Of a stretch of DNA of 64,000 bases, positions 1 through 64,000 are shown one piece after another. A model generated the notes under the pieces. The model saw only the letters and a program-made list of their open reading frames with translations. It searched no databases and was not told where the DNA came from. The position numbers and the translations under genes were made by a program. Every line of letters begins with the position of its first letter. Within the stretch, counting starts at the first letter, position 1. Source of the DNA: Hyalangium ruber (GTDB taxonomy: Bacteria; Myxococcota; Myxococcia; Myxococcales; Myxococcaceae); NCBI RefSeq assembly GCF_034259325.1, contig NZ_JAXIVS010000001.1, positions 620,001-684,000 of the forward strand. Reading direction: 5' to 3'.

Positions 1-370
1 TGTGGATCTTCGAGCGCAGGACGTTGTCCGGGGCGAAGACCTCTTCGACGTTCCGGCTGATCAGCAGGAACTCGATCATCTGGTTGATGACGTACTCGAT
101 GCCCTCGTCCCCCATCTTGAAGCCGCGAACGTCCGCCATCTCGCGCTTCACCTGGTTGAACTTGGAGTAGTCGTACCCGCGACGCTCCAGCGCCTCGCGC
201 GTCGCCTGGTTCACACGCTCCTCATTCGCCAGGTACTCGCGCATGATCGCCGACAGGTCCATCTCGGCATCCGCCACCCGCATCGGCTCCACCTCGATAT
301 CCCCGTCCTGCATCAACATCTGGATGCACTCGCGCGAGATGATCGGGATCACCTTCGGATAGAGCCTCAT
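1..370 (-). CDS. DUF507 family protein, 5' part (runs off the window edge)
   Basis: An open frame starts at an ATG on the complement of 368-370 and runs without a stop to base 1, so the C-terminal part is missing. The protein begins MRLYPKVIPIISRECIQML and contains an acidic, helical stretch around MREYLANEERVNQATREALE and a hydrophobic helix IEYVINQMIEFLLISRN. This pattern fits the DUF507 family, small soluble proteins of unknown function common in delta-proteobacteria; members are often about 90-180 residues and can occur as adjacent paralogues. A purine-rich GAGGGAG lies about 5 bases before the ATG and supports this start. The 140 bases between it and uvrC must hold its promoter. The family call is from recall and moderately sure. 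Confidence 0.75.
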   Translation of the reverse strand, partial: MRLYPKVIPIISRECIQMLMQDGDIEVEPMRVADAEMDLSAIMREYLANEERVNQATREALERRGYDYSKFNQVKREMADVRGFKMGDEGIEYVINQMIEFLLISRNVEEVFAPDNVLRSKIH

Positions 371-510
371 GTGTCGCTCCCTCACCCTCTTTTGCGTGCC
401 GTCGAACGCGATCGCTATAAAACAGCGTCGCGCCACGCCGCAATGAAAAACCCCTGGAACCTCATGGCTCCGGCGCACTTTTCGCACTGAATTTCCGAGC
501 GAAAAATTAA

Positions 511-2451
511 TCATGCCGAGCCGGCTGGCGACCCTCCTTCGGTGGATTTTTCATCGGAATCGGCGTCCGCGTCAGCCAACGACGCCTCGCGCACGGGGTC
601 TGCTTCCTCCTCCTCGGGATGTCCATGGAGGGCGGCATGGACCCGCTCGGCCACCGAGGGACCGACCACTTCGGCCAGCTCCTCGATCGTCGCATCCTGC
701 ACACGTTTGAGTGATCCGAAGTGACGCAGCAACAGCCTGCGACGCGTCTGGCCAACACCCGGGATGTCCTCCAGGGCGGAACGGATCCGGCTCTTGCGCA
801 GGTCCTTCGCCTGGTAGGTGATGGCGAAGCGGTGCGCCTCGTCCCGCATGCGGGTGAGCATGAAGATCTCCGCGGAGTTCTGCGGCAGGACGATGGGGTC
901 CTTCCGACCCAGGACGAAAAGGCGTTCAGGGCTGCGGGCGCTCTCTTCGTCCCGGTCGAACACTTCCTGATCGCGGCTCTTGGCCAGGCCGACGACGTCC
1001 ACCCCCTCCACGCCCAGGTCCTTCATGGCCGCGTGGGCGCTGGCGAGCTGGCCCTTGCCACCGTCGATGACCAACAGATCGGGCAGGTCCTTCTCCTCCA
1101 GGCCTCGTTTGAGCCGGCGGCTGAGCACCTCGTACATGCTGGCGAAGTCGTCCTGCTTCTCCAGGGTCTTGATCTTGTAGCGGCGGTAGCGCGACTTGTC
1201 CGTCTCACCGTCGGTGACGGCCACCTGTGAGGCGACGATGCTCGAGCCCTGGAAGTGCGAGATGTCGTAGCACTCCATGCGGCGCGGGAAGTTGCGCAGG
1301 TTGAGCTTCTGCTGGAGCCGGGAGAGCACCTGGTCCGTCTCGTCCTTGGTGCGCTTGCGCTCGATGAAGGCCTGCTCGGCGTTCTTGGCGGCCATGAGCA
1401 CCAGCTCGTGCTTCTCGCCGCGCTTGGGCACCAGCACGCGCACCTTCTGGCCCTTGCGCTCGGACAGGAGCGACTCCAGGGCCTCGAGGCTCTCGGGCTC
1501 CAGCGGCAGCAGCACCTCCTCGGGCACGAAGCTGCCCTGGTCGTAATAGAGGTTCACGAAGGAGGGCAGCAGCTCCTCGTCGGGGAACTCCTGGCTGCCG
1601 AAGGGGAAGGCCTGTCCGCCGTTGAGCCGGCCCTGCCGCACCCAGAGGACGTAGAAGAGGATCCGGTCGCCCTCGCGGTGGAAGGCGAACACGTCCTGAT
1701 CCTTGAAGTCGGTGGTGGCCACCTTCTGGCGCTCCAGGCTGCGCTCGATGGCCAGGAGCTGGTCGCGCAGGCGCGCGGCCTCCTCGAACTTCAGCTCGCC
1801 CGCCGCCCGCTTCATGCGGCCCTTGATGCCGTCCACCAGCTCGCCTGCCTTGCCCTCCAGGAACATCACCACCTCGTCCACGCTGCGGCGGTACTCCTCG
1901 GGAGCCACCGGGTAGACACAGGGCGCGGGGCAACGGCCGATCTGGTACAGCAGACAGGGCCGCTTGCGGTTGGCCAGCACGTGGTCCGTGCAGGTGCGCA
2001 GGTGGAAGTAGCGGTTGATCAACCGCAGCGTCTCGCGGATGGCGCCCGCGCTCGAGTACGGGCCGAAGTAGCGCGCTCCGTCCCGGTCGTACTTCCGCAC
2101 CACCTCCAGCCGAGGGTACGGGTGGGTCTTGTCGAGCCTCAAGGAGATGAACTGCTTGTCGTCCTTGAGCAACACGTTGAAGCGCGGCTTGTGCTTCTTG
2201 ATGAGCTCGTTCTCGAGGAGCAGCGCCTCCTTCTCGTTGTGGACGAGCACCGTCTCGATGTCGCCCAACATCGTGTCGAGCAGGGGGATGAAGAAGCGCG
2301 TGTCCCCGGTGCGATTGAAGTACGAGCGCACCCGGCTGCGCAGGTTCACGGCCTTGCCCACGTAGATGATCTGCCCCCGGCGGTCCTTCATCAGGTACAC
2401 GCCGGGCTCGGTGGGCAGTGCGTCGAGCTTCTCTTGAAGCTTGGCGTCCAT
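511..2451 (-). CDS. uvrC: UvrC, excinuclease ABC subunit C
   Basis: UvrC makes both incisions around a DNA lesion after UvrB has been loaded, in nucleotide excision repair. At 646 residues it has the usual length. In order: an N-terminal GIY-YIG nuclease domain (about residues 12-95, with GVYLMKD and IIYVGKA) for the 3' cut; cysteines in the [14 protein letters not shown] region; a UVR motif near 205-240 ([15 protein letters not shown]) that binds UvrB; an RNase H-like domain for the 5' cut ([21 protein letters not shown]); and a helix-hairpin-helix pair near 560-610 ([19 protein letters not shown]). The C-terminal tail is acidic and low-complexity. It starts 8 bases after the uvrB stop, so the two are clearly co-transcribed. 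Confidence 0.97.
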
Positions 2452-2459
2452 GGATGTGC

Positions 2460-4559
<2,100 letters not shown>

Positions 4560-4637
4560 GACCGGGTGATTTAACACCGGGCCGCATGGCCGGCTGGTTC
4601 TTCCTGCACGCTTGCCCGCCAGCGGACGGAGGCGGGG

Positions 4638-6323
4638 CTACTTCGCCCCCCTTGCCTCCTGCTCCTGGACGGCCTTCAAGGCCTCTTGCCGGGGGAGTTC
4701 GAACTCGTCGCCCTTGTTCCAGCGGGGCATCTCCGGGGTCCGCGCCACATGCGCGCCCAGGAGGAAGAACAGGCGCACGTCCTCCACCGCACCGCTCAGC
4801 TCCCACTCCGGGGTCAGCTCATCGGAGGGCTGGTGGTAGCGGCGGACCTCGTACAGTTCGCGCTGCTGCTTGCCCCACCCTTCTGGCTTGCCGATGAAGT
4901 CCATGCCGCTGCCGAAGTACGCCGCCGGCACACCGCGCTTGGCGAAGGCGAACTGGTCCGAGCGGTAGAAGAACCCCCGGTCGGAGAGCGGGTCTGCCTT
5001 CACGACGCGGCCCTGCGCCTTCGCCAGCCCGGTGATGAGGGCATCCAGGCTGGACTTGCCCAGGCCGATGACCGTGACATCCCGCGTACGGCCATGGATG
5101 TTGGCCCCATCGATGTTGATGTTGGCGGCGATGCGGCCTGGAGGCATCGGCAGGTGCTCGGCGAGGTACTGCGAACCCAGCAGGCCCTGCTCCTCGGCGG
5201 CCACCGCGGCGAAGAGGATGGACCGACGGGGCGGCTGGGGCAGGGCCTGGAAGGCCCGGGCCACCGCGAGCATCGCCGCCACGCCGGAGGCATTGTCCAG
5301 GGCGCCGTTGTAGATGGCGTCCTCGCCCGGCTTCGCGTTGTCCCTCATCCCCAAATGGTCATGGTGCGCGGTGTAGAGGACGACTTCGCGCGACAGCCTG
5401 GGATCGCTTCCGGGCAACAGGCCCAGAACATTGGCGGTGGGCCGACGCCGCACCTGGTTCTGGAACTGCGTGGAGACCTTCACGCCCAGCGGCACCGGTC
5501 GGAACTCCCGCTTCTGCGCCGCGGCCCGAAGCGTGTCCAGGTTCTGCCCTCCCAGTTGGACGACGCGCCGGGTCGCCTCCTCCGTGGTCCATGCCTTCAC
5601 CTGGAGGCTCGAGCCCGAAGTGGCGGGCAGCTCGAATTGCTCCCCCGTCCACGAGGTCTGCACCACCTGCCAGGGATAGCCGGCGCTCGGCGTGGTGTGG
5701 AGGATGATGGCGCCAGCGGCGCCCACCTTCGCGGCCTGCTCGTACTTGTAGTCCCAACGCCCGTACCGAAGCCGCGTCCGGCCCGCGAAGAGGTTCGGAT
5801 CGTCCTCCGGATCGCTGTTGAGGATGAGGAGCGTCTTGCCCCGCAGGTCCATGCCCTTGAAGTCGTCCCAGCCGTACTCGGGGGCGACGATGCCGTAGCC
5901 CACGAAGACCAGCTCCGACTCCTGCAGCCGAACCTCGGAGTCCTGCACCCCGGCGACGGCGATGAACTCCTCGTGGAACTTCAGCTCGGCGCGTCCCGAC
6001 GGAGTGCTGAACGCCAGCGTCTCCGGGTGACCGTTGAGGCCCACGAGCTCGAAGGACTGGAGGTACGTCCCATCGGAGCCCGCCGGCTTCAACCCGAGCA
6101 CCTCGAACTGGGAGGCGATATACGTCTGCGCCAACGCATCCCCCCGCGTCCCCGGCCCTCGTCCTTCCAGGAGATCATGCGAGAGGAAGCGCACGTGCCC
6201 CCGAAGCACGTGCGCTTCGATGAGCTGTGCCGCCGTCTTCTCCGAGGAGGTGGTGAGCGGCACGCCCTGGGCCAACGCCGGAAAGCAGAGCAGGCAGAGG
6301 AGCAGAGCCCACGCGCGCATCAT
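4638..6323 (-). CDS. Secreted M28-family metallopeptidase (aminopeptidase with PA domain)
   Basis: Predicted zinc exopeptidase exported from the cytoplasm. The first 20 residues (MMRAWALLLCLLCFPALAQG) are a signal peptide ending in an ALA-like cleavage site. Residues of about 115-260 resemble a protease-associated (PA) insert. The catalytic domain follows, with the M28 pattern of two-metal ligands: the HxD-type YTAHHDHLG, the bridging Asp in GALDNASGVAAM, the Glu pair in AAEEQGLLGS, the Asp in NINIDGANIHG and a final His in RRYHQPSDE. It lies 7 bases after the cysS stop, so both are probably on one transcript, although a functional link is not obvious. The substrate cannot be read from the sequence. 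Confidence 0.9.
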   Translation of the reverse strand: MMRAWALLLCLLCFPALAQGVPLTTSSEKTAAQLIEAHVLRGHVRFLSHDLLEGRGPGTRGDALAQTYIASQFEVLGLKPAGSDGTYLQSFELVGLNGHPETLAFSTPSGRAELKFHEEFIAVAGVQDSEVRLQESELVFVGYGIVAPEYGWDDFKGMDLRGKTLLILNSDPEDDPNLFAGRTRLRYGRWDYKYEQAAKVGAAGAIILHTTPSAGYPWQVVQTSWTGEQFELPATSGSSLQVKAWTTEEATRRVVQLGGQNLDTLRAAAQKREFRPVPLGVKVSTQFQNQVRRRPTANVLGLLPGSDPRLSREVVLYTAHHDHLGMRDNAKPGEDAIYNGALDNASGVAAMLAVARAFQALPQPPRRSILFAAVAAEEQGLLGSQYLAEHLPMPPGRIAANINIDGANIHGRTRDVTVIGLGKSSLDALITGLAKAQGRVVKADPLSDRGFFYRSDQFAFAKRGVPAAYFGSGMDFIGKPEGWGKQQRELYEVRRYHQPSDELTPEWELSGAVEDVRLFFLLGAHVARTPEMPRWNKGDEFELPRQEALKAVQEQEARGAK

Positions 6324-6330
6324 GGGCGAA

Positions 6331-7827
6331 TCAGGCGGCCTCGGTGGCAGGGGCCGCCACCTTCCACGTGGTGCCAGCCGCCGTGTCCATGATCTCCACG
6401 CCCTTGGCCTTCAGCTCCGTGCGCAGCCGGTCCGCCTCCGCGAAGTTCTTCGCCTTACGGGCCTCGTTGCGCTCGGCGATCAGCCGATCCACCTCCGCCA
6501 CGTCGATGCCTCGCTCCCGCACCGCCCGCTCGCGCCGCCGAAGCAGCCACTGCGCCGGCTCATCCTCGAAGAGCCCCAGCACCCCCGACACCTTGCGCAC
6601 GTCCTCCCGCAGCGCCTGCAGCGTGCGGCCCACCAACGCCTTGTCCTTGACCGGTGGCTTGTCCGTCAGCTCGTTCATCAGCCCGAACAGGCCCGACAAC
6701 GCCGCGAGTCCGTTCGGAGCGTTGAAGTCGTCGTCCATCGCCGCCTCGAACTCCTTGAGGAAGCGACCCGGCTCGCCGTGCAGCGGCCCCTTGCCGAAGT
6801 CCTTGCCCGCCACGCGCTCGTCCACCTTGCGCAGCGTCTCGTAGAAGTACTCCATGCGGTACTCGGCATCCGCGATCGCCTTGTCCGCGAAGTTCAGCGG
6901 GTGCCGGTAGTGCGTCGACAGGAAGAAGAAGCGCAGCGCCTCCGCGTCCACCTTCGTCAGCGCGTCCCTCAGGCGCACCACGTTGCCGAGCGACTTCGAC
7001 ATCTTCGCGCCTTCGATGTCCAGGAAGCCGCAGTGCATCCAGTACTTCGAGAACTGCTTGCCGCTAGCGCCCTCGCTCTGGGCGATCTCGTTCTCGTGGT
7101 GGGGGAAGATCAGATCCAGCGCGCCCCCGTGGATGTCGAACGACTCGCCCAGGTACCGCGCGCTCATCGCCGAGCACTCGATGTGCCAGCCCGGTCGCCC
7201 CTTGCCCCACGGGCTGTCCCACGACGGCTCTCCCGGCTTGGCCGCCTTCCAAAGCGCGAAGTCCAGCGGCTCGCGCTTCTGGTCGCCGGGATGCACTCGC
7301 TCGCCCGCCCTCAAGTCATCCAGGTTGCGCTTGGACAGCTTCGCGTAGTCCGGATAGCGGCTCACCGCGAAGTACACGTCCCCCTGGGACTCGTACGCCA
7401 CGCCCTTGTCCACCAGCTTCTGGATGATGGAGATGATCTCCGGGATGTGGTCGCTCACCTTCGGCGAGACGTCCGGCTCCACCATGTGCAGCGCCCGCGC
7501 GTCCTCCCGGAACGCCTCCACGAAGCGGGACGCCAGCGCCACCGGCTCCTCCCCCGTCTCGTGCGCCGCCTTGATGATCTTGTCGTCGACGTCCGTGTAG
7601 TTGCGCACGTACGTCACCCGGAAGCCCCGATACCTCAGATACCTCACCACCACATCGAAGGAGGTGAAGGTGCGAGCATTCCCGATATGTATGTAACTGT
7701 AGACCGTGGGACCGCAGACATAGACGCGAACAGCACCCGGTTCGGTGGGCTCCAGGGGCTCTTTCTGCATCGTCAGCGTGTTGAAGAGCGTGATCGACGG
7801 CTGCGCCAAGGCGAGGGTTCCTCTCAT
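6331..7827 (-). CDS. cysS: Cysteinyl-tRNA synthetase
   Basis: Charges tRNA-Cys with cysteine in the cytoplasm. The 498-residue product is of normal length for a class I CysRS. The ATP-binding HIGH signature is present as YIHIGNAR after the zinc-ligand Cys of VYVCGPTVYSY, about residue 40. Further zinc ligands are in HIECSAM and FPHHENEIAQSE. The second signature AKMSKSLGN is intact. A DALR-type anticodon-binding helical region follows. The ATG at 7827 gives a short leader before the conserved LFNTLT start; the alternative ATG of MQKEP would cut into conserved sequence. The upstream neighbour is divergent, so the promoter lies in 7828-7892. Confidence 0.96.
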   Translation of the reverse strand: MRGTLALAQPSITLFNTLTMQKEPLEPTEPGAVRVYVCGPTVYSYIHIGNARTFTSFDVVVRYLRYRGFRVTYVRNYTDVDDKIIKAAHETGEEPVALASRFVEAFREDARALHMVEPDVSPKVSDHIPEIISIIQKLVDKGVAYESQGDVYFAVSRYPDYAKLSKRNLDDLRAGERVHPGDQKREPLDFALWKAAKPGEPSWDSPWGKGRPGWHIECSAMSARYLGESFDIHGGALDLIFPHHENEIAQSEGASGKQFSKYWMHCGFLDIEGAKMSKSLGNVVRLRDALTKVDAEALRFFFLSTHYRHPLNFADKAIADAEYRMEYFYETLRKVDERVAGKDFGKGPLHGEPGRFLKEFEAAMDDDFNAPNGLAALSGLFGLMNELTDKPPVKDKALVGRTLQALREDVRKVSGVLGLFEDEPAQWLLRRRERAVRERGIDVAEVDRLIAERNEARKAKNFAEADRLRTELKAKGVEIMDTAAGTTWKVAAPATEAA

Positions 7828-7892
7828 CAGTCAACGGACGGCAACAACTCTAGGCTCCTGAAGGTGGCACAGTCAGCCACCAATCTGGGAGA

Positions 7893-9266
7893 ATGGTTCT
7901 TGGAATGGCCCCCTCCAACCCCAAGCGACCGCCTCGCCCTCCCCGCCCTCCGGGTGCGCCGTCGCCCAAGAAGCAGGAGGTGGAGCTGCCATTCGACGAC
8001 GACGAGGTGGCGCCGCTGCAGGAGGATGATCCGCGTCCGCAGCGCGTGCCCCAGTTCCCCGCGGGCCCTCGCCGGTCCGCTCGCCGCGCGGGCGCTGGGC
8101 GGGATGCCCGGGGGGACCGCGAGCTCTCCACCCGGTTCGATGCCAACGAGTACTCGGATCCCGGCCACTCGCCCGCCTTCCTCTATGTGGAGCGCGGCCC
8201 CGGCCTGGGCCAGCTCATCCCGGTCAAGCAGGGGCCGCTCGTCATCGGTCGCGCGTCGGCGTGTGACTTGCGCCTCCAGCACCCGTCCATCAGCCGCCGC
8301 CATGCGCAGCTCATGCGGCAGGGCGAGCGCTTCGTGCTCCGGGATCTGGGCAGCCAGAACGGCACGTTCGTCAACCGGGTGAAGCTCACCGGAGATACCG
8401 ATATCCGCGTCGGGGATGAGATCTCCCTGGGAAACGCTCTGATGAAGCTGCGGGGGCCGGGCAGCTCGTCGGACAAGGTGCCGCTGACCGCGCTGCCGGT
8501 CCACAAGAAGCCCGCGCGCATGGCCATGAGCCTCACGCGCGTGGCGCTCGTGGCGGCCGCCGTGGGCTCGGCGGTGGCGGCCCTGCTCACCCTCGCCTTC
8601 CTGAAGATCACCTCTCCGGAATCGGAGGGCACTGCTTCCACGGACAGTGCGTCGGGCGCTTACGTCCCGCCCCCCTCCGCCACGGAGGAAGAGCGCGCGG
8701 CGAGTGCGACCGAAGAAGAATCTCGCGCCGCCAGGCCGATCGTACCGCCTTCCAGCGCCAAGGCCTCGGGCCCCCGCGCCTCGTCGATCAGCGCGAAGTC
8801 CGCCGCCTCCCGGAAGGAGTCGGGTTCCCGCTCCAGCGCCCAGGGCACCAAGTCCTCCGCTGGAGAGGAGCGCGCGGACGTCATCTCCCTCTATGAGAAG
8901 GGAGACGTGGCCACGGCGCTGAGCCTTGCCCGGAGCGCCCAGCTCGAGTCACTCGCCTCGCGCATCACCGACTTCCAGAGCGCGCAGGAGGCGGGCCAGA
9001 AGGCCCTCAACGCTCGGGACACCGCCAGCGCCCTGCGGCACCTCTCCGCCGCCCTCGCCGTGGATCAGGAGCTGTCCCAGGGCTGGAGCGTCCAGGGTCG
9101 CAAGCTCCGCAAGCAACTGGGCCACCTCCACACCCTGACGGGGGTGGACCAGCAGAAAGCCGGGGACACGGGCGCCGCCCGAGAGTCGTTCAAGACGGCG
9201 CTGAAGTACGACCCGTCCAACGCGCGAGCCAAAAAGGAGCTTCAGCAGCTCGGCGGGCAACCGTAG
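7893..9266 (+). CDS. FHA domain protein with transmembrane segment and C-terminal TPR-like repeats
   Basis: Predicted membrane-anchored phosphothreonine-reading protein. A Pro/Lys-rich and acidic N terminus (about 90 residues, probably disordered) precedes a canonical FHA domain near residues 100-180, with the signature pieces GPLVIGRASACDLRL, SISRRHAQL and LGSQNGTFVN. A single hydrophobic segment follows (VALVAAAVGSAVAALLTLAF), then a Ser/Ala/Glu-rich linker, then helical repeats resembling TPRs to the end (LNARDTASALRHLSAALAVD, GDTGAARESFKTALKYDPSN). The start is uncertain: GGGAG at 7887-7891 is only 1 base from this ATG but 13 from the next in-frame ATG at 7905. FHA proteins usually act with Ser/Thr kinases such as the one at 57.5 kb, but no partner is encoded next to it. 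Confidence 0.85.
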   Translation: MVLGMAPSNPKRPPRPPRPPGAPSPKKQEVELPFDDDEVAPLQEDDPRPQRVPQFPAGPRRSARRAGAGRDARGDRELSTRFDANEYSDPGHSPAFLYVERGPGLGQLIPVKQGPLVIGRASACDLRLQHPSISRRHAQLMRQGERFVLRDLGSQNGTFVNRVKLTGDTDIRVGDEISLGNALMKLRGPGSSSDKVPLTALPVHKKPARMAMSLTRVALVAAAVGSAVAALLTLAFLKITSPESEGTASTDSASGAYVPPPSATEEERAASATEEESRAARPIVPPSSAKASGPRASSISAKSAASRKESGSRSSAQGTKSSAGEERADVISLYEKGDVATALSLARSAQLESLASRITDFQSAQEAGQKALNARDTASALRHLSAALAVDQELSQGWSVQGRKLRKQLGHLHTLTGVDQQKAGDTGAARESFKTALKYDPSNARAKKELQQLGGQP

Positions 9267-9448
9267 CTCCCGGGGAATGAAGCTTCGCGACCCACTGTCC
9301 AGGTTCGGGGTCGCCGGCCTCCTTTCGGCCGAGGCATCGTGGTACGACCCCTGCGTCACTGAACAGAGGATGGCAGCGGCGGGCATGGGCCCTGCGCGGG
9401 TCCAGGCTCCAGCGGTGGCATCCTCGGTGGCGTGAGAGCGGGTGGACG

Positions 9449-9640
9449 TTGTCGCAAGCAACGAAGGCGAAGTTCCTGGAGGCTGGGCCCTTTCATCAAA
9501 ATCTCAAGGCGCGGCTCGAAGAGACCTGTCAGGAGCTCGGCGTACGCTACCGGACGCGGCACAGCGTGGGCGCGGCACTGAAGAGTCAGGTGCGCTGGCT
9601 CAAGCGGATGGGGCAACCTGCCCTCGGAGGTGTGGCTTGA
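9449..9640 (+). CDS. Small hypothetical protein, TTG start
   Basis: A 63-residue basic protein starting at TTG (MSQATKAKFLEAGPFHQNLK with TTG read as Met). It is predicted helical and rich in Lys/Arg, and I do not recognise the family. Support is indirect: its TGA stop overlaps the TTG start of the next gene (TTGA), and the next gene has a perfect GGAGG inside this frame, the arrangement of a translationally coupled pair. The reading frame has no ATG start; a GTG seven bases upstream is in the frame of the next gene instead. The 182 bases between the FHA gene and this start hold nothing I can identify beyond its presumed promoter. Confidence 0.45.
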   Translation: MSQATKAKFLEAGPFHQNLKARLEETCQELGVRYRTRHSVGAALKSQVRWLKRMGQPALGGVA

Positions 9641-10011
9641 GCGACGAGACCCCGGAGAAGATTCGCTTCGGACGTTCGCAGAAGTTCCGGCTCTCCCAGA
9701 AGGGCACCGAGGCCGTGACGGAGTACAAGCTCATGCTCGAGAAGGCCCGCTCGGGCTCGGGGCGTGCCCAGTTCGACGCGGCTCGCGCCGCGTGGGGAGT
9801 CCCTTTCAACCTCACCGCCGAGGATGGGCTCTTCCTCGTGGAGTTCAGCGAGGGAGATCGGACGCTCCCGGAAGCTACACGCAACCTCGACGGCTGCGGC
9901 ACCACAGCCAAGGAGGTCAAAGCGGCCGTCGAGCGGCTGCTGGCGTGCGGCATGCTCGAGGCGGTCGTCGCCCCGCCCCCTCCCGTCGCGCCTCCCCGCC
10001 GTTACTGGTGA
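9637..10011 (+). CDS. Hypothetical protein, TTG start coupled to the preceding small gene
   Basis: A 124-residue soluble protein beginning SDETPEKIRFGRSQKFRLSQ after a TTG start. GGAGG at 9626-9630 sits 6 bases before the TTG, which decides this start over the longer in-frame GTG at 9442. The C-terminal half looks like a winged-helix fold by eye (LPEATRNLDGCGTTAKEVKA then AVERLLACGMLEAV), ending in a Pro-rich tail, which makes a DNA-binding or regulatory role possible but unproven. Its stop overlaps the 3' end of the convergent membrane-protein gene by 10 bases. I do not recognise a named family. Confidence 0.65.
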   Translation: MSDETPEKIRFGRSQKFRLSQKGTEAVTEYKLMLEKARSGSGRAQFDAARAAWGVPFNLTAEDGLFLVEFSEGDRTLPEATRNLDGCGTTAKEVKAAVERLLACGMLEAVVAPPPPVAPPRRYW

Positions 10012-10673
10012 GGGCCGCGCTGGCGACGAGAGGCCACCTGGCGTAGGCCTCGGGCAAGGAACAGCCCATTGGCGCCGATGAAGAGCACCAGGACCAGCGC
10101 CACCAGCACCCGCCCCCAGTCCTCCCACGGCCGCTGCCCTTCGATGACGATCCACAGCCGCCCCGCCACCGGCTGCACCTCGCCCTTCGAGCGCAGCAGC
10201 GCGAACGCCTCCTGGTAGCGCGGCGAATCCTCCTCCACCAGGAGCCTCCCCCGCACCGCGAAGGGCCGTTGATCCGGCTGCGGCGGGGGCTTGCCCTGCA
10301 CCCAGTCCTCCCCCGGCAGCACCGGGCGGCGCACCACGAACGGGGACTCCTTGAGCCCCACCAGCACGTAGATGGCGCTCCCATCCCGCTCGTAGGCGCC
10401 GTGCGTGGTGGGGATGCCGTGGAGTTGGGCGTAACGGTTGGAGACCAGCGCCTCGTAGCGATAGTCCCCCTCCGCCCCCAGCGACAGCGGCGTGCGCGGC
10501 GTGAAGAAGTAGAGCAGCTCGAGCCGCTGCATCCACAAGAGCGCCACGCTCACCCCGATGGCCACCAGCGCCACCGGCAGCTTCACCGGGCTGCGCGAGC
10601 GCCGGGCCTGCCGGGCCTCCAGCTCCGCGATGCGCTGCTCCCGCTCCTCCCGAATGCGCTGTTCTTCGGACAT
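10002..10673 (-). CDS. Hypothetical two-pass membrane protein
   Basis: A 223-residue protein with a charged N-terminal coiled-coil-like stretch (RIREEREQRIAELEARQARR), a membrane segment near residues 33-50 (LPVALVAIGVSVALLWMQRL), a soluble central domain of about 130 residues presumably outside the inner membrane, and a second membrane segment near 185-205 (VLVALVLVLFIGANGLFLAR). No known domain is recognised. The start is unusual: the ATG lies one base after the U-tract of the cdnL terminator, and the only Shine-Dalgarno-like sequence is the GGGG in the 3' arm of that hairpin, 7 bases upstream. The gene follows cdnL in the same direction. Confidence 0.7.
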   Translation of the reverse strand: MSEEQRIREEREQRIAELEARQARRSRSPVKLPVALVAIGVSVALLWMQRLELLYFFTPRTPLSLGAEGDYRYEALVSNRYAQLHGIPTTHGAYERDGSAIYVLVGLKESPFVVRRPVLPGEDWVQGKPPPQPDQRPFAVRGRLLVEEDSPRYQEAFALLRSKGEVQPVAGRLWIVIEGQRPWEDWGRVLVALVLVLFIGANGLFLARGLRQVASRRQRGPHQ

Positions 10674-10674
10674 G

Positions 10675-10709
10675 AAAAAGCCCCGGGTTCCTCGAGGGGA
10701 GCCCGGGGC
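10675..10709 (-). terminator. Rho-independent terminator of cdnL
   Basis: On the minus strand an 8-bp stem (GCCCCGGG, complement of 10702-10709, with its partner at 10680-10687) is followed directly by TTTTT (complement of 10675-10679). It lies about 30 bases after the cdnL stop. The U-tract ends one base before the ATG of the next gene, so the 3' arm of the hairpin may also serve as that gene's ribosome-binding site. Confidence 0.8.
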
Positions 10710-10737
10710 GGAGCATGCGCCAGCGGCGCGGTGCGTG

Positions 10738-11235
10738 CTAGGCGGCGATGTTGAAGATCTTCTTCAGGTCCGACTCGATCTCTTCCTCGGAGCAGTCCTT
10801 GGCCAGCGACAGCTCCTTGATGAGCAGCGAGCGCGCCGTGTCCAGCATCTTGCGCTCACCGAACGAGAGGTCCTTGTCGCCCTTCAGGAGGTAGAGGTCA
10901 CGCAGCACCTCGGCGATCTCGAAGACGGAGCCCGTCTTGATCTTCTCCATGTACTCCCGGTAGCGACGGTTCCACGTGGTGGAGTCGACCGAGATGTCCT
11001 TCTCCTTGAGGATGGAGTAGACCTGCTTGACGTCCTCCTCGCTGATGATCTCGCGAAGGCCAACCGAGCCGACCTTGTTGATTGGGATCATGATCCGCAT
11101 CCCGTTCTCCAGGATGCGCAGCACATAGAAGGACTGGCGCTGCCCGGCCACCTCGGTGTGCTCGATGCCCATCACCTCGCCTACACCCTGTCCGGGGTAA
11201 ACCGCCTTGTCACCAGTCTTGAAGCTGGTCTGCAC
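10738..11235 (-). CDS. cdnL: CdnL, CarD-family RNA polymerase-binding transcription factor
   Basis: CdnL binds the RNA polymerase beta subunit and stabilises open complexes at rRNA and other housekeeping promoters; in Myxococcus xanthus it is essential and distinct from the larger CarD. The 165-residue product matches CdnL in length and layout: an N-terminal Tudor-like RNA-polymerase-interacting domain (about 1-65, starting MQTSFKTGDKAVYPGQGVGE) and a helical C-terminal domain that contacts promoter DNA (WNRRYREYMEKIKTGS, EIAEVLRDLYLLKGDKDLSF). There is no HMGA-like tail, which argues against CarD itself. The start is GTG with AAGGAGG 8 bases upstream. It ends in a strong terminator. Confidence 0.95.
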   Translation of the reverse strand: MQTSFKTGDKAVYPGQGVGEVMGIEHTEVAGQRQSFYVLRILENGMRIMIPINKVGSVGLREIISEEDVKQVYSILKEKDISVDSTTWNRRYREYMEKIKTGSVFEIAEVLRDLYLLKGDKDLSFGERKMLDTARSLLIKELSLAKDCSEEEIESDLKKIFNIAA

Positions 11236-11283
11236 TCGTTACCGCCTCCTTGAATGATCCGGCTCCGGCCACGAAGCACGGCA

Positions 11284-11312
11284 TGACTACCACAAACCAC
11301 ACCAATCAGCAA
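11284..11312 (-). promoter_or_regulatory. Candidate promoter of cdnL
   Basis: Read on the minus strand, TTGCTG (complement of 11307-11312) and TAGTCA (complement of 11284-11289) are separated by 17 bases, close to a housekeeping -35/-10 pair. It lies about 50 bases before the cdnL GTG. The -10 match is imperfect, so this is tentative. Confidence 0.35.
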
Positions 11313-11429
11313 CATTTCCCCTGCCGAGACCTTGACCGCTCCTGAACGAGCCGACTACGGTGTCGGATTTCGTGTGTGCCCCCCTCCGCTGTGGGTGGGG
11401 TGCTGGGGACAGGACGGGCGGGGTGGGGT

Positions 11430-13892
11430 GTGGATCGATATGCGTGGCGCGACCTCGGCTCGCGACCTCTATTCTTTCCTGCACTGAGTGTGATGCTTGG
11501 CGCTACTGCTAGCGCCGAAGGAACGGGCACCCTCAGCGGGAAATTCCTGATCATCGCGGCTCTCCTGGGTACGGCCGGCCTGGCGCTTGCTCGCCTGCCT
11601 GGTGTCCATCTCGGGGTGTTGTTCGCGCTGGGAGCCATGGGCGCGGGGCTCTCTGGACTCGAGGGCCGCGTGGAGGTGCCTCCCGAGCTGGCGCAAGGGG
11701 GCCCTGCCGTACTCGAGGGGGTGGTAGAGCGGGTGGATCCGTTCGAGGACTCCACGCGCCTGCAGCTCGCCGTGGCGCGGGCTGGGCGCACGGCGCACTC
11801 CACTGTCCCGGCGCGGTTCCGCGCGAGTGTGTATCTGCGCGGCGGGCCCTCGCTGCTGCCGGATCAGCGGGTGCGGGTGGAAGCCAAGCTCCAGCCCCTG
11901 GAGCCTCCCTCCAACCCTGGTGAGAAGAACTTCGCGGCGGCGCGGCGACGACAGGCGGTGGTCTTCAGTGGGAGTGTCATGGCGGGAAGGCTGCTGGTGC
12001 TCTCCCCTGCTCCCGCATGGCGGCGGTATGTGGCGAGGACCCAGCAGGGACTCTCGGACGCCGTGCGGAAGGTGGCTCCTTCGGAGGACTCCGCCGCGCT
12101 GTTCCTCACGCTCGCGGCGGGACAGCGGGCTTCGCTGGATGATGCGTTGGAGGAGGCGTTCTCTCGCAGCGGGCTGGCCCATGTGCTCAGCGTGAGTGGG
12201 TTGCATGTAGCGGCGCTCGCGCTGATGACACTTGCCTTGCTCAGGCGCTTGCTCGTTCGCGTAGGCGCGCGCTTCCGGGGGATGGATGCGCGCCGGGTCG
12301 CCGCGCCCGCCTCGGTGCCCTTCGTCTGGGCCTATGTCGTGTTCACCGGCAACCAGACTCCCGCAGTGCGCTCGGCGGTGATGGCCACCGTGGTGCTGCT
12401 GGGCCTGGCCCTGTGGCGGCGCGCGGAGGGGCTCAACAGCCTTGCCGCCGCAGCGATCGTGCTCGTCATCTGGACACCCTCCAGCGTCGCGGATCTGTCG
12501 CTGCAGCTGTCCTTCCTCGCCGTGTTGAGCCTGCTGCTGCTCACGCCCGCGCTGCGAGGGGCCTTTCCCATCGCGCCCCCCGAGCCGGGCGAGGAGCGCC
12601 GATGGGTGCGGATGGCCCGGAACGCGCGGGAGACCGTCCTGGAGACCTTCTGTGCCAGCGCGGCGGTGACGGTGGCGAGTGTGCCACTCGTGGCCAACAC
12701 GTTCGGCCGCGCGAGCCTGGCGGGGCTCGTCTCCAACATCGTCTGTCTGCCGCTGTGCGGGCTGCTCACCGGGTTTGCCGCCGGGGGCGCGGCGCTCTTC
12801 ACCGTCTCTCCGGTGCTGGCCACGCCGGTGCTGTGGGGTGGCGCCTGGGCCTCGGAGCTGCTGCTGGTCCTCACCCGCTTCTTCGCAGCCGTGCCGCTGG
12901 CCACGGTGGAGCTGCCTCCCTTCGGCGCGGGCCTCTCCGCGCTCTATGCCCTGGGGCTGGCGACGTGGGCGCTCGGGGTCGGCCGGTGGCGGTTGGGGGG
13001 CGTGCTCACGCCCCTGGCCGTGGCGGTGGCGCTCCTCGCACCGTGGCTCACGCCCCAGGCGCCCCTGCGCATCACCTTCCTCTCCGTGGGCCAGGGAGAC
13101 GCGGTGGTCCTCAGCTCACGCGGGCAGCACGCGCTCGTGGACGGAGGTGGCGTTCCTCAGGGAGGAGACACGGGCACCCGCTTCGTCCTCCCCTTCTTGC
13201 GCCACGAACGCATCGACCGTCTGGCGCTCACCATCCTCTCCCACCCCCACCCGGATCACGCACTCGGGTTGATCTCCACGCTGGGACAGGTGCGCACGGA
13301 GCGACTGTGGCTCCCCGCCGGCAGCACGGACGGGCCCCTGTCTCGACAGCTCATCGCCGCGGCCCAGGGCGCCAAGGTGGAGGAGGTCCAGGTGGGCTCA
13401 CCCGCCTTCGTGCTCGGCGAGGCGACCCTGGAGGTGCTGGGGCCTCCGCTGCCCGAGGATCGGGAGCTGATCGAGGGCGTGAATGACCGAAGCGTGGTGG
13501 TGCTCCTGCGTCACGGGGACGTCACCGTGCTGCTCACAGGGGACGTGGAAGAAGCGGGCGAGGAGTTGCTGCTCGATCGCGTGGGGCCGGTGACGGTGCT
13601 CAAGGCGCCCCACCACGGCTCGCGGACCTCCTCCACCGAGCCGTTCCTGGCGCGGACCCGCCCTCGGTATGTCGTCTTCTGTGTCGGCCGCCGCAACCGC
13701 TTCGGCTTCCCCCACCCGGAGGTCGTGGAGCGGTATCGAGCGCTGGGGAGTGAGTGCTTCCGAACGGATCTGAACGGTGCCGTCACCCTGGAGAGCGACG
13801 GCAAGGATGTCCGCCTGCATGGGTTCCTTCCGCGCGAGGAGCCTCACACTGGCCCCCCAGTTGCCCCGCTCGCCCACCATCCCCACCCTTGA
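11430..13892 (+). CDS. comEC: ComEC/Rec2-type DNA uptake channel
   Basis: Polytopic inner-membrane protein that forms the channel for single-stranded DNA during natural transformation. Order: N-terminal membrane segments and an OB-like periplasmic domain; a competence domain with the signature FSRSGLAHVLSVSGLHVAAL near residue 245 and many membrane helices; and a C-terminal metallo-beta-lactamase-like domain with SVGQGDAVVLSS, LTILSHPHPDHALG and KAPHHGSRTSS, likely the nuclease that degrades the non-transported strand. The start is uncertain: GTG at 11430 (820 residues, GGGGTG just upstream) puts the first hydrophobic segment PLFFPALSVMLGATAS near the N terminus as in the family; a GTG at 11376 and an ATG at 11493 are alternatives. 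It is divergent from cdnL. Confidence 0.9.
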   Translation: MDRYAWRDLGSRPLFFPALSVMLGATASAEGTGTLSGKFLIIAALLGTAGLALARLPGVHLGVLFALGAMGAGLSGLEGRVEVPPELAQGGPAVLEGVVERVDPFEDSTRLQLAVARAGRTAHSTVPARFRASVYLRGGPSLLPDQRVRVEAKLQPLEPPSNPGEKNFAAARRRQAVVFSGSVMAGRLLVLSPAPAWRRYVARTQQGLSDAVRKVAPSEDSAALFLTLAAGQRASLDDALEEAFSRSGLAHVLSVSGLHVAALALMTLALLRRLLVRVGARFRGMDARRVAAPASVPFVWAYVVFTGNQTPAVRSAVMATVVLLGLALWRRAEGLNSLAAAAIVLVIWTPSSVADLSLQLSFLAVLSLLLLTPALRGAFPIAPPEPGEERRWVRMARNARETVLETFCASAAVTVASVPLVANTFGRASLAGLVSNIVCLPLCGLLTGFAAGGAALFTVSPVLATPVLWGGAWASELLLVLTRFFAAVPLATVELPPFGAGLSALYALGLATWALGVGRWRLGGVLTPLAVAVALLAPWLTPQAPLRITFLSVGQGDAVVLSSRGQHALVDGGGVPQGGDTGTRFVLPFLRHERIDRLALTILSHPHPDHALGLISTLGQVRTERLWLPAGSTDGPLSRQLIAAAQGAKVEEVQVGSPAFVLGEATLEVLGPPLPEDRELIEGVNDRSVVVLLRHGDVTVLLTGDVEEAGEELLLDRVGPVTVLKAPHHGSRTSSTEPFLARTRPRYVVFCVGRRNRFGFPHPEVVERYRALGSECFRTDLNGAVTLESDGKDVRLHGFLPREEPHTGPPVAPLAHHPHP

Positions 13893-13896
13893 GGAG

Positions 13897-14151
13897 ATGA
13901 TTTCAGACGATCTCGACCTGAGGCAGCTCACCGCGGAACTCAAGGCCTCGCTCGGACCTGGAGAGCCTGTTGGCTACCTTCGTGGCAAATCGCTGATGCG
14001 CGACATCCTCGTGGAGCGAAAGGGCTTCTCCGAGCTGGAGGCCGAGGAGCTCATCGACACCCTGGAGCTGCGCGGCTTCCTCCGCTTCCTGGGCGATCCC
14101 ACCGAGCGCTCCGTCGCGGACTCTCATTGGGAGATCTCTCCGCACGCGTAG
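13897..14151 (+). CDS. Small hypothetical protein coupled to comEC
   Basis: An 84-residue acidic, helical protein starting MISDDLDLRQLTAELKASL. It begins 4 bases after the comEC TGA, with GAGGAG touching the ATG, too close for an ideal Shine-Dalgarno, so translation may depend on ribosomes finishing comEC. The middle of the protein (RGKSLMRDILVERKGFSELE then AEELIDTLELRGFLRFLG) looks like a compact helical domain with a final winged or beta segment. I do not recognise the family. The immediate comEC neighbourhood suggests co-expression but does not prove a role in DNA uptake. Confidence 0.65.
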   Translation: MISDDLDLRQLTAELKASLGPGEPVGYLRGKSLMRDILVERKGFSELEAEELIDTLELRGFLRFLGDPTERSVADSHWEISPHA

Positions 14152-14168
14152 CCCGGAGCGCGCTCGCC

Positions 14169-15368
14169 CTACTCGAAGGCGAGCCAGCCGAAGCGCGGCA
14201 GTGCGTGGAAATCTCCGATGAAGAGCGGGGAGAAGGCCTGTCCTTCCACGTTCCTTCGCTCGACGTGCTCCAGCCGGTACAGGTTGAAGCGCCAGCGGTC
14301 TCCCTTCTTCGGCGGCACGTTGGGCACCTCCGCCAGCCGGGCGAAGGGGATCTGCATCTCCACCGTCCAGCCGTCGTCCCGGTCGGAGGGGTCGTCGAGC
14401 GTCCCTCGCACCTTCACCGCCGTCTTCATCCCCGAGTCCCAGCCCGTGTCCATTCCCTGGCGCCGGGCCGGGAAGTACGCGTCGAAGATGACGTTGTGCG
14501 GAGAGACCTGCAGCTCGTTGTACGTCCGCCCGTCCGCGTTGGCGTCGAGGAAGATCTCCACCACCTCCTGCTCGTAGATGGGGTCGTCTCGCTTGCGCAG
14601 CGTGCCCCAGACGTCCGGGTCCACCACCGCGAAGGCCACGTAGAGGTTCGCGTCGTCGTAGAGCAACCGCGCCTCGGTGCGCAGCGAGGCAGGCTGTCCG
14701 TCGAAGCTGCCGCGCAGCACCACCGACGGGGCCGTCTTCCAGGCTTCATCGCCGAGCTCCCCGTCGAGGACTGGCGGCTTCGTCGCACGGGAGACTTTGT
14801 ACTCCGGTAGCTCGGGGGCACTGCCCAGCGTCGGCCCCAGCATTCGGTTCTGGCCGTCCTGGGCTCGCGGGTCGTCCACGGCGAGGCGCTCATCTCCCCT
14901 CCAGAAGCCGAGCACCACCCGGCTGGGTCCTCCCGGCATCGACACGGTGTGGACATCCTCGATGACCTTGCCCACGGGCCACGAGGCGAGCGGCGCCATG
15001 CCGTCCTGAATCTCGTGGTCGGCGTTCATGAGCATCTGCCCGGTGGCCGCATCGATGACATGAGCGAAGAAGCTGTAGCCCTGGGGCGGCGCGCGCTGCG
15101 CCTGGAAGTAGTGCGCCAGTCGCACGGGTTGGCCGGGCGCGGCCTGCGCGGGTGTCACCTGGGAGCCCAGGTACACCACCGCTCCTCCACCCAAGGTGGC
15201 CCCGCTGCGGAACGTGAGCTCCGCTGGCGCGGCGTCCAAGGTGCGCAGCTGCGTGGGGGGTGGCAGGCGCTGGGTGCGCGGCCGAGGTCCGGCCTGTTCG
15301 TCACGACAGGCGACGAGGCCCAGGGTCAGCGCTAGCAGAAGAGAGAGGAACGGGCGGGCAAGGTGCAT
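14169..15368 (-). CDS. Lipoprotein with CBM9-like (DOMON-type) domain
   Basis: A 399-residue envelope lipoprotein. The N terminus MHLARPFLSLLLALTLGLVAC is a type II signal peptide with lipobox LVAC and Cys at about residue 21. The middle (about 40-180) is a beta-rich domain of unknown type. The C-terminal half (about 195-395) has the layout of carbohydrate-binding module family 9: PPVLDGELGDEAWKTAP, EARLLYDDANLYVAFAVVDP, EVVEIFLDANADGRTYNELQ and WTVEMQIPFARL. Such domains bind sugars or heme-like ligands at the cell surface; which one applies here cannot be told. The start is the Met of the signal peptide; the open frame continues upstream of it but that part is not protein-like. Confidence 0.82.
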   Translation of the reverse strand: MHLARPFLSLLLALTLGLVACRDEQAGPRPRTQRLPPPTQLRTLDAAPAELTFRSGATLGGGAVVYLGSQVTPAQAAPGQPVRLAHYFQAQRAPPQGYSFFAHVIDAATGQMLMNADHEIQDGMAPLASWPVGKVIEDVHTVSMPGGPSRVVLGFWRGDERLAVDDPRAQDGQNRMLGPTLGSAPELPEYKVSRATKPPVLDGELGDEAWKTAPSVVLRGSFDGQPASLRTEARLLYDDANLYVAFAVVDPDVWGTLRKRDDPIYEQEVVEIFLDANADGRTYNELQVSPHNVIFDAYFPARRQGMDTGWDSGMKTAVKVRGTLDDPSDRDDGWTVEMQIPFARLAEVPNVPPKKGDRWRFNLYRLEHVERRNVEGQAFSPLFIGDFHALPRFGWLAFE

Positions 15369-15557
15369 CGGGCCGGGGAATCTAGCAGGGCACTCGGGAA
15401 TCCCTGGGTTCCCGCCGCTGAGTCCCACCGTCTCGCGGCGGAGACGGTCCGTCCACGCCCGTGGATGGTCCGTGCGGAGCGTGCTGGGGAGCGCCCCGTA
15501 ACCCCTTGAAAGTCGTGGGCTGGAGAGCCGGCATCCCGATTGCTCTGGCTGCTGGCC

Positions 15558-16361
15558 ATGCGCTTCGAATTCGAGCACCTGGGCACCACCACTCCTTTTG
15601 AACTCGCGGAAGGACAGCACCTGCTTGGAGGGGGCGCCGAGGACCAGGTGCGGCTGGAGGGCCTTCCTCCGGGCTTCCTGTCCCTGTGCATCGAGGGCGT
15701 CCGGCTCACGGTGGCCGCCGCGCAGAACTTCACCGTCAACGATGTACACGTGCCCCGTGGCGTTCCTCGGCTGGTGCTCCCAGGAGAGGTGGTGGGGCTG
15801 CCCGAGCAGATGCGCCTCAAGGTCCTCCAGGCCCCTCACAGTGGCGAGCGCGGCGTGGGCACCATGGCCGTGCTCAAGAACCTGCTCACCGATGGCGCGG
15901 ACCTGTCCTCCTCGCGCGCCGCCACCCTGACCTGTCTCACCGGACTGGACGTGGGCCGCACCTTCGTCCTGGCCGAGGCCCAGACGGACCTGGGCCGCGG
16001 GACGGGCGTGGACTTCCGCCTGCGCGACCGCGCCGTCTCGCGCTCCCACGCGCGCATCCTCCGCCAAGGCACCACGTTCACCGTCCTGGACCTGGGCAGC
16101 CCCAATGGGGTCTTCCGCAATGGCCAGCGGGTGAAGGGCTCCGCCGATCTCGCGGAGGGGGACGTCATCGAGTTGGGGAAGACGATCCTGCGCTTCCAGG
16201 CTCCCGTGGAAGTAGAGGAGCCCGCTCTGCTTCCCGAACCGGCCTTGGAGGCGCCCGCGGTGGAGCCCGAACCCACGCCTCGGGGAGAGTGGTGGTTCAT
16301 CGGGCTCGGCGCGGCAACTGCCCTCGCGGGCGTGCTCGTCACCTACGCCCTGGTGGGCTGA
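15558..16361 (+). CDS. FHA domain protein with C-terminal membrane anchor
   Basis: A 267-residue protein starting MRFEFEHLGTTTPFELAEGQ. Residues of about 1-95 look like a degenerate FHA fold: the strands are there but the Gly-Arg and Ser-x-x-His residues are missing (GQHLLGGGAEDQVRLEGLPP). Residues of about 125-205 form a canonical FHA domain (TDLGRGTGVDFRL, AVSRSHARI, DLGSPNGVFRNG), the phosphothreonine-binding module. An acidic/Pro linker leads to one hydrophobic segment at the very C terminus (WFIGLGAATALAGVLVTYAL), so it is probably tail-anchored with the FHA domains in the cytoplasm. No ribosome-binding site stands out. It converges on the next gene with a 4-base gap. Confidence 0.82.
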   Translation: MRFEFEHLGTTTPFELAEGQHLLGGGAEDQVRLEGLPPGFLSLCIEGVRLTVAAAQNFTVNDVHVPRGVPRLVLPGEVVGLPEQMRLKVLQAPHSGERGVGTMAVLKNLLTDGADLSSSRAATLTCLTGLDVGRTFVLAEAQTDLGRGTGVDFRLRDRAVSRSHARILRQGTTFTVLDLGSPNGVFRNGQRVKGSADLAEGDVIELGKTILRFQAPVEVEEPALLPEPALEAPAVEPEPTPRGEWWFIGLGAATALAGVLVTYALVG

Positions 16362-16365
16362 AGCC

Positions 16366-16800
16366 TCAGGAGACCATCGGCGAGAGCCCCGCGCGCTCCA
16401 CCAGCAGCGCCGCCAGCCGCCGATGGTGCTGGAAGAAGCTCGTGAAGTTGACGAAGCCGCCGTTGGTCCGGATGGCGTAGACCGTCACCGGGCCGGGCAG
16501 GACGTCCACCTTGTGGATCTCCTTGAAGGAGAAACGCCGGGTGCGAACCATGCCCCGATAGGTGATGCCCCGCGCATCCACCACGATGCGGGTGCGCGCG
16601 TAGTACGTCAGCGATACGCCAAAGAAGACGACGAAGAAGATCACCGCGAAGAAGGTCTTCGCCGGAACGTCATCGAAGCTCAGCAACAGGTACACCAGCA
16701 CTGTCACCCAGAGGATACCGGCGGCTGCCATCAGCGCCGCCAGGACACGCCGAGGACGAAAAACCTGCCGAGTACCCGATGCGGAGTCGTGCCCGTCCAT
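16366..16800 (-). CDS. PH-like domain membrane protein
   Basis: A 144-residue inner-membrane protein. Two hydrophobic segments occupy about residues 19-42 (VLAALMAAAGILWVTVLVYL) and 49-68 (TFFAVIFFVVFFGVSLTYYA), followed by a cytoplasmic beta-rich domain of about 70 residues with the pattern of bacterial PH (YdbT/YdjM-like) domains: TRIVVDARGITYRG, RRFSFKEIHKVDVLPG. The role of such proteins is mostly unknown. It lies between an FHA protein and a TPR protein with no sign of an operon. Confidence 0.7.
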   Translation of the reverse strand: MDGHDSASGTRQVFRPRRVLAALMAAAGILWVTVLVYLLLSFDDVPAKTFFAVIFFVVFFGVSLTYYARTRIVVDARGITYRGMVRTRRFSFKEIHKVDVLPGPVTVYAIRTNGGFVNFTSFFQHHRRLAALLVERAGLSPMVS

Positions 16801-16862
16801 AAGGACACGCTAAGCACCCGGGGTGACATGCGCCACCGGATCGCCGGGAATTTCGCTGTGGC

Positions 16863-18236
16863 TTAACGCAGGCGCTCGGCGGTCTGGCGTGCCTCGGCCT
16901 GCAGGTCCGCTCGTACGTCCCGCGCGGTGGAGGTGGCATAGCGCTCGTAGCTGGTACGCGCCTCCGCGTTGCGGCCCAGCATCCGGTACGCCTCTCCCAA
17001 CCCATAGAGTGGGGAGGCCATCTCCGGCGCCAGACGCAGGGAGTACTCGTAGTCCAGCGCGGCCTCGGCATAGCGCCGCAGGCCGATGTAGGCGCTGCCC
17101 CGGGCGGTGTAGGCCACCGAGAGCGTCGGCTCGAGCTGGATGGCCTGGGTGAGGCTCTGGAGCGCCCCCGCGTAGTCCCGGGCCTGGATGCGCTGCACGC
17201 CCTGCTCGTAGGCGCGGCGGGCCTGGGCGCGCGTCGTCTCCGCCACCGGGCCGAAGCCCGGCGCCACGCCCTGCGCCTGCGGAGAGCCACCCTGCTGCGC
17301 CAGCCGGGCCTGGGCCTTGGCCACGTTGTCCTGCGCGCTCTGGCGGATGGCGGCATCCGGGGTGAGCTGCGCCACACGGTTCCAGTGCTCGATGGCCCGC
17401 GCGTAGTAGCCCAGCACCGCCTCCGCGTTGCCCAGCTTGAACAGCGCCTCCACGTTGCCCGGATCCGCGTGCGTCGCGTCCAGGTAGGCAAACGTCGCCT
17501 CGCGGTAGCGGCGCTCCTTCATGAGGGCATCGCCATCCCGCCCGCGGGTGATGGAGAGGTTCGTGTTGGGCGTCACGCCCGGCGAGGCCTGGACGACCGC
17601 GGGAGCCACAGGAGCCACGGGTGCCACGGGTGCCACGGGAGCTTGGGGTGCCGGGGTGGGCGTCGCGGCGGGCGCCGGTGCCGTCGCGGCCGGCATTCCC
17701 ACCTGCGCGCGCAGGGCCACTGCCTGCTCACGTGCCCTCTCCACCCACTTCTGCTCACTGGGGCGCTTCTCGCGCGCCACGTAGGTCTCGTACGCGGTGA
17801 TGGCCTTGGCGCTCTCGCCGAGCTGGCGGTAGCTCTCGCCGAGCCCATAGAAGCCATCCGGATCATTTGGATCGAGCTGGGTGTAGCGCTCGTAGGCCCG
17901 CGCCGCGGTGGTGAAGTCCGACGCCTTGCGCGAGGCGTAGCCCAGGTTGAACCAGGCCAGCTTGAAGTCCGGGTCCGCCTCGGTGGCGGACTTGAACAGC
18001 GCGGTGGCCTCCGCCGACTGGCCCTTCTTGAAGAGGGTGCTGCCCAGCCCGTTGAGCGCCGGGGCCCAGTTCGGCGTCTCCTGGAGCGCCTTGCGGTAGG
18101 CGGCGGCGGCCTGGTCCAGCTTGTTGGCCGCGAGCGCCTTCTCGCCCTGCTCGAACGCCGCCTTGGCAGGAGCCGATGGCGTCGCCGCGCCCATCAGCGC
18201 CGTCGCACAAGCGATGAGGATCCAACGAGCCACCAT
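16863..18236 (-). CDS. Secreted or periplasmic TPR protein
   Basis: A 457-residue protein with a signal peptide (MVARWILIACATALMGAATP). TPRs fill about residues 25-185 (for example WAPALNGLGSTLFKKGQSAE and FKLAWFNLGYASRKASDFTT), then an Ala/Pro/Val low-complexity linker of about 40 residues with short repeats of Val-Ala-Pro, and further TPRs to the C terminus (NVEALFKLGNAEAVLGYYAR, MASPLYGLGEAYRMLGRNAE). TPR arrays bind partner proteins; none is evident here. It begins 12 bases after the purA stop and so may be the last gene of an addB-addA-purA transcript, with GGGGG upstream of the ATG. Confidence 0.85.
   Translation of the reverse strand: MVARWILIACATALMGAATPSAPAKAAFEQGEKALAANKLDQAAAAYRKALQETPNWAPALNGLGSTLFKKGQSAEATALFKSATEADPDFKLAWFNLGYASRKASDFTTAARAYERYTQLDPNDPDGFYGLGESYRQLGESAKAITAYETYVAREKRPSEQKWVERAREQAVALRAQVGMPAATAPAPAATPTPAPQAPVAPVAPVAPVAPAVVQASPGVTPNTNLSITRGRDGDALMKERRYREATFAYLDATHADPGNVEALFKLGNAEAVLGYYARAIEHWNRVAQLTPDAAIRQSAQDNVAKAQARLAQQGGSPQAQGVAPGFGPVAETTRAQARRAYEQGVQRIQARDYAGALQSLTQAIQLEPTLSVAYTARGSAYIGLRRYAEAALDYEYSLRLAPEMASPLYGLGEAYRMLGRNAEARTSYERYATSTARDVRADLQAEARQTAERLR
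17601..17645. repeat. 9-bp tandem repeat inside the TPR gene
   Basis: Five adjacent 9-base units of the form GGGTGCCAC with 1-2 substitutions each (the last degenerate) encode the Val-Ala-Pro repeat of the TPR protein linker. In-frame 9-base units can expand or contract without breaking the gene. Confidence 0.75.
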
Positions 18237-18248
18237 GACAGCCCCCTG

Positions 18249-19568
<1,320 letters not shown>

Positions 19569-22500
19569 TTAGCACGCACTGGGGGAGGGGTGACAGTGTT
19601 CCGAGAAGCCACAATGGAGGGCCTGACAGGTTGCCCTCTCCCGCCCTGGCCACTCCCTCCGGAGATCGCCGCGCGCCAGGGCCCGCACGGCCTCTTCCAG
19701 CCGCCCCGCGGCCTCTTCCAGCCCTCCGGGAATGGTGAGCAGTTCCGGCTCCGGCGAGGGCTCTCCGAGGAAGAGCACGCCTACCCGTACAGTCACTTCG
19801 TCGCGCACCAGACGCCTGGCCGCGAGCCCTTGCGCCACCAGCTCGTGCGCGTACGCCGCCGCACCCAGCGGGTGGCGCTTCCCCGGCCGGTATGCCAGCA
19901 CCCAGGCCTCCCCCTGCGGGGTCTCCCAGAGCAGATCGATTTCGCCTTCCACCGCCACCCGGCTCGGTGCGCCCTTCGGCGAGAGTTCCAGCACGAAGGG
20001 CAGCGCTCGGTGGAGGCTCGCGGACGGGCTCGTGGCCAGCCCTCGAGCGAACGCGGTGGCGAGGAAGCGCTCTCCCATCTTCAGCACCTCCTCCATCCCC
20101 TCGTCGTCCGGGAGCCGGCCCGTGCGCCGCAGCAGCGTCTCCAAGTGCGCGCGACGCTCCGAGGCCGGTGCCTCCGCCAGGCGTGGATCCACGTCCTTCA
20201 AAAGCAGCGGGACGAGTTGCTCCGGCCCTCGCATCTCCAGCCAGGCCTCGGGCTCGACCCAGGGTGGAATGCTCCGCGCGGGCAGCTCCCAGGGCCGCTG
20301 GCCGCGCATCCCCATTTGATGCACGTAGCGATAGCGCCTCGGGCACGCCATGAAGTCCTGGAGCGCCGCAGCCGGGGCGAGGGCAAGCTGTGGATCCGGC
20401 AGCGTGCCCTTCTCCCGGACACGTTGCACGGCGGCCTCGACACGGCCTTCCGCCTCCTGAAGGGCCTCCTCACTCGGCGGCAGCGGATCGGCGGGCGGCG
20501 GCAGCCTGGCCACGTCCAGATCATCCACCCGCGCGCGCAGCCCCGAGTCCACGTCCAGGCGCCCGTCCAGCATGTGCCACCAGGAGTCGGAGGCTCCACG
20601 CTCCGCCGAGCCGGAGAGGATGAGCATGTCCCGCGCTCGCGTGAGCGCCACGTAGAGCAGGCGCCGGTACTCGGCCAGTTCGCGGGCCTTGAGCTCCTCC
20701 TTCACCCGCTCGAAGCGGGCGGAGCTGAAGTCCGCCAGGGTGTCCGGCAGCCACGGCCGCAGGGCCAGTCCGTGGGTCCGCTCGAAGTAGGCGCGAGCGC
20801 CGGTGTTGCGGCGCTTGCCTCCCAACGCGGGCACCACCACCACCGGCCACTCGAGCCCCTTGGCCCGGTGAATGGTGAGCAGTTGCACCGCGCGCGGATC
20901 CCCCGCATCCAGCAGATCCGCCTGAGCCTCCGTCGGGTCCGAGTCGGCCAGCATCCGCAGCTCGCGGGCGAACGCCACACAGCCCCCCGTGCCCCGCTCG
21001 TCTCGCCGGCCCGCCAGGGCGAGCAGCTTGTCGATGTTCGCGCTCACCTGCTCCGCGTACGGCGTGCCCGCCATCGCCTCGCGGTAGCCCGTCACGTCCA
21101 GGGCCACCTGCAGCAGGGCACGCACGCCGAGACGATCCCGCTCCCGCCGCAGCGATGGCAACGCCGCCAGGAAGCGCTCCAGCCGGAGCCGCTCGCGCAC
21201 GGGAATCTCGAACTTGGACAGGTCTCGCTTCTGTACCTCCGCCAGCGACAGCCCGTTCTCGCCCGTCAGCCGGAAGAGCGAGGCGTCCGACAGGCCCACC
21301 AGCGGTGAGCGCAGCACGGCCGCCAGGGCGAGCGCATCGTCCGCGTCCGACAGCAGCGCCAGCAGCGAGGCCAGGTCCAGCACCTCCTGGGCGCCGTAGA
21401 AGCCGCGTCCGCGCAGCACGCGGTGGGGAACGCCGTGGCGAATGAGCGCCTGGCGGTACACCTCCAGGTGCGTGAAGGTCCGCAGCAGCAGGGCCACGTC
21501 TCCACCCCGAGCAGGGCGCAGGCTCTGCCCGTCCTCGTTCGTCACGCACGGAAGCGCGCCCGGGGCCAACATCACCCGCAGGCGCCGGGCCACTGCCTCG
21601 GCGTCGTTATCCCGAGCCTCCGCCGTGGACGCCGCTTCACCGATGAGCAGCCGCTCCACGGCGGGCCCTTCCGCCAGCCCGGTGCGCACCGGCGAGAGGT
21701 CGTCCTCCGCCGGGACGTACTCCACCTCGTAGGGCCGAGGCGGCTCGCTGGCCACCAGCACTCCCGCGAAGGCCCGGTTGAAGAAGTCCAGCAGTGCCGG
21801 CACCGAGCGGCGGTTGTGGCGCAGGAAGTCCCGCGCGCCTCCCTCGGACTCGATCTTCCTCGCCAGCAGAGTGAAGACGGAGACATCCGCGCCGCGGAAC
21901 TCGTAGATGGACTGCTTGCGGTCACCCACCGCGCACAGGAACGCGGGCTCCAGCGGAAGCACGCTCTGGAGTTCCTCGCCCGAGGGGATATGCCGAGGCC
22001 CACCCTCGCGCCGCTCCGCCAGCAGCAGCACCAGCTCCAATTGCAGCCGGTTGGTGTCCTGGAACTCATCCACCAGCAGCGCGCCCATCCGCTGCTGCAC
22101 CTGGAGGCGAAAGGGCGGGTGGTCTCGCAGCAGATCGCGCGCCTTCACCAGCAGGGCGGTGAAGTCGAAGACGTTGCGCCGGGAGAACTCGACCTCGTGG
22201 CGCTCCTCCACTCGGCCCAACAGCTCCCGGAAGGTGGCCTCGAACGGCGCGGACCGCCACGCGGCCAGCGCGTCCTCCAGCCGCAGCACCGAGTCATCAC
22301 TCTTGCCGAAGGTCAGCCAGTACAACGACCGGATGGGCCCCGCGGCGCCCTTGCTCAGTCGCGCGAAGTTGCGGTTGTCAGCCAGGAACGCCGCCTTGAG
22401 CGAGGACAGCCGGTCCGCCTCGGAGATGTTCTCCGGCGTCATCCCCTTCAGCGCGCGCTCGAAGGCGCCCACCAGGCGGCTCCACTCGCCCTTGGCATCC

Positions 22501-23207
22501 AGCCCGCGCGCCGCGTCGCAGTGTCCCAAGGCTTCACGGATGAGCGCCTCCAGCTCCGCGCGGGCCTCCTCCGCGCTGGCGATGCTGGCGGAGGCCGCTC
22601 GCAGGCCCTCCTCTCGCAGCTTGCCGTAGACCTGCCGCAAGCAGGCCACGAGCCCATCGGAGAATCCCGAGCCGGAGAACGTCAGCTCCTGGCACAGCTC
22701 GCGCACCTGCGCGTCGCCCGCCTCCAGCGCGTCCAGCACCACGCGCTCGCACACGTCCTGCACCAGCCCGAGCGCCTCCAGCTCGTCGAGCACCTCGAAG
22801 GAGGGATCGATGCCCAGTCCGGGCGGTGCGCGCCGCAACAGTTGCCCACAGAGCGAGTGGAACGTTCCCACCGTCGCCGCGCCCAGGTCCTCGCGCAGCG
22901 CGCGCCACGTGTCCTGCGAGGGAAAGGGACGCCCCAGCCGATCCAGCGAGGCGCGCAGCTCCGGCTCCCGCGCCTCGCCCTGTGCCAGCGCGTCCAGGCG
23001 GGAGCGCGTGCGCGCGCGCATCTCCGCGGCCGCCTTGTCCGTGAACGTCAGCATGCACAGCCGCGCGGGCTTCACGGGAGGCCCCGCCTGCCGCGCTCCC
23101 GCGAGCAGGTGCAGCACCATCGTCACCAGGCTGTACGTCTTTCCCGCTCCGGCGCCCGCCATCAATGCGAGGTTGCGCTCCAGCGCCAGGGGCGACACCT
23201 CGCTCAT
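19569..23207 (-). CDS. addA: AddA-type UvrD-family helicase with degenerate C-terminal nuclease domain
   Basis: Helicase subunit of an AddAB-type DNA-end-processing complex that prepares double-strand breaks for RecA. The ATG at 23207 gives 1212 residues and overlaps the addB stop as ATGA. SF1A helicase motifs are intact: Walker A GAGAGKT near residue 20, LLVDEFQDTNRLQLE (II), VGDRKQSIYEFRGADV (III), LLTIHRAKGLEWPVVV (V), LLYVALTRARDMLIL (VI). The C-terminal PD-(D/E)XK region keeps the four iron-sulfur-type cysteines (CPRRYRY; CQALHCGFSEHC) and GEIDLLW, but where DYK is expected it reads AYR, and the downstream Gln is not visible. This nuclease is probably inactive. The naming rests on pairing with AddB; a RecB-like name is possible. 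Confidence 0.88.
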   Translation of the reverse strand: MSEVSPLALERNLALMAGAGAGKTYSLVTMVLHLLAGARQAGPPVKPARLCMLTFTDKAAAEMRARTRSRLDALAQGEAREPELRASLDRLGRPFPSQDTWRALREDLGAATVGTFHSLCGQLLRRAPPGLGIDPSFEVLDELEALGLVQDVCERVVLDALEAGDAQVRELCQELTFSGSGFSDGLVACLRQVYGKLREEGLRAASASIASAEEARAELEALIREALGHCDAARGLDAKGEWSRLVGAFERALKGMTPENISEADRLSSLKAAFLADNRNFARLSKGAAGPIRSLYWLTFGKSDDSVLRLEDALAAWRSAPFEATFRELLGRVEERHEVEFSRRNVFDFTALLVKARDLLRDHPPFRLQVQQRMGALLVDEFQDTNRLQLELVLLLAERREGGPRHIPSGEELQSVLPLEPAFLCAVGDRKQSIYEFRGADVSVFTLLARKIESEGGARDFLRHNRRSVPALLDFFNRAFAGVLVASEPPRPYEVEYVPAEDDLSPVRTGLAEGPAVERLLIGEAASTAEARDNDAEAVARRLRVMLAPGALPCVTNEDGQSLRPARGGDVALLLRTFTHLEVYRQALIRHGVPHRVLRGRGFYGAQEVLDLASLLALLSDADDALALAAVLRSPLVGLSDASLFRLTGENGLSLAEVQKRDLSKFEIPVRERLRLERFLAALPSLRRERDRLGVRALLQVALDVTGYREAMAGTPYAEQVSANIDKLLALAGRRDERGTGGCVAFARELRMLADSDPTEAQADLLDAGDPRAVQLLTIHRAKGLEWPVVVVPALGGKRRNTGARAYFERTHGLALRPWLPDTLADFSSARFERVKEELKARELAEYRRLLYVALTRARDMLILSGSAERGASDSWWHMLDGRLDVDSGLRARVDDLDVARLPPPADPLPPSEEALQEAEGRVEAAVQRVREKGTLPDPQLALAPAAALQDFMACPRRYRYVHQMGMRGQRPWELPARSIPPWVEPEAWLEMRGPEQLVPLLLKDVDPRLAEAPASERRAHLETLLRRTGRLPDDEGMEEVLKMGERFLATAFARGLATSPSASLHRALPFVLELSPKGAPSRVAVEGEIDLLWETPQGEAWVLAYRPGKRHPLGAAAYAHELVAQGLAARRLVRDEVTVRVGVLFLGEPSPEPELLTIPGGLEEAAGRLEEAVRALARGDLRREWPGRERATCQALHCGFSEHCHPSPSAC

Positions 23208-26200
23208 GCCCCCTCCTCCACCACCCGCCGCTCCGTAATCCGGCACACCGCGCGGTAGCCGCACCCTCCGCAGTCCTTGGGCCGCATCGCGAACTTCCCC
23301 TCCCGCGTCGCGAGCACCAGGTCCTCCACCGCGTTGGCCAGGTTGAGGCCACCCTCCTCCTTCAGCTTCGCGCGCACCTCCGGCTCCGTGGAGAGCATCC
23401 CCTCCACTTCCTGCGGTGAAAGCACCTCGTCCAGATGCACCGCCGCGCCCGTGCGCAGTGAGAACCACGCCGCCTTGCGCGCCTTCTGGTGGCCGCTCGC
23501 CCGCGCCGCATAGAGGTAGAGCGGCAACTGGAAGTCCGAGGACAGCAGCCGCTTGCGCAGCGTGCGCTCCTCCAGCCGGCCCGACTTGTAGTCGATGACG
23601 CCCACGTCCTCGGCGCCCTTGTCCAGCCGGTCGATCTTCCCCTCGAAGTAGATGGCCTCCTTGCCCGCGTAGAGGAACACGTTCTGCCACGTGTCCTCGT
23701 CCGCCCCCGGACCGAACTTCAGCTCGAAGCCCTGCGGCTCGTACTTCTCGAAGGGCAGGCCCCGCCGCTCGTCCGCCAGGATGCGCCGGACCATCGACTT
23801 CGCCCGCTCCTTGGCCAACTGCCACAGCGCCGGGTGCCCCACGTGGTGGCGCTCCTCGAAGTAGCGCACCGCATCGGCCAGCGCTTCGTTCAGCACCTCC
23901 TCCGGGATCTCCTCCAGGCCCTTGCCCAGCAACCCCTTCTTCTGCAGCCGCTGGAAGACCTCCTCCACCACGCGGTGCCAGAACGTGCCGCGCCCGCGCG
24001 CGTCGAACTCCTCGCCCGGCTCCTCCGGCTCGGCCACCTTCAGCCCGTACGTCAGGAAGCCCTGGAAGCCACAGTTGCCGAAGCGTGCCAGCGCCGAGGC
24101 CGACAGCGGACGGGTGATGTCGAAGCGGAAGGTCTCCCGCAGCGCCTCATCCAGCCCCTCCACCGCGCCCGAGTGCGGGCCCACCCGGGTGCTGGGATTG
24201 CTGAAGAAGTGCAGGCGCTCGACTTCCACGTGCGCCAGCTCTCGCGCGGCGGCGTACCAGACCTCGTCCTCGAAGCGCCGCTTGAGGATCGACGCCGCCA
24301 CATCCGGCTCGGTGACCCGCAGCCGAGGCTGAGCCATCGTCTCCAGCGCCACGCGCTGGCGCAGCTCCGGCTCCGTGAGCACCTCGTCCAGCGGCGGCAC
24401 CGCCATCAGCGAGCGCGCCTCGTACTTCAAGCCCGTGAGCCGCCGCACCTCCTCCAGGAAGGCCGAGGGCACCTGCTCCTGCCCTCCCGCCCCCGCCGCC
24501 CCGAAGGACAGGCTCACCCGCTCCTCGGCCGCCACCAGCGCGCTGGCGAAGAGCAGCCGATCCTCGGTGAGGCGCCAGGGCGCCCGGTCGTCGAACTCGC
24601 CGCCCGTCAGCCGGAAGACGTCGCGCCGCAGGTGCTTGTTGAGCTCGTTGCGATCGGCATCCCCGAGCAGCGGGTGCGGCTCCTCGCGGCCCGGGAAGCG
24701 CCCTTCCGTCATCCCCGCCAGGAAGAGGTAGCCGAAGGTCCGTCCCGGCAGCTCGCGGATGTCCAGCACCTCCACGGCGCCCGAAGCCGGCCCCCGGGGC
24801 GGCAGGTGCGCATCCCGCACCGCGTCCGCCAGCCACCGCCCGAAGGTGCGCCGCGTCAGGCGCGGGCCTCCTCCCACCCGGCGCAGCGCCCGCTCCAGCT
24901 CGCCCACCCGGAGCTGAAGGGCCCGGCGCGCGGCATCGTCGCGAACCCGGGCCTCCAGCGCGTACTCGCCCAGCAGGCCCTCCTCGCGCGGCTGCAGCTC
25001 GCCCTCCGAGTCCATCAGCCCCAGCTGCCGCACCCCGTGCCACCAGGCACTGAGCATCTCCAGCGCGCTGGCCTCGGTGGGGATGCGGCGGCACTCCTCG
25101 ATCAACTTCACGCAGCGTTCGCGCAGCAGGCGCGCGGAGTAAGCACGCGCGTCCTTGGAGGCCACCATGCGCCGAGCCAGGCTCTCGAGCCGCACATCGT
25201 AGGCCCCTCGCCCGCGCGAGGCGCCTAGCCGGTCATCCCGCAGCGCCGCCAGCGTGAAGAGCGTGGCCGGTGCCTGTGGCGCGCCTCGGGAGAGTGTCGA
25301 GGCGTAGCGGCTCGCCACCAACTCCGCCACGCGCTCGGCGGGAAAGCCGTCCTCGACGAGCAGCGGCAGGCCCAGCGCCAGCCGCACCGGCCCCACCAGT
25401 GCCAGCGGCTCACCCCAGGGCAGGCGCGCCGGTACGCCCAGCTCCTCCAGGGCCTCGGCCATCCACCGCGCCTCCGGCCCCGGCTCGCGCCAGGCCACGG
25501 CGATCCGGTCCGGCGCCACCCCGTCCGACACCAGCCGGCGCACGTCGCGGGCGATCTGCCGAGCCTCGTCCCGTGCCGTGGCCACGCTCCACATCCGCAG
25601 CGCATCGCCCTTCGGCGCCTGCGTCCCCCGCGCGACTCGCGGAGAGAAGAGGTGTCGCCCCAGCTCGGTCAACGGGCGCTTGTCGAAGGTGAGGTCCGCC
25701 TTGAAGAGGTCCACATGGCCCACGAGCTCGCCGCGGTTCTCGAAGGCACGGAAGAGAGCCGCCAGCGCCGCGTCCGCCGCCTGCGAGCCTCCCACCGGCG
25801 TCTCCACCCGCAGCGAGACGCGCCGCGCCTCGCATACCGTCGCCAGCCTCAGCAGCAGCTCCAGCCCGGACGGGCGCACGTCGTACACCCCGTGCAGCAC
25901 CAGCGCCCCCACGTCCTCCCAGGCCTCGGGCCACGCGCCCCGCATCAGCGCCTCGCGCGAGCCTCGCAGCACGTCCTCTCGGTCCGCCAGGCCCAGCTCC
26001 GCCATGCGCCGCTCGTAGCCGTCATACAGACGCGCGAGCACCCGCGCGCGCGGCCGGCGCTCCACGGGGAGCACCTCGATGGCATCCTGCAGCTCGCGCG
26101 GCGTCAGCCGGCCCGCCTTCATGTCGAGCACCAGCTCCAGCGCCGCACGCGCGAAGGCCGGCTCGTTCACGAAGTCCCCGAAGGGCGTCTCCTCCAACCC

Positions 26201-26413
26201 CTGCGCCAGCGCGCCCATCAGGACGTGCGAGGTCGCGACCGGACACGGGCGCCGGTTCAGCTCGCCTGCTCCACCCAGCGCGTTCACGAATTCGTCCCAC
26301 GTCAGACAACCCGTTCCCAGCACCAGGCCGCGCGTTTCCCGTGCGGCGCGCAGCACTTGCTGGCGCCGACTCGCGTCGGGGAAGACCTGGAGGGTGCGGT
26401 TGGGACGGGACAT
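23204..26413 (-). CDS. addB: AddB-type nuclease subunit (PD-(D/E)XK nuclease family)
   Basis: Partner of AddA in DNA-end processing. The ATG at 26413 (MSRPNRTLQVFPDASRRQQV) gives 1069 residues. The N-terminal helicase-like half has no Walker A glycine-rich loop, as expected for AddB, which is a structural and Chi-recognition subunit rather than a motor. The C-terminal nuclease domain looks intact: the first iron-sulfur Cys in FGNCGFQGFLTYGL, catalytic residues in YFEGKIDRLDKG and GVIDYKSGR, the Gln in DFQLPLYLYAA, and the last three cysteines in CGGCGYRAVC. It is the first gene of the operon. It is divergent from the PAP2 gene, with only 40 bases between the two starts. Confidence 0.88.
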   Translation of the reverse strand: MSRPNRTLQVFPDASRRQQVLRAARETRGLVLGTGCLTWDEFVNALGGAGELNRRPCPVATSHVLMGALAQGLEETPFGDFVNEPAFARAALELVLDMKAGRLTPRELQDAIEVLPVERRPRARVLARLYDGYERRMAELGLADREDVLRGSREALMRGAWPEAWEDVGALVLHGVYDVRPSGLELLLRLATVCEARRVSLRVETPVGGSQAADAALAALFRAFENRGELVGHVDLFKADLTFDKRPLTELGRHLFSPRVARGTQAPKGDALRMWSVATARDEARQIARDVRRLVSDGVAPDRIAVAWREPGPEARWMAEALEELGVPARLPWGEPLALVGPVRLALGLPLLVEDGFPAERVAELVASRYASTLSRGAPQAPATLFTLAALRDDRLGASRGRGAYDVRLESLARRMVASKDARAYSARLLRERCVKLIEECRRIPTEASALEMLSAWWHGVRQLGLMDSEGELQPREEGLLGEYALEARVRDDAARRALQLRVGELERALRRVGGGPRLTRRTFGRWLADAVRDAHLPPRGPASGAVEVLDIRELPGRTFGYLFLAGMTEGRFPGREEPHPLLGDADRNELNKHLRRDVFRLTGGEFDDRAPWRLTEDRLLFASALVAAEERVSLSFGAAGAGGQEQVPSAFLEEVRRLTGLKYEARSLMAVPPLDEVLTEPELRQRVALETMAQPRLRVTEPDVAASILKRRFEDEVWYAAARELAHVEVERLHFFSNPSTRVGPHSGAVEGLDEALRETFRFDITRPLSASALARFGNCGFQGFLTYGLKVAEPEEPGEEFDARGRGTFWHRVVEEVFQRLQKKGLLGKGLEEIPEEVLNEALADAVRYFEERHHVGHPALWQLAKERAKSMVRRILADERRGLPFEKYEPQGFELKFGPGADEDTWQNVFLYAGKEAIYFEGKIDRLDKGAEDVGVIDYKSGRLEERTLRKRLLSSDFQLPLYLYAARASGHQKARKAAWFSLRTGAAVHLDEVLSPQEVEGMLSTEPEVRAKLKEEGGLNLANAVEDLVLATREGKFAMRPKDCGGCGYRAVCRITERRVVEEGA

Positions 26414-26453
26414 TCCGTGGGCGGAGTGTAGAACGTCCGAGGTGCGGCCGTTT

Positions 26454-27350
26454 ATGCTTCCTTCCGTGCTGCCCTCACACTGTGTTCTGGCGCTCGCCTC
26501 CCTGCTCGCTGCATCCCCTGTGCCCTCGGAGGCGCGCCCCTCGGCCGAGGCCGCACCCCAGGTCCATGAGCTGCGCTTCAACTGGACCCGCGACGGGCTA
26601 ATCACCGGCGCGGGGGCCGTGCTGTGGATCGGCAGCGAGGCCCTCTTCAAGGACGATCTCGCCCCTGCCACGTGCCGCTGGTGCGACCGGGCGCCCGATG
26701 GGACCGACCGACTCAACCGCCTGGACCGCTGGGGCCGGGGCCTCGCGGGCTCCACCCCCGAGGCGCGCAAGCGAGCGGACACCTGGAGCAACATCGTCGA
26801 CTTCGGCCTGCTCCCGGCGGGCGTGCTGGGCGCTCAGTACGCCCTGGCGCACGGCAGCGGCGCGGACCGGCGCATCTTCTTCGAGGACGCGGGCATCATC
26901 ATCGAGTCGGCGGTGCTGGCGGCGGTGCTCAACCAGACGGTGAAGTTCATCGCCGGCCGCGAGCGCCCCTTCGTCCACGTGCTGCCCGAGGACGAGAAGG
27001 GCCTCACCGCGCACCCCACCGACAACAACCTCTCCTTCTATAGCGGGCACACCACCCTCGCCTTCGCGCTGGTGGTGTCGGCGGGCACCGTGGCCGAGCT
27101 GCGTGGCTACAAGCACCGCGGGTGGATCTGGGCGGTGGGGCTGCCCGTGGCCACCTCCGTGGGCCTGCTGCGCATGGGCGCCGACAAGCACTACCTGACC
27201 GACGTGGCCACCGGCGCGGTGATGGGCACGGCGTTCGGCCTGGCCGTGCCGCTGCTCCTCCATGGCCGGCGCGAGGACCCACGCCCTCAGGAGACCACCC
27301 TCCGGGTATCCGCCGGCCCTCGGGGCGCGGTGCTCATGGGACGCTTCTGA
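26454..27350 (+). CDS. PAP2-family membrane phosphatase
   Basis: Predicted lipid or undecaprenyl-type phosphatase acting at the outer face of the inner membrane. The 298-residue product starts with a signal-peptide-like stretch (LPSHCVLALASLLAASPVPS). The three PAP2 signatures are present: KFIAGRERPF (KX6RP-like), SFYSGHTTLAF (PSGH-like with Tyr for Pro), and LRMGADKHYLTDVATG (SRX5HX3D-like with Leu for Ser). Several hydrophobic helices surround them. The substitutions in motifs 2 and 3 are common in secreted PAP2 relatives. Its TGA overlaps the ATG of the next gene (TGATG), so the two are translationally coupled. Confidence 0.88.
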   Translation: MLPSVLPSHCVLALASLLAASPVPSEARPSAEAAPQVHELRFNWTRDGLITGAGAVLWIGSEALFKDDLAPATCRWCDRAPDGTDRLNRLDRWGRGLAGSTPEARKRADTWSNIVDFGLLPAGVLGAQYALAHGSGADRRIFFEDAGIIIESAVLAAVLNQTVKFIAGRERPFVHVLPEDEKGLTAHPTDNNLSFYSGHTTLAFALVVSAGTVAELRGYKHRGWIWAVGLPVATSVGLLRMGADKHYLTDVATGAVMGTAFGLAVPLLLHGRREDPRPQETTLRVSAGPRGAVLMGRF

Positions 27351-27892
27351 TGGGCCAGGACTCGCGGGCCTTCAAGAACAGTGCCGTCGAGGGCCTGCTG
27401 CGCGGCGTGGGCGTGGCGGCCGGCTCCCTGGAGATGGCGGAGGTCATCCAGCTGTGCGGCGGCACCCGGGACATGCCTGCCGAGGTGCCGGTGGACCGGT
27501 ATGTCGCCCTGCTGGAGTGGCTCGCCCGGCGCTTCTTTCCCGAAAAGCCGCTGCCCGAGGGCCTCCAGGCCGTGGGCCGGCGCATGTTCCACGGCTACCG
27601 GGAGACACTGCTGGGGAAGATCCAGCTCACCGCGCTCAACGTGGTCGGCCCGGAGCGGCTGATGCGCAAGGCCGGCGAGTTCATCGGCCGCAACAGCAAC
27701 TTCGGCGAGCGCACCTCCGAGCAGCTTGGCCCGCGCCACTACTGCGTGCGCTTCCGCGGCATCCCCATCGCCCCCGAGTTCTACCGGGGCCTGTGCCTCT
27801 CGGCCTTCGATGTCATGGCTGTCCACGGAGGCGCTATCGCCATCATCCGGCACGGCCCCGAGGACTTCGACCTCGACATCCGCTGGGAATGA
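27350..27892 (+). CDS. TIGR02265 family protein (Myxococcales-restricted paralogue family)
   Basis: A 180-residue soluble protein that matches what I recall of TIGR02265, a paralogous family seen only in myxobacteria and of unknown function. Recognisable pieces are FKNSAVEGLLRGVG near the start, PVDRYVALLEWLARRFFP, GRRMFHGYRETLLGK and a C-terminal beta-rich part with YCVRFRGIPIAPEFYRG. The fold is reminiscent of heme-NO-binding or V4R-like sensor domains, which is an inference. It begins inside the stop of the PAP2 gene, so its product is made together with that phosphatase. Confidence 0.8.
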   Translation: MGQDSRAFKNSAVEGLLRGVGVAAGSLEMAEVIQLCGGTRDMPAEVPVDRYVALLEWLARRFFPEKPLPEGLQAVGRRMFHGYRETLLGKIQLTALNVVGPERLMRKAGEFIGRNSNFGERTSEQLGPRHYCVRFRGIPIAPEFYRGLCLSAFDVMAVHGGAIAIIRHGPEDFDLDIRWE

Positions 27893-27914
27893 CGCTCCGC
27901 ACCAAAGTCGCGAA

Positions 27915-27938
27915 AGCCAGGGGAATCCCCCAAAGGCT
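27915..27938 (+). terminator. Stem-loop downstream of the TIGR02265 gene
   Basis: AGCC-A-GGGG-AAT-CCCC-CAAA-GGCT forms a bulged 8-bp stem beginning 23 bases after the stop codon. There is no U-tract, so it may be an mRNA 3' end stabiliser or a Rho-associated hairpin rather than a classical terminator. Confidence 0.4.
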
Positions 27939-28009
27939 CTGGACGAAATTGCAGCGTGTCCGTAGAATTACAACTGCCACGCACCGCGGGGCTGCTCCCG
28001 TGGGCTGGT

Positions 28010-28090
28010 CCCTGTCCAACAGGGCACAGAACCCGGAGTAACGCCTTCGCCCTCCTTCGCTGTTGAAGGAACGGGCTTCACGGACGAAGC
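28010..28090 (+). other. Cluster of three small hairpins in the leader of the di-iron hydrolase gene
   Basis: Three inverted repeats follow each other: CCCTGT-CCA-ACAGGG (28010-28024), CCTTC-6-GAAGG (28054-28069) and GCTTC-6-GAAGC (28075-28090). The last two share the CTTC-N6-GAAG form. They may belong to a structured 5' leader or a small RNA; no known riboswitch is recognised. Confidence 0.35.
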
Positions 28091-28260
28091 ACTCGCCAAG
28101 TCCCCTGAAGCAGGACGAGATCCAGGGAAGTATCGACCATGTCGATTCAAGCGCGAAGCGCGGTTCGGCCAATACCCTCGATATTTCAAGCACTTGAGGC
28201 CGGCACGATCTCTGCCTCGGTCTCCCCGCAGTCCCGCATGCGCCGCATCCAGGAGCCGAC

Positions 28261-29160
28261 ATGACTGCCTCCAGCGCCGCCGTCGCACCTCGGCTCAGCC
28301 CAGGGTCTCCCTCCACCTTCGTGCAGGCGATGCCCCGCTTCGAGCCGCGGCCGCTCGATCCGGCGCGGCTGCGGCCCCGGCGCACGGCGTTCTCCTTCCC
28401 CAGCTCCATCTCCAAGCACTGGCTGGCGGGCAGCCCGGTGCAGAGCCACTTCTTCAACGCCATCAACCTGTTCGTCGTCTCCTTCGAGGACTTCATGGCG
28501 CGGGTGATGCGCGCGCGCCTGCCGAACCTGGAGGAGCCGGACTTCGCCCGGCAGATCCGCGGCTTCATGGGGCAGGAGTCCACCCACTCCTTCGTTCACG
28601 CCAAGTACCTGCAGAACCTCAAGGCCCAGGGCTACCAGATCGAGGGCTACCTCAACGCCTCCGAGCACATCTTCAGCCAGTGGTTCGAGCGCAGGCTGGG
28701 CTCGCGCATCAGCGTGGCCACCATCGCGGGCTTCGAGCACCTCACGGCGCTGCTGGGGGAGATCATCCTCTCGAGCCGCATGCTCGAGAGCGCCGAGCCG
28801 GTGATGAAGGAGATGTGGGAGTGGCACGCGGCCGAGGAGATCGAACACAAGGCGCTCGCCTTCGAGCTGCTGAAGGCCACCAGCGGCTCCTTCCTGCTGC
28901 GAATGCTGGGGGCGCTGCTGGGCGCGCTGGTGGTGGCGGGCTTCATCGGCGTGGGCATGGTCATGCTGCTTCGGCAGGATGGCGTGCTGTGGAGCAAGCG
29001 CACGTGGAGGGACCTCAAGACGCTGCTGTTCGGCCCCACGCGGATGGCGGTGCGCGCGGTGTCCATCTTCCTGGAGTACTTTCGGCCGGGCTTCCATCCC
29101 AACCAGCGCGACACCTATGCGCTGGCCGAAGAGGTCTTCCGCCAGCAGGCCACGAAGTAA
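28261..29160 (+). CDS. Predicted metal-dependent hydrolase, PF10118 type (ferritin-like di-iron pattern)
   Basis: A 299-residue protein of the family annotated as predicted metal-dependent hydrolase. The conserved FPSSISKHWLAG and FFNAINLFVVSFEDFMARVM lead into helices carrying ferritin-like metal ligands: Glu and His in FMGQESTHSFVHAKY, Glu/His in FEHLTALLGE, and EWHAAEEIEHKALAFELL. The spacing of these ExxH-type residues suggests a di-iron four-helix core rather than a classical hydrolase; this is my inference. A hydrophobic segment follows (MLGALLGALVVAGFIGVGMV), so it is membrane-associated. It starts at ATG with AGGAG about 5 bases upstream. The sensor kinase gene starts only 7 bases after its stop. 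Confidence 0.8.
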   Translation: MTASSAAVAPRLSPGSPSTFVQAMPRFEPRPLDPARLRPRRTAFSFPSSISKHWLAGSPVQSHFFNAINLFVVSFEDFMARVMRARLPNLEEPDFARQIRGFMGQESTHSFVHAKYLQNLKAQGYQIEGYLNASEHIFSQWFERRLGSRISVATIAGFEHLTALLGEIILSSRMLESAEPVMKEMWEWHAAEEIEHKALAFELLKATSGSFLLRMLGALLGALVVAGFIGVGMVMLLRQDGVLWSKRTWRDLKTLLFGPTRMAVRAVSIFLEYFRPGFHPNQRDTYALAEEVFRQQATK

Positions 29161-29167
29161 GCCGCGC

Positions 29168-32346
<3,179 letters not shown>

Positions 32347-32350
<4 letters not shown>

Positions 32351-33261
32351 GGAGGCATGCTCCCTTCCTTCGTCGAGCCCGAGGCCGTCGGCTCGGGCAG
32401 GCGCGTGAGGTTCCACCGCTCTCCGGCCTTCCACGCCACCTGACCGGAGACGCCCCAGCCGCCTCGCACGGCCTCGCGCCCCTCGTACTCCAGCCAGAAC
32501 ACCGCCTCTTCCGCCACGGTGGCCTGATCCAGGCAGGCGATGCGCGTCACCGGGCGGCCACTCTCCCCTCCGAGCGACATCGCGAACGCCTTGTGCGAGT
32601 GCCCACAAAGCACCCAGCGCGGCCGCACCGTGTCCACCAGCCGGCGGGTGATGGGGTTGCCGATCCAGTACGAGGGCAACGGCCGTGGGCTCGACAGCCC
32701 CTCGTCCCGCGCGCGCTGGACGATGCCCCGCGGCCACTCGTGTACCAGCAGGATGTCCACGTCCCGCAGGCTGGAGACACCCTCCACCTCGGCCGTGCGG
32801 AAGTAGCCGGCCTGCTTCGCCGTGTCGAGTGAGGTGGGCCGCTTCAGCGGCTGATCGAAGAAGCGCGGCGCGTGGATGCCCGACAGGTAGGCGATGCGCA
32901 GCCCCTTCAGAGTGCTCAGCCCCGCGCGCCCCAGGTAATGCACGTCGGGCGCGAGCTCCAGCCCCTGAGGCGAGTCATGCAGCGCCTCGAAGTCCTCGTT
33001 GTTGCCGCCGATGAAATACAGCGGCCGCTTCATCCGCCGCTTCCCGTCCGCGTACTCGGCGAACTCGGCCGGCATGCCCCGCTTGGCCGTCTTGCGCCGG
33101 TGGTCATCCGGCTGCCGGAACGCCTCTACGTCCCCCACCGCCAGCACCAGGTCCACGGGACGACCGCGCGCCGCCTCAAGCGCATCCATCCACGCCTCCA
33201 CCCGGTGGAAGCGCCCATGGATGTCTCCCACTCCTGCAACAAGTAGGGATTCGGGAGGCAT
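32347..33261 (-). CDS. Dbr1-like calcineurin-type metallophosphoesterase
   Basis: A 304-residue cytoplasmic protein with the calcineurin-like phosphoesterase motifs in order: VAGVGDIHGRFHRV near the start, LAVGDVEAFRQPDDHR, FIGGNNEDFEAL, LLVHEWPRGI and VLCGHSHKAF. The text around motifs 2-3 resembles eukaryotic RNA lariat debranching enzyme Dbr1: Asp-Val-Glu-Ala-Phe-Arg after the GD, then LAPDVHYLGRAGLSTLKGLR and IAYLSGI. The usual GNHE has Asn in place of the catalytic His. The start is the ATG at 33261 with GAGGGG 6 bases upstream; the frame is open further but is not protein-like there. The substrate is unknown. Confidence 0.82.
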
Positions 33262-33340
33262 GGTCGTCCCCTCACGGTGCCGCGCCCCAACGCCCGTGTC
33301 GAGGGAGATTTCCCCACTCCGTACAGAAACAGTGAAATGC

Positions 33341-33379
33341 AAAAAAGACGCTGGGGGCGCCCTACCCAGGACGCCCCCA
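33341..33379 (-). terminator. Terminator of the VWA/anchor lipoprotein gene
   Basis: On the minus strand an 8-bp stem (TGGGGGCG, complement of 33372-33379, paired with the arm at 33352-33359) with a 12-base loop is followed after 5 bases by TTTTTT. It lies 26 bases after the stop of the lipoprotein gene and separates it from the Dbr1-like gene. Confidence 0.8.
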
Positions 33380-33404
33380 AAAACACCCTGTTTCCAGGTT
33401 TTTC

Positions 33405-36374
33405 CTAACAACCCAGAGGGTAGGTCACCTCGATATAAGCCCCGGGCGGGGGCGCCGCGCCCACGTCGAAGAGGATGGAGTTGGTGCTGGCGTCATAGGT
33501 CCAGCCCTGCGTCACCTGCACCCCATCCACGGTGACGACGATCTGCGTGGTGTCCGCGGGCACCTCGGACAGCGGGAAGCTGCGCTTGGGGCCGAAGGTG
33601 GTGGAGGAGAGCTTCTCGAGCGACTCGGCCCAGTTCGGGGTGCAGATGCTCTCCACGACGCCGCCGGTGGCGCGGGCCAGTTCGATGTAGCGGGTGCCCG
33701 CGCTGCTCGCGGTGGAGCAGGTGGCCAGGTCCTCCGGTCCGGCGATGGCGGAGATGCTCAGCTTGGACGGGTCATTGTCCTTCAGCGCCCGGAAGTAGGT
33801 CTCATAGAAGGACACGTCCTGGGTGGAGAAGTCCTCCTCGTCGGTGACGAAGATGATGGCCAGGCGCGCATCGGAGCGCAGGAAATCGCCGTTGCCGTCG
33901 TCCACCTGCGGAGTGCGCGGGTCATCCACCCCGTGCAGCAGCGGCGCGGAGAGAGCGCGGTAGGCGGCCTCCAGGCCCTGCTCGTTCCAGTGGCACACGC
34001 CCACCTGGGTGTTGTTGGCGAAGACCCCGGCGGCGTTGGGCGTCTGGCGCGTAATCACGCGCGGGCTGGAGTTGTCGACGGGGAAGAGCCGGCCGTTCTC
34101 GCCGCCCTCGGCGCCACCGGGGCAGTTGGACCAGCCGCCCGGAGACGAATCGAGGCCCGTGGTGGTGACACCGATGCGGTAGTCCACGCCGGCGATCTGC
34201 GCCGCGCTCATGAAGGCCGCGAAGTTGGCGCCCAGGCTCTGCTGCTCCTCCATCATCGAGCCCGAGTTGTCCACGACGAAGAGCACGTCGACCTTGGCCT
34301 CGGGCTCCTGCATGAAGTCGTCGGTCTGCTCGGCCAGGGTGGCGCCCCGGCCCACCATGCTGGCGGTGTACATGGAGCCGTCCTCGAGCAGGAAGCGCAG
34401 CGCCGCCGCGTCCTCTCCGTCATCCGCGGGCACGTAGGTGGAGCGCAGCCGGAGCTGCTGACCCGAGGCGATCGTCACCGGGAACGCGGGCGCGTTGCTC
34501 AGCACGAACTCCTCGGTCTGCTGCTCCACGGCCAGGTTCGACACCGTGACGGGGGTGGAGCAGTGGTTGTAGGCGACGAGCTCGCGGGTGCGCGGCTCGC
34601 ACGTCAGCTTGGTGAGGCCGAACTCGAGGTGGGTGGGCTGCACGGAGAAGCAGCTCTGCACGCCCGCGCCCTGCAGGGCCACCGTGGGGTGGCCGGCGCT
34701 CGGGTGGTTCACCCAGCCCTCGGCCAGCCCACCGAAGGAGCCGTCCGACAAAGGCTTGAACCGCACGAGCAGGTTGGCCCGCCCGCCCGGTGCGAGCACG
34801 CGGTTCTCCACTGGCGCGGCGGTGAAGGCCGCGTCGGAGCCAGCGGCGAGCTGCAGGCCCGCCAGGTAGCACTCGTGGGTGCCGGTGTTGCGCAGCGACA
34901 CCGCGAGCGCCACCTCGGCGCCCACCGGCACGCTTCCGAAGTCGACGTTCTGCGGGCTGAGCGCGTACTGGCACGGCTGGAAGACGCGGCCCTTGCCCGC
35001 CAGCGTCACGGCCTCCGTCGCGGTGGAGCCCCCCTGACGCACCGTCACCGCCAGCCGCGCGGCGCCCTGCCCCGCCCCCGGGCGCGGGGTGAAGGTGACA
35101 CCCACGGAGGTGGCCTGGTTGGGACCAATAGGCGTGCTGGCCGGCGCCTGCGCCAGCGTGAAGAAGCCGCCGCGCTGGGTGTCGATCTGCAGGTTGCTCA
35201 CCATCACCTGCTCACGGCAGCGGTTGAAGATCTCCACCTTGCGGGTGGCCGACATGCCCTCGGCCACCTCACCGAAGTCGATGGCCCGAGGCTGCACCGA
35301 GATGCAAGAGGAGCCGCCCTCGCCCACCAGGGCCACCTTGGGGCCGGGGGCCGTGGAGCCGACGGTCTGCACCTGGATCTGCACGCGCCCCTCGGGCACG
35401 CGCCCCAGCGCCGTGGGGGTGAAGGCCACGCGGACCTCCGCCGCATCACCGGGCCGCAGCACGTTGCCGGCGGGCGCCGGCGCGCTCACCACGCGGAAGA
35501 CGCCGGTCGGATCCGAGAGGATCTGCGCGCCCGTATAATGGATGGGCTCGGTGCCCTGGTTGCGCACCATGACGCTCTGCTCGGCGGTGGCGGCCACGGC
35601 CACGCGGCCGAAGTCCACGCGCAGCGGGGAGATCTCCAGCTGAGAGGCGATGCCCGTGCCCACCAGCGGGACGACGGCCGGCTCGCAGTCCGGGCACACC
35701 TCCACATGTACCGCCGCGGAGGCCGCGCCCAGCCGCCCCGGCTTGAAGGCGACCGAGAGGGTGCGCTCCTCGCCCGCCCTCAACGTCAGCGCCTGCGCGG
35801 CCTCGCTGGAGGAGAACTGATCCGCGTCCGCGCCCGCCACCGCCAGGCGCAGGGGGCTGTCCACGCTGGTGGGGTTGCGCACCTTGAGCTCGCGCACCTC
35901 CACCGTGTCCAGCGACACGTTGCCGAAGTCGAGCCCCTGGCTCTTCACCTCGACCCACGCCTTGACGCCCAGGCCGGCGACGGCCACCTGGGCGCCGGTG
36001 TTCCCCTCGTCATCCGCGTCGGTCTGGATGAGCACCATGCCTTGGATGGTGCCCTCCACATCCGGAGTGAAGCGCACCTCCAGTTCGTGCTCGCCACCCG
36101 CGTTCAAGGTGAACGGCTCGAAGGGCGGCACCTCCACGTTGGGCACGCTGGAGACGGCGCTCTCGACGCGCATGGACGCGCGCCCCTCGTTGGCCAGCCG
36201 CAGCTTCACCGTCTTCGTGGAGCCCACCGCCGCCGGACCGAACTCGAGCGCCTGAGGCCTGGCGGCGAAGGAAGCACGCGCGCCCTTGCCGTACGAGCTC
36301 GGTCGATCACACCCACCTACCGCCGCCGCCCAGCACGCCCACGCCGCCAGCCACACCCACCGCCATCCCCGCAT
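33405..36374 (-). CDS. Large lipoprotein with tandem choice-of-anchor-D/ASH-type repeats and a VWA domain
   Basis: A 989-residue envelope protein. The N terminus ends in lipobox VGGC, Cys at about residue 22. About six immunoglobulin-like repeats follow (40-680), each opening with a phrase such as LEFGPAAVGSTKTVKLRLAN, LDFGNVSLDTVEVRELKVRN or VDFGRVAVAATAEQSVMVRN, typical of choice-of-anchor D/ASH domains. Then a VWA domain (about 690-900) begins at KVDVLFVVDNSGSMMEEQQS with an intact MIDAS DxSxS for metal-dependent adhesion. The end is a small beta domain with a final Cys (VTYPLGC). Such proteins are thought to be surface adhesins or scaffolds in myxobacteria. It is monocistronic, with its own terminator. 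Confidence 0.88.
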   Translation of the reverse strand: MRGWRWVWLAAWACWAAAVGGCDRPSSYGKGARASFAARPQALEFGPAAVGSTKTVKLRLANEGRASMRVESAVSSVPNVEVPPFEPFTLNAGGEHELEVRFTPDVEGTIQGMVLIQTDADDEGNTGAQVAVAGLGVKAWVEVKSQGLDFGNVSLDTVEVRELKVRNPTSVDSPLRLAVAGADADQFSSSEAAQALTLRAGEERTLSVAFKPGRLGAASAAVHVEVCPDCEPAVVPLVGTGIASQLEISPLRVDFGRVAVAATAEQSVMVRNQGTEPIHYTGAQILSDPTGVFRVVSAPAPAGNVLRPGDAAEVRVAFTPTALGRVPEGRVQIQVQTVGSTAPGPKVALVGEGGSSCISVQPRAIDFGEVAEGMSATRKVEIFNRCREQVMVSNLQIDTQRGGFFTLAQAPASTPIGPNQATSVGVTFTPRPGAGQGAARLAVTVRQGGSTATEAVTLAGKGRVFQPCQYALSPQNVDFGSVPVGAEVALAVSLRNTGTHECYLAGLQLAAGSDAAFTAAPVENRVLAPGGRANLLVRFKPLSDGSFGGLAEGWVNHPSAGHPTVALQGAGVQSCFSVQPTHLEFGLTKLTCEPRTRELVAYNHCSTPVTVSNLAVEQQTEEFVLSNAPAFPVTIASGQQLRLRSTYVPADDGEDAAALRFLLEDGSMYTASMVGRGATLAEQTDDFMQEPEAKVDVLFVVDNSGSMMEEQQSLGANFAAFMSAAQIAGVDYRIGVTTTGLDSSPGGWSNCPGGAEGGENGRLFPVDNSSPRVITRQTPNAAGVFANNTQVGVCHWNEQGLEAAYRALSAPLLHGVDDPRTPQVDDGNGDFLRSDARLAIIFVTDEEDFSTQDVSFYETYFRALKDNDPSKLSISAIAGPEDLATCSTASSAGTRYIELARATGGVVESICTPNWAESLEKLSSTTFGPKRSFPLSEVPADTTQIVVTVDGVQVTQGWTYDASTNSILFDVGAAPPPGAYIEVTYPLGC

Positions 36375-36596
36375 AATCCGCCTCCCAAGACGCCGACGGG
36401 GAGGCTCTGTGCAACTCGGATGCCCACGCCAGGCAGCCTAGAAGTCAACGAGGCAAACGCGCTGGTCACCGAGGGAAAAAATCCGGACTCGCAGTGGAAG
36501 ACGGGTACCTAGTCCTCCCCGACGATTGCCCACGGCGGCGCAGCGCTGAAGTTCTTTCCGGATTGCGAGAAAACGGACGGGAGAAAGCTCCCGCCG

Positions 36597-37529
36597 CTAC
36601 GGGGTGGGGGGCGCCGAGGGTTTCGGCGAGGGCACGAGCAGTCGCCCGAGGATCCCCGTTCCCCAGAGCACGCCGCCCACGCACAGCAGCGCACCGAGGA
36701 TGGCCAGCGGGGCCATGGGCTCGGCGAGGAAGAGCGCGCCCAGCACCCAGGAGAAGACGGGGGTGATCTGCGAGCCCACACCGCCCATGGCGGTGGTGAC
36801 GTAGCCCATGGCGTAGGTGAACACCATCTGCGCCACCGCGGAGAAGAGCCCCACGCCCAGCAGCAGCAGCACCGTATCGGTGGACAGGGGCCGCCAGTCA
36901 TTGATGGCGAAGGGCAGGCCGAACAGCAGGCCGAAGGAACAGAAGGAGAGGAAGACGGTGGCCGCGTCCGTCTCGTTGCGCAGCGCGCGCATGGCGACGA
37001 CGGCCGCGCCGCTGAGCATGGCCGAGAGGACGCCCGCCCACGCGCCGATACCAAAGGAGGAGATGGTGGCCGTCATCTCCAGGGAGGTGGCCCAGATGAC
37101 GAGCCCCGCGCCGAGGGTGGCCGCCACCAGCCCGCCCAGGAGGTGGCCGCTGACGCGCTCCTCCAGGAAGAAGAAGCCGAGGATGGCCCCGTAGATGGGC
37201 CAGCACGAGTTGAGGAGCACGGCGGGGCCCACGGCGAGCCGCTCGATGCAGACGAAGTACAGGTAGACCGAGGCCCCCCCGAAGATGCCGCGCAGGGCCC
37301 AGAGGCCGGGGCGACCGAGGCGAGGCCTGCGCCCCACGACTGGGTAGTAGACGGCCAGGAAGAGCAGGCCGACGACGAAGCGGCCGCACACGATCTGCCC
37401 CACGGACAGCTGGCCCGAGAGCATGCGGGCAAACAGCGCCATGAACGCGAACATCAGGCTGGAGGCCATGAGCAACGGCGTGCCCCGCCAGCGCTCGGGG
37501 ATGACGAAACCCTTCATCGGTTCGCGCAC
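36597..37529 (-). CDS. EamA/DMT-family transporter
   Basis: A 310-residue inner-membrane protein with ten hydrophobic helices in two homologous halves, the layout of the drug/metabolite transporter superfamily: the first half includes SLMFAFMALFARMLSG and GLWALRGIFGGASVYLYFVC, and the end of a half shows PIYGAILGFFFLEERVSG; the second half ends with ITPVFSWVLGALFLAEPMAP. The substrate is unknown; members export amino acids, nucleosides or metabolites. The start is either GTG at 37529 or ATG at 37517; neither has a clear ribosome-binding site. It is divergent from uvrA. The 222 bases between it and the lipoprotein gene show no other gene. Confidence 0.88.
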   Translation of the reverse strand: MREPMKGFVIPERWRGTPLLMASSLMFAFMALFARMLSGQLSVGQIVCGRFVVGLLFLAVYYPVVGRRPRLGRPGLWALRGIFGGASVYLYFVCIERLAVGPAVLLNSCWPIYGAILGFFFLEERVSGHLLGGLVAATLGAGLVIWATSLEMTATISSFGIGAWAGVLSAMLSGAAVVAMRALRNETDAATVFLSFCSFGLLFGLPFAINDWRPLSTDTVLLLLGVGLFSAVAQMVFTYAMGYVTTAMGGVGSQITPVFSWVLGALFLAEPMAPLAILGALLCVGGVLWGTGILGRLLVPSPKPSAPPTP

Positions 37530-37693
37530 CGTAATGCAGAACGCGTCCGCGCCCCAGCGCCGCGCCCAAGGTCGCCCGCCTGCTTCTGATGGCAGGGATT
37601 CGCCTTGAAAATCCGGGTGTTCAGGAACACTCCACCCACAAGTTTCACAAAGAAGTGTACCGGAACACCTTTTCAGTAATAGACCGCCTGCCC

Positions 37694-40618
37694 ATGTCCG
37701 AGCCCGACGTCATCACCCTGCGGGGAGCCAAGGAACACAACCTCAAGAACGTCTCGCTGGAGATCCCGAAGAAGAAGCTCGTGGTCTTCACCGGCGTGTC
37801 CGGCTCGGGAAAGAGCTCGCTCGCCTTCGACACGCTCTATGCGGAGGGCCAACGCCGCTACGTGGAGAGCCTGTCGGCCTACGCCCGACAGTTCCTCGGA
37901 CAAATGGAGAAGCCCAAGTACGACACGCTCCGCGGGCTCTCCCCCACCATCTCCATCGAGCAGAAGGCGGCGAGCAACAACCCGCGCTCCACGGTGGGCA
38001 CGGTGACGGAGGTCCACGACTACCTGCGCGTGCTCTACGCCTCCATCGGCGTGCAGCACTGCCCCAACTGCGGGCGCAAGGTGGGCAAGCAGAGCGCGCA
38101 GCAGATCGTCGATGAGATCCTCAAGTCGGCCGCGGGCAGCAAGGTGCAGATCCTCGCGCCGATCGTCACCAACCGGAAGGGCGAGCACAAAGACCTGCTC
38201 ACCGAGGCGCAGAAGCGCGGCTTCTCCCGGGCGCGCATCGACGGCAAGGTGAAGAGCCTCGAGGAGCGCATCGAGCTGGACAAGAAGTCCAAGCACGACA
38301 TCGCGCTCATCATCGACCGACTGGTGCTCAAGGCGGACATCCGCACGCGCTTGACGGACTCGGTGGAGACGGCGCTGCGCGAGGGCAAGGGCACGCTCAT
38401 CGTCACCGACGAGACGGCGGAGGTGTCCGCGGACCGGGTGATGAGCGAGCTGAACGCGTGCCACGCGTGCGGCCTGTCCTTCGGCGAGCTGACGCCGGCC
38501 GCGTTCTCGTTCAACAACCCGCTGGGCATGTGCAGCGACTGCAACGGCCTGGGCACCAAGGCGGAGATGGATCCGGAGCGCATCGTCCCGGATCCGTCGC
38601 GCACGGTGCGGGACGGGGCGATCGAGCCGTGGGCCAGCGGCATGAACAAGGGCGAGGGCTGGACGGCGGACTTCGTGGAGAGCCTGGCCGAGTCGTTCAA
38701 GATCGACCTGGACGTGCCCTACGGCAAGCTGACCGAGCGCGAGAAGCAGACGCTCATGTACGGCTCGAACGGTAAGACGTTCACCGTCAAGTGGGGCGAG
38801 GGCGGCCGCTACAAGATGGAGTGGGAGGGCCTGGTCCACAAGCTGATGCGCAGCTTCAAGACCACGACGTCCGAGTCGATGCGGACGTACTACCAGAAGT
38901 TCTTCAGCGACAAGCCCTGCCCCACGTGCAAGGGCGAGCGCCTGAAGCCCGAGAGCCGCGCGGTGAAGGTCCACGCGCGCTCACTGGTGGAGCTGAGCAA
39001 GCTGACCATCTCCGAGACGCTGCGCTTCCTGACGGACATGGGGCTGACGGAGAACGAGCGGAAGATCGCCACCGAGCTGCTCAAGGAGATCCGCAGCCGG
39101 CTCTCGTTCCTGGTGGACGTGGGGTTGGGCTACCTGACGCTGGACCGGACCGCCTCGACGCTGTCGGGCGGAGAGAGCCAGCGCATCCGGTTGGCCTCGC
39201 AGATGGGCAGCGAGCTGACGGGTGTCATCTACATCCTGGACGAGCCCTCCATCGGCCTGCACCAGCGCGACAACGGCAAGCTGCTCACCACGCTCAAGCG
39301 CCTGCGCGATTTGGGCAACTCCGTCATCGTCGTGGAGCACGACGAGGAGACGATGGAGGAGGCGGACTGGATCGTCGACTTCGGTCCCGGGGCGGGCGAG
39401 CTGGGCGGTCAGGTGGTGGCGCAGGGCACGCCGAGCCAGGTGATGGAGGACGAGAACAGCGTCACGGGCGCGTACCTCTCCGGGCGCAAGGAGATCGAAG
39501 TGCCCGACCGGCGGCACCCTCCACGCAAGGAGAAGATCGTCATCCGAGGGGCCAAGGAGAACAACCTCAAGGACATCGACGTGGAGATTCCGCTCGGGGT
39601 GCTGGTGGCGGTCACCGGCGTGTCGGGGGCGGGCAAGTCCACGCTGATCAACGAGATCCTCTACCCGGCGCTGGCGCGGCAGCTCTATGAGAGCCGCGAG
39701 GTGCCCGGGAAGCACAAGTCCATCACCGGCATCGAGCACCTGGACAAGGTGATCGACATCGACCAGCGGCCCATCGGGCGCACGCCGCGCAGCAACCCGG
39801 CGACGTATACGAAGGTGTTCGATTCGATCCGCGAGGTGTTCGCGATGACGCCGGAGGCACGGGCGTTCGGGTACACGGCGGGGCGCTTCTCGTTCAACAT
39901 CAAGGGCGGGCGCTGCGAGTCGTGCGAGGGCGACGGCGTGAAGTTGGTGGAGATGCACTTCCTGGCGGACGTGTACGTGCCGTGCGAGGTGTGCCAGGGC
40001 AAGCGCTTCAACGAGGCGACGCTGCGGGTGCGCTACAAGGGCAAGAACATCGCCGAGGTGCTCGACATGAGCGTGCGCGAGGCGATCGCCCACTTCGGCG
40101 CGCACCGGGACATCATGCGCGTGCTCCAGACGCTGGAGGACGTGGGCCTGGGCTACATCCGGCTGGGGCAGAGCTCGCCGACGCTGTCGGGCGGCGAGGC
40201 CCAGCGCATCAAGCTGGCGCGCGAATTGGCGCGGGTGGCCACGGGGCGCACGCTCTACATCCTGGACGAGCCGACGACGGGCCTGCACTTCGAGGACATC
40301 CGCAAGCTGCTGCTGGTGACCAACCGGCTGGTGGAGGCGGGCAACTCGGTGCTGGTCATCGAGCACAACTTGGATGTCATCAAGAGCTCGGACTGGATCA
40401 TCGACATGGGGCCCGAGGGTGGCTCCGGAGGTGGCCAAGTGCTGGCGACGGGAACGCCCGAGGAGGTGGCGAAGGTGGAGACGAGCCACACCGGGCGCTA
40501 CCTGGCGCACGTGCTGAAGAAGGCGCGCCACCAGCGGGTGGGACAGCGGGTGGAGACGTCCGTGGTCTCCCCTCCCCCTCCTGCCAAGGGAGAGGGGCGC
40601 GCGGCCCTGAGGTCCTGA
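37694..40618 (+). CDS. uvrA: UvrA, excinuclease ABC subunit A
   Basis: DNA-damage-sensing ATPase that loads UvrB in nucleotide excision repair. ATG 37694 gives the family start [20 protein letters not shown] and 974 residues. Two ABC ATPase halves are present: Walker [17 protein letters not shown], signature [14 protein letters not shown] and Walker [17 protein letters not shown] in the first; [27 protein letters not shown] and [16 protein letters not shown] in the second. Zinc ligands are seen in [10 protein letters not shown] with CSDCNGLG, and in CESCEGDG with [10 protein letters not shown] 30-residue Pro-rich tail is extra. It is the only uvr gene here outside the uvrBC operon. Confidence 0.97.
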
Positions 40619-40626
40619 GAGCAGCC

Positions 40627-40654
40627 GGCCAGGGGAGCATGCGTTCCCCTGGCC
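40627..40654 (+). terminator. Perfect inverted repeat after uvrA
   Basis: GGCCAGGGGA and TCCCCTGGCC form a perfect 10-bp stem with an 8-base loop, starting 9 bases after the uvrA stop. Only ATTCTC follows, with no U-tract, so it is a likely transcript end or stabiliser rather than a textbook terminator. Confidence 0.55.
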
Positions 40655-40714
40655 ATTCTCAAGTCGGAATAAATGCGCGAGAGCAATGTCCTGCCCCCAC
40701 GGTCAGGAGTCGAG

Positions 40715-41281
40715 ATGTCGTTCTCGCTGCTCCGCTGGAGCATCGCCCTCATCTTTTTCTGTCTGCTGGCTCCGCCGGCCTTCGCCGCGGAGCCGGAACG
40801 CAGGACTGCGTCCAAGCCCTCCAAGAAGCCCGCCGCGAAGAAGCGGCTGGTGCGCATCCCCGGGGGCAAGCGGCTGCGGCATGACGCGGCGGCGGCCTTC
40901 GGGCGGATGTACACGGAGGCGCGGGCGGAGGGCGTCCGGCTGTGGGTGATCAGCGGCCACCGCTCCTGGCGCCAACAGCGCTACCTGTACCGCCTCTATC
41001 GGAAGGGGCTAGGCCCCCGAGCGGCGCGGCCGGGGCGCTCCAATCACCAGCGCGGCACGGCGGTGGATGTCTCGGTGGGCGATGAGAGCACCCCCACCTA
41101 TGAGTGGCTCGCCGCCAACGCGTGCCGTTTCGGCTTCAAGCGCACGGTGAGTTCGGAGCCGTGGCACTGGGAGTACCGGCCTCGCGCCACCCAGGCTCCG
41201 GCTCCCGGTGTGGATTGCCTCGGTCAGCCGCTGGAGCCCGCGGAGCCTCCCGCCGCGGTGGCCGGGCCCGATCCGAGCTAG
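40715..41281 (+). CDS. VanY-type D-Ala-D-Ala carboxypeptidase (M15 family), exported
   Basis: A 188-residue zinc peptidase that trims peptidoglycan stem peptides in the envelope. ATG 40715 with AGGAG 5 bases upstream gives a clean signal peptide (LLRWSIALIFFCLLAPPAFA); an ATG 42 bases earlier is less likely. A Lys/Pro-rich linker precedes the M15B core: ISGHRSWRQQRYLYRLYRKG, the zinc-binding SNHQRGTAVDVSV (SxHxxGxAxD) and the catalytic/third ligand motif EPWHWEYR (ExxWHxEY). All key residues are present. It converges on the next gene, sharing four bases (CTAG) at the stops. Confidence 0.92.
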   Translation: MSFSLLRWSIALIFFCLLAPPAFAAEPERRTASKPSKKPAAKKRLVRIPGGKRLRHDAAAAFGRMYTEARAEGVRLWVISGHRSWRQQRYLYRLYRKGLGPRAARPGRSNHQRGTAVDVSVGDESTPTYEWLAANACRFGFKRTVSSEPWHWEYRPRATQAPAPGVDCLGQPLEPAEPPAAVAGPDPS

Positions 41282-42669
41282 GGCATCGCCGCCGGCTGGC
41301 TCAGGTCCTTGTCCTCGAGCACGCGGAGCCGGTCCTTGCCCGGGCTCTGCAGGACGGGGGTGATGAGGACCTCGTAGCGCGCGAGCGCCTCCACGGAGGA
41401 GAGGCCCTTCTCCTGGATGACGGTCAGGCACGCCTCCTTGAAGGTCTGCCGGGCGTTGCCGACTCCCCGCTGGACGGCGCGATCCATGAGGGCCGCCTTG
41501 CCCGCCTCGGACCGGAGCACGTCACCGTACTTTCCGGAGAAGGTGACCCACACCGCCTTGTCGCCGCTGCCCACCAGGGCCTTGAGCGTGAAGTCCTGCG
41601 GGGCGAGGTAATAGAGCTCGCGGGCCAGCCGGAGCTGGGCGACCTGGTAGGCGCGAGACTTCTTCCCCGCGTTGTAGAACAGGGCCGCCAGCCGCTTGTC
41701 CTCGACGATGGCGCACACGGCCTCCCTGCCCCGAAGCAGCTTGCCGCTGTCCGGCTGGACAACGCGTAGGGCCTGCTTGTCGACATCGAGCCCCAGGCTC
41801 CGGAAGCAGACGTCGAACTCCGAGGGGTTCGCGGCCTTCATGCTCCGCAGGAGCTGGGCGAGGCTTCCCTCTCCGGACTCCCCCGAGATGAGGGGGACGA
41901 AGCCGGCGCAGACGCAGCCCGGGTCACAGGTGTTGATCGTCTCGAAGCCCCCCAGGCCCTCGGCCACCTTCTTCATCACCTTGCGCTCGGTGGCATCGGT
42001 GATGCCCGCGCTGTCGAAGAGCTCGTCCACATCCGCGCGGCCACAGATGGGCAGGCCGGTCTTGATGACACCGCTCTCCTGGACCAGATACTTGTCATCC
42101 AGTTGCACCGGATCGTCGCGGAAGGTGACCTGGGAGCCGTCGGGCAACGTGACCTGGTAGGAGAAGATGAACCGGAAGGCGATGAGGGGCGGCTCTCCGA
42201 GGGGCTCGCTCTGGAACAACTGCAAGGCCAGCTCGGAGGGAATGGGCCCGGGATCCTTCGGGAGCTCGGCATACTTGAGGAGCCTCCCCTGCGCGTGGGC
42301 CTCGTACTCGCCGAGCCAGCGCCGCCAGGCCTCGACCTTGTCCTTGACCGTCTTGGGTGGGAGCACCAGGAGGGCCTCGACGCGCTGCCGCCACCAGAAG
42401 TGCTTGCGCGTCATGCGCAGCTTGCCGGTGTTGCTGACGGCATAGGCTCCCTGGTCCTTCCAGCGCTCGCGGATGAGGCACGCCTCGTCCTCATCGAGCG
42501 CCTCGCCCTTCACCTTCGGGACTTCCCCTCCGAGGAAGGCCTGCGCCACGGGGTTGAGGGGCCGAGGCCCCGACGCAGGAGTCAGCCTTGCCACGGTCGG
42601 GGCGAGCGCGCTGGCCCTCCCCCGCCAGCCGCCCGTGAACCGAGACAGGATTCGATTCAGCACTTCCAT
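41278..42669 (-). CDS. Hypothetical protein with possible lysozyme-fold region
   Basis: A 463-residue protein without a signal peptide that I cannot assign. The N-terminal 120 residues are basic and helical; the middle is beta-rich. Near residues 235-300 the text ERKVMKKVAEGLGGFETINT followed by Cys-rich CDPGCVCAGFVPLIS and GSLAQLLRSMKAANPSEFD resembles the active-site region of muramidase/chitosanase-like lysozyme folds, where a Glu after a helix is catalytic. This is a weak similarity seen by eye. The ATG lies one base after the T-tract of a small hairpin. Its stop overlaps that of the VanY gene, a convergent neighbour that also deals with peptidoglycan. Confidence 0.6.
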   Translation of the reverse strand: MEVLNRILSRFTGGWRGRASALAPTVARLTPASGPRPLNPVAQAFLGGEVPKVKGEALDEDEACLIRERWKDQGAYAVSNTGKLRMTRKHFWWRQRVEALLVLPPKTVKDKVEAWRRWLGEYEAHAQGRLLKYAELPKDPGPIPSELALQLFQSEPLGEPPLIAFRFIFSYQVTLPDGSQVTFRDDPVQLDDKYLVQESGVIKTGLPICGRADVDELFDSAGITDATERKVMKKVAEGLGGFETINTCDPGCVCAGFVPLISGESGEGSLAQLLRSMKAANPSEFDVCFRSLGLDVDKQALRVVQPDSGKLLRGREAVCAIVEDKRLAALFYNAGKKSRAYQVAQLRLARELYYLAPQDFTLKALVGSGDKAVWVTFSGKYGDVLRSEAGKAALMDRAVQRGVGNARQTFKEACLTVIQEKGLSSVEALARYEVLITPVLQSPGKDRLRVLEDKDLSQPAAMP

Positions 42670-42670
42670 G

Positions 42671-42694
42671 AAAAGCCCCCAAGGTCCGAGGGCT
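42671..42694 (-). terminator. Weak terminator-like hairpin after the toxin-antitoxin operon
   Basis: On the minus strand AGCCC (complement of 42690-42694) pairs with GGGCT (complement of 42674-42678) over an 11-base loop and is followed by TTTT. The GGGGG of the 3' arm ends 6 bases before the ATG at 42669 and could act as its ribosome-binding site, as at the cdnL terminator. Confidence 0.4.
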
Positions 42695-42753
42695 GGTGAT
42701 GCATCAGGCAGCGAACGAAGGCATTACCACTTTGGTGGCAAGGGGCTTGCCGC

Positions 42754-43092
42754 TCACTCGCGCCGCAGCAGCCGCGCCAACAACACCTGCTCCAGGTCTC
42801 GTCGTCCATCCAGGACGGCCAGCACGAAGACCCGCCGCTGTCCCACGCGATAGATGATGCGCCAGGGCCGTACAATGAGCTCCCGATAGAGCCGCAGCTC
42901 GAACCGGGAGAGCTCGGGCACGACCCGCCCTCGCTTGGGGGATTGCTCCAGGCGCTGCGCGGCCTGACTCAGCCGGTCCAGCGCGGCCTCCGCCGCGGCC
43001 GGATTGTCCTGCGCGATGAAGTCCAGCAGCTCTTCCAGGTCCGTGAGCGCGACCTGCGTCCACTCGACCTCGAAGGTCCGCTCGGGACTCAC
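42754..43092 (-). CDS. ParE/RelE-family toxin
   Basis: A 112-residue toxin of the RelE/ParE superfamily. Diagnostic stretches are VEWTQVALTDLEELLDFIAQ at the N terminus, a helical hairpin (AAAEAALDRLSQAAQRLEQS), and the central to C-terminal strands RLYRELIVRPWRIIYRVGQR and VFVLAVLDGRRDLEQVLLAR. The conserved Arg in the IVRPWRIIY strand and the final Arg/Leu strand are typical. Whether it cuts mRNA on the ribosome or poisons gyrase cannot be told. It starts at GTG, overlapping the antitoxin stop by 4 bases (GTGA), the order antitoxin-toxin. Confidence 0.9.
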   Translation of the reverse strand: MSPERTFEVEWTQVALTDLEELLDFIAQDNPAAAEAALDRLSQAAQRLEQSPKRGRVVPELSRFELRLYRELIVRPWRIIYRVGQRRVFVLAVLDGRRDLEQVLLARLLRRE

Positions 43093-43376
43093 CCCTGCCG
43101 CTCCCGCTGGGCGAGCCGCTTCCGGGCCCGCGCGAAGGCCTCCGCCTGGGGCACGGTGCGGCCTGCCTGGACATCCTCCTCCCCCTGCGCGGTGAGCTGG
43201 AGGAGCAAGGTGGCGTCCCGGAGCGCCTCGTACGTCGCGACATCCAGGACCACCGCCTGCGCCTCACCGTGTTGGGTAATCACCACGGGCCGGCGCGACC
43301 GCTTCACCTCGCGCAGCAGCTCCGCGGCGCGCGTCTTCATGTAGGTCACCGGCTTGATGTCCTCGGTCAGCTTCAT
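43089..43376 (-). CDS. Phd/YefM-family antitoxin
   Basis: A 95-residue antitoxin. The N-terminal 65 residues have the Phd/YefM fold that binds DNA and dimerises (KPVTYMKTRAAELLREVKRS, RPVVITQHGEAQAVVLDVAT, YEALRDATLLL); the acidic to basic tail EEDVQAGRTVPQAEAFARAR would wrap the toxin. The ATG has GGAGG 8 bases upstream. The candidate operator 43391-43418 lies immediately before it, consistent with autoregulation. The nearest upstream gene is the divergent POT transporter. Confidence 0.9.
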   Translation of the reverse strand: MKLTEDIKPVTYMKTRAAELLREVKRSRRPVVITQHGEAQAVVLDVATYEALRDATLLLQLTAQGEEDVQAGRTVPQAEAFARARKRLAQRERQG

Positions 43377-43390
43377 GTGCCGCGCCTCCA

Positions 43391-43418
43391 GTGCCAATGA
43401 TGGCACCGACTCTGGCAC
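43391..43418. promoter_or_regulatory. Candidate operator of the toxin-antitoxin operon
   Basis: GTGCCA-ATGA-TGGCAC (43391-43406) is an inverted repeat with 6-base arms and a 4-base centre; a third TGGCAC half-site follows at 43413-43418, spaced one helical turn (12 bases) from the second. It lies 15 bases before the antitoxin ATG, where a Phd-type autorepressor would bind. Confidence 0.6.
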
Positions 43419-43547
43419 CACGCTACCCGTGGACGGACGGATTTCGCCCCTTCCCCTGGCTGTGGGGTTGTCTCCGGGCTCACCCGTGCGGTAGTCACGA
43501 AGGGTTGGCTCCGTTGGACCCCCACCCTCCCGCCGAGACGCCTCCGA

Positions 43548-45002
43548 ATGGCCGAGACTCCTTCCGCGACGAGCAATCGCTTCCCGCCGCAGATTCCCTT
43601 CATCATCGGCAACGAGGCGTGTGAGCGCTTCAGCTTCTACGGGATGCGGAACATCCTCACGGTGTTCCTCATCGACTACCTGCTGAAGAACGCCAACCCA
43701 GACCCGGGCGCCCGCGAGGCGATGGCCAAGTCGTACTTCCACCTCTTCATGTCCGGGGTCTACTTCTTCCCGCTCTTCGGCGGGTACTTCGCGGACCGCT
43801 TCTTCGGCAAGTACCGCATCATCCTCTGGCTGAGCCTGCTGTACTGCGTGGGCCACGCCTGTCTGGCTGTCTTCGAGCACAGCCCCGCCGGCTTCTACAC
43901 GGGCCTGTTCCTCATCGCCCTGGGCTCGGGCGGCATCAAGCCGTGCGTCTCCGCCATGGTGGGCGACCAGTTCACCGCCGAGAACAAGCACCTGATGAAG
44001 AAGGTCTTCGCCATCTTCTACTGGTCCATCAACTTCGGCTCGTTCTTCGCCTCGCTGATCATCCCCTGGACCCTCAAGAACTACGGGCCCTCGGTCGCCT
44101 TCGGCATTCCCGGCGTGCTGATGTTCATCGCCACCATCATCTACTGGGCCGGCCGGCGCCACTACGTCGTCGTCCCGCCCAGCGGCCGCAACCCGAACTC
44201 CTTCGGCGCGGTCATGAGCACGGCGTTCCTCAACTTCAGCCAGCGACCGGACCGCAAGGACTGGCTCTCCGGCGCGCGCAAGAAGCACCCCGAGGAGTCC
44301 ATCGAGGGCGTGCGCGCCGTCTTCCGCATCAACATGCTGCTGATGCCCACCATCCCCTTCTTCTGGATGCTCTTCGACCAGAAGGCCTCCACCTGGGTGG
44401 TACAGGCGCGCTCCATGGATCCGAAGGTCGGCGACTTCACCTTCCAGGCGAGCCAGATGCAGTTCGTGAACCCCGCGCTGGTGATGATCCTCATCCCCGT
44501 GCTCACCGGCGTGGTCTACCCCGCCTTCCAGCGGATGGGCTGGGAGCTCACCCCGCTGCGCCGCATGCCCATGGGGCTCATCATCGGCGCGTTCTCGTTC
44601 GTCATCGCCGGCTTCTACCAGGTGCTCATGGAGGGCGGCACGACGCTCAACATCACCTGGCAGATCCTCCCGTACATCGTGCTCACGCTGGCGGAGATCC
44701 TCGTGTCCACCACGGGCCTGGAGTTCGCGTACACGCAGGCCCCGCGCGAGATGAAGAGCGTGGTGCAGAGCCTGTGGCTGCTCAACACCACCCTGGCCAA
44801 CGTGGCGGTGGCCATCGCCGCCGCGCTCAACATCTTCACCGGCTCGGCCCAGTTCTTCTTCTACGCGGGCATGGCGGTGGTGGCCGGCATCGGCATGGCC
44901 TTCATGGCCACCCGCTACAAGGTCCACGACTACTACCAGGAGGCCAAGCCCATCCCCGTGGGCGAGCACGCCGCTCCGGACCTGGCTACCAAGGGCAGCT
45001 GA
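43548..45002 (+). CDS. POT-family proton-dependent oligopeptide transporter
   Basis: A 484-residue inner-membrane protein of the major facilitator superfamily, PTR2/POT branch. The family signature ExxERFxYYG is present as NEACERFSFYGMRNILTVF near residue 23. Other conserved stretches are FFPLFGGYFADRFFGKYR, the PTR2 motif LFLIALGSGGIKPCVSAMVG with DQF, and FAIFYWSINFGSFFASL. About 12 membrane helices are visible. It imports di- or tripeptides with protons, in line with the predatory, proteolytic life of myxobacteria. It is divergent from the antitoxin and converges on the kinase gene with a 12-base gap. Confidence 0.93.
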   Translation: MAETPSATSNRFPPQIPFIIGNEACERFSFYGMRNILTVFLIDYLLKNANPDPGAREAMAKSYFHLFMSGVYFFPLFGGYFADRFFGKYRIILWLSLLYCVGHACLAVFEHSPAGFYTGLFLIALGSGGIKPCVSAMVGDQFTAENKHLMKKVFAIFYWSINFGSFFASLIIPWTLKNYGPSVAFGIPGVLMFIATIIYWAGRRHYVVVPPSGRNPNSFGAVMSTAFLNFSQRPDRKDWLSGARKKHPEESIEGVRAVFRINMLLMPTIPFFWMLFDQKASTWVVQARSMDPKVGDFTFQASQMQFVNPALVMILIPVLTGVVYPAFQRMGWELTPLRRMPMGLIIGAFSFVIAGFYQVLMEGGTTLNITWQILPYIVLTLAEILVSTTGLEFAYTQAPREMKSVVQSLWLLNTTLANVAVAIAAALNIFTGSAQFFFYAGMAVVAGIGMAFMATRYKVHDYYQEAKPIPVGEHAAPDLATKGS

Positions 45003-45014
45003 CCGAGCAGCGGC

Positions 45015-47911
<2,897 letters not shown>

Positions 47912-47915
<4 letters not shown>

Positions 47916-48703
47916 CGCTTCTGTCCTTCCGTGATCAGGAGCACAGAATACTTCAAGGCATCCGGATCGGACAGCAGCCCCAGGTACCGCTCACAGAAGG
48001 CCGAGTAGGCCTCTTTTCCACCGAAGGCGGGGACCATCAGCGGCTCGAGCGTCGCGAAGCGCTGGCGCCAGTCGTCGAGCAAGCGAGCATCCGCCGCGCC
48101 CGCCACGAGCCACGTGGGCGCCAAGTGTACTCGGATCTGCTCCAGGCCCGCCTTGCGGTAAAAATGGAACATCTTGCGTCCCACGTGGAGATCGAATCCG
48201 GCGGCCGCGACCACCGCCGCGAACTTGCGACCGTCCGCCTCGAGCTCCGCAGGGAAAGGCCAGTTGAGCTGACCCATACCGTCCACATCGGAGACGACAA
48301 CCCGGCCACCCGGGCGAGTCACGCGGATGAGCTCCGCCAGCGCACCCTGCGGGTCGGGCAGATACTCGAGGACGAACTGACACCACACGTAGTCGAACGT
48401 GTCGGAGGGCAGATCCATCTTCCGGACATCGCCCTGCTTGAACGAGCACTGGGGCAGCGCGGCACAGTGGGCTCGCGCCTCGGCGAGCCGCTGTGGGTGC
48501 AGATCCACCCCCAGCACGCTCCCTTGGGGGCCGACCCGCTCTCCCATGACGGCGGAGATGATTCCGGGGCCACAGCCGGCATCCAGGGCCTTCATGCCCG
48601 GGGCCAGGCCCGTGGTGATCAGGTGACCGTGTACTGGCAGCGCCTTCGCCTGCTCCGCGAGCCGCCGAGCCTCCGCCTCCGACTCCATCAGGTAACCACT
48701 CAA
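47912..48703 (-). CDS. SAM-dependent class I methyltransferase
   Basis: A 263-residue cytoplasmic methyltransferase. Motif I is MKALDAGCGPGIISAVMGER with the SAM-binding Gly-rich loop, followed by the acidic end of strand 2 in VLGVDLHPQRLAEA, motif II-like CSFKQGDVRKMDLP, FDYVWCQFVLEYLPDPQGAL and VTRPGGRVVVSD. The substrate is unknown; the closest general type is the Methyltransf_11/25 fold. The start is TTG (complement of 48701-48703) with GAGGAG 8 bases upstream, giving LSGYLMESEAEARRLAEQAK; this TTG overlaps the stop of the PilZ gene (TTGA). Both neighbours are signalling proteins, so a role in modifying a signalling partner or metabolite is plausible but unproven. Confidence 0.88.
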
Positions 48704-51114
48704 GCTGCTTGCTCCTCGTTTCGGCCCATGTGTCGGGCAGCGCGATCTTGCAGGCGCTCGAAGACGGCGGCCATCAACATGTGCCAGGTGCGCGTGACAC
48801 TGCGGTGTCCCGTCCACTGAGCCACACGGCAGTGCCAGCGGAAGCCCAGCGACACCAGGCTCTCCACCTCATCATCCTGCACCAGCGCCAGCGCCGAGCC
48901 CTTACCCTGCTCGCGGTAGTGGTCCACGCAGCGCACCGCGAGCGCCTCGCGGGCCTCAGGAGCGCGGGGGTGCAGCGGATCCGGCACGACGTAGGAGAAG
49001 GCCGACGTCATCTCCGGCCAGCTCAGGCCCGGCGAGGCCTCCTCGGCCAGCGCCATGGCGATGGGCGCGTCGTCCCCGTCCACCACGAAGAGGGAGCGCC
49101 CGCGCTTCAGCCCATGGGCGCCGTAGCGCGAGGCCAGCGTGGGCAGCTCCGCCTCGCGGGCCATCAGGTCATCTGCCAGCAGTTGCACCACGTCGCCGCG
49201 CGCGCGGATGTGGCCCTCCAGCCATTGCAGGTCCGCCGCCGTGGCCCGCCGCACCTGGGGCAGCTCCTTGCGCGCCCGCAGCGGCTGGGTGAAGGCCAGG
49301 CGCGTGTAGTTCAGCGTCCGCAGGTCGGTGAGCCCCTCGCGGTGCATGGAGCGGGCGATCCACCCGAAGACGCGGTCCGGCCACTTGTTCTGGATGCGCC
49401 AGTAGATGCGCAGGTACTGCAGATCCTCGAGCGCCTCCGCGTAGTCCACGCAGAGGGCGGACAGGTCGCGGGAGATGCTCTCGCCCCGGCGCACCGTGGG
49501 CAGCACCATCAGGTGCTGCATCATCCACGTGCGCGAGTGGGTGCGTACCCCGGACACGTGGCCGATGAGCTTGGGCCCGTCGTAGTAGACGAAGGTGCGC
49601 GCCAGCCCCTCGTTCACCGTGGCCAGCTTGTGGTGCGTGTCCTCCAGCACCTCCATGTGCGGCCCTTCCTCGAAGGGATAGTCGGGGTGGAACAGGTGTA
49701 CCGCCTGCACCAGCCCCCAGATGTTGCGGAAGGGCTCGGAGCGCCCGTCGCGCACCTGGGGGCAGCTCGCCTGGACGAAGGCGTTGATGACCGCCTGTCG
49801 CGCCTCGGGCAGCACGTTGAGCAGGCGCATGCCGCAGCGGAAGGGGCGCGCCAGGTCGCCGGGCGTGTGGTCCAGCAGGGGCGCGTTGTCGCGCACCTCC
49901 GCGTGGCAGGGCGCCCGCGTGCCGTCGGGCAGCACCAGCGAGACGTCATCGATGATGAGCCCCACCGGCAGCACCTCGCGCGCGGCGTCGTAGGCGAACG
50001 CCAGCCCCACCGCGTGCAGGTCCATCACCGGGTGCTCGATGCGCTCGCCGGTCAGCGGCGACACGAACGAGATGGCGAAGGGCTGATCCTCCCCCGCTCG
50101 GAAGCGCATGCTGCTGCGTCGGTGGTACAGGGCCAGGTTGCGCGGCAGCGACAGCACGAAGGCATCCGGCTCGAGGCGCAGCACGCTGGCCCAGCCCCGG
50201 TAGCTCTTGCCGCTCAGGTCGAAGACGAGCTGCACCACGTCCCCGACCGCGACGGACCATTGCTGCGGCTTCGCGCACCGCAGCACCGGGCGGAAGCCCT
50301 CGCCGTTCTCGACAAGTGTGGCGGCGAGGTCCTCCCGGCGCCTCACGCCCTGCACCAACGCGCACTGGAGCGTGGGCTGGCGCCGCAGCGCGCGACGCAG
50401 CACGGCGACCACGCGCACCATGTCATCGATGGTGGCCAGCTCCACGTAGCCGATGCTGGCCCCCGCGCGCTCGATCTGGACGCCGACGCGGAAGTAGGCC
50501 TCCCCGGGGGCGCGCTCCAGGCCGATGTGGCGCACGAAGCCGCCGCCGGTGCGCAGCACCACGCGCCCCTCGCGCTCCAGCCGGAAGTCGAACAGGCGCG
50601 TGCCCGGTGGCAGCCGCTCGATGGGCGCGTCCACGGGCAGCTTCAGCAGGAAGCCCTCGTTGCCCACGTCCAGGCAGCCGGCGCGCAGCTGCTCACCGTC
50701 CACATAGAAGGAGGCCTCCAGCCCCACCGCCGGCACGCGCGTGGAGCCGCGCTGGCGCAGCAGCTCGCGGAGGCTTCGCGCCACCTCGTCCACCGAGAGC
50801 GTCGGATCCACCGTGTGGAACTCGTGCCCCTCGGCCGCGGCGTCCACCAGCTCGCGCATCGCGTCGGCCTGCGAGCGCGGACACAGGAACACTCGCATCG
50901 CCCGCGGCGCCAGCCGGTCCAGATCCTTGATGAAGCGCCGGGCCTCCAGCGCGTCGGCGAGCACCACATCCGGCACGCGCTCCGCCATCGTGCGGGCCGC
51001 GTCATCTCTCGAGGAGACCGCGATGATCTGCCGAGGAGCTAGCGCTGCTACCAGACCCTCACGCAGCTTCGGGTCCGGGTGAACGATGAGCACCGACTGC
51101 TCATGCGCCAGCAT
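48700..51114 (-). CDS. Receiver-like, PilZ and acetyltransferase-like multidomain protein
   Basis: An 804-residue protein. ATG 51114 has a strong AGGAGGTG 4 bases upstream. Residues of about 1-110 look like a receiver (SVLIVHPDPKLREGLVAALA, VVLADALEARRF) that lacks a clear acidic pair. A region of about 130-400 contains beta-rich, PilZ-like segments; around residue 340 RRSSMRF fits the RxxxR of a c-di-GMP-binding PilZ domain, with VMDLHAVGLAF for the D/NxSxxG motif (Ser replaced by His). The C-terminal 330 residues look like one or two GNAT acyltransferase folds (HVSGVRTHSRTWMMQHLMVL; then LKRGRSLFVVDGDDAPIAMA). It is first in the three-gene operon. Confidence 0.8.
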   Translation of the reverse strand: MLAHEQSVLIVHPDPKLREGLVAALAPRQIIAVSSRDDAARTMAERVPDVVLADALEARRFIKDLDRLAPRAMRVFLCPRSQADAMRELVDAAAEGHEFHTVDPTLSVDEVARSLRELLRQRGSTRVPAVGLEASFYVDGEQLRAGCLDVGNEGFLLKLPVDAPIERLPPGTRLFDFRLEREGRVVLRTGGGFVRHIGLERAPGEAYFRVGVQIERAGASIGYVELATIDDMVRVVAVLRRALRRQPTLQCALVQGVRRREDLAATLVENGEGFRPVLRCAKPQQWSVAVGDVVQLVFDLSGKSYRGWASVLRLEPDAFVLSLPRNLALYHRRSSMRFRAGEDQPFAISFVSPLTGERIEHPVMDLHAVGLAFAYDAAREVLPVGLIIDDVSLVLPDGTRAPCHAEVRDNAPLLDHTPGDLARPFRCGMRLLNVLPEARQAVINAFVQASCPQVRDGRSEPFRNIWGLVQAVHLFHPDYPFEEGPHMEVLEDTHHKLATVNEGLARTFVYYDGPKLIGHVSGVRTHSRTWMMQHLMVLPTVRRGESISRDLSALCVDYAEALEDLQYLRIYWRIQNKWPDRVFGWIARSMHREGLTDLRTLNYTRLAFTQPLRARKELPQVRRATAADLQWLEGHIRARGDVVQLLADDLMAREAELPTLASRYGAHGLKRGRSLFVVDGDDAPIAMALAEEASPGLSWPEMTSAFSYVVPDPLHPRAPEAREALAVRCVDHYREQGKGSALALVQDDEVESLVSLGFRWHCRVAQWTGHRSVTRTWHMLMAAVFERLQDRAARHMGRNEEQAA

Positions 51115-51446
51115 CAACACCTCCTGAAGCGCGCGCCAAGGGTGCTCTGCCACGCCTGCCTCATCACGGCCTCTCCATGCGCGCCAGGGAGCGCCCTGAC
51201 CTCCACCCGTGGCGTGGTCAAGGCGCTAAGGGAGCGACGCAAAACCGTAGCCGCTTTCCGCAGTGAAGAAAAGTTGGCCCGATGGGTTCTCCTCCGAGCA
51301 TTGGAAAACCTGTCGGGTTTGTTTGTCTCGCGTAAAAGACACGTATTCCAGAGTCACCTGAGGCTTGCCGGCATGCTGGGAAAGGTTCGCTTGCGGGCAT
51401 TGGCCATTCCCCGCTGGGCCGGTTAAATCATTCCGCAGGAGGAGAC
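51115..51446. other. Divergent intergenic region of 332 bases
   Basis: Between the divergent PilZ operon and nadA. Besides the PilZ gene's ribosome-binding site and the nadA promoter candidate, I see no gene, no clear hairpin with a U-tract and no known riboswitch. The stretch 51240-51345 is AT-richer than the rest of the window, as expected of promoter DNA for both directions. Confidence 0.5.
51400..51428 (+). promoter_or_regulatory. Candidate promoter of nadA
   Basis: TTGGCC (51400-51405) and TTAAAT (51423-51428) are 17 bases apart, close to a housekeeping -35/-10 pair. Transcription would begin about 10-12 bases before the AGGAGGAG ribosome-binding site, giving a very short leader without room for a riboswitch. 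Confidence 0.45.
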
Positions 51447-52376
51447 ATGGGCGCCGAGACGGACTACGAGTCAAAAATCCAGGAGCTGAAGCGATCGCTC
51501 AACGCGGTCATCCTGGCGCACTATTACCAAGAGAGTGAAATCCAGGACGTTGCTGACTTCGTGGGCGATAGCCTGGCCCTGGCTCAAGCGGCGGCGAAGA
51601 CGACCGCGGACGTCATCGTCTTCTGCGGCGTCCACTTCATGGCGGAGACGGCGAAGATCCTCAATCCGGCGAAGCAGGTGCTGCTGCCGGATCTCAAGGC
51701 TGGCTGCTCGCTGTCCGACCGTTGCCCTCCCGCGGCCTTCAAGGCCTTCAAGGACAAGCACCCCGACGCGTTCGTGGTGAGCTACGTGAACAGCTCCGCG
51801 GCGGTGAAGGCGATGAGCGACGTCATCTGCACGTCCTCCAACGCGGTGAAGATCGTCAACCAGGTGCCCAAGGACCGGCAGATCCTCTTCGCGCCGGATC
51901 AGCACCTGGGCCGACATGTGATGAAGCAGACAGGCCGGGACATGGTGCTGTGGCCGGGCAGCTGCATCGTCCATGAGATCTTCAGCGAGAAGAAGCTGGT
52001 GCAGCTCAAGGTGGAGCACCCAGAGGCCGAGGTGGTGGCCCACCCCGAGTGCGAGGCGGCGGTGCTGCGCCACGCGGACTTCATCGGCTCCACCAAGGGC
52101 ATCCTCGACTACGTGGTGGCCAGCCCGAAGCAGAAGTTCATCGTGGTGACAGAGGCCGGCATCATCCACCAGATGCAGCTCAAGGCGCCGCAGAAGACCT
52201 ATATCCCGGCGCCGCCGGACAACGGGTGCGCGTGCAACGAGTGCCCGTACATGCGGCTCAACACGATGGAGAAGCTGTACCGCTGCATGCGGGACCGGAC
52301 CCCCGAGCTGGTGCTTCCCGCGGACCTCCAGCACGCCGCGCGGGCCCCGCTCCAGCGGATGTTGGAATGGTCCTGA
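51447..52376 (+). CDS. nadA: Quinolinate synthase A
   Basis: Condenses iminoaspartate and dihydroxyacetone phosphate to quinolinate in de novo NAD synthesis. The 309-residue length is normal for the shorter NadA type. Conserved pieces are [20 protein letters not shown] near the N terminus, [15 protein letters not shown], the first cluster Cys in [29 protein letters not shown] with the second Cys, VAHPECE, and the third Cys region [17 protein letters not shown], which together hold the 4Fe-4S cluster. AGGAGGAG lies 5 bases before the ATG. nadB and nadC are not in the window. Confidence 0.97.
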
Positions 52377-52390
52377 CGCGAGGCGTCGTC

Positions 52391-52409
52391 GGACAACAGA
52401 GTGTTGTCC
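52391..52409 (+). terminator. Hairpin downstream of nadA
   Basis: GGACAACA-GAG-TGTTGTCC is a perfect 8-bp stem with a 3-base loop, 14 bases after the nadA stop, followed by TT only. It is probably the nadA transcript end or a processing hairpin. Confidence 0.5.
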
Positions 52410-52469
52410 TTCACAGCAACCCGAAAATCGCTTCTTGCGCCCGAAAGGCCAGGGTGCGATGGAGCACGC

Positions 52470-53072
52470 GTGGGATTCCGATTCCTTTCCGTGCCCGGTC
52501 ACCGCGTCGTCGAGCACCCTCGCGCGCTGCCGGATGAAGACCGCCTCGAGCCGGAGCTTCCTCCCCTTCCCGAGGCAGTAGAGCGCGCCCTCGCGGGGGC
52601 AGAGTTCCGCGACGTACGCGCCCGTGACCGGCTGCGCGCCCTGCTGCAGGGCGATCGGCCGCCCAAGCTGGGCTCGCCCGGCAAGGGCTTCGGCCCGTCG
52701 GCCGTGTTCGCCCAGCCTCCGAATGATCTGCCGGCGATGCTGCGCCTGGCGGACGAGCTGGAGATGCTGGCCCGCCGCGAGGCCGGTGAGCGCGCCTTGG
52801 TGTGGAAGTGCACGGAGTGCGCTGCCCGCTACGCCGTGCCCGTCTCGCTGGTGCGCCCGGTGTCCATCCGCTGCGAGCGGTGTGGCAACCCGGTGGAGCT
52901 CAACGTTCAGCGCAGCCTGGGTGAAGAGGCGCTGGTGGACCCGTTCCTCGGCGCGGTGAACAACTGCCGCCAGGAGCTGGCCTCCTTCTTCCGCGAGGCG
53001 ATGGCCCGCGGCTGGCCGGTGCTGGTGTCCGAAAACGCACGCGCCCCCGTCGCGAGCGACGAGGGCGAGTAG
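52470..53072 (+). CDS. Hypothetical zinc-ribbon protein
   Basis: A 200-residue protein read from GTG 52470 with GGAG 5 bases upstream, start GFRFLSVPGHRVVEHPRALP. The N-terminal half is acidic and helical. Near residues 115-140 two CxxC pairs, CTECAARYAVPVSL and IRCERCGNPVEL, form a zinc ribbon of the type found at the N terminus of many myxobacterial regulators (MJ0042-like). The C-terminal part (FFREAMARGWPVLVSENARA) is not recognised. An upstream ATG at about 52401 is in frame but gives a non-protein-like extension across the nadA hairpin. It converges on the Cys-rich gene. Confidence 0.72.
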   Translation: MGFRFLSVPGHRVVEHPRALPDEDRLEPELPPLPEAVERALAGAEFRDVRARDRLRALLQGDRPPKLGSPGKGFGPSAVFAQPPNDLPAMLRLADELEMLARREAGERALVWKCTECAARYAVPVSLVRPVSIRCERCGNPVELNVQRSLGEEALVDPFLGAVNNCRQELASFFREAMARGWPVLVSENARAPVASDEGE

Positions 53073-53099
53073 GAGCGGCTCAAGGGCCGTGGCTGCTGA

Positions 53100-53465
53100 T
53101 CAGATGAAGACGCCGGCGGACGCGTCGTAGCGCGCGTCCTCGAGCTTCAGGGCCGGAGTGGACTCGCGCAGCGCGTCCACCACCTGGCGCCGGGGCTTCT
53201 GGCACTTGGAGCACTCGCACTGGCCCTTCTTGCAGGTGCAGTCGGCCTTGCTGCCGCACTGGCACTTGGCGCTCAGCAGCTCATCCACTTCCTTCAGTGG
53301 GTTCTGCGTCGGGAGCGCCTGCGGGGCCGCGCCGTCCTTCTTCACCTCGGGCGTGGCCGCCTGGGCCTTCTTCGCGTGGGCCTCGCAAGCGTGCCCCACG
53401 CCCGGTGCGAGCAGCACGCCACCCGCCATCCACAGGGCAGCCACCGTCATGCCGATGCGCTTCAT
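53100..53465 (-). CDS. Exported cysteine-rich, metallothionein-like small protein
   Basis: A 121-residue protein with a signal peptide (MTVAALWMAGGVLLAPGVGH, cleavage near ACEA). After a Lys/Ala/Pro linker, about residues 67-88 hold CQCGSKADCTCKKGQCECSK and a further Cys: eight cysteines in about 22 residues arranged as CxC and CxxC groups, the pattern of metal-thiolate proteins. The C-terminal 30 residues are ordinary. GGAGG is 6 bases before the ATG. A role in binding copper, zinc or another soft metal in the periplasm or outside the cell is inferred from the cysteines only; I cannot name a family. It is divergent from the GT-C-like gene. Confidence 0.75.
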   Translation of the reverse strand: MKRIGMTVAALWMAGGVLLAPGVGHACEAHAKKAQAATPEVKKDGAAPQALPTQNPLKEVDELLSAKCQCGSKADCTCKKGQCECSKCQKPRRQVVDALRESTPALKLEDARYDASAGVFI

Positions 53466-53649
53466 CTGAATCCTCCTTCGGGCAACAGCTTGCTACAGCC
53501 TGAACACAGCGAACGCGAGCGCCTATACCGCAGCACCCCGTTCCTGCCAAGCACCTTATCACACTTCCGCCCACCTGTAACCCGCCTGAGTCGCGCGGTG
53601 TCGTTGTCTCGCGACCTGGAGGGGCAGCGCATACAGTCCGCCCGCCCCT

Positions 53650-55212
53650 GTGTCCGACCGAATCGACCGCGCCCTGTACGCCGCCGCCCTGTTGCTGGGA
53701 GTGCTGCCCCTGTGGGTGGCGCGGCAGTTGCCCATGGTGGACCTGCCCCAGCACCTGCACCTCATCTCGGTGCTGCACCGGCTGGATGATCCGACGACGC
53801 TCTACCCGCAGTTCTTCGACGCGCGGAACACGTTCACCCCGTACCTGGGCTACTACTACCTCGTCAGCGCGCTGAACTGGCTGCTGCCCCTGGAGACGGC
53901 CAACCGCCTGTTCCTCAGCGCCTACGTGGCGGGGCTGCCGCTGTCGCTCGCCTTCCTGCTGCGGGCCCTGGACCGGCCCGTGTGGCCCTCGCTGCTGGCG
54001 CTGCCGTTCGCCTATGGCGACAGCTTCGCGTGGGGCTTCGTCAACTACTGCGCCTCGCTGCCGCTGGCCCTGCTGTGCTGCGGCCTCTTCGTTCGCACGC
54101 TCACGCACGTGCCCCGGCGCCGCATGTGGGGGGCATGGCTGGCGGTGTGTCTCGTCGCCGTGTTGATCTTCCACGTGCAGGCCTTCTTCTTCCTCGCGCT
54201 CGGGCTGCCCTGGCTGCTGTTCACCACCCGCGTGCCCGAGGACGCCGAGGCGCGGGGCTGGCGCGCGCGGCTGCGGCCTCGCCTCCCCGTGCTCGCGGGC
54301 GTGGCACCCGGCGTGGTCCTGTTCCTGGGATGGGCAGCGCTGCGGCTCGGCGAGCCCGCGGACATCGCCCCCGGCCAGCCGTGGAAGGCCTGGGGCCCGC
54401 TCTTGTCCGAGCAGAACCTCGCCTTCAAGCCCTTCGCGCAGAACCGGGAGGAGCTGTTCCAGGTCCTCGCCAACCTCTTCCACGACGGCTCGGATCGGTG
54501 GGCGCTGTATGCCGTGGGCGCGGTGGCGCTGGCGGGGCTGGGGCTGAGCCTCGTGTTCCGAGTGACGGGCTCGGAAGGGGCGGTGGCGCGCTTCCGGCTG
54601 CTGGGGCTGGGGCTGATCGCGCTCGCGCTCTACTTCCTGCTGCCCTTCGATATCCGCGGGTACATCTACTATCTCAACACGCGCTACGCGCACCTGGCCG
54701 CCGCGCTGCTCGTCGCCAGCGTGCCCCTCACGCCACCAGCGCTCCAGCGCTACCTCCTGTGGGCGAGCGCTGCCTGCGCGCTGATGCTGGGCCTGGTGCT
54801 GGGCCGAGGCTTCCGCGCCTTCTCTCGCGAGGCCGCTGAGTGGGATGGACTCGTGGCGGCCACCGCGCCCAAGCCTCGGGTGATGGGGCTCATCTACGAC
54901 ACCGGCTCCCGCGTGGTGCGCTTCCCCGTCTTCCTCCATGGCGCCGCGGTGCTCGCCCGCGCTCGGGGCGGCGTCACCAACTTCAGCTTCGCCCTCACGC
55001 CCCACTCGCCCTTGCGCTACCGGGACATGGTCCCCCCCACCTTCCCATCCGAGTGGCGGCCGGGTGACTTCGACTACGCCTCGCAGGGCACCTTCTACGA
55101 TCACTTCCTCGTGCGAGGCGTCCACCCCTCGCGCATCTTCGGCCCCCGGCTCCAGTCGGAGCTGGCCGTGGCGGCGCACGAGGGAGACAGCTGGCTGGTG
55201 CGGCGCCGCTGA
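53650..55212 (+). CDS. GT-C-like polytopic membrane protein (probable glycosyltransferase family)
   Basis: A 520-residue protein starting at GTG (MSDRIDRALYAAALLLGVLP) with 9-11 predicted membrane helices. The first extracytoplasmic loop contains PMVDLPQHLHLISVLHRLDD, an acidic Asp-Leu-Pro-Gln-His motif at the place where GT-C glycosyltransferases carry their catalytic acid. The last 130 residues form a soluble domain outside the membrane (MGLIYDTGSRVVRFPVFLHG). This layout is that of lipid-linked-sugar-using glycosyltransferases or related uncharacterised membrane proteins; activity is inferred. There is no ribosome-binding site of note except GGAGGGG about 30 bases upstream, so the start is moderately certain. 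Confidence 0.7.
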   Translation: MSDRIDRALYAAALLLGVLPLWVARQLPMVDLPQHLHLISVLHRLDDPTTLYPQFFDARNTFTPYLGYYYLVSALNWLLPLETANRLFLSAYVAGLPLSLAFLLRALDRPVWPSLLALPFAYGDSFAWGFVNYCASLPLALLCCGLFVRTLTHVPRRRMWGAWLAVCLVAVLIFHVQAFFFLALGLPWLLFTTRVPEDAEARGWRARLRPRLPVLAGVAPGVVLFLGWAALRLGEPADIAPGQPWKAWGPLLSEQNLAFKPFAQNREELFQVLANLFHDGSDRWALYAVGAVALAGLGLSLVFRVTGSEGAVARFRLLGLGLIALALYFLLPFDIRGYIYYLNTRYAHLAAALLVASVPLTPPALQRYLLWASAACALMLGLVLGRGFRAFSREAAEWDGLVAATAPKPRVMGLIYDTGSRVVRFPVFLHGAAVLARARGGVTNFSFALTPHSPLRYRDMVPPTFPSEWRPGDFDYASQGTFYDHFLVRGVHPSRIFGPRLQSELAVAAHEGDSWLVRRR

Positions 55213-55291
55213 GCTTCGACTGTGGGAGAGTGAGCGGCCAGCACGGCACATGCCCCACTCCTTGCTCGGCGTGCAGTAGAAAGCACCCCGT

Positions 55292-56482
55292 ATGCCCTCC
55301 TCCCTCGAACCCCGTCCCTTGTTCGACGCGCTCCGCTCGGGCGCGCCGCTGCCCAACCTCGCTCCCGATGCCGTGGAGCAGGCCCGCACCCTCGCGAAGG
55401 ATCCGGCCGCCGCCCCCTCCGCCTCCGTCGAGGCCCTGCCACCCGCCCTCGCTGAAGCCATCCTCGAGGGCGCCGTCCTCGCCGGCAGCACCGCCCTCCC
55501 TGAGGCCCTCTCCCGCTCGAACGTGAAGGCGCTGGCCAAGTCGGCCAAGAAGGCCCTCTACCGCCTGCGCTCCAAGGGCATCGCCGTCGCCGAGGCCCCG
55601 CGCCCCGCCGCTGAGCCCGCTCGCACTCCCGAGCCCGAGGCCCTCTCCGCCCTCGTCACCACCATCACCACGGATGGCAGGCGCGCCCTGGTGCTCGGCC
55701 GCTCCCTGCGTGAAGGCATCGAGTCGGTGCAGGCCGTCCTCTCCGATGAGCTCGGCGTGATGCAGCTCTCCCTCACCGAGGTGAAGCGCGGCAGCTACCG
55801 CCAGCGCATCAAGGACTCCAAGGGCCTCGCCGTGGAGCTCTCCCGCGAGGAAGGCGCCGCCCTGCTCGCCGAGGCCGCCGCCCTCAACCTGCGCTCACGC
55901 ACCCCCTTCCCCAAGGACCTGGACACGGCGCTGCGCCACCATGGCGTGCAGCCGGCCACCTCCGAGCCCACCCTCCCCCCACCCGAGCCGGACGACGTGC
56001 GCGGCGTCCTCGAGGGCCACACCCTGCACCAGACAGTGGAGATCTCCGAGTGGCTGCCCCCCGAGCCGGAGCTGCGCAAGGTGACGCAGAAGGTGGAGGA
56101 GGTGGTGCATAGCCCGCTGTCGCTCAGCGAGGCCCAGCGCGAGGAGCAGCTGCTGCAGGCGATGCGCTCCCTGGCCCGCGCCTTCTTCACCCCCGAGGTG
56201 CGCAAGCGCTATGGCCTGCGGCTGTGGCGCATGGCCGACTTCTTCGAGCGCAGCGGCCGGGCAAGCGCCGCCCAGGTGGCGCGCGCCGAGGCCCGCCGAC
56301 TCTTCCACGGGCCCGTGGAGCCCTTCTCCCGCTTCGCCGAGTTCCTCTTCGAGAAGGCCCTGCTGCTCATCGGCCCGCGCGCCACCGCGCCCGGTACCCC
56401 CCAGCAGGCCTCTCGCCCGGCCGCCCCGGAGCCCGCCGCCCCATCGGAGCGGCGCAGCCCGGGCGGCCTCATCATCCCCTGA
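55292..56482 (+). CDS. Hypothetical protein, probably myxobacterial-specific
   Basis: A 396-residue Ala/Glu/Leu-rich cytoplasmic protein that I do not recognise. It begins MPSSLEPRPLFDALRSGAPL. A short basic stretch near residue 80 (NVKALAKSAKKALYRLRSKG) is followed by a central mixed domain (ALVLGRSLREGIESVQAVLS; MQLSLTEVKRGSYRQRIKDS) and a helical C-terminal part (RKRYGLRLWRMADFFERSGR; AEFLFEKALLLIGP). The tail is disordered. Codon use matches the neighbours. It lies between a membrane protein and a convergent metalloprotease with no coupling, so context gives little. Confidence 0.75.
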   Translation: MPSSLEPRPLFDALRSGAPLPNLAPDAVEQARTLAKDPAAAPSASVEALPPALAEAILEGAVLAGSTALPEALSRSNVKALAKSAKKALYRLRSKGIAVAEAPRPAAEPARTPEPEALSALVTTITTDGRRALVLGRSLREGIESVQAVLSDELGVMQLSLTEVKRGSYRQRIKDSKGLAVELSREEGAALLAEAAALNLRSRTPFPKDLDTALRHHGVQPATSEPTLPPPEPDDVRGVLEGHTLHQTVEISEWLPPEPELRKVTQKVEEVVHSPLSLSEAQREEQLLQAMRSLARAFFTPEVRKRYGLRLWRMADFFERSGRASAAQVARAEARRLFHGPVEPFSRFAEFLFEKALLLIGPRATAPGTPQQASRPAAPEPAAPSERRSPGGLIIP

Positions 56483-56503
56483 GGCCGGGGACGACGCGCC
56501 GCG

Positions 56504-57307
56504 CTACCCCTCGACGCGCGAGCGCAACAGCAGGTCCAGGTTCTCGTCCTCCCAGGCCTGGGCCCGCTTGAAGTCATGGAAGCGCCGCTCGTGCTCCATG
56601 AACTCCGGCGGGTGGACGCACCGCCGTCCATCCTCGCCCTTCCTCGCCCGGTACACGTGGTGCAGCATCTCGTGGAAGACGATCCACTCCACGAAGTACC
56701 GGGGCACCACCGGCTGATCCAGCGCCGGGTGGATGCGGATCACCTTCGAGTCCGCCGCGTACGAGCCCATCTTGATGCTCTTGCGCGGCCCCTTCACCCG
56801 CGGCGCCGGGCCGTAGGTGATGGCGGCGCTGATCCGACTCTGGAAGTAGCGCTCGTTGAGCCGGTCGAAGATCCGGCCCAGGTCGTGGTGCCGCCCCACC
56901 GGCTCCAGCCGGATGCGCTTGCGCATCTGCTCCGGAGACACCCGGCGGATGTACGCCTTGTTGCGCTCGATGAACCGGTCCAGCCGCGTGCTGGCCTCCC
57001 CGTCACCCATGCGGACGAAGTCCGCCAGGGCTTGGATCACCTCGTCCGGCGCGGCCAGGAACATGTGGTGCAGCCGCAGCCGGAACATCGCGCGTTGGCG
57101 CTGGAAGGTGAGCATCGTGTGCGTGTTGTCGTGGATCTCGACCGCCACCTTCGCGCGCAGACGCGTGCGAAGACGACGCTCGAGCACGCGCCGCCACACC
57201 TTCAGCAACCGGTTCGGCTCAGGCACCGTCGGTTGCTGGCGGGCGAGTCGCGCTGCGGGGTAACTCCGCTTCCTGACTACGTTTTTCTGTCTCGTCGGGC
57301 GCGCCAT
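56504..57307 (-). CDS. SprT-like zinc metalloprotease
   Basis: A 267-residue cytoplasmic protein. The active-site HExxH is FHEMLHHVYRARKGEDGRRC near residue 205, with the third ligand Glu/His in HPPEFMEHERRFHDFKRAQA, the arrangement of SprT/Spartan-type gluzincins. The upstream half is helical and basic (RRVLERRLRTRLRAKVAVEI), which may bind nucleic acid. SprT-like proteins are linked to DNA-protein crosslink repair in eukaryotes; the bacterial role is inferred. The start is ATG 57307. The 157 bases to the kinase gene show no further gene. Confidence 0.82.
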   Translation of the reverse strand: MARPTRQKNVVRKRSYPAARLARQQPTVPEPNRLLKVWRRVLERRLRTRLRAKVAVEIHDNTHTMLTFQRQRAMFRLRLHHMFLAAPDEVIQALADFVRMGDGEASTRLDRFIERNKAYIRRVSPEQMRKRIRLEPVGRHHDLGRIFDRLNERYFQSRISAAITYGPAPRVKGPRKSIKMGSYAADSKVIRIHPALDQPVVPRYFVEWIVFHEMLHHVYRARKGEDGRRCVHPPEFMEHERRFHDFKRAQAWEDENLDLLLRSRVEG

Positions 57308-57464
57308 GGGTCAGCGCGGGATTCTAAGAGCCCGTCTGACATGTGTAAACGCGACATCCGAAGGCGAAAACCTAGGAATTCCAACGAGTTAAGGGCACTC
57401 GAACGCACCCCCGCCCACTTGTCCGGCCTTGGGGGAGGGAGCCGTACTCGCGGCCAACCCCCTG

Positions 57465-59945
57465 TTATCGCTGGCCTTTTTTGCAGGGGATGGAGAACTC
57501 CTGTAGGCCCTTCACTCCCTCCTTCAGGGTCTTGACGAAGCTGCCCTTGTTCGGCCTCCTGTTCGAGGAGCAGACGAACACCACGCGGATGGAGCCCGGG
57601 GGCAGGGTCAGCACCTTGTTCGCCTCCACCTTCTTGCCGTTCACCTGCACCACGGCGGTGGTCGAGGAGGTCTTGAACTTCACCTGCACGCCCTTGGGCG
57701 GCTCCGGGATGGGATCGGGGTTGGCGCCCGTCCCCTCGGTCGGAACCGGCGTGCCGGTGGCCGCGACGGCGGCACCCATGGCGGTGCCCGTCTCCGTCCC
57801 CTCCGGAGCACCTGTCGGGTTGGCCAGCGCCGCTTCGGTGCCGGGCGCGGCGGTGCCCTCTTCACCCGTACCGGCGGAAGGCGCGACCTCGGCGACGGGC
57901 GGCGCGGCGGCCTCGGGCGGCGCGGGCTCGGGCTGGGGAGCGCTGCCCTGGGCGGTATCGGTCGGTGTCCCTGGCTGGGGAGGAGCAAAGGGAACGGCCG
58001 GCGGTGGGCCATCCCCTTCCACCATGTCGGACGTGCCGGAGTTCAGCGCCCAGAACAAGCCACCGCCCAGCACGAGCAGCAGCACGACGGCGGCCACGGC
58101 CAGCAGCAGCCCGCGGTTGTTTCGCGGCGCGGGGGTCTCGAGGTCGCTCTCGTAACCGGCGGTGGACTCGTCGTCCTCCACATCCTCGTCGTAGCCGTGG
58201 GCCGCGTCGGTGTGCTCCCCCTCTCCCAGCCCCGATTCGGTGTCCACGACCGAGTCTTCTTCCGGGGCGGGCTTCGCGTACTGGCGGGAGGCCGGCCGCT
58301 GGTTCACCGTGGCCGGGGTCAGGGAGACGGACTGTGAGCCCTCGTCGTCGTCGTGCCGCAGCCGCTGGTTGAGCGTCGGCTGCGTCAGCGAGATGGACTG
58401 GGCGCCATCCTCCTCATCCTCCACGAGCGCCTGGCGCGAGGGCGGCGTCGCGGGCCGCCGGCCGCGCGGCTCCGTGTCCCGGTCCAGCCCAGGGCCGGAG
58501 CGGCGAGGCGGCGGCAGCGTGTCCGCCACGGATGAAGCCGGGGGAGCGCGCCGCGGGCCGCGCTCCTGCACGGTGGACTCCCCAGGCTCGGGGCGATGGA
58601 AGCCCACGGGGATGGTGCCGACGGCGGTGCTCTCCTCGGCGTCATCCTCGAAGTCCTCGCGACCCCGGGCCGGCTCGGCCCCGGTGTCCTCCTCGGAGAA
58701 CTCCTCCTCGAGTTCCTGCCGGATCTCCTCGACCGCATCGCGCGAAGCCGGAGGCCTCGTCTGGGAGGCGGGCAGTTCCCGAGGCCGTGCCATCTGCGTG
58801 GGCGGCTCCGGCTCGGCGCCATAGTCCGGCGGGGCGGCCACTCCCTCGCCCGTGGGCCGACGCATCGGCCGGGCCGTGAGCCCCGCCGCCATCGGCGCGG
58901 TGCCCTCCCGGCGCCCCGCGGGCATCGGCAGGGTCGCGTCCTTGCGCCCCGCGGGCGCGGCGATGGGGATGTGCAGGACGGTGCGCTCTTCCTCCTCGCC
59001 CATCAGCCGCGCGACGTAGTCGGAGATGTCCGTGCTCTGGCGGATGATACCCGAGGCGAGGAACGCCTCCAGGTCCTCCTGCACCTCGCCGGCCCGCTGG
59101 TAGCGCAGCTCCCGGTCCTTCACCAGGCAGCGCATGATGATGCGCGACAGCTCGGTGGGGTAGTCGTCCCGCAGCAGGTGCGGAGGCGACGGATCCTCGG
59201 AGCGGATGGCGTAGAGGATGCCCTCGGTGGTGGGCTTGGCGAAGGGGCTCTTCCCGGTGGTGATCTCGTACATCATCGTGCCGAGCGCGAAGATGTCGGC
59301 GCGGTGGTCCAGCGTCTTCTGGGACACCTGCTCCGGGGAGAGGTAGAGGAACTTGCCCTTGATGACGCCCGGCTTGCTGCGCGCCTCGATGAAGGCGCCC
59401 GCCTTGGCGATGCCGAAGTCGACGAGCTTCACCCGCCCGTCGTAGGCGATCATCACGTTCTGGGGGCTGATGTCCCGGTGGATGAGGTCCAGCGGGCGGC
59501 CGTCCACCGCGCACGCGGCATGCGCGTAGTCGAGCCCGGCGGACACCTGGGCGCAGATGGCCGCGGCGACGCCGTAGGGCACGGTGGCGTTGAACTTCTG
59601 CTCCTCCTGCACCACCCGGCGAAGGTCGATGCCCTCGACGAACTCCATCGCGATGAAGATGGTGTTGTCGAGCTTCCCCAGCTCGTACACCTGCACGATG
59701 TTGGGGTGGTGCAGCTGCGCGGCGATCTTCGCCTCGTCCAGGAACATCTGGACGAACTCCGGCTCCTCCGAGAGGTACGGGAGGATGCGCTTGAGCACCA
59801 CCAGATCCGGCTTGGGGGGCTGCTGCGCGAGAAAGAGCTCCGCCATCCCCCCCACCGCGAGCCGCTTGATGAGGAGGTACTTGCCAAAGGGGATGGCAGT
59901 CTGGGGAGAGTTGGAGGAAATGGGGATTCCGCCGTGGCTGATCAA
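57465..59945 (-). CDS. Transmembrane Ser/Thr protein kinase with PEGA-like C terminus
   Basis: An 826-residue Hanks-type kinase. Kinase domain (about 22-290): Gly loop LAVGGMAELFLAQQ, catalytic Lys in VVLKRILPYL, catalytic loop DLIHRDISPQNVMIA, DFGIAKAG, and GKFLYLSPEQVSQKTLDHRA in the activation segment; all key residues are present. A 330-residue disordered, acidic/Pro linker follows, then one membrane helix (GLLLAVAAVVLLLVLGGGLF), an Ala/Pro/Thr-rich stretch and a C-terminal beta domain resembling PEGA (TTAVVQVNGKKVEANKVLTL), outside the inner membrane. The only start available upstream of the kinase domain is TTG at 59945, without a clear ribosome-binding site, so the N terminus is uncertain. 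FHA partners at 7.9 and 15.6 kb are unlinked. Confidence 0.9.
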   Translation of the reverse strand: MISHGGIPISSNSPQTAIPFGKYLLIKRLAVGGMAELFLAQQPPKPDLVVLKRILPYLSEEPEFVQMFLDEAKIAAQLHHPNIVQVYELGKLDNTIFIAMEFVEGIDLRRVVQEEQKFNATVPYGVAAAICAQVSAGLDYAHAACAVDGRPLDLIHRDISPQNVMIAYDGRVKLVDFGIAKAGAFIEARSKPGVIKGKFLYLSPEQVSQKTLDHRADIFALGTMMYEITTGKSPFAKPTTEGILYAIRSEDPSPPHLLRDDYPTELSRIIMRCLVKDRELRYQRAGEVQEDLEAFLASGIIRQSTDISDYVARLMGEEEERTVLHIPIAAPAGRKDATLPMPAGRREGTAPMAAGLTARPMRRPTGEGVAAPPDYGAEPEPPTQMARPRELPASQTRPPASRDAVEEIRQELEEEFSEEDTGAEPARGREDFEDDAEESTAVGTIPVGFHRPEPGESTVQERGPRRAPPASSVADTLPPPRRSGPGLDRDTEPRGRRPATPPSRQALVEDEEDGAQSISLTQPTLNQRLRHDDDEGSQSVSLTPATVNQRPASRQYAKPAPEEDSVVDTESGLGEGEHTDAAHGYDEDVEDDESTAGYESDLETPAPRNNRGLLLAVAAVVLLLVLGGGLFWALNSGTSDMVEGDGPPPAVPFAPPQPGTPTDTAQGSAPQPEPAPPEAAAPPVAEVAPSAGTGEEGTAAPGTEAALANPTGAPEGTETGTAMGAAVAATGTPVPTEGTGANPDPIPEPPKGVQVKFKTSSTTAVVQVNGKKVEANKVLTLPPGSIRVVFVCSSNRRPNKGSFVKTLKEGVKGLQEFSIPCKKGQR

Positions 59946-60036
59946 GAAGGTGGGTTCGGTCGATCGGACCTGACGCCTCCGGAGCTTACCCTAAACACGT
60001 AATTCGGGGAGCCAAGAGGCGTGAAGTGGGGGCAAC

Positions 60037-61116
60037 CTAGGGCGTCCCCGCGTCGAAGACGCCCGGCAGGTCGGTCTCGCAGTTCTGCGGGTAGAGAACA
60101 TAGGTGTACTGCTGGTTCGAGCCAGGCACGTACCCCGCGTCACGGGCGGCGAAGCTACAGCTGGAGAAGGTGCCTCCATCCGGAGCGTTGAAGCCGCCGT
60201 CCCCACAGGGCACGTGGCTATACGTGTCCCACACGCCGCGGATGCCGTTGGGGAAGAAGACGGTGCCGCCGTCCTGCACGCGGGCGTGCCAGTCGCAGCG
60301 GGTGGAGCCGCCATCGCGGGTCTCGCCGAAGGTCTTGTAGTTGTTCACCAGTACACCTCCGGACACCTCGAAGCCCAGGTAGGTGGTGTCCGCCGGGTCT
60401 GCCGGGCGCTGCTTGAGGGCCTCGGGGTTGGCGTGGGTGATGGTGATGGGGCCGGGGATGTGGACGCGGGCGCCGCCGTACTCGGGGTTGGCCTGCGTCG
60501 AGCCACCGGTGGCGTTGCCGAAGCCGGCGGGCACGGTGAGGTCCGCCGGAACCGTGACGGTGCCCGTCTTGGTGATGTTGAGCTTGCCGGTGACGCCGGG
60601 GATGCCGAGGCGGAAGTCGCTCTTGAGCACGGGCCGGTAGGCGTGGCGGGTGGTGTCGTCCGCGTCCGTGCCGGTGGAGTTGTAGCGCCGGAAGAGACCG
60701 TCGATGGTCACCTGATCGCCCACCGCGGGCAGGTAGTTCGTCACCGGGTCGGTGAAGTACTTGTCGACGTACATGCCCTCCTTCGGGAAGCAGGGATCCA
60801 CGACCCAGAGGTAGGCGATGTAATCGCCCTGGTTGCCTCGGAAGAAGCTGTCCACCGTGGTGACGACCAGGCCCGAGAGCTGGACACGCTGGCCTTGATC
60901 CCCGTCAGCGCGGAGCTGGCCGATGGGGCCCCGGCCCTGGCTGTCGGCCACGGGGCACTGGCGCCCCCCGTCCGGGTTGTTCGTTCCGCCGTCGTTCTGG
61001 TTGCAGACGCCGGTACAGCCGTTCGGGTCCTCCGTGCCCGGGTCCTCGCGGCCAGCACAGGCGATGCCCGCCAAGGAAACCCAGGCCGCCGCAACGAGCA
61101 TCTTGCGCTGGTGCAT
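60037..61116 (-). CDS. Hypothetical lipoprotein
   Basis: A 359-residue envelope protein with lipobox LAGIACA, Cys at about residue 20, followed by an Asp/Asn/Gly-rich and Cys-containing spacer (DPNGCTGVCNQNDGGTNNPD). The rest is beta-rich and resembles OB-fold-like repeats (VQLSGLVVTTVDSFFRGNQG; VGDQVTIDGLFRRYNSTG), with several cysteines likely in disulfides (CSFAARDAGYVPG, YPQNCETDLPG). No family is recognised. It is divergent from the oxidoreductase operon, with 152 bases between the starts. Confidence 0.75.
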   Translation of the reverse strand: MHQRKMLVAAAWVSLAGIACAGREDPGTEDPNGCTGVCNQNDGGTNNPDGGRQCPVADSQGRGPIGQLRADGDQGQRVQLSGLVVTTVDSFFRGNQGDYIAYLWVVDPCFPKEGMYVDKYFTDPVTNYLPAVGDQVTIDGLFRRYNSTGTDADDTTRHAYRPVLKSDFRLGIPGVTGKLNITKTGTVTVPADLTVPAGFGNATGGSTQANPEYGGARVHIPGPITITHANPEALKQRPADPADTTYLGFEVSGGVLVNNYKTFGETRDGGSTRCDWHARVQDGGTVFFPNGIRGVWDTYSHVPCGDGGFNAPDGGTFSSCSFAARDAGYVPGSNQQYTYVLYPQNCETDLPGVFDAGTP

Positions 61117-61268
61117 CGCGTTTCTCCTATGGATCTACCGCCACAGCGCTCCATAGAGTCCCGGAGCCTTCGTCCTGATACGGGGCGCCTTATACCGGGG
61201 GGTTGCGCGGGGCGGCAAGGAAGCCCACCAGCCCTCCTGTGACACACACGTGAAATCCGGAGGAGCGC

Positions 61269-62297
61269 ATGAAAGCCGTGGTGTTCCACCAGCACGGAGA
61301 CGAGCAAGTCCTCCAGCACACCGACGTCGCCGAGCCTTCGGTGGGTTCGCGAGACGTGCTCGTGCGCGTCAAGGCGGTGGCGCTCAACCACCTGGACATC
61401 TTCACGCGCCAGGGCTGGCCGGGGCTGAAGCTGGAGCTGCCCCACATCCTGGGGAGCGACATCGCGGGCGTGGTGGAGCGGGTGGGCCCGGAGGTGGGCG
61501 ATCTGGCCCCCGGCGCCGAGGTGCTGGTGAACCCGGGCCTGTCCTGTGGGGCGTGTGAGCGGTGCCTCACCGGAGAGGACAACCTCTGTCGCCAGTACCG
61601 CATCATCGGCGAGCACGTGCGCGGCGGGTACGCGGAGTTCGTCTCCGTGCCCCGACAGAACATCCTGCCCAAGCCCGCTCGGATCACCTTCGCCGAGGCC
61701 GCCTGTCTGCCCCGCACCTACCTCACCGCGTGGACGATGCTGGTGCGCCGCGCCCAGGTACGGCCGGGGGAGACGGTGCTGGTCCACGCGGCGGGCTCCG
61801 GGGTGGGCAGCGCGGCGGTGCAGATCTGCAAGCTGCTGGGGGCCAAGGTCATCGCCACCGCCTCCACCGAGGCGAAGCTCCAGCGGGCCCGGCAGCTGGG
61901 GGCCGACCACACCATCAACTATGTCGAGAAGGACTTCCTCGACGAGGTGAAGCGCATCACCCAGCGCCGGCTGGTGGATGTCGTCTTCGAGCACGTGGGC
62001 GCCGCCACCTTCGAGAAGAGCGTGGCGTGCCTGCCCTACGGCGGACGGCTCGTCACCTGCGGGGCGACGACGGGCTATGAGGCGAAGCTGGACCTGCGGG
62101 TGCTCTTCTACAAGCGCATCTCCCTGCTGGGCAGCACCATGGGCAGCAAGGGCGACCTCTTCCGCGTGCTGCAGCTCGTCGAGGAGGGCAAGCTCAAGCC
62201 GGTGCTGGACCGCACGCTGCCGCTGGCGGACGCCGCCCAGGCCCACCGGCTCATGAAGGACAGAGCGCAGTTCGGAAATCTCGTGCTGATCCCGTAG
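61269..62297 (+). CDS. Zinc-binding MDR-type oxidoreductase (quinone oxidoreductase/alcohol dehydrogenase family)
   Basis: A 342-residue NADPH-dependent medium-chain dehydrogenase/reductase. The GroES-like N-terminal domain carries a structural zinc lobe, NPGLSCGACERCLTGEDNLC, with four cysteines. The catalytic zinc ligands are not present: the first is Asn-His-Leu-Asp (ALNHLDIFTRQG) and the GHE motif is HILGSDIAGVVE. The Rossmann domain has VLVHAAGSGVGSAAVQICKL for the cofactor. This fits quinone-oxidoreductase-like enzymes that keep only the structural zinc. GGAGG is 5 bases before the ATG. It begins a three-gene operon with 13-base gaps. Confidence 0.9.
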   Translation: MKAVVFHQHGDEQVLQHTDVAEPSVGSRDVLVRVKAVALNHLDIFTRQGWPGLKLELPHILGSDIAGVVERVGPEVGDLAPGAEVLVNPGLSCGACERCLTGEDNLCRQYRIIGEHVRGGYAEFVSVPRQNILPKPARITFAEAACLPRTYLTAWTMLVRRAQVRPGETVLVHAAGSGVGSAAVQICKLLGAKVIATASTEAKLQRARQLGADHTINYVEKDFLDEVKRITQRRLVDVVFEHVGAATFEKSVACLPYGGRLVTCGATTGYEAKLDLRVLFYKRISLLGSTMGSKGDLFRVLQLVEEGKLKPVLDRTLPLADAAQAHRLMKDRAQFGNLVLIP

Positions 62298-62310
62298 GCT
62301 CCGTCCCCCG

Positions 62311-63132
62311 ATGCCGTTCCCCCTCCCCCGCTTCCTCCAGGGCCTGAAGCCCACCCTCCACATCGCCCACCGCGGCGGCGCCTTGCTGGCGCCGGAGAAC
62401 ACCCTGACCGCCTTCCGCATGGCGGTGGAGCGCTACCACACGCAGATGCTGGAGCTGGACGTCCACCTCACGCGCGACGGAGAAGTCGTCGTCGCCCACG
62501 ACGCCACGCTCGAGCGCTGCACCGACGGCACGGGCCCGCTGGCCGCCCTCACCCTGGCCGAGCTGCAGCGCCTGGATGCCGGCTACCGCTTCACCTCCGA
62601 CGAGGGCCGCACCTTTCCCTTCCGAGGCCTGGGCGTGCGCCTTCCCACCCTCCGCGAGGTGCTGCGCGCCTTCCCCGGCCTGCGCATCAACCTGGAGATG
62701 AAGCCGGAGACCCCGGGCACCGAGGACGTGCTCCACGGGGTGCTGCGCGAGGAAGAAGCGCTGGAGCGGGTCTGCATGGGCAGCGAGCACGACGCCGTGG
62801 GCGAGCGCCTGGCCGCCCGCATGCCGGACGCCTGCCACTTCTACCCCCGCGAGGCCCTCGTCCAGTACGTGCTCGCCCTGCGCAGCGGCGAGCAGCCCTT
62901 CGTGGATCCGCGCTACACCGTCATCGACATGCCCGTGTACTTCGGAGAGATGCGGCTCATCGACGCCGACTTCCTGCGCGCCACCGCCGCCCACGGCAAG
63001 TGGGTCAATGTCTGGACCGTGGATGATCCGGACGAGATGCGCCGCCTCGTCGCCGAAGGTGTCGGCGGCATCATGACCGACCGACCGGATCTGCTGCGGC
63101 AGGTCCTCGACGCCTCCCCTCACGCTCCCTAG
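62311..63132 (+). CDS. Glycerophosphodiester phosphodiesterase
   Basis: A 273-residue cytoplasmic GDPD-family TIM-barrel enzyme that cleaves glycerophosphodiesters to glycerol-3-phosphate and an alcohol. The catalytic core is complete: HIAHRGGALLAPENTLTAFR with the His-Arg and Glu-Asn, LELDVHLTRDGEVVVAHDAT with the Glu, Asp and second catalytic His, LRINLEMKPETP with Glu, and WVNVWTVDDPDEMRRLVAEG near the end. No signal peptide is seen, so it acts inside the cell. It lies 13 bases after the oxidoreductase gene and 13 before the kinase gene. Confidence 0.92.
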   Translation: MPFPLPRFLQGLKPTLHIAHRGGALLAPENTLTAFRMAVERYHTQMLELDVHLTRDGEVVVAHDATLERCTDGTGPLAALTLAELQRLDAGYRFTSDEGRTFPFRGLGVRLPTLREVLRAFPGLRINLEMKPETPGTEDVLHGVLREEEALERVCMGSEHDAVGERLAARMPDACHFYPREALVQYVLALRSGEQPFVDPRYTVIDMPVYFGEMRLIDADFLRATAAHGKWVNVWTVDDPDEMRRLVAEGVGGIMTDRPDLLRQVLDASPHAP

Positions 63133-63145
63133 CCCCTGCCCGCCC

Positions 63146-63925
63146 ATGCCCCGCACCGTCTCTCGCAAGCGCCCCTCGCCCGCCGCTCCCACCACTCCCG
63201 CCGCGGCACCGACCCCCACCCCCGCGGTGTCCACTCCGGAGCCCGCCGCCGTGGCCTCCCCCACGCCGAAGTCCCGTAACGCGCTCAAGGCGCGCCTGCC
63301 CAAGGCCAAGCGCTTCGTGGCCCTGGCCGGCAACATCGGCGCGGGCAAGACGACGGCCGCCAAGCTGATCAGCCAGGCCTTCGGCTTCGAGCTCTTCGAC
63401 GAGCCGGTCATCGATAACCGGTTCCTCAAGGACTACTACGCCGACATGCGCCGCTGGAGCTTCACGCTCCAGCTCGAGTTCCTCATCCGCCGCGTGGAGC
63501 ACCACGAGCTCATCCACTCGGTGAAGAAGAGCTGCGTGCAGGACCGCACCCTCTACGAGGATCCGGAGATCTTCGCCAAGTACCTGCACGGCCTGGGGCA
63601 CATGACGAACGCGGAGCTGGACCTCTATTACGAGTACTTCCAGCGCCTCTCGCGCACCATCGCCCCGCCTGACCGGGTCATCTGCTTCTCGGTCGGCTCC
63701 GTGGACGTGCTGCTCGACCGCATCCGCACCCGAGGCCGCGCCGAGGAGAAGGGCATCCAGGGCCAGTTCCTCACCGGCCTCAACGGCTACTACGTCAGCT
63801 TCCCGCACGTGCTGCAGAAGAAGTACGGCGTGGACTGCCTGGTGCTGGATGTCTCCACCCAGGACATCCGCCGGGGCAAGGGACGCGAGGAGTTCCTCGA
63901 TCGCGTCTCCGCCTTCCTGGACTGA
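63146..63925 (+). CDS. Deoxynucleoside kinase
   Basis: A 259-residue dNK-family enzyme that phosphorylates deoxynucleosides for DNA precursor salvage. The P-loop is VALAGNIGAGKTTAAKLISQ near residue 57, preceded by a 50-residue Pro/Ala/Lys-rich extension that is probably disordered and unusual for the family. The catalytic Glu is in FELFDEPVIDN, the DRS-type motif in VQDRTLYEDPEIFAKYL, and the arginine-rich lid in DRIRTRGRAEEKGIQ. Specificity (dA, dC or dG) cannot be read. It is last of the operon and converges on a gene that runs off the window. Confidence 0.9.
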   Translation: MPRTVSRKRPSPAAPTTPAAAPTPTPAVSTPEPAAVASPTPKSRNALKARLPKAKRFVALAGNIGAGKTTAAKLISQAFGFELFDEPVIDNRFLKDYYADMRRWSFTLQLEFLIRRVEHHELIHSVKKSCVQDRTLYEDPEIFAKYLHGLGHMTNAELDLYYEYFQRLSRTIAPPDRVICFSVGSVDVLLDRIRTRGRAEEKGIQGQFLTGLNGYYVSFPHVLQKKYGVDCLVLDVSTQDIRRGKGREEFLDRVSAFLD

Positions 63926-64000
63926 CTAACGCCCGCCGGGCGGCGGCGTCACCGAGGTCTGCGAGATGAGGACCCATACCGAGTCCGTCTTGTCGCTGTA
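63926..64000 (-). CDS. C-terminal end of an unidentified protein (runs off the window)
   Basis: The complement of 63926-64000 reads as the last 24 codons of a gene ending in TAG: YSDKTDSVWVLISQTSVTPP and a final PGGR. Support is that its stop abuts the convergent kinase stop (TGA at 63923-63925) and that this frame is protein-like. It is too short to identify. Confidence 0.4.
   Translation of the reverse strand, partial: YSDKTDSVWVLISQTSVTPPPGGR

Follow-up and report, generated by a model that had tools for sequence, protein, structure and literature searches.

We report that a 64,000-nucleotide stretch of the Hyalangium ruber genome (the window, taken throughout at its full length) encodes an AddAB complex that has probably become a single-nuclease enzyme. 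In the reading that we favor (probability about 0.7), AddA acts only as a motor, AddB carries the sole nuclease, the dead nuclease domain of AddA is kept as a folded module, and 3' overhangs would be formed constitutively. This reading draws on motif losses and retained cysteines in AddA and on the sequences of AddB and of the helicase, with the roles of the subunits on the two strands assigned by analogy (Table 1). As far as we found, the open-licence literature searched has no earlier description of an AddAB that naturally lacks the nuclease of AddA.

Table 1. Features of the AddAB locus, in window coordinates; counts refer to the 41 AddA or AddB sequences of the window's clade and to 37 intact AddA relatives.
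Feature	Position	Strand	Remarks
addA / AddA	19572..23207	minus	1212 aa; intact SF1A helicase and degenerate iron-staple nuclease domain
AddA C-terminal PD-(D/E)XK domain, residues ~945-1212	19572..20375	minus	Active site lost, predicted fold retained
Cys1194, Cys1199, Cys1205 (CQALHCGFSEHC), AddA iron-staple cysteines 2-4	19593..19628	minus	Each 41/41 in clade
Former Q-x3-Y motif, Gln to Glu1122 and Tyr to Gln1126	19830..19844	minus	37/37 intact, 0/41 clade
Ala1105-Tyr1106-Arg1107 replacing Asp-Tyr-Lys, within VLAYRPGK (19878-19901)	19887..19895	minus	Asp 37/37 intact, 0/41 clade; Lys 24/41 clade
Asp1091 of GEIDLLW (19926-19946), acidic residue retained	19935..19937	minus	41/41 in clade
Ala1068 replacing the RELPF Glu	20004..20006	minus	Glu 37/37 intact, 2/41 clade
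Former His motif, residues 996-1004, Pro1000 at the His position	20196..20222	minus	His 37/37 intact, 1/41 clade
Cys955, AddA iron-staple cysteine 1	20343..20345	minus	41/41 in clade
addB / AddB	23204..26413	minus	1069 aa; iron-staple nuclease intact, helicase-like half inactive and lacking Walker A
AddB latch-like LGDADRNEL, residues 583-591	24641..24667	minus	Arg588 corresponds in alignment to the latch Arg629 of B. subtilis AddB (PMC4824097)

The two genes overlap through an ATGA, the ATG of addA starting at 23207 and the addB stop codon occupying 23204-23206, and a gene for adenylosuccinate synthetase lies downstream. Pfam detects UvrD helicase domains in AddA, where PDDEXK_1 matches weakly (27.9 bits); in AddB the PDDEXK_1 match is strong (125 bits). 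Because both proteins score far below the cut-offs of their NCBIfam equivalog models (AddA 219 vs. 861 bits, AddB 84 vs. 904), we name them by gene order, architecture, and relatives. Homologues from Myxococcota diverge from these models in general, intact ones included. The adjacent addB-addA order, the SF1A motifs of AddA and the intact nuclease of AddB with its four-cysteine staple are those of AddAB, and a second, catalytically complete nuclease is missing from AddA. The RecB-like subunit has no active nuclease, in disagreement with RecBCD. In AdnAB, each subunit has motor domains and neither nuclease has been lost; here only one subunit has an ATP-binding motor, as AddB lacks Walker A.

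A search for RecC (PF04257) gave no match in the window genome, with the E. coli positive control matched, and RecC likewise went undetected in the other sampled members of the window's clade, one genome (G030) excepted. Other PDDEXK_1 proteins of the window genome, which do not belong to AddAB, are L002 (G000:C7:119008-119898) and L004/L005 (G000:C1:1249881-1250924), in frames of 348 and 516 aa. AddA aside, none of the PDDEXK_1 matches of this genome is a long UvrD-nuclease fusion of the AdnAB-like kind. With no RecC detected and these other frames short, AddAB is probably the sole enzyme of its class in the window genome.

A first-pass annotation, made from the sequence alone, had pointed out that VLAYRPGK stands in AddA where DYK is expected, that the downstream Gln is missing, and that GEIDLLW and four Fe-S-type cysteines are retained. 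All of this was confirmed, the cysteines being C955, C1194, C1199, and C1205, and three further losses were found: the His motif (PEQLVPLLLK in the window vs. RGTxxHrLLE in intact relatives), the RELPF Glu, and the Tyr of the Q-x3-Y motif. The His, Glu, Asp, Lys, Gln, and Tyr of the nuclease site are all replaced in the window AddA.

The comparison covered ~80 AddA sequences drawn from the host's order and phylum, 41 from the window's clade and 37 intact relatives that served as reference. The C-terminal alignment that the annotation had proposed as a check bears out its claim: the DYK Asp is absent from every clade member (replaced by A, L, V, T, or S) and present in all intact relatives, and the catalytic residues of AddB are conserved in 41/41. 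Within the clade, the His-motif His and the motif Gly each persist in one AddA, the RELPF Glu in two, and the Gln and Tyr in none; five catalytic or DNA-binding positions found in 37/37 intact Myxococcota relatives are gone in 39-41 of the 41. Sequencing error was rejected as the cause, since the loss occurs in all 41 sampled members. The helicase motifs Walker A, DEFQDT, QSIYEFRGAD, and TRAR are kept in nearly all of 81 rows. When only columns at least 95% conserved in the 37 intact AddA are considered, the clade has lost 9/25 in the nuclease domain vs. 1/81 in the helicase (Fisher p 5e-6, a guide only, as the sequences are related); thus, it is the active site specifically that has been lost. 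The 41 related sequences amount to far fewer independent observations, and the independent events number two, or possibly three if L140, a contig from another phylum considered below, is counted.

The position of the DYK Lys varies among K, R, L, and Q, with Lys in 24/41 members; together with the invariant Asp1091, this leaves a weak or altered metal site in AddA conceivable. Migration of residues is well known among PD-(D/E)XK enzymes, and a rebuilt site that still cuts could use, for example, Asp1091 with Glu1153 (both 41/41) or Glu1155 (40/41). We rejected such a migration and give it hardly any probability, because the His, Glu, DYK Asp, Gln, and Tyr have all gone together, while the Lys position itself drifts. 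Asp1091, a residue whose usual role is metal binding, is universal in the clade after the loss of catalysis and is gone in L060, a member of a second loss clade.

AlphaFold2 models (mean pLDDT ~90) of the window AddA domain and of the corresponding domain of an intact relative, L074, contain the same elements. In structural comparisons that included Foldseek, the best fold match of the window domain was AdnA of mycobacterial AdnAB (PDB 6ppr, 7sjr, 9np6; Z 14.6, rmsd 7.2, 247 aligned), and it also matched AddB (Z 12.9, rmsd 4.7, 250 aligned) and Cas4-like iron-staple nucleases; the intact L074 domain matched AdnA with Z 17.3. The dead AddA domain is thus predicted by these models to keep the iron-staple nuclease fold.

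The dead domain is under purifying selection. Median dN/dS among clade pairs is ~0.19 for the domain vs. 0.16 for the helicase, and the values for intact pairs are 0.28 and 0.23. Measured against the helicase, the domain accumulates amino-acid changes faster in dead pairs (median pN ratio 1.84) than in intact ones (1.17); therefore, constraint has been relaxed and is far from absent. All four cysteines are among the 32 of 268 domain positions that are invariant within the clade, and in an alignment of 27 AddA domains, dead and intact (41% mean identity), only six columns are invariant: those of the four Cys, an Arg, and a Leu. Stops or truncations are missing from the domain in nearly all clade members. 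These observations, together with dN/dS well below 1, leave little room for the idea that the domain is merely decaying after becoming redundant with another enzyme. The faster amino-acid change would suit decay, as would the RecC of G030, the earliest-branching clade member, where redundancy could have begun the loss; RecC was undetected in the rest of the sampled clade, and we regard decay as very unlikely.

Six clade-specific residues (W973, E974, W989, W1094, R1111, and E1155) occur in 40-41 of the 41 members and are in the minority or absent in intact relatives. They raise the possibility that the domain has acquired a positive role beyond structure, guiding DNA as a hoop or offering an interaction surface, for which the dead domain of RecC offers a precedent (PMC1185551). 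This is a stronger claim, compatible with the reading of a motor-only AddA, and we consider it possible although doubtful: a degree of invariance is to be expected of a clade younger than the intact set, and the pN ratio exceeds that of intact pairs. In the model, W973, E974, and W989 (window 20241-20291) lie within or beside a low-confidence loop preceding the former His motif. The suggestion in the annotation that the AddA cluster is kept for structure is plausible and a role in binding DNA ends is equally possible, the cluster itself being putative. In the mechanism that we favor, the dead domain, probably iron-sulfur stapled, would line the path of the 3' strand, where the cluster would stabilize the domain and/or assist in gripping the DNA end.

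The AddB nuclease is complete, with His813, Asp928, Asp941, Lys943, Gln962, and Tyr966 and the cysteines Cys781, 1048, 1051, and 1057, in agreement with the earlier statement that IDYKSGR (here located at 23576-23596) and the remaining catalytic residues are intact. His813, Asp941, Lys943, Gln962, Tyr966, and the four cysteines are found in 41/41 clade members. Neither the clade nor its intact relatives show a Walker A at the N-terminus of AddB. The heterodimer thus pairs a single ATP motor, AddA, with a single nuclease, AddB, and the motif losses in AddA beside the intact residues of AddB support the single-nuclease AddAB that the annotation had predicted.

In Bacillus subtilis AddAB, each nuclease has its own strand to cut, the 3'-ended one for AddA and the 5'-ended one for AddB, and Chi acts by holding the 3' strand off the nuclease of AddA (PMC4824097, PMC4027173). 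Our strand assignment is borrowed from this distant relative (the window AddB is 17% identical to a Bacillaceae AddB). By this analogy, AddA would drive unwinding 3'-5' on the 3'-ended strand, AddB would cut the 5'-ended strand, and the 3'-ended strand would survive without a need for Chi, so that probably just one of the two strands at a break is trimmed. If the AddA nuclease is dead and the B. subtilis strand roles hold, the product without Chi would be the same as that after Chi, a long 3' overhang, and the complex would make it constitutively, in the manner of AddAB once modified by Chi or of a laboratory mutant in the AddA nuclease. More tentatively, and at slightly less than even odds, we suggest a permanently recombination-promoting AddAB, with motor and nuclease on separate subunits, resection of the 5' strand only without Chi attenuation, a non-catalytic iron-sulfur domain, and no other AddAB/RecBCD-type resection enzyme in the lineage.

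RecBCD illustrates that one nuclease can serve both strands, and by this precedent the AddB nuclease alone might cut both in a RecB-like manner, leaving the complex a destructive, Chi-regulated exonuclease. The latch Arg588 (41/41 in the clade) and its acidic partner Asp97 (18/19) are conserved, as expected if Chi-type switching still matters. AddAB, however, has a separate channel and nuclease for each strand (PMC4824097, PMC4027173), and AddB is the counterpart of RecC rather than of RecB, which makes a both-strand AddB unlikely in our judgment. Under a motor-only AddA, Chi-like gating may also persist to some degree; with Arg588 and Asp97 kept, the gate could retain a part in pausing, in the release of loops, or in loading RecA. 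The residues of AddB were placed on those of Bacillaceae AddB through a profile-profile alignment, which at 17% identity is unsafe for the Chi-contact residues (equivalents of F68 and F210), and a phmmer search of AddB against the PDB gave no useful match.

The complex shares with B. subtilis AddAB (PDB 3u44, 3u4q, 4cei, 4cej) the adjacent addB-addA genes, the SF1A motor in AddA, and an AddB made of an inactive helicase-like half with a latch and an iron-staple nuclease. In B. subtilis, the nuclease of AddA is active, this subunit is not known to carry a cluster, and AddB has Walker A; the window AddA, by contrast, has the cysteines without the active site, and the window AddB lacks Walker A. 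Where DYK would stand, the crystallised B. subtilis chain 3u44_A has LLAYKS, resembling the natural AYR of the window AddA.

With E. coli RecBCD, the window complex shares a single active nuclease and a sister subunit bearing a dead nuclease-like domain, and the annotation had accordingly placed it functionally closer to RecBCD. This part of its proposal does not hold. The subunits are reversed: RecBCD keeps its nuclease on RecB, the counterpart of AddA, and has its dead domain in RecC, the AddB-like subunit (PMC1185551). With the nuclease on the RecC-like subunit and the RecB-like subunit dead, the window AddAB is thus a mirror image of RecBCD rather than an approach to it. The dead domain of RecC is likewise a PD-(D/E)XK domain retained in the machine without catalysis, on the other subunit (PMC1185551). 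The iron-staple cysteines of the window AddA set it further apart. To our knowledge, the RecC domain has none. The window clade offers a natural separation-of-function experiment, in which iron-sulfur cysteines are parted from nuclease catalysis within one domain. It also asks why bacteria need Chi, if this lineage lives with an enzyme probably unable to degrade the 3' strand, and makes the question testable in cultivable myxobacteria, provided that the clade belongs to Myxococcaceae, to which its genome sizes of 9-14 Mb point.

In a tree built from helicase columns, the main-clade losses all fall on one branch (support 100) and the loss maps to the clade stem; the neighbors of this clade, G063 and G131, are intact and ~50% identical. 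L060 is placed outside the main loss clade, and in a smaller, more careful tree it forms a second loss clade with L082 (100/99). A single origin was recovered in 0/200 bootstrap trees, the starred branches alone being compatible with a single origin, and the loss in L060 and L082 is apparently separate from that in the main clade. Both sequences keep all four AddA cysteines. The RecC of G030 (L097, G030:C11:14446-15441) indicates that this genome probably carries RecBCD beside its degenerate AddAB, a possible picture of the redundancy that permitted loss of the AddA nuclease.

Other phyla were scanned with a regular expression over 37 ORFs containing the C-terminal stretch, whose sequences were then read; nearly all have DYK or an equivalent. 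Among six further candidates for a DYK-less AddA, four carry DYK or DWK and one is a PcrA-like protein. The one left, L140 (L140:10-1569 and beyond), is an AddA-like ORF on a Trueperaceae MAG contig with a C-terminal stretch that lacks DYK, the Gln motif, and the iron-staple cysteines, and it is a candidate for a further loss of the AddA nuclease. AddA-like proteins from Thermoflavimicrobium (L100), a Planctomycetota MAG (L101), and a Tissierellia MAG (L103) have closely spaced iron-staple-type cysteines together with DYK; thus, the iron staple in AddA extends beyond Myxococcota.
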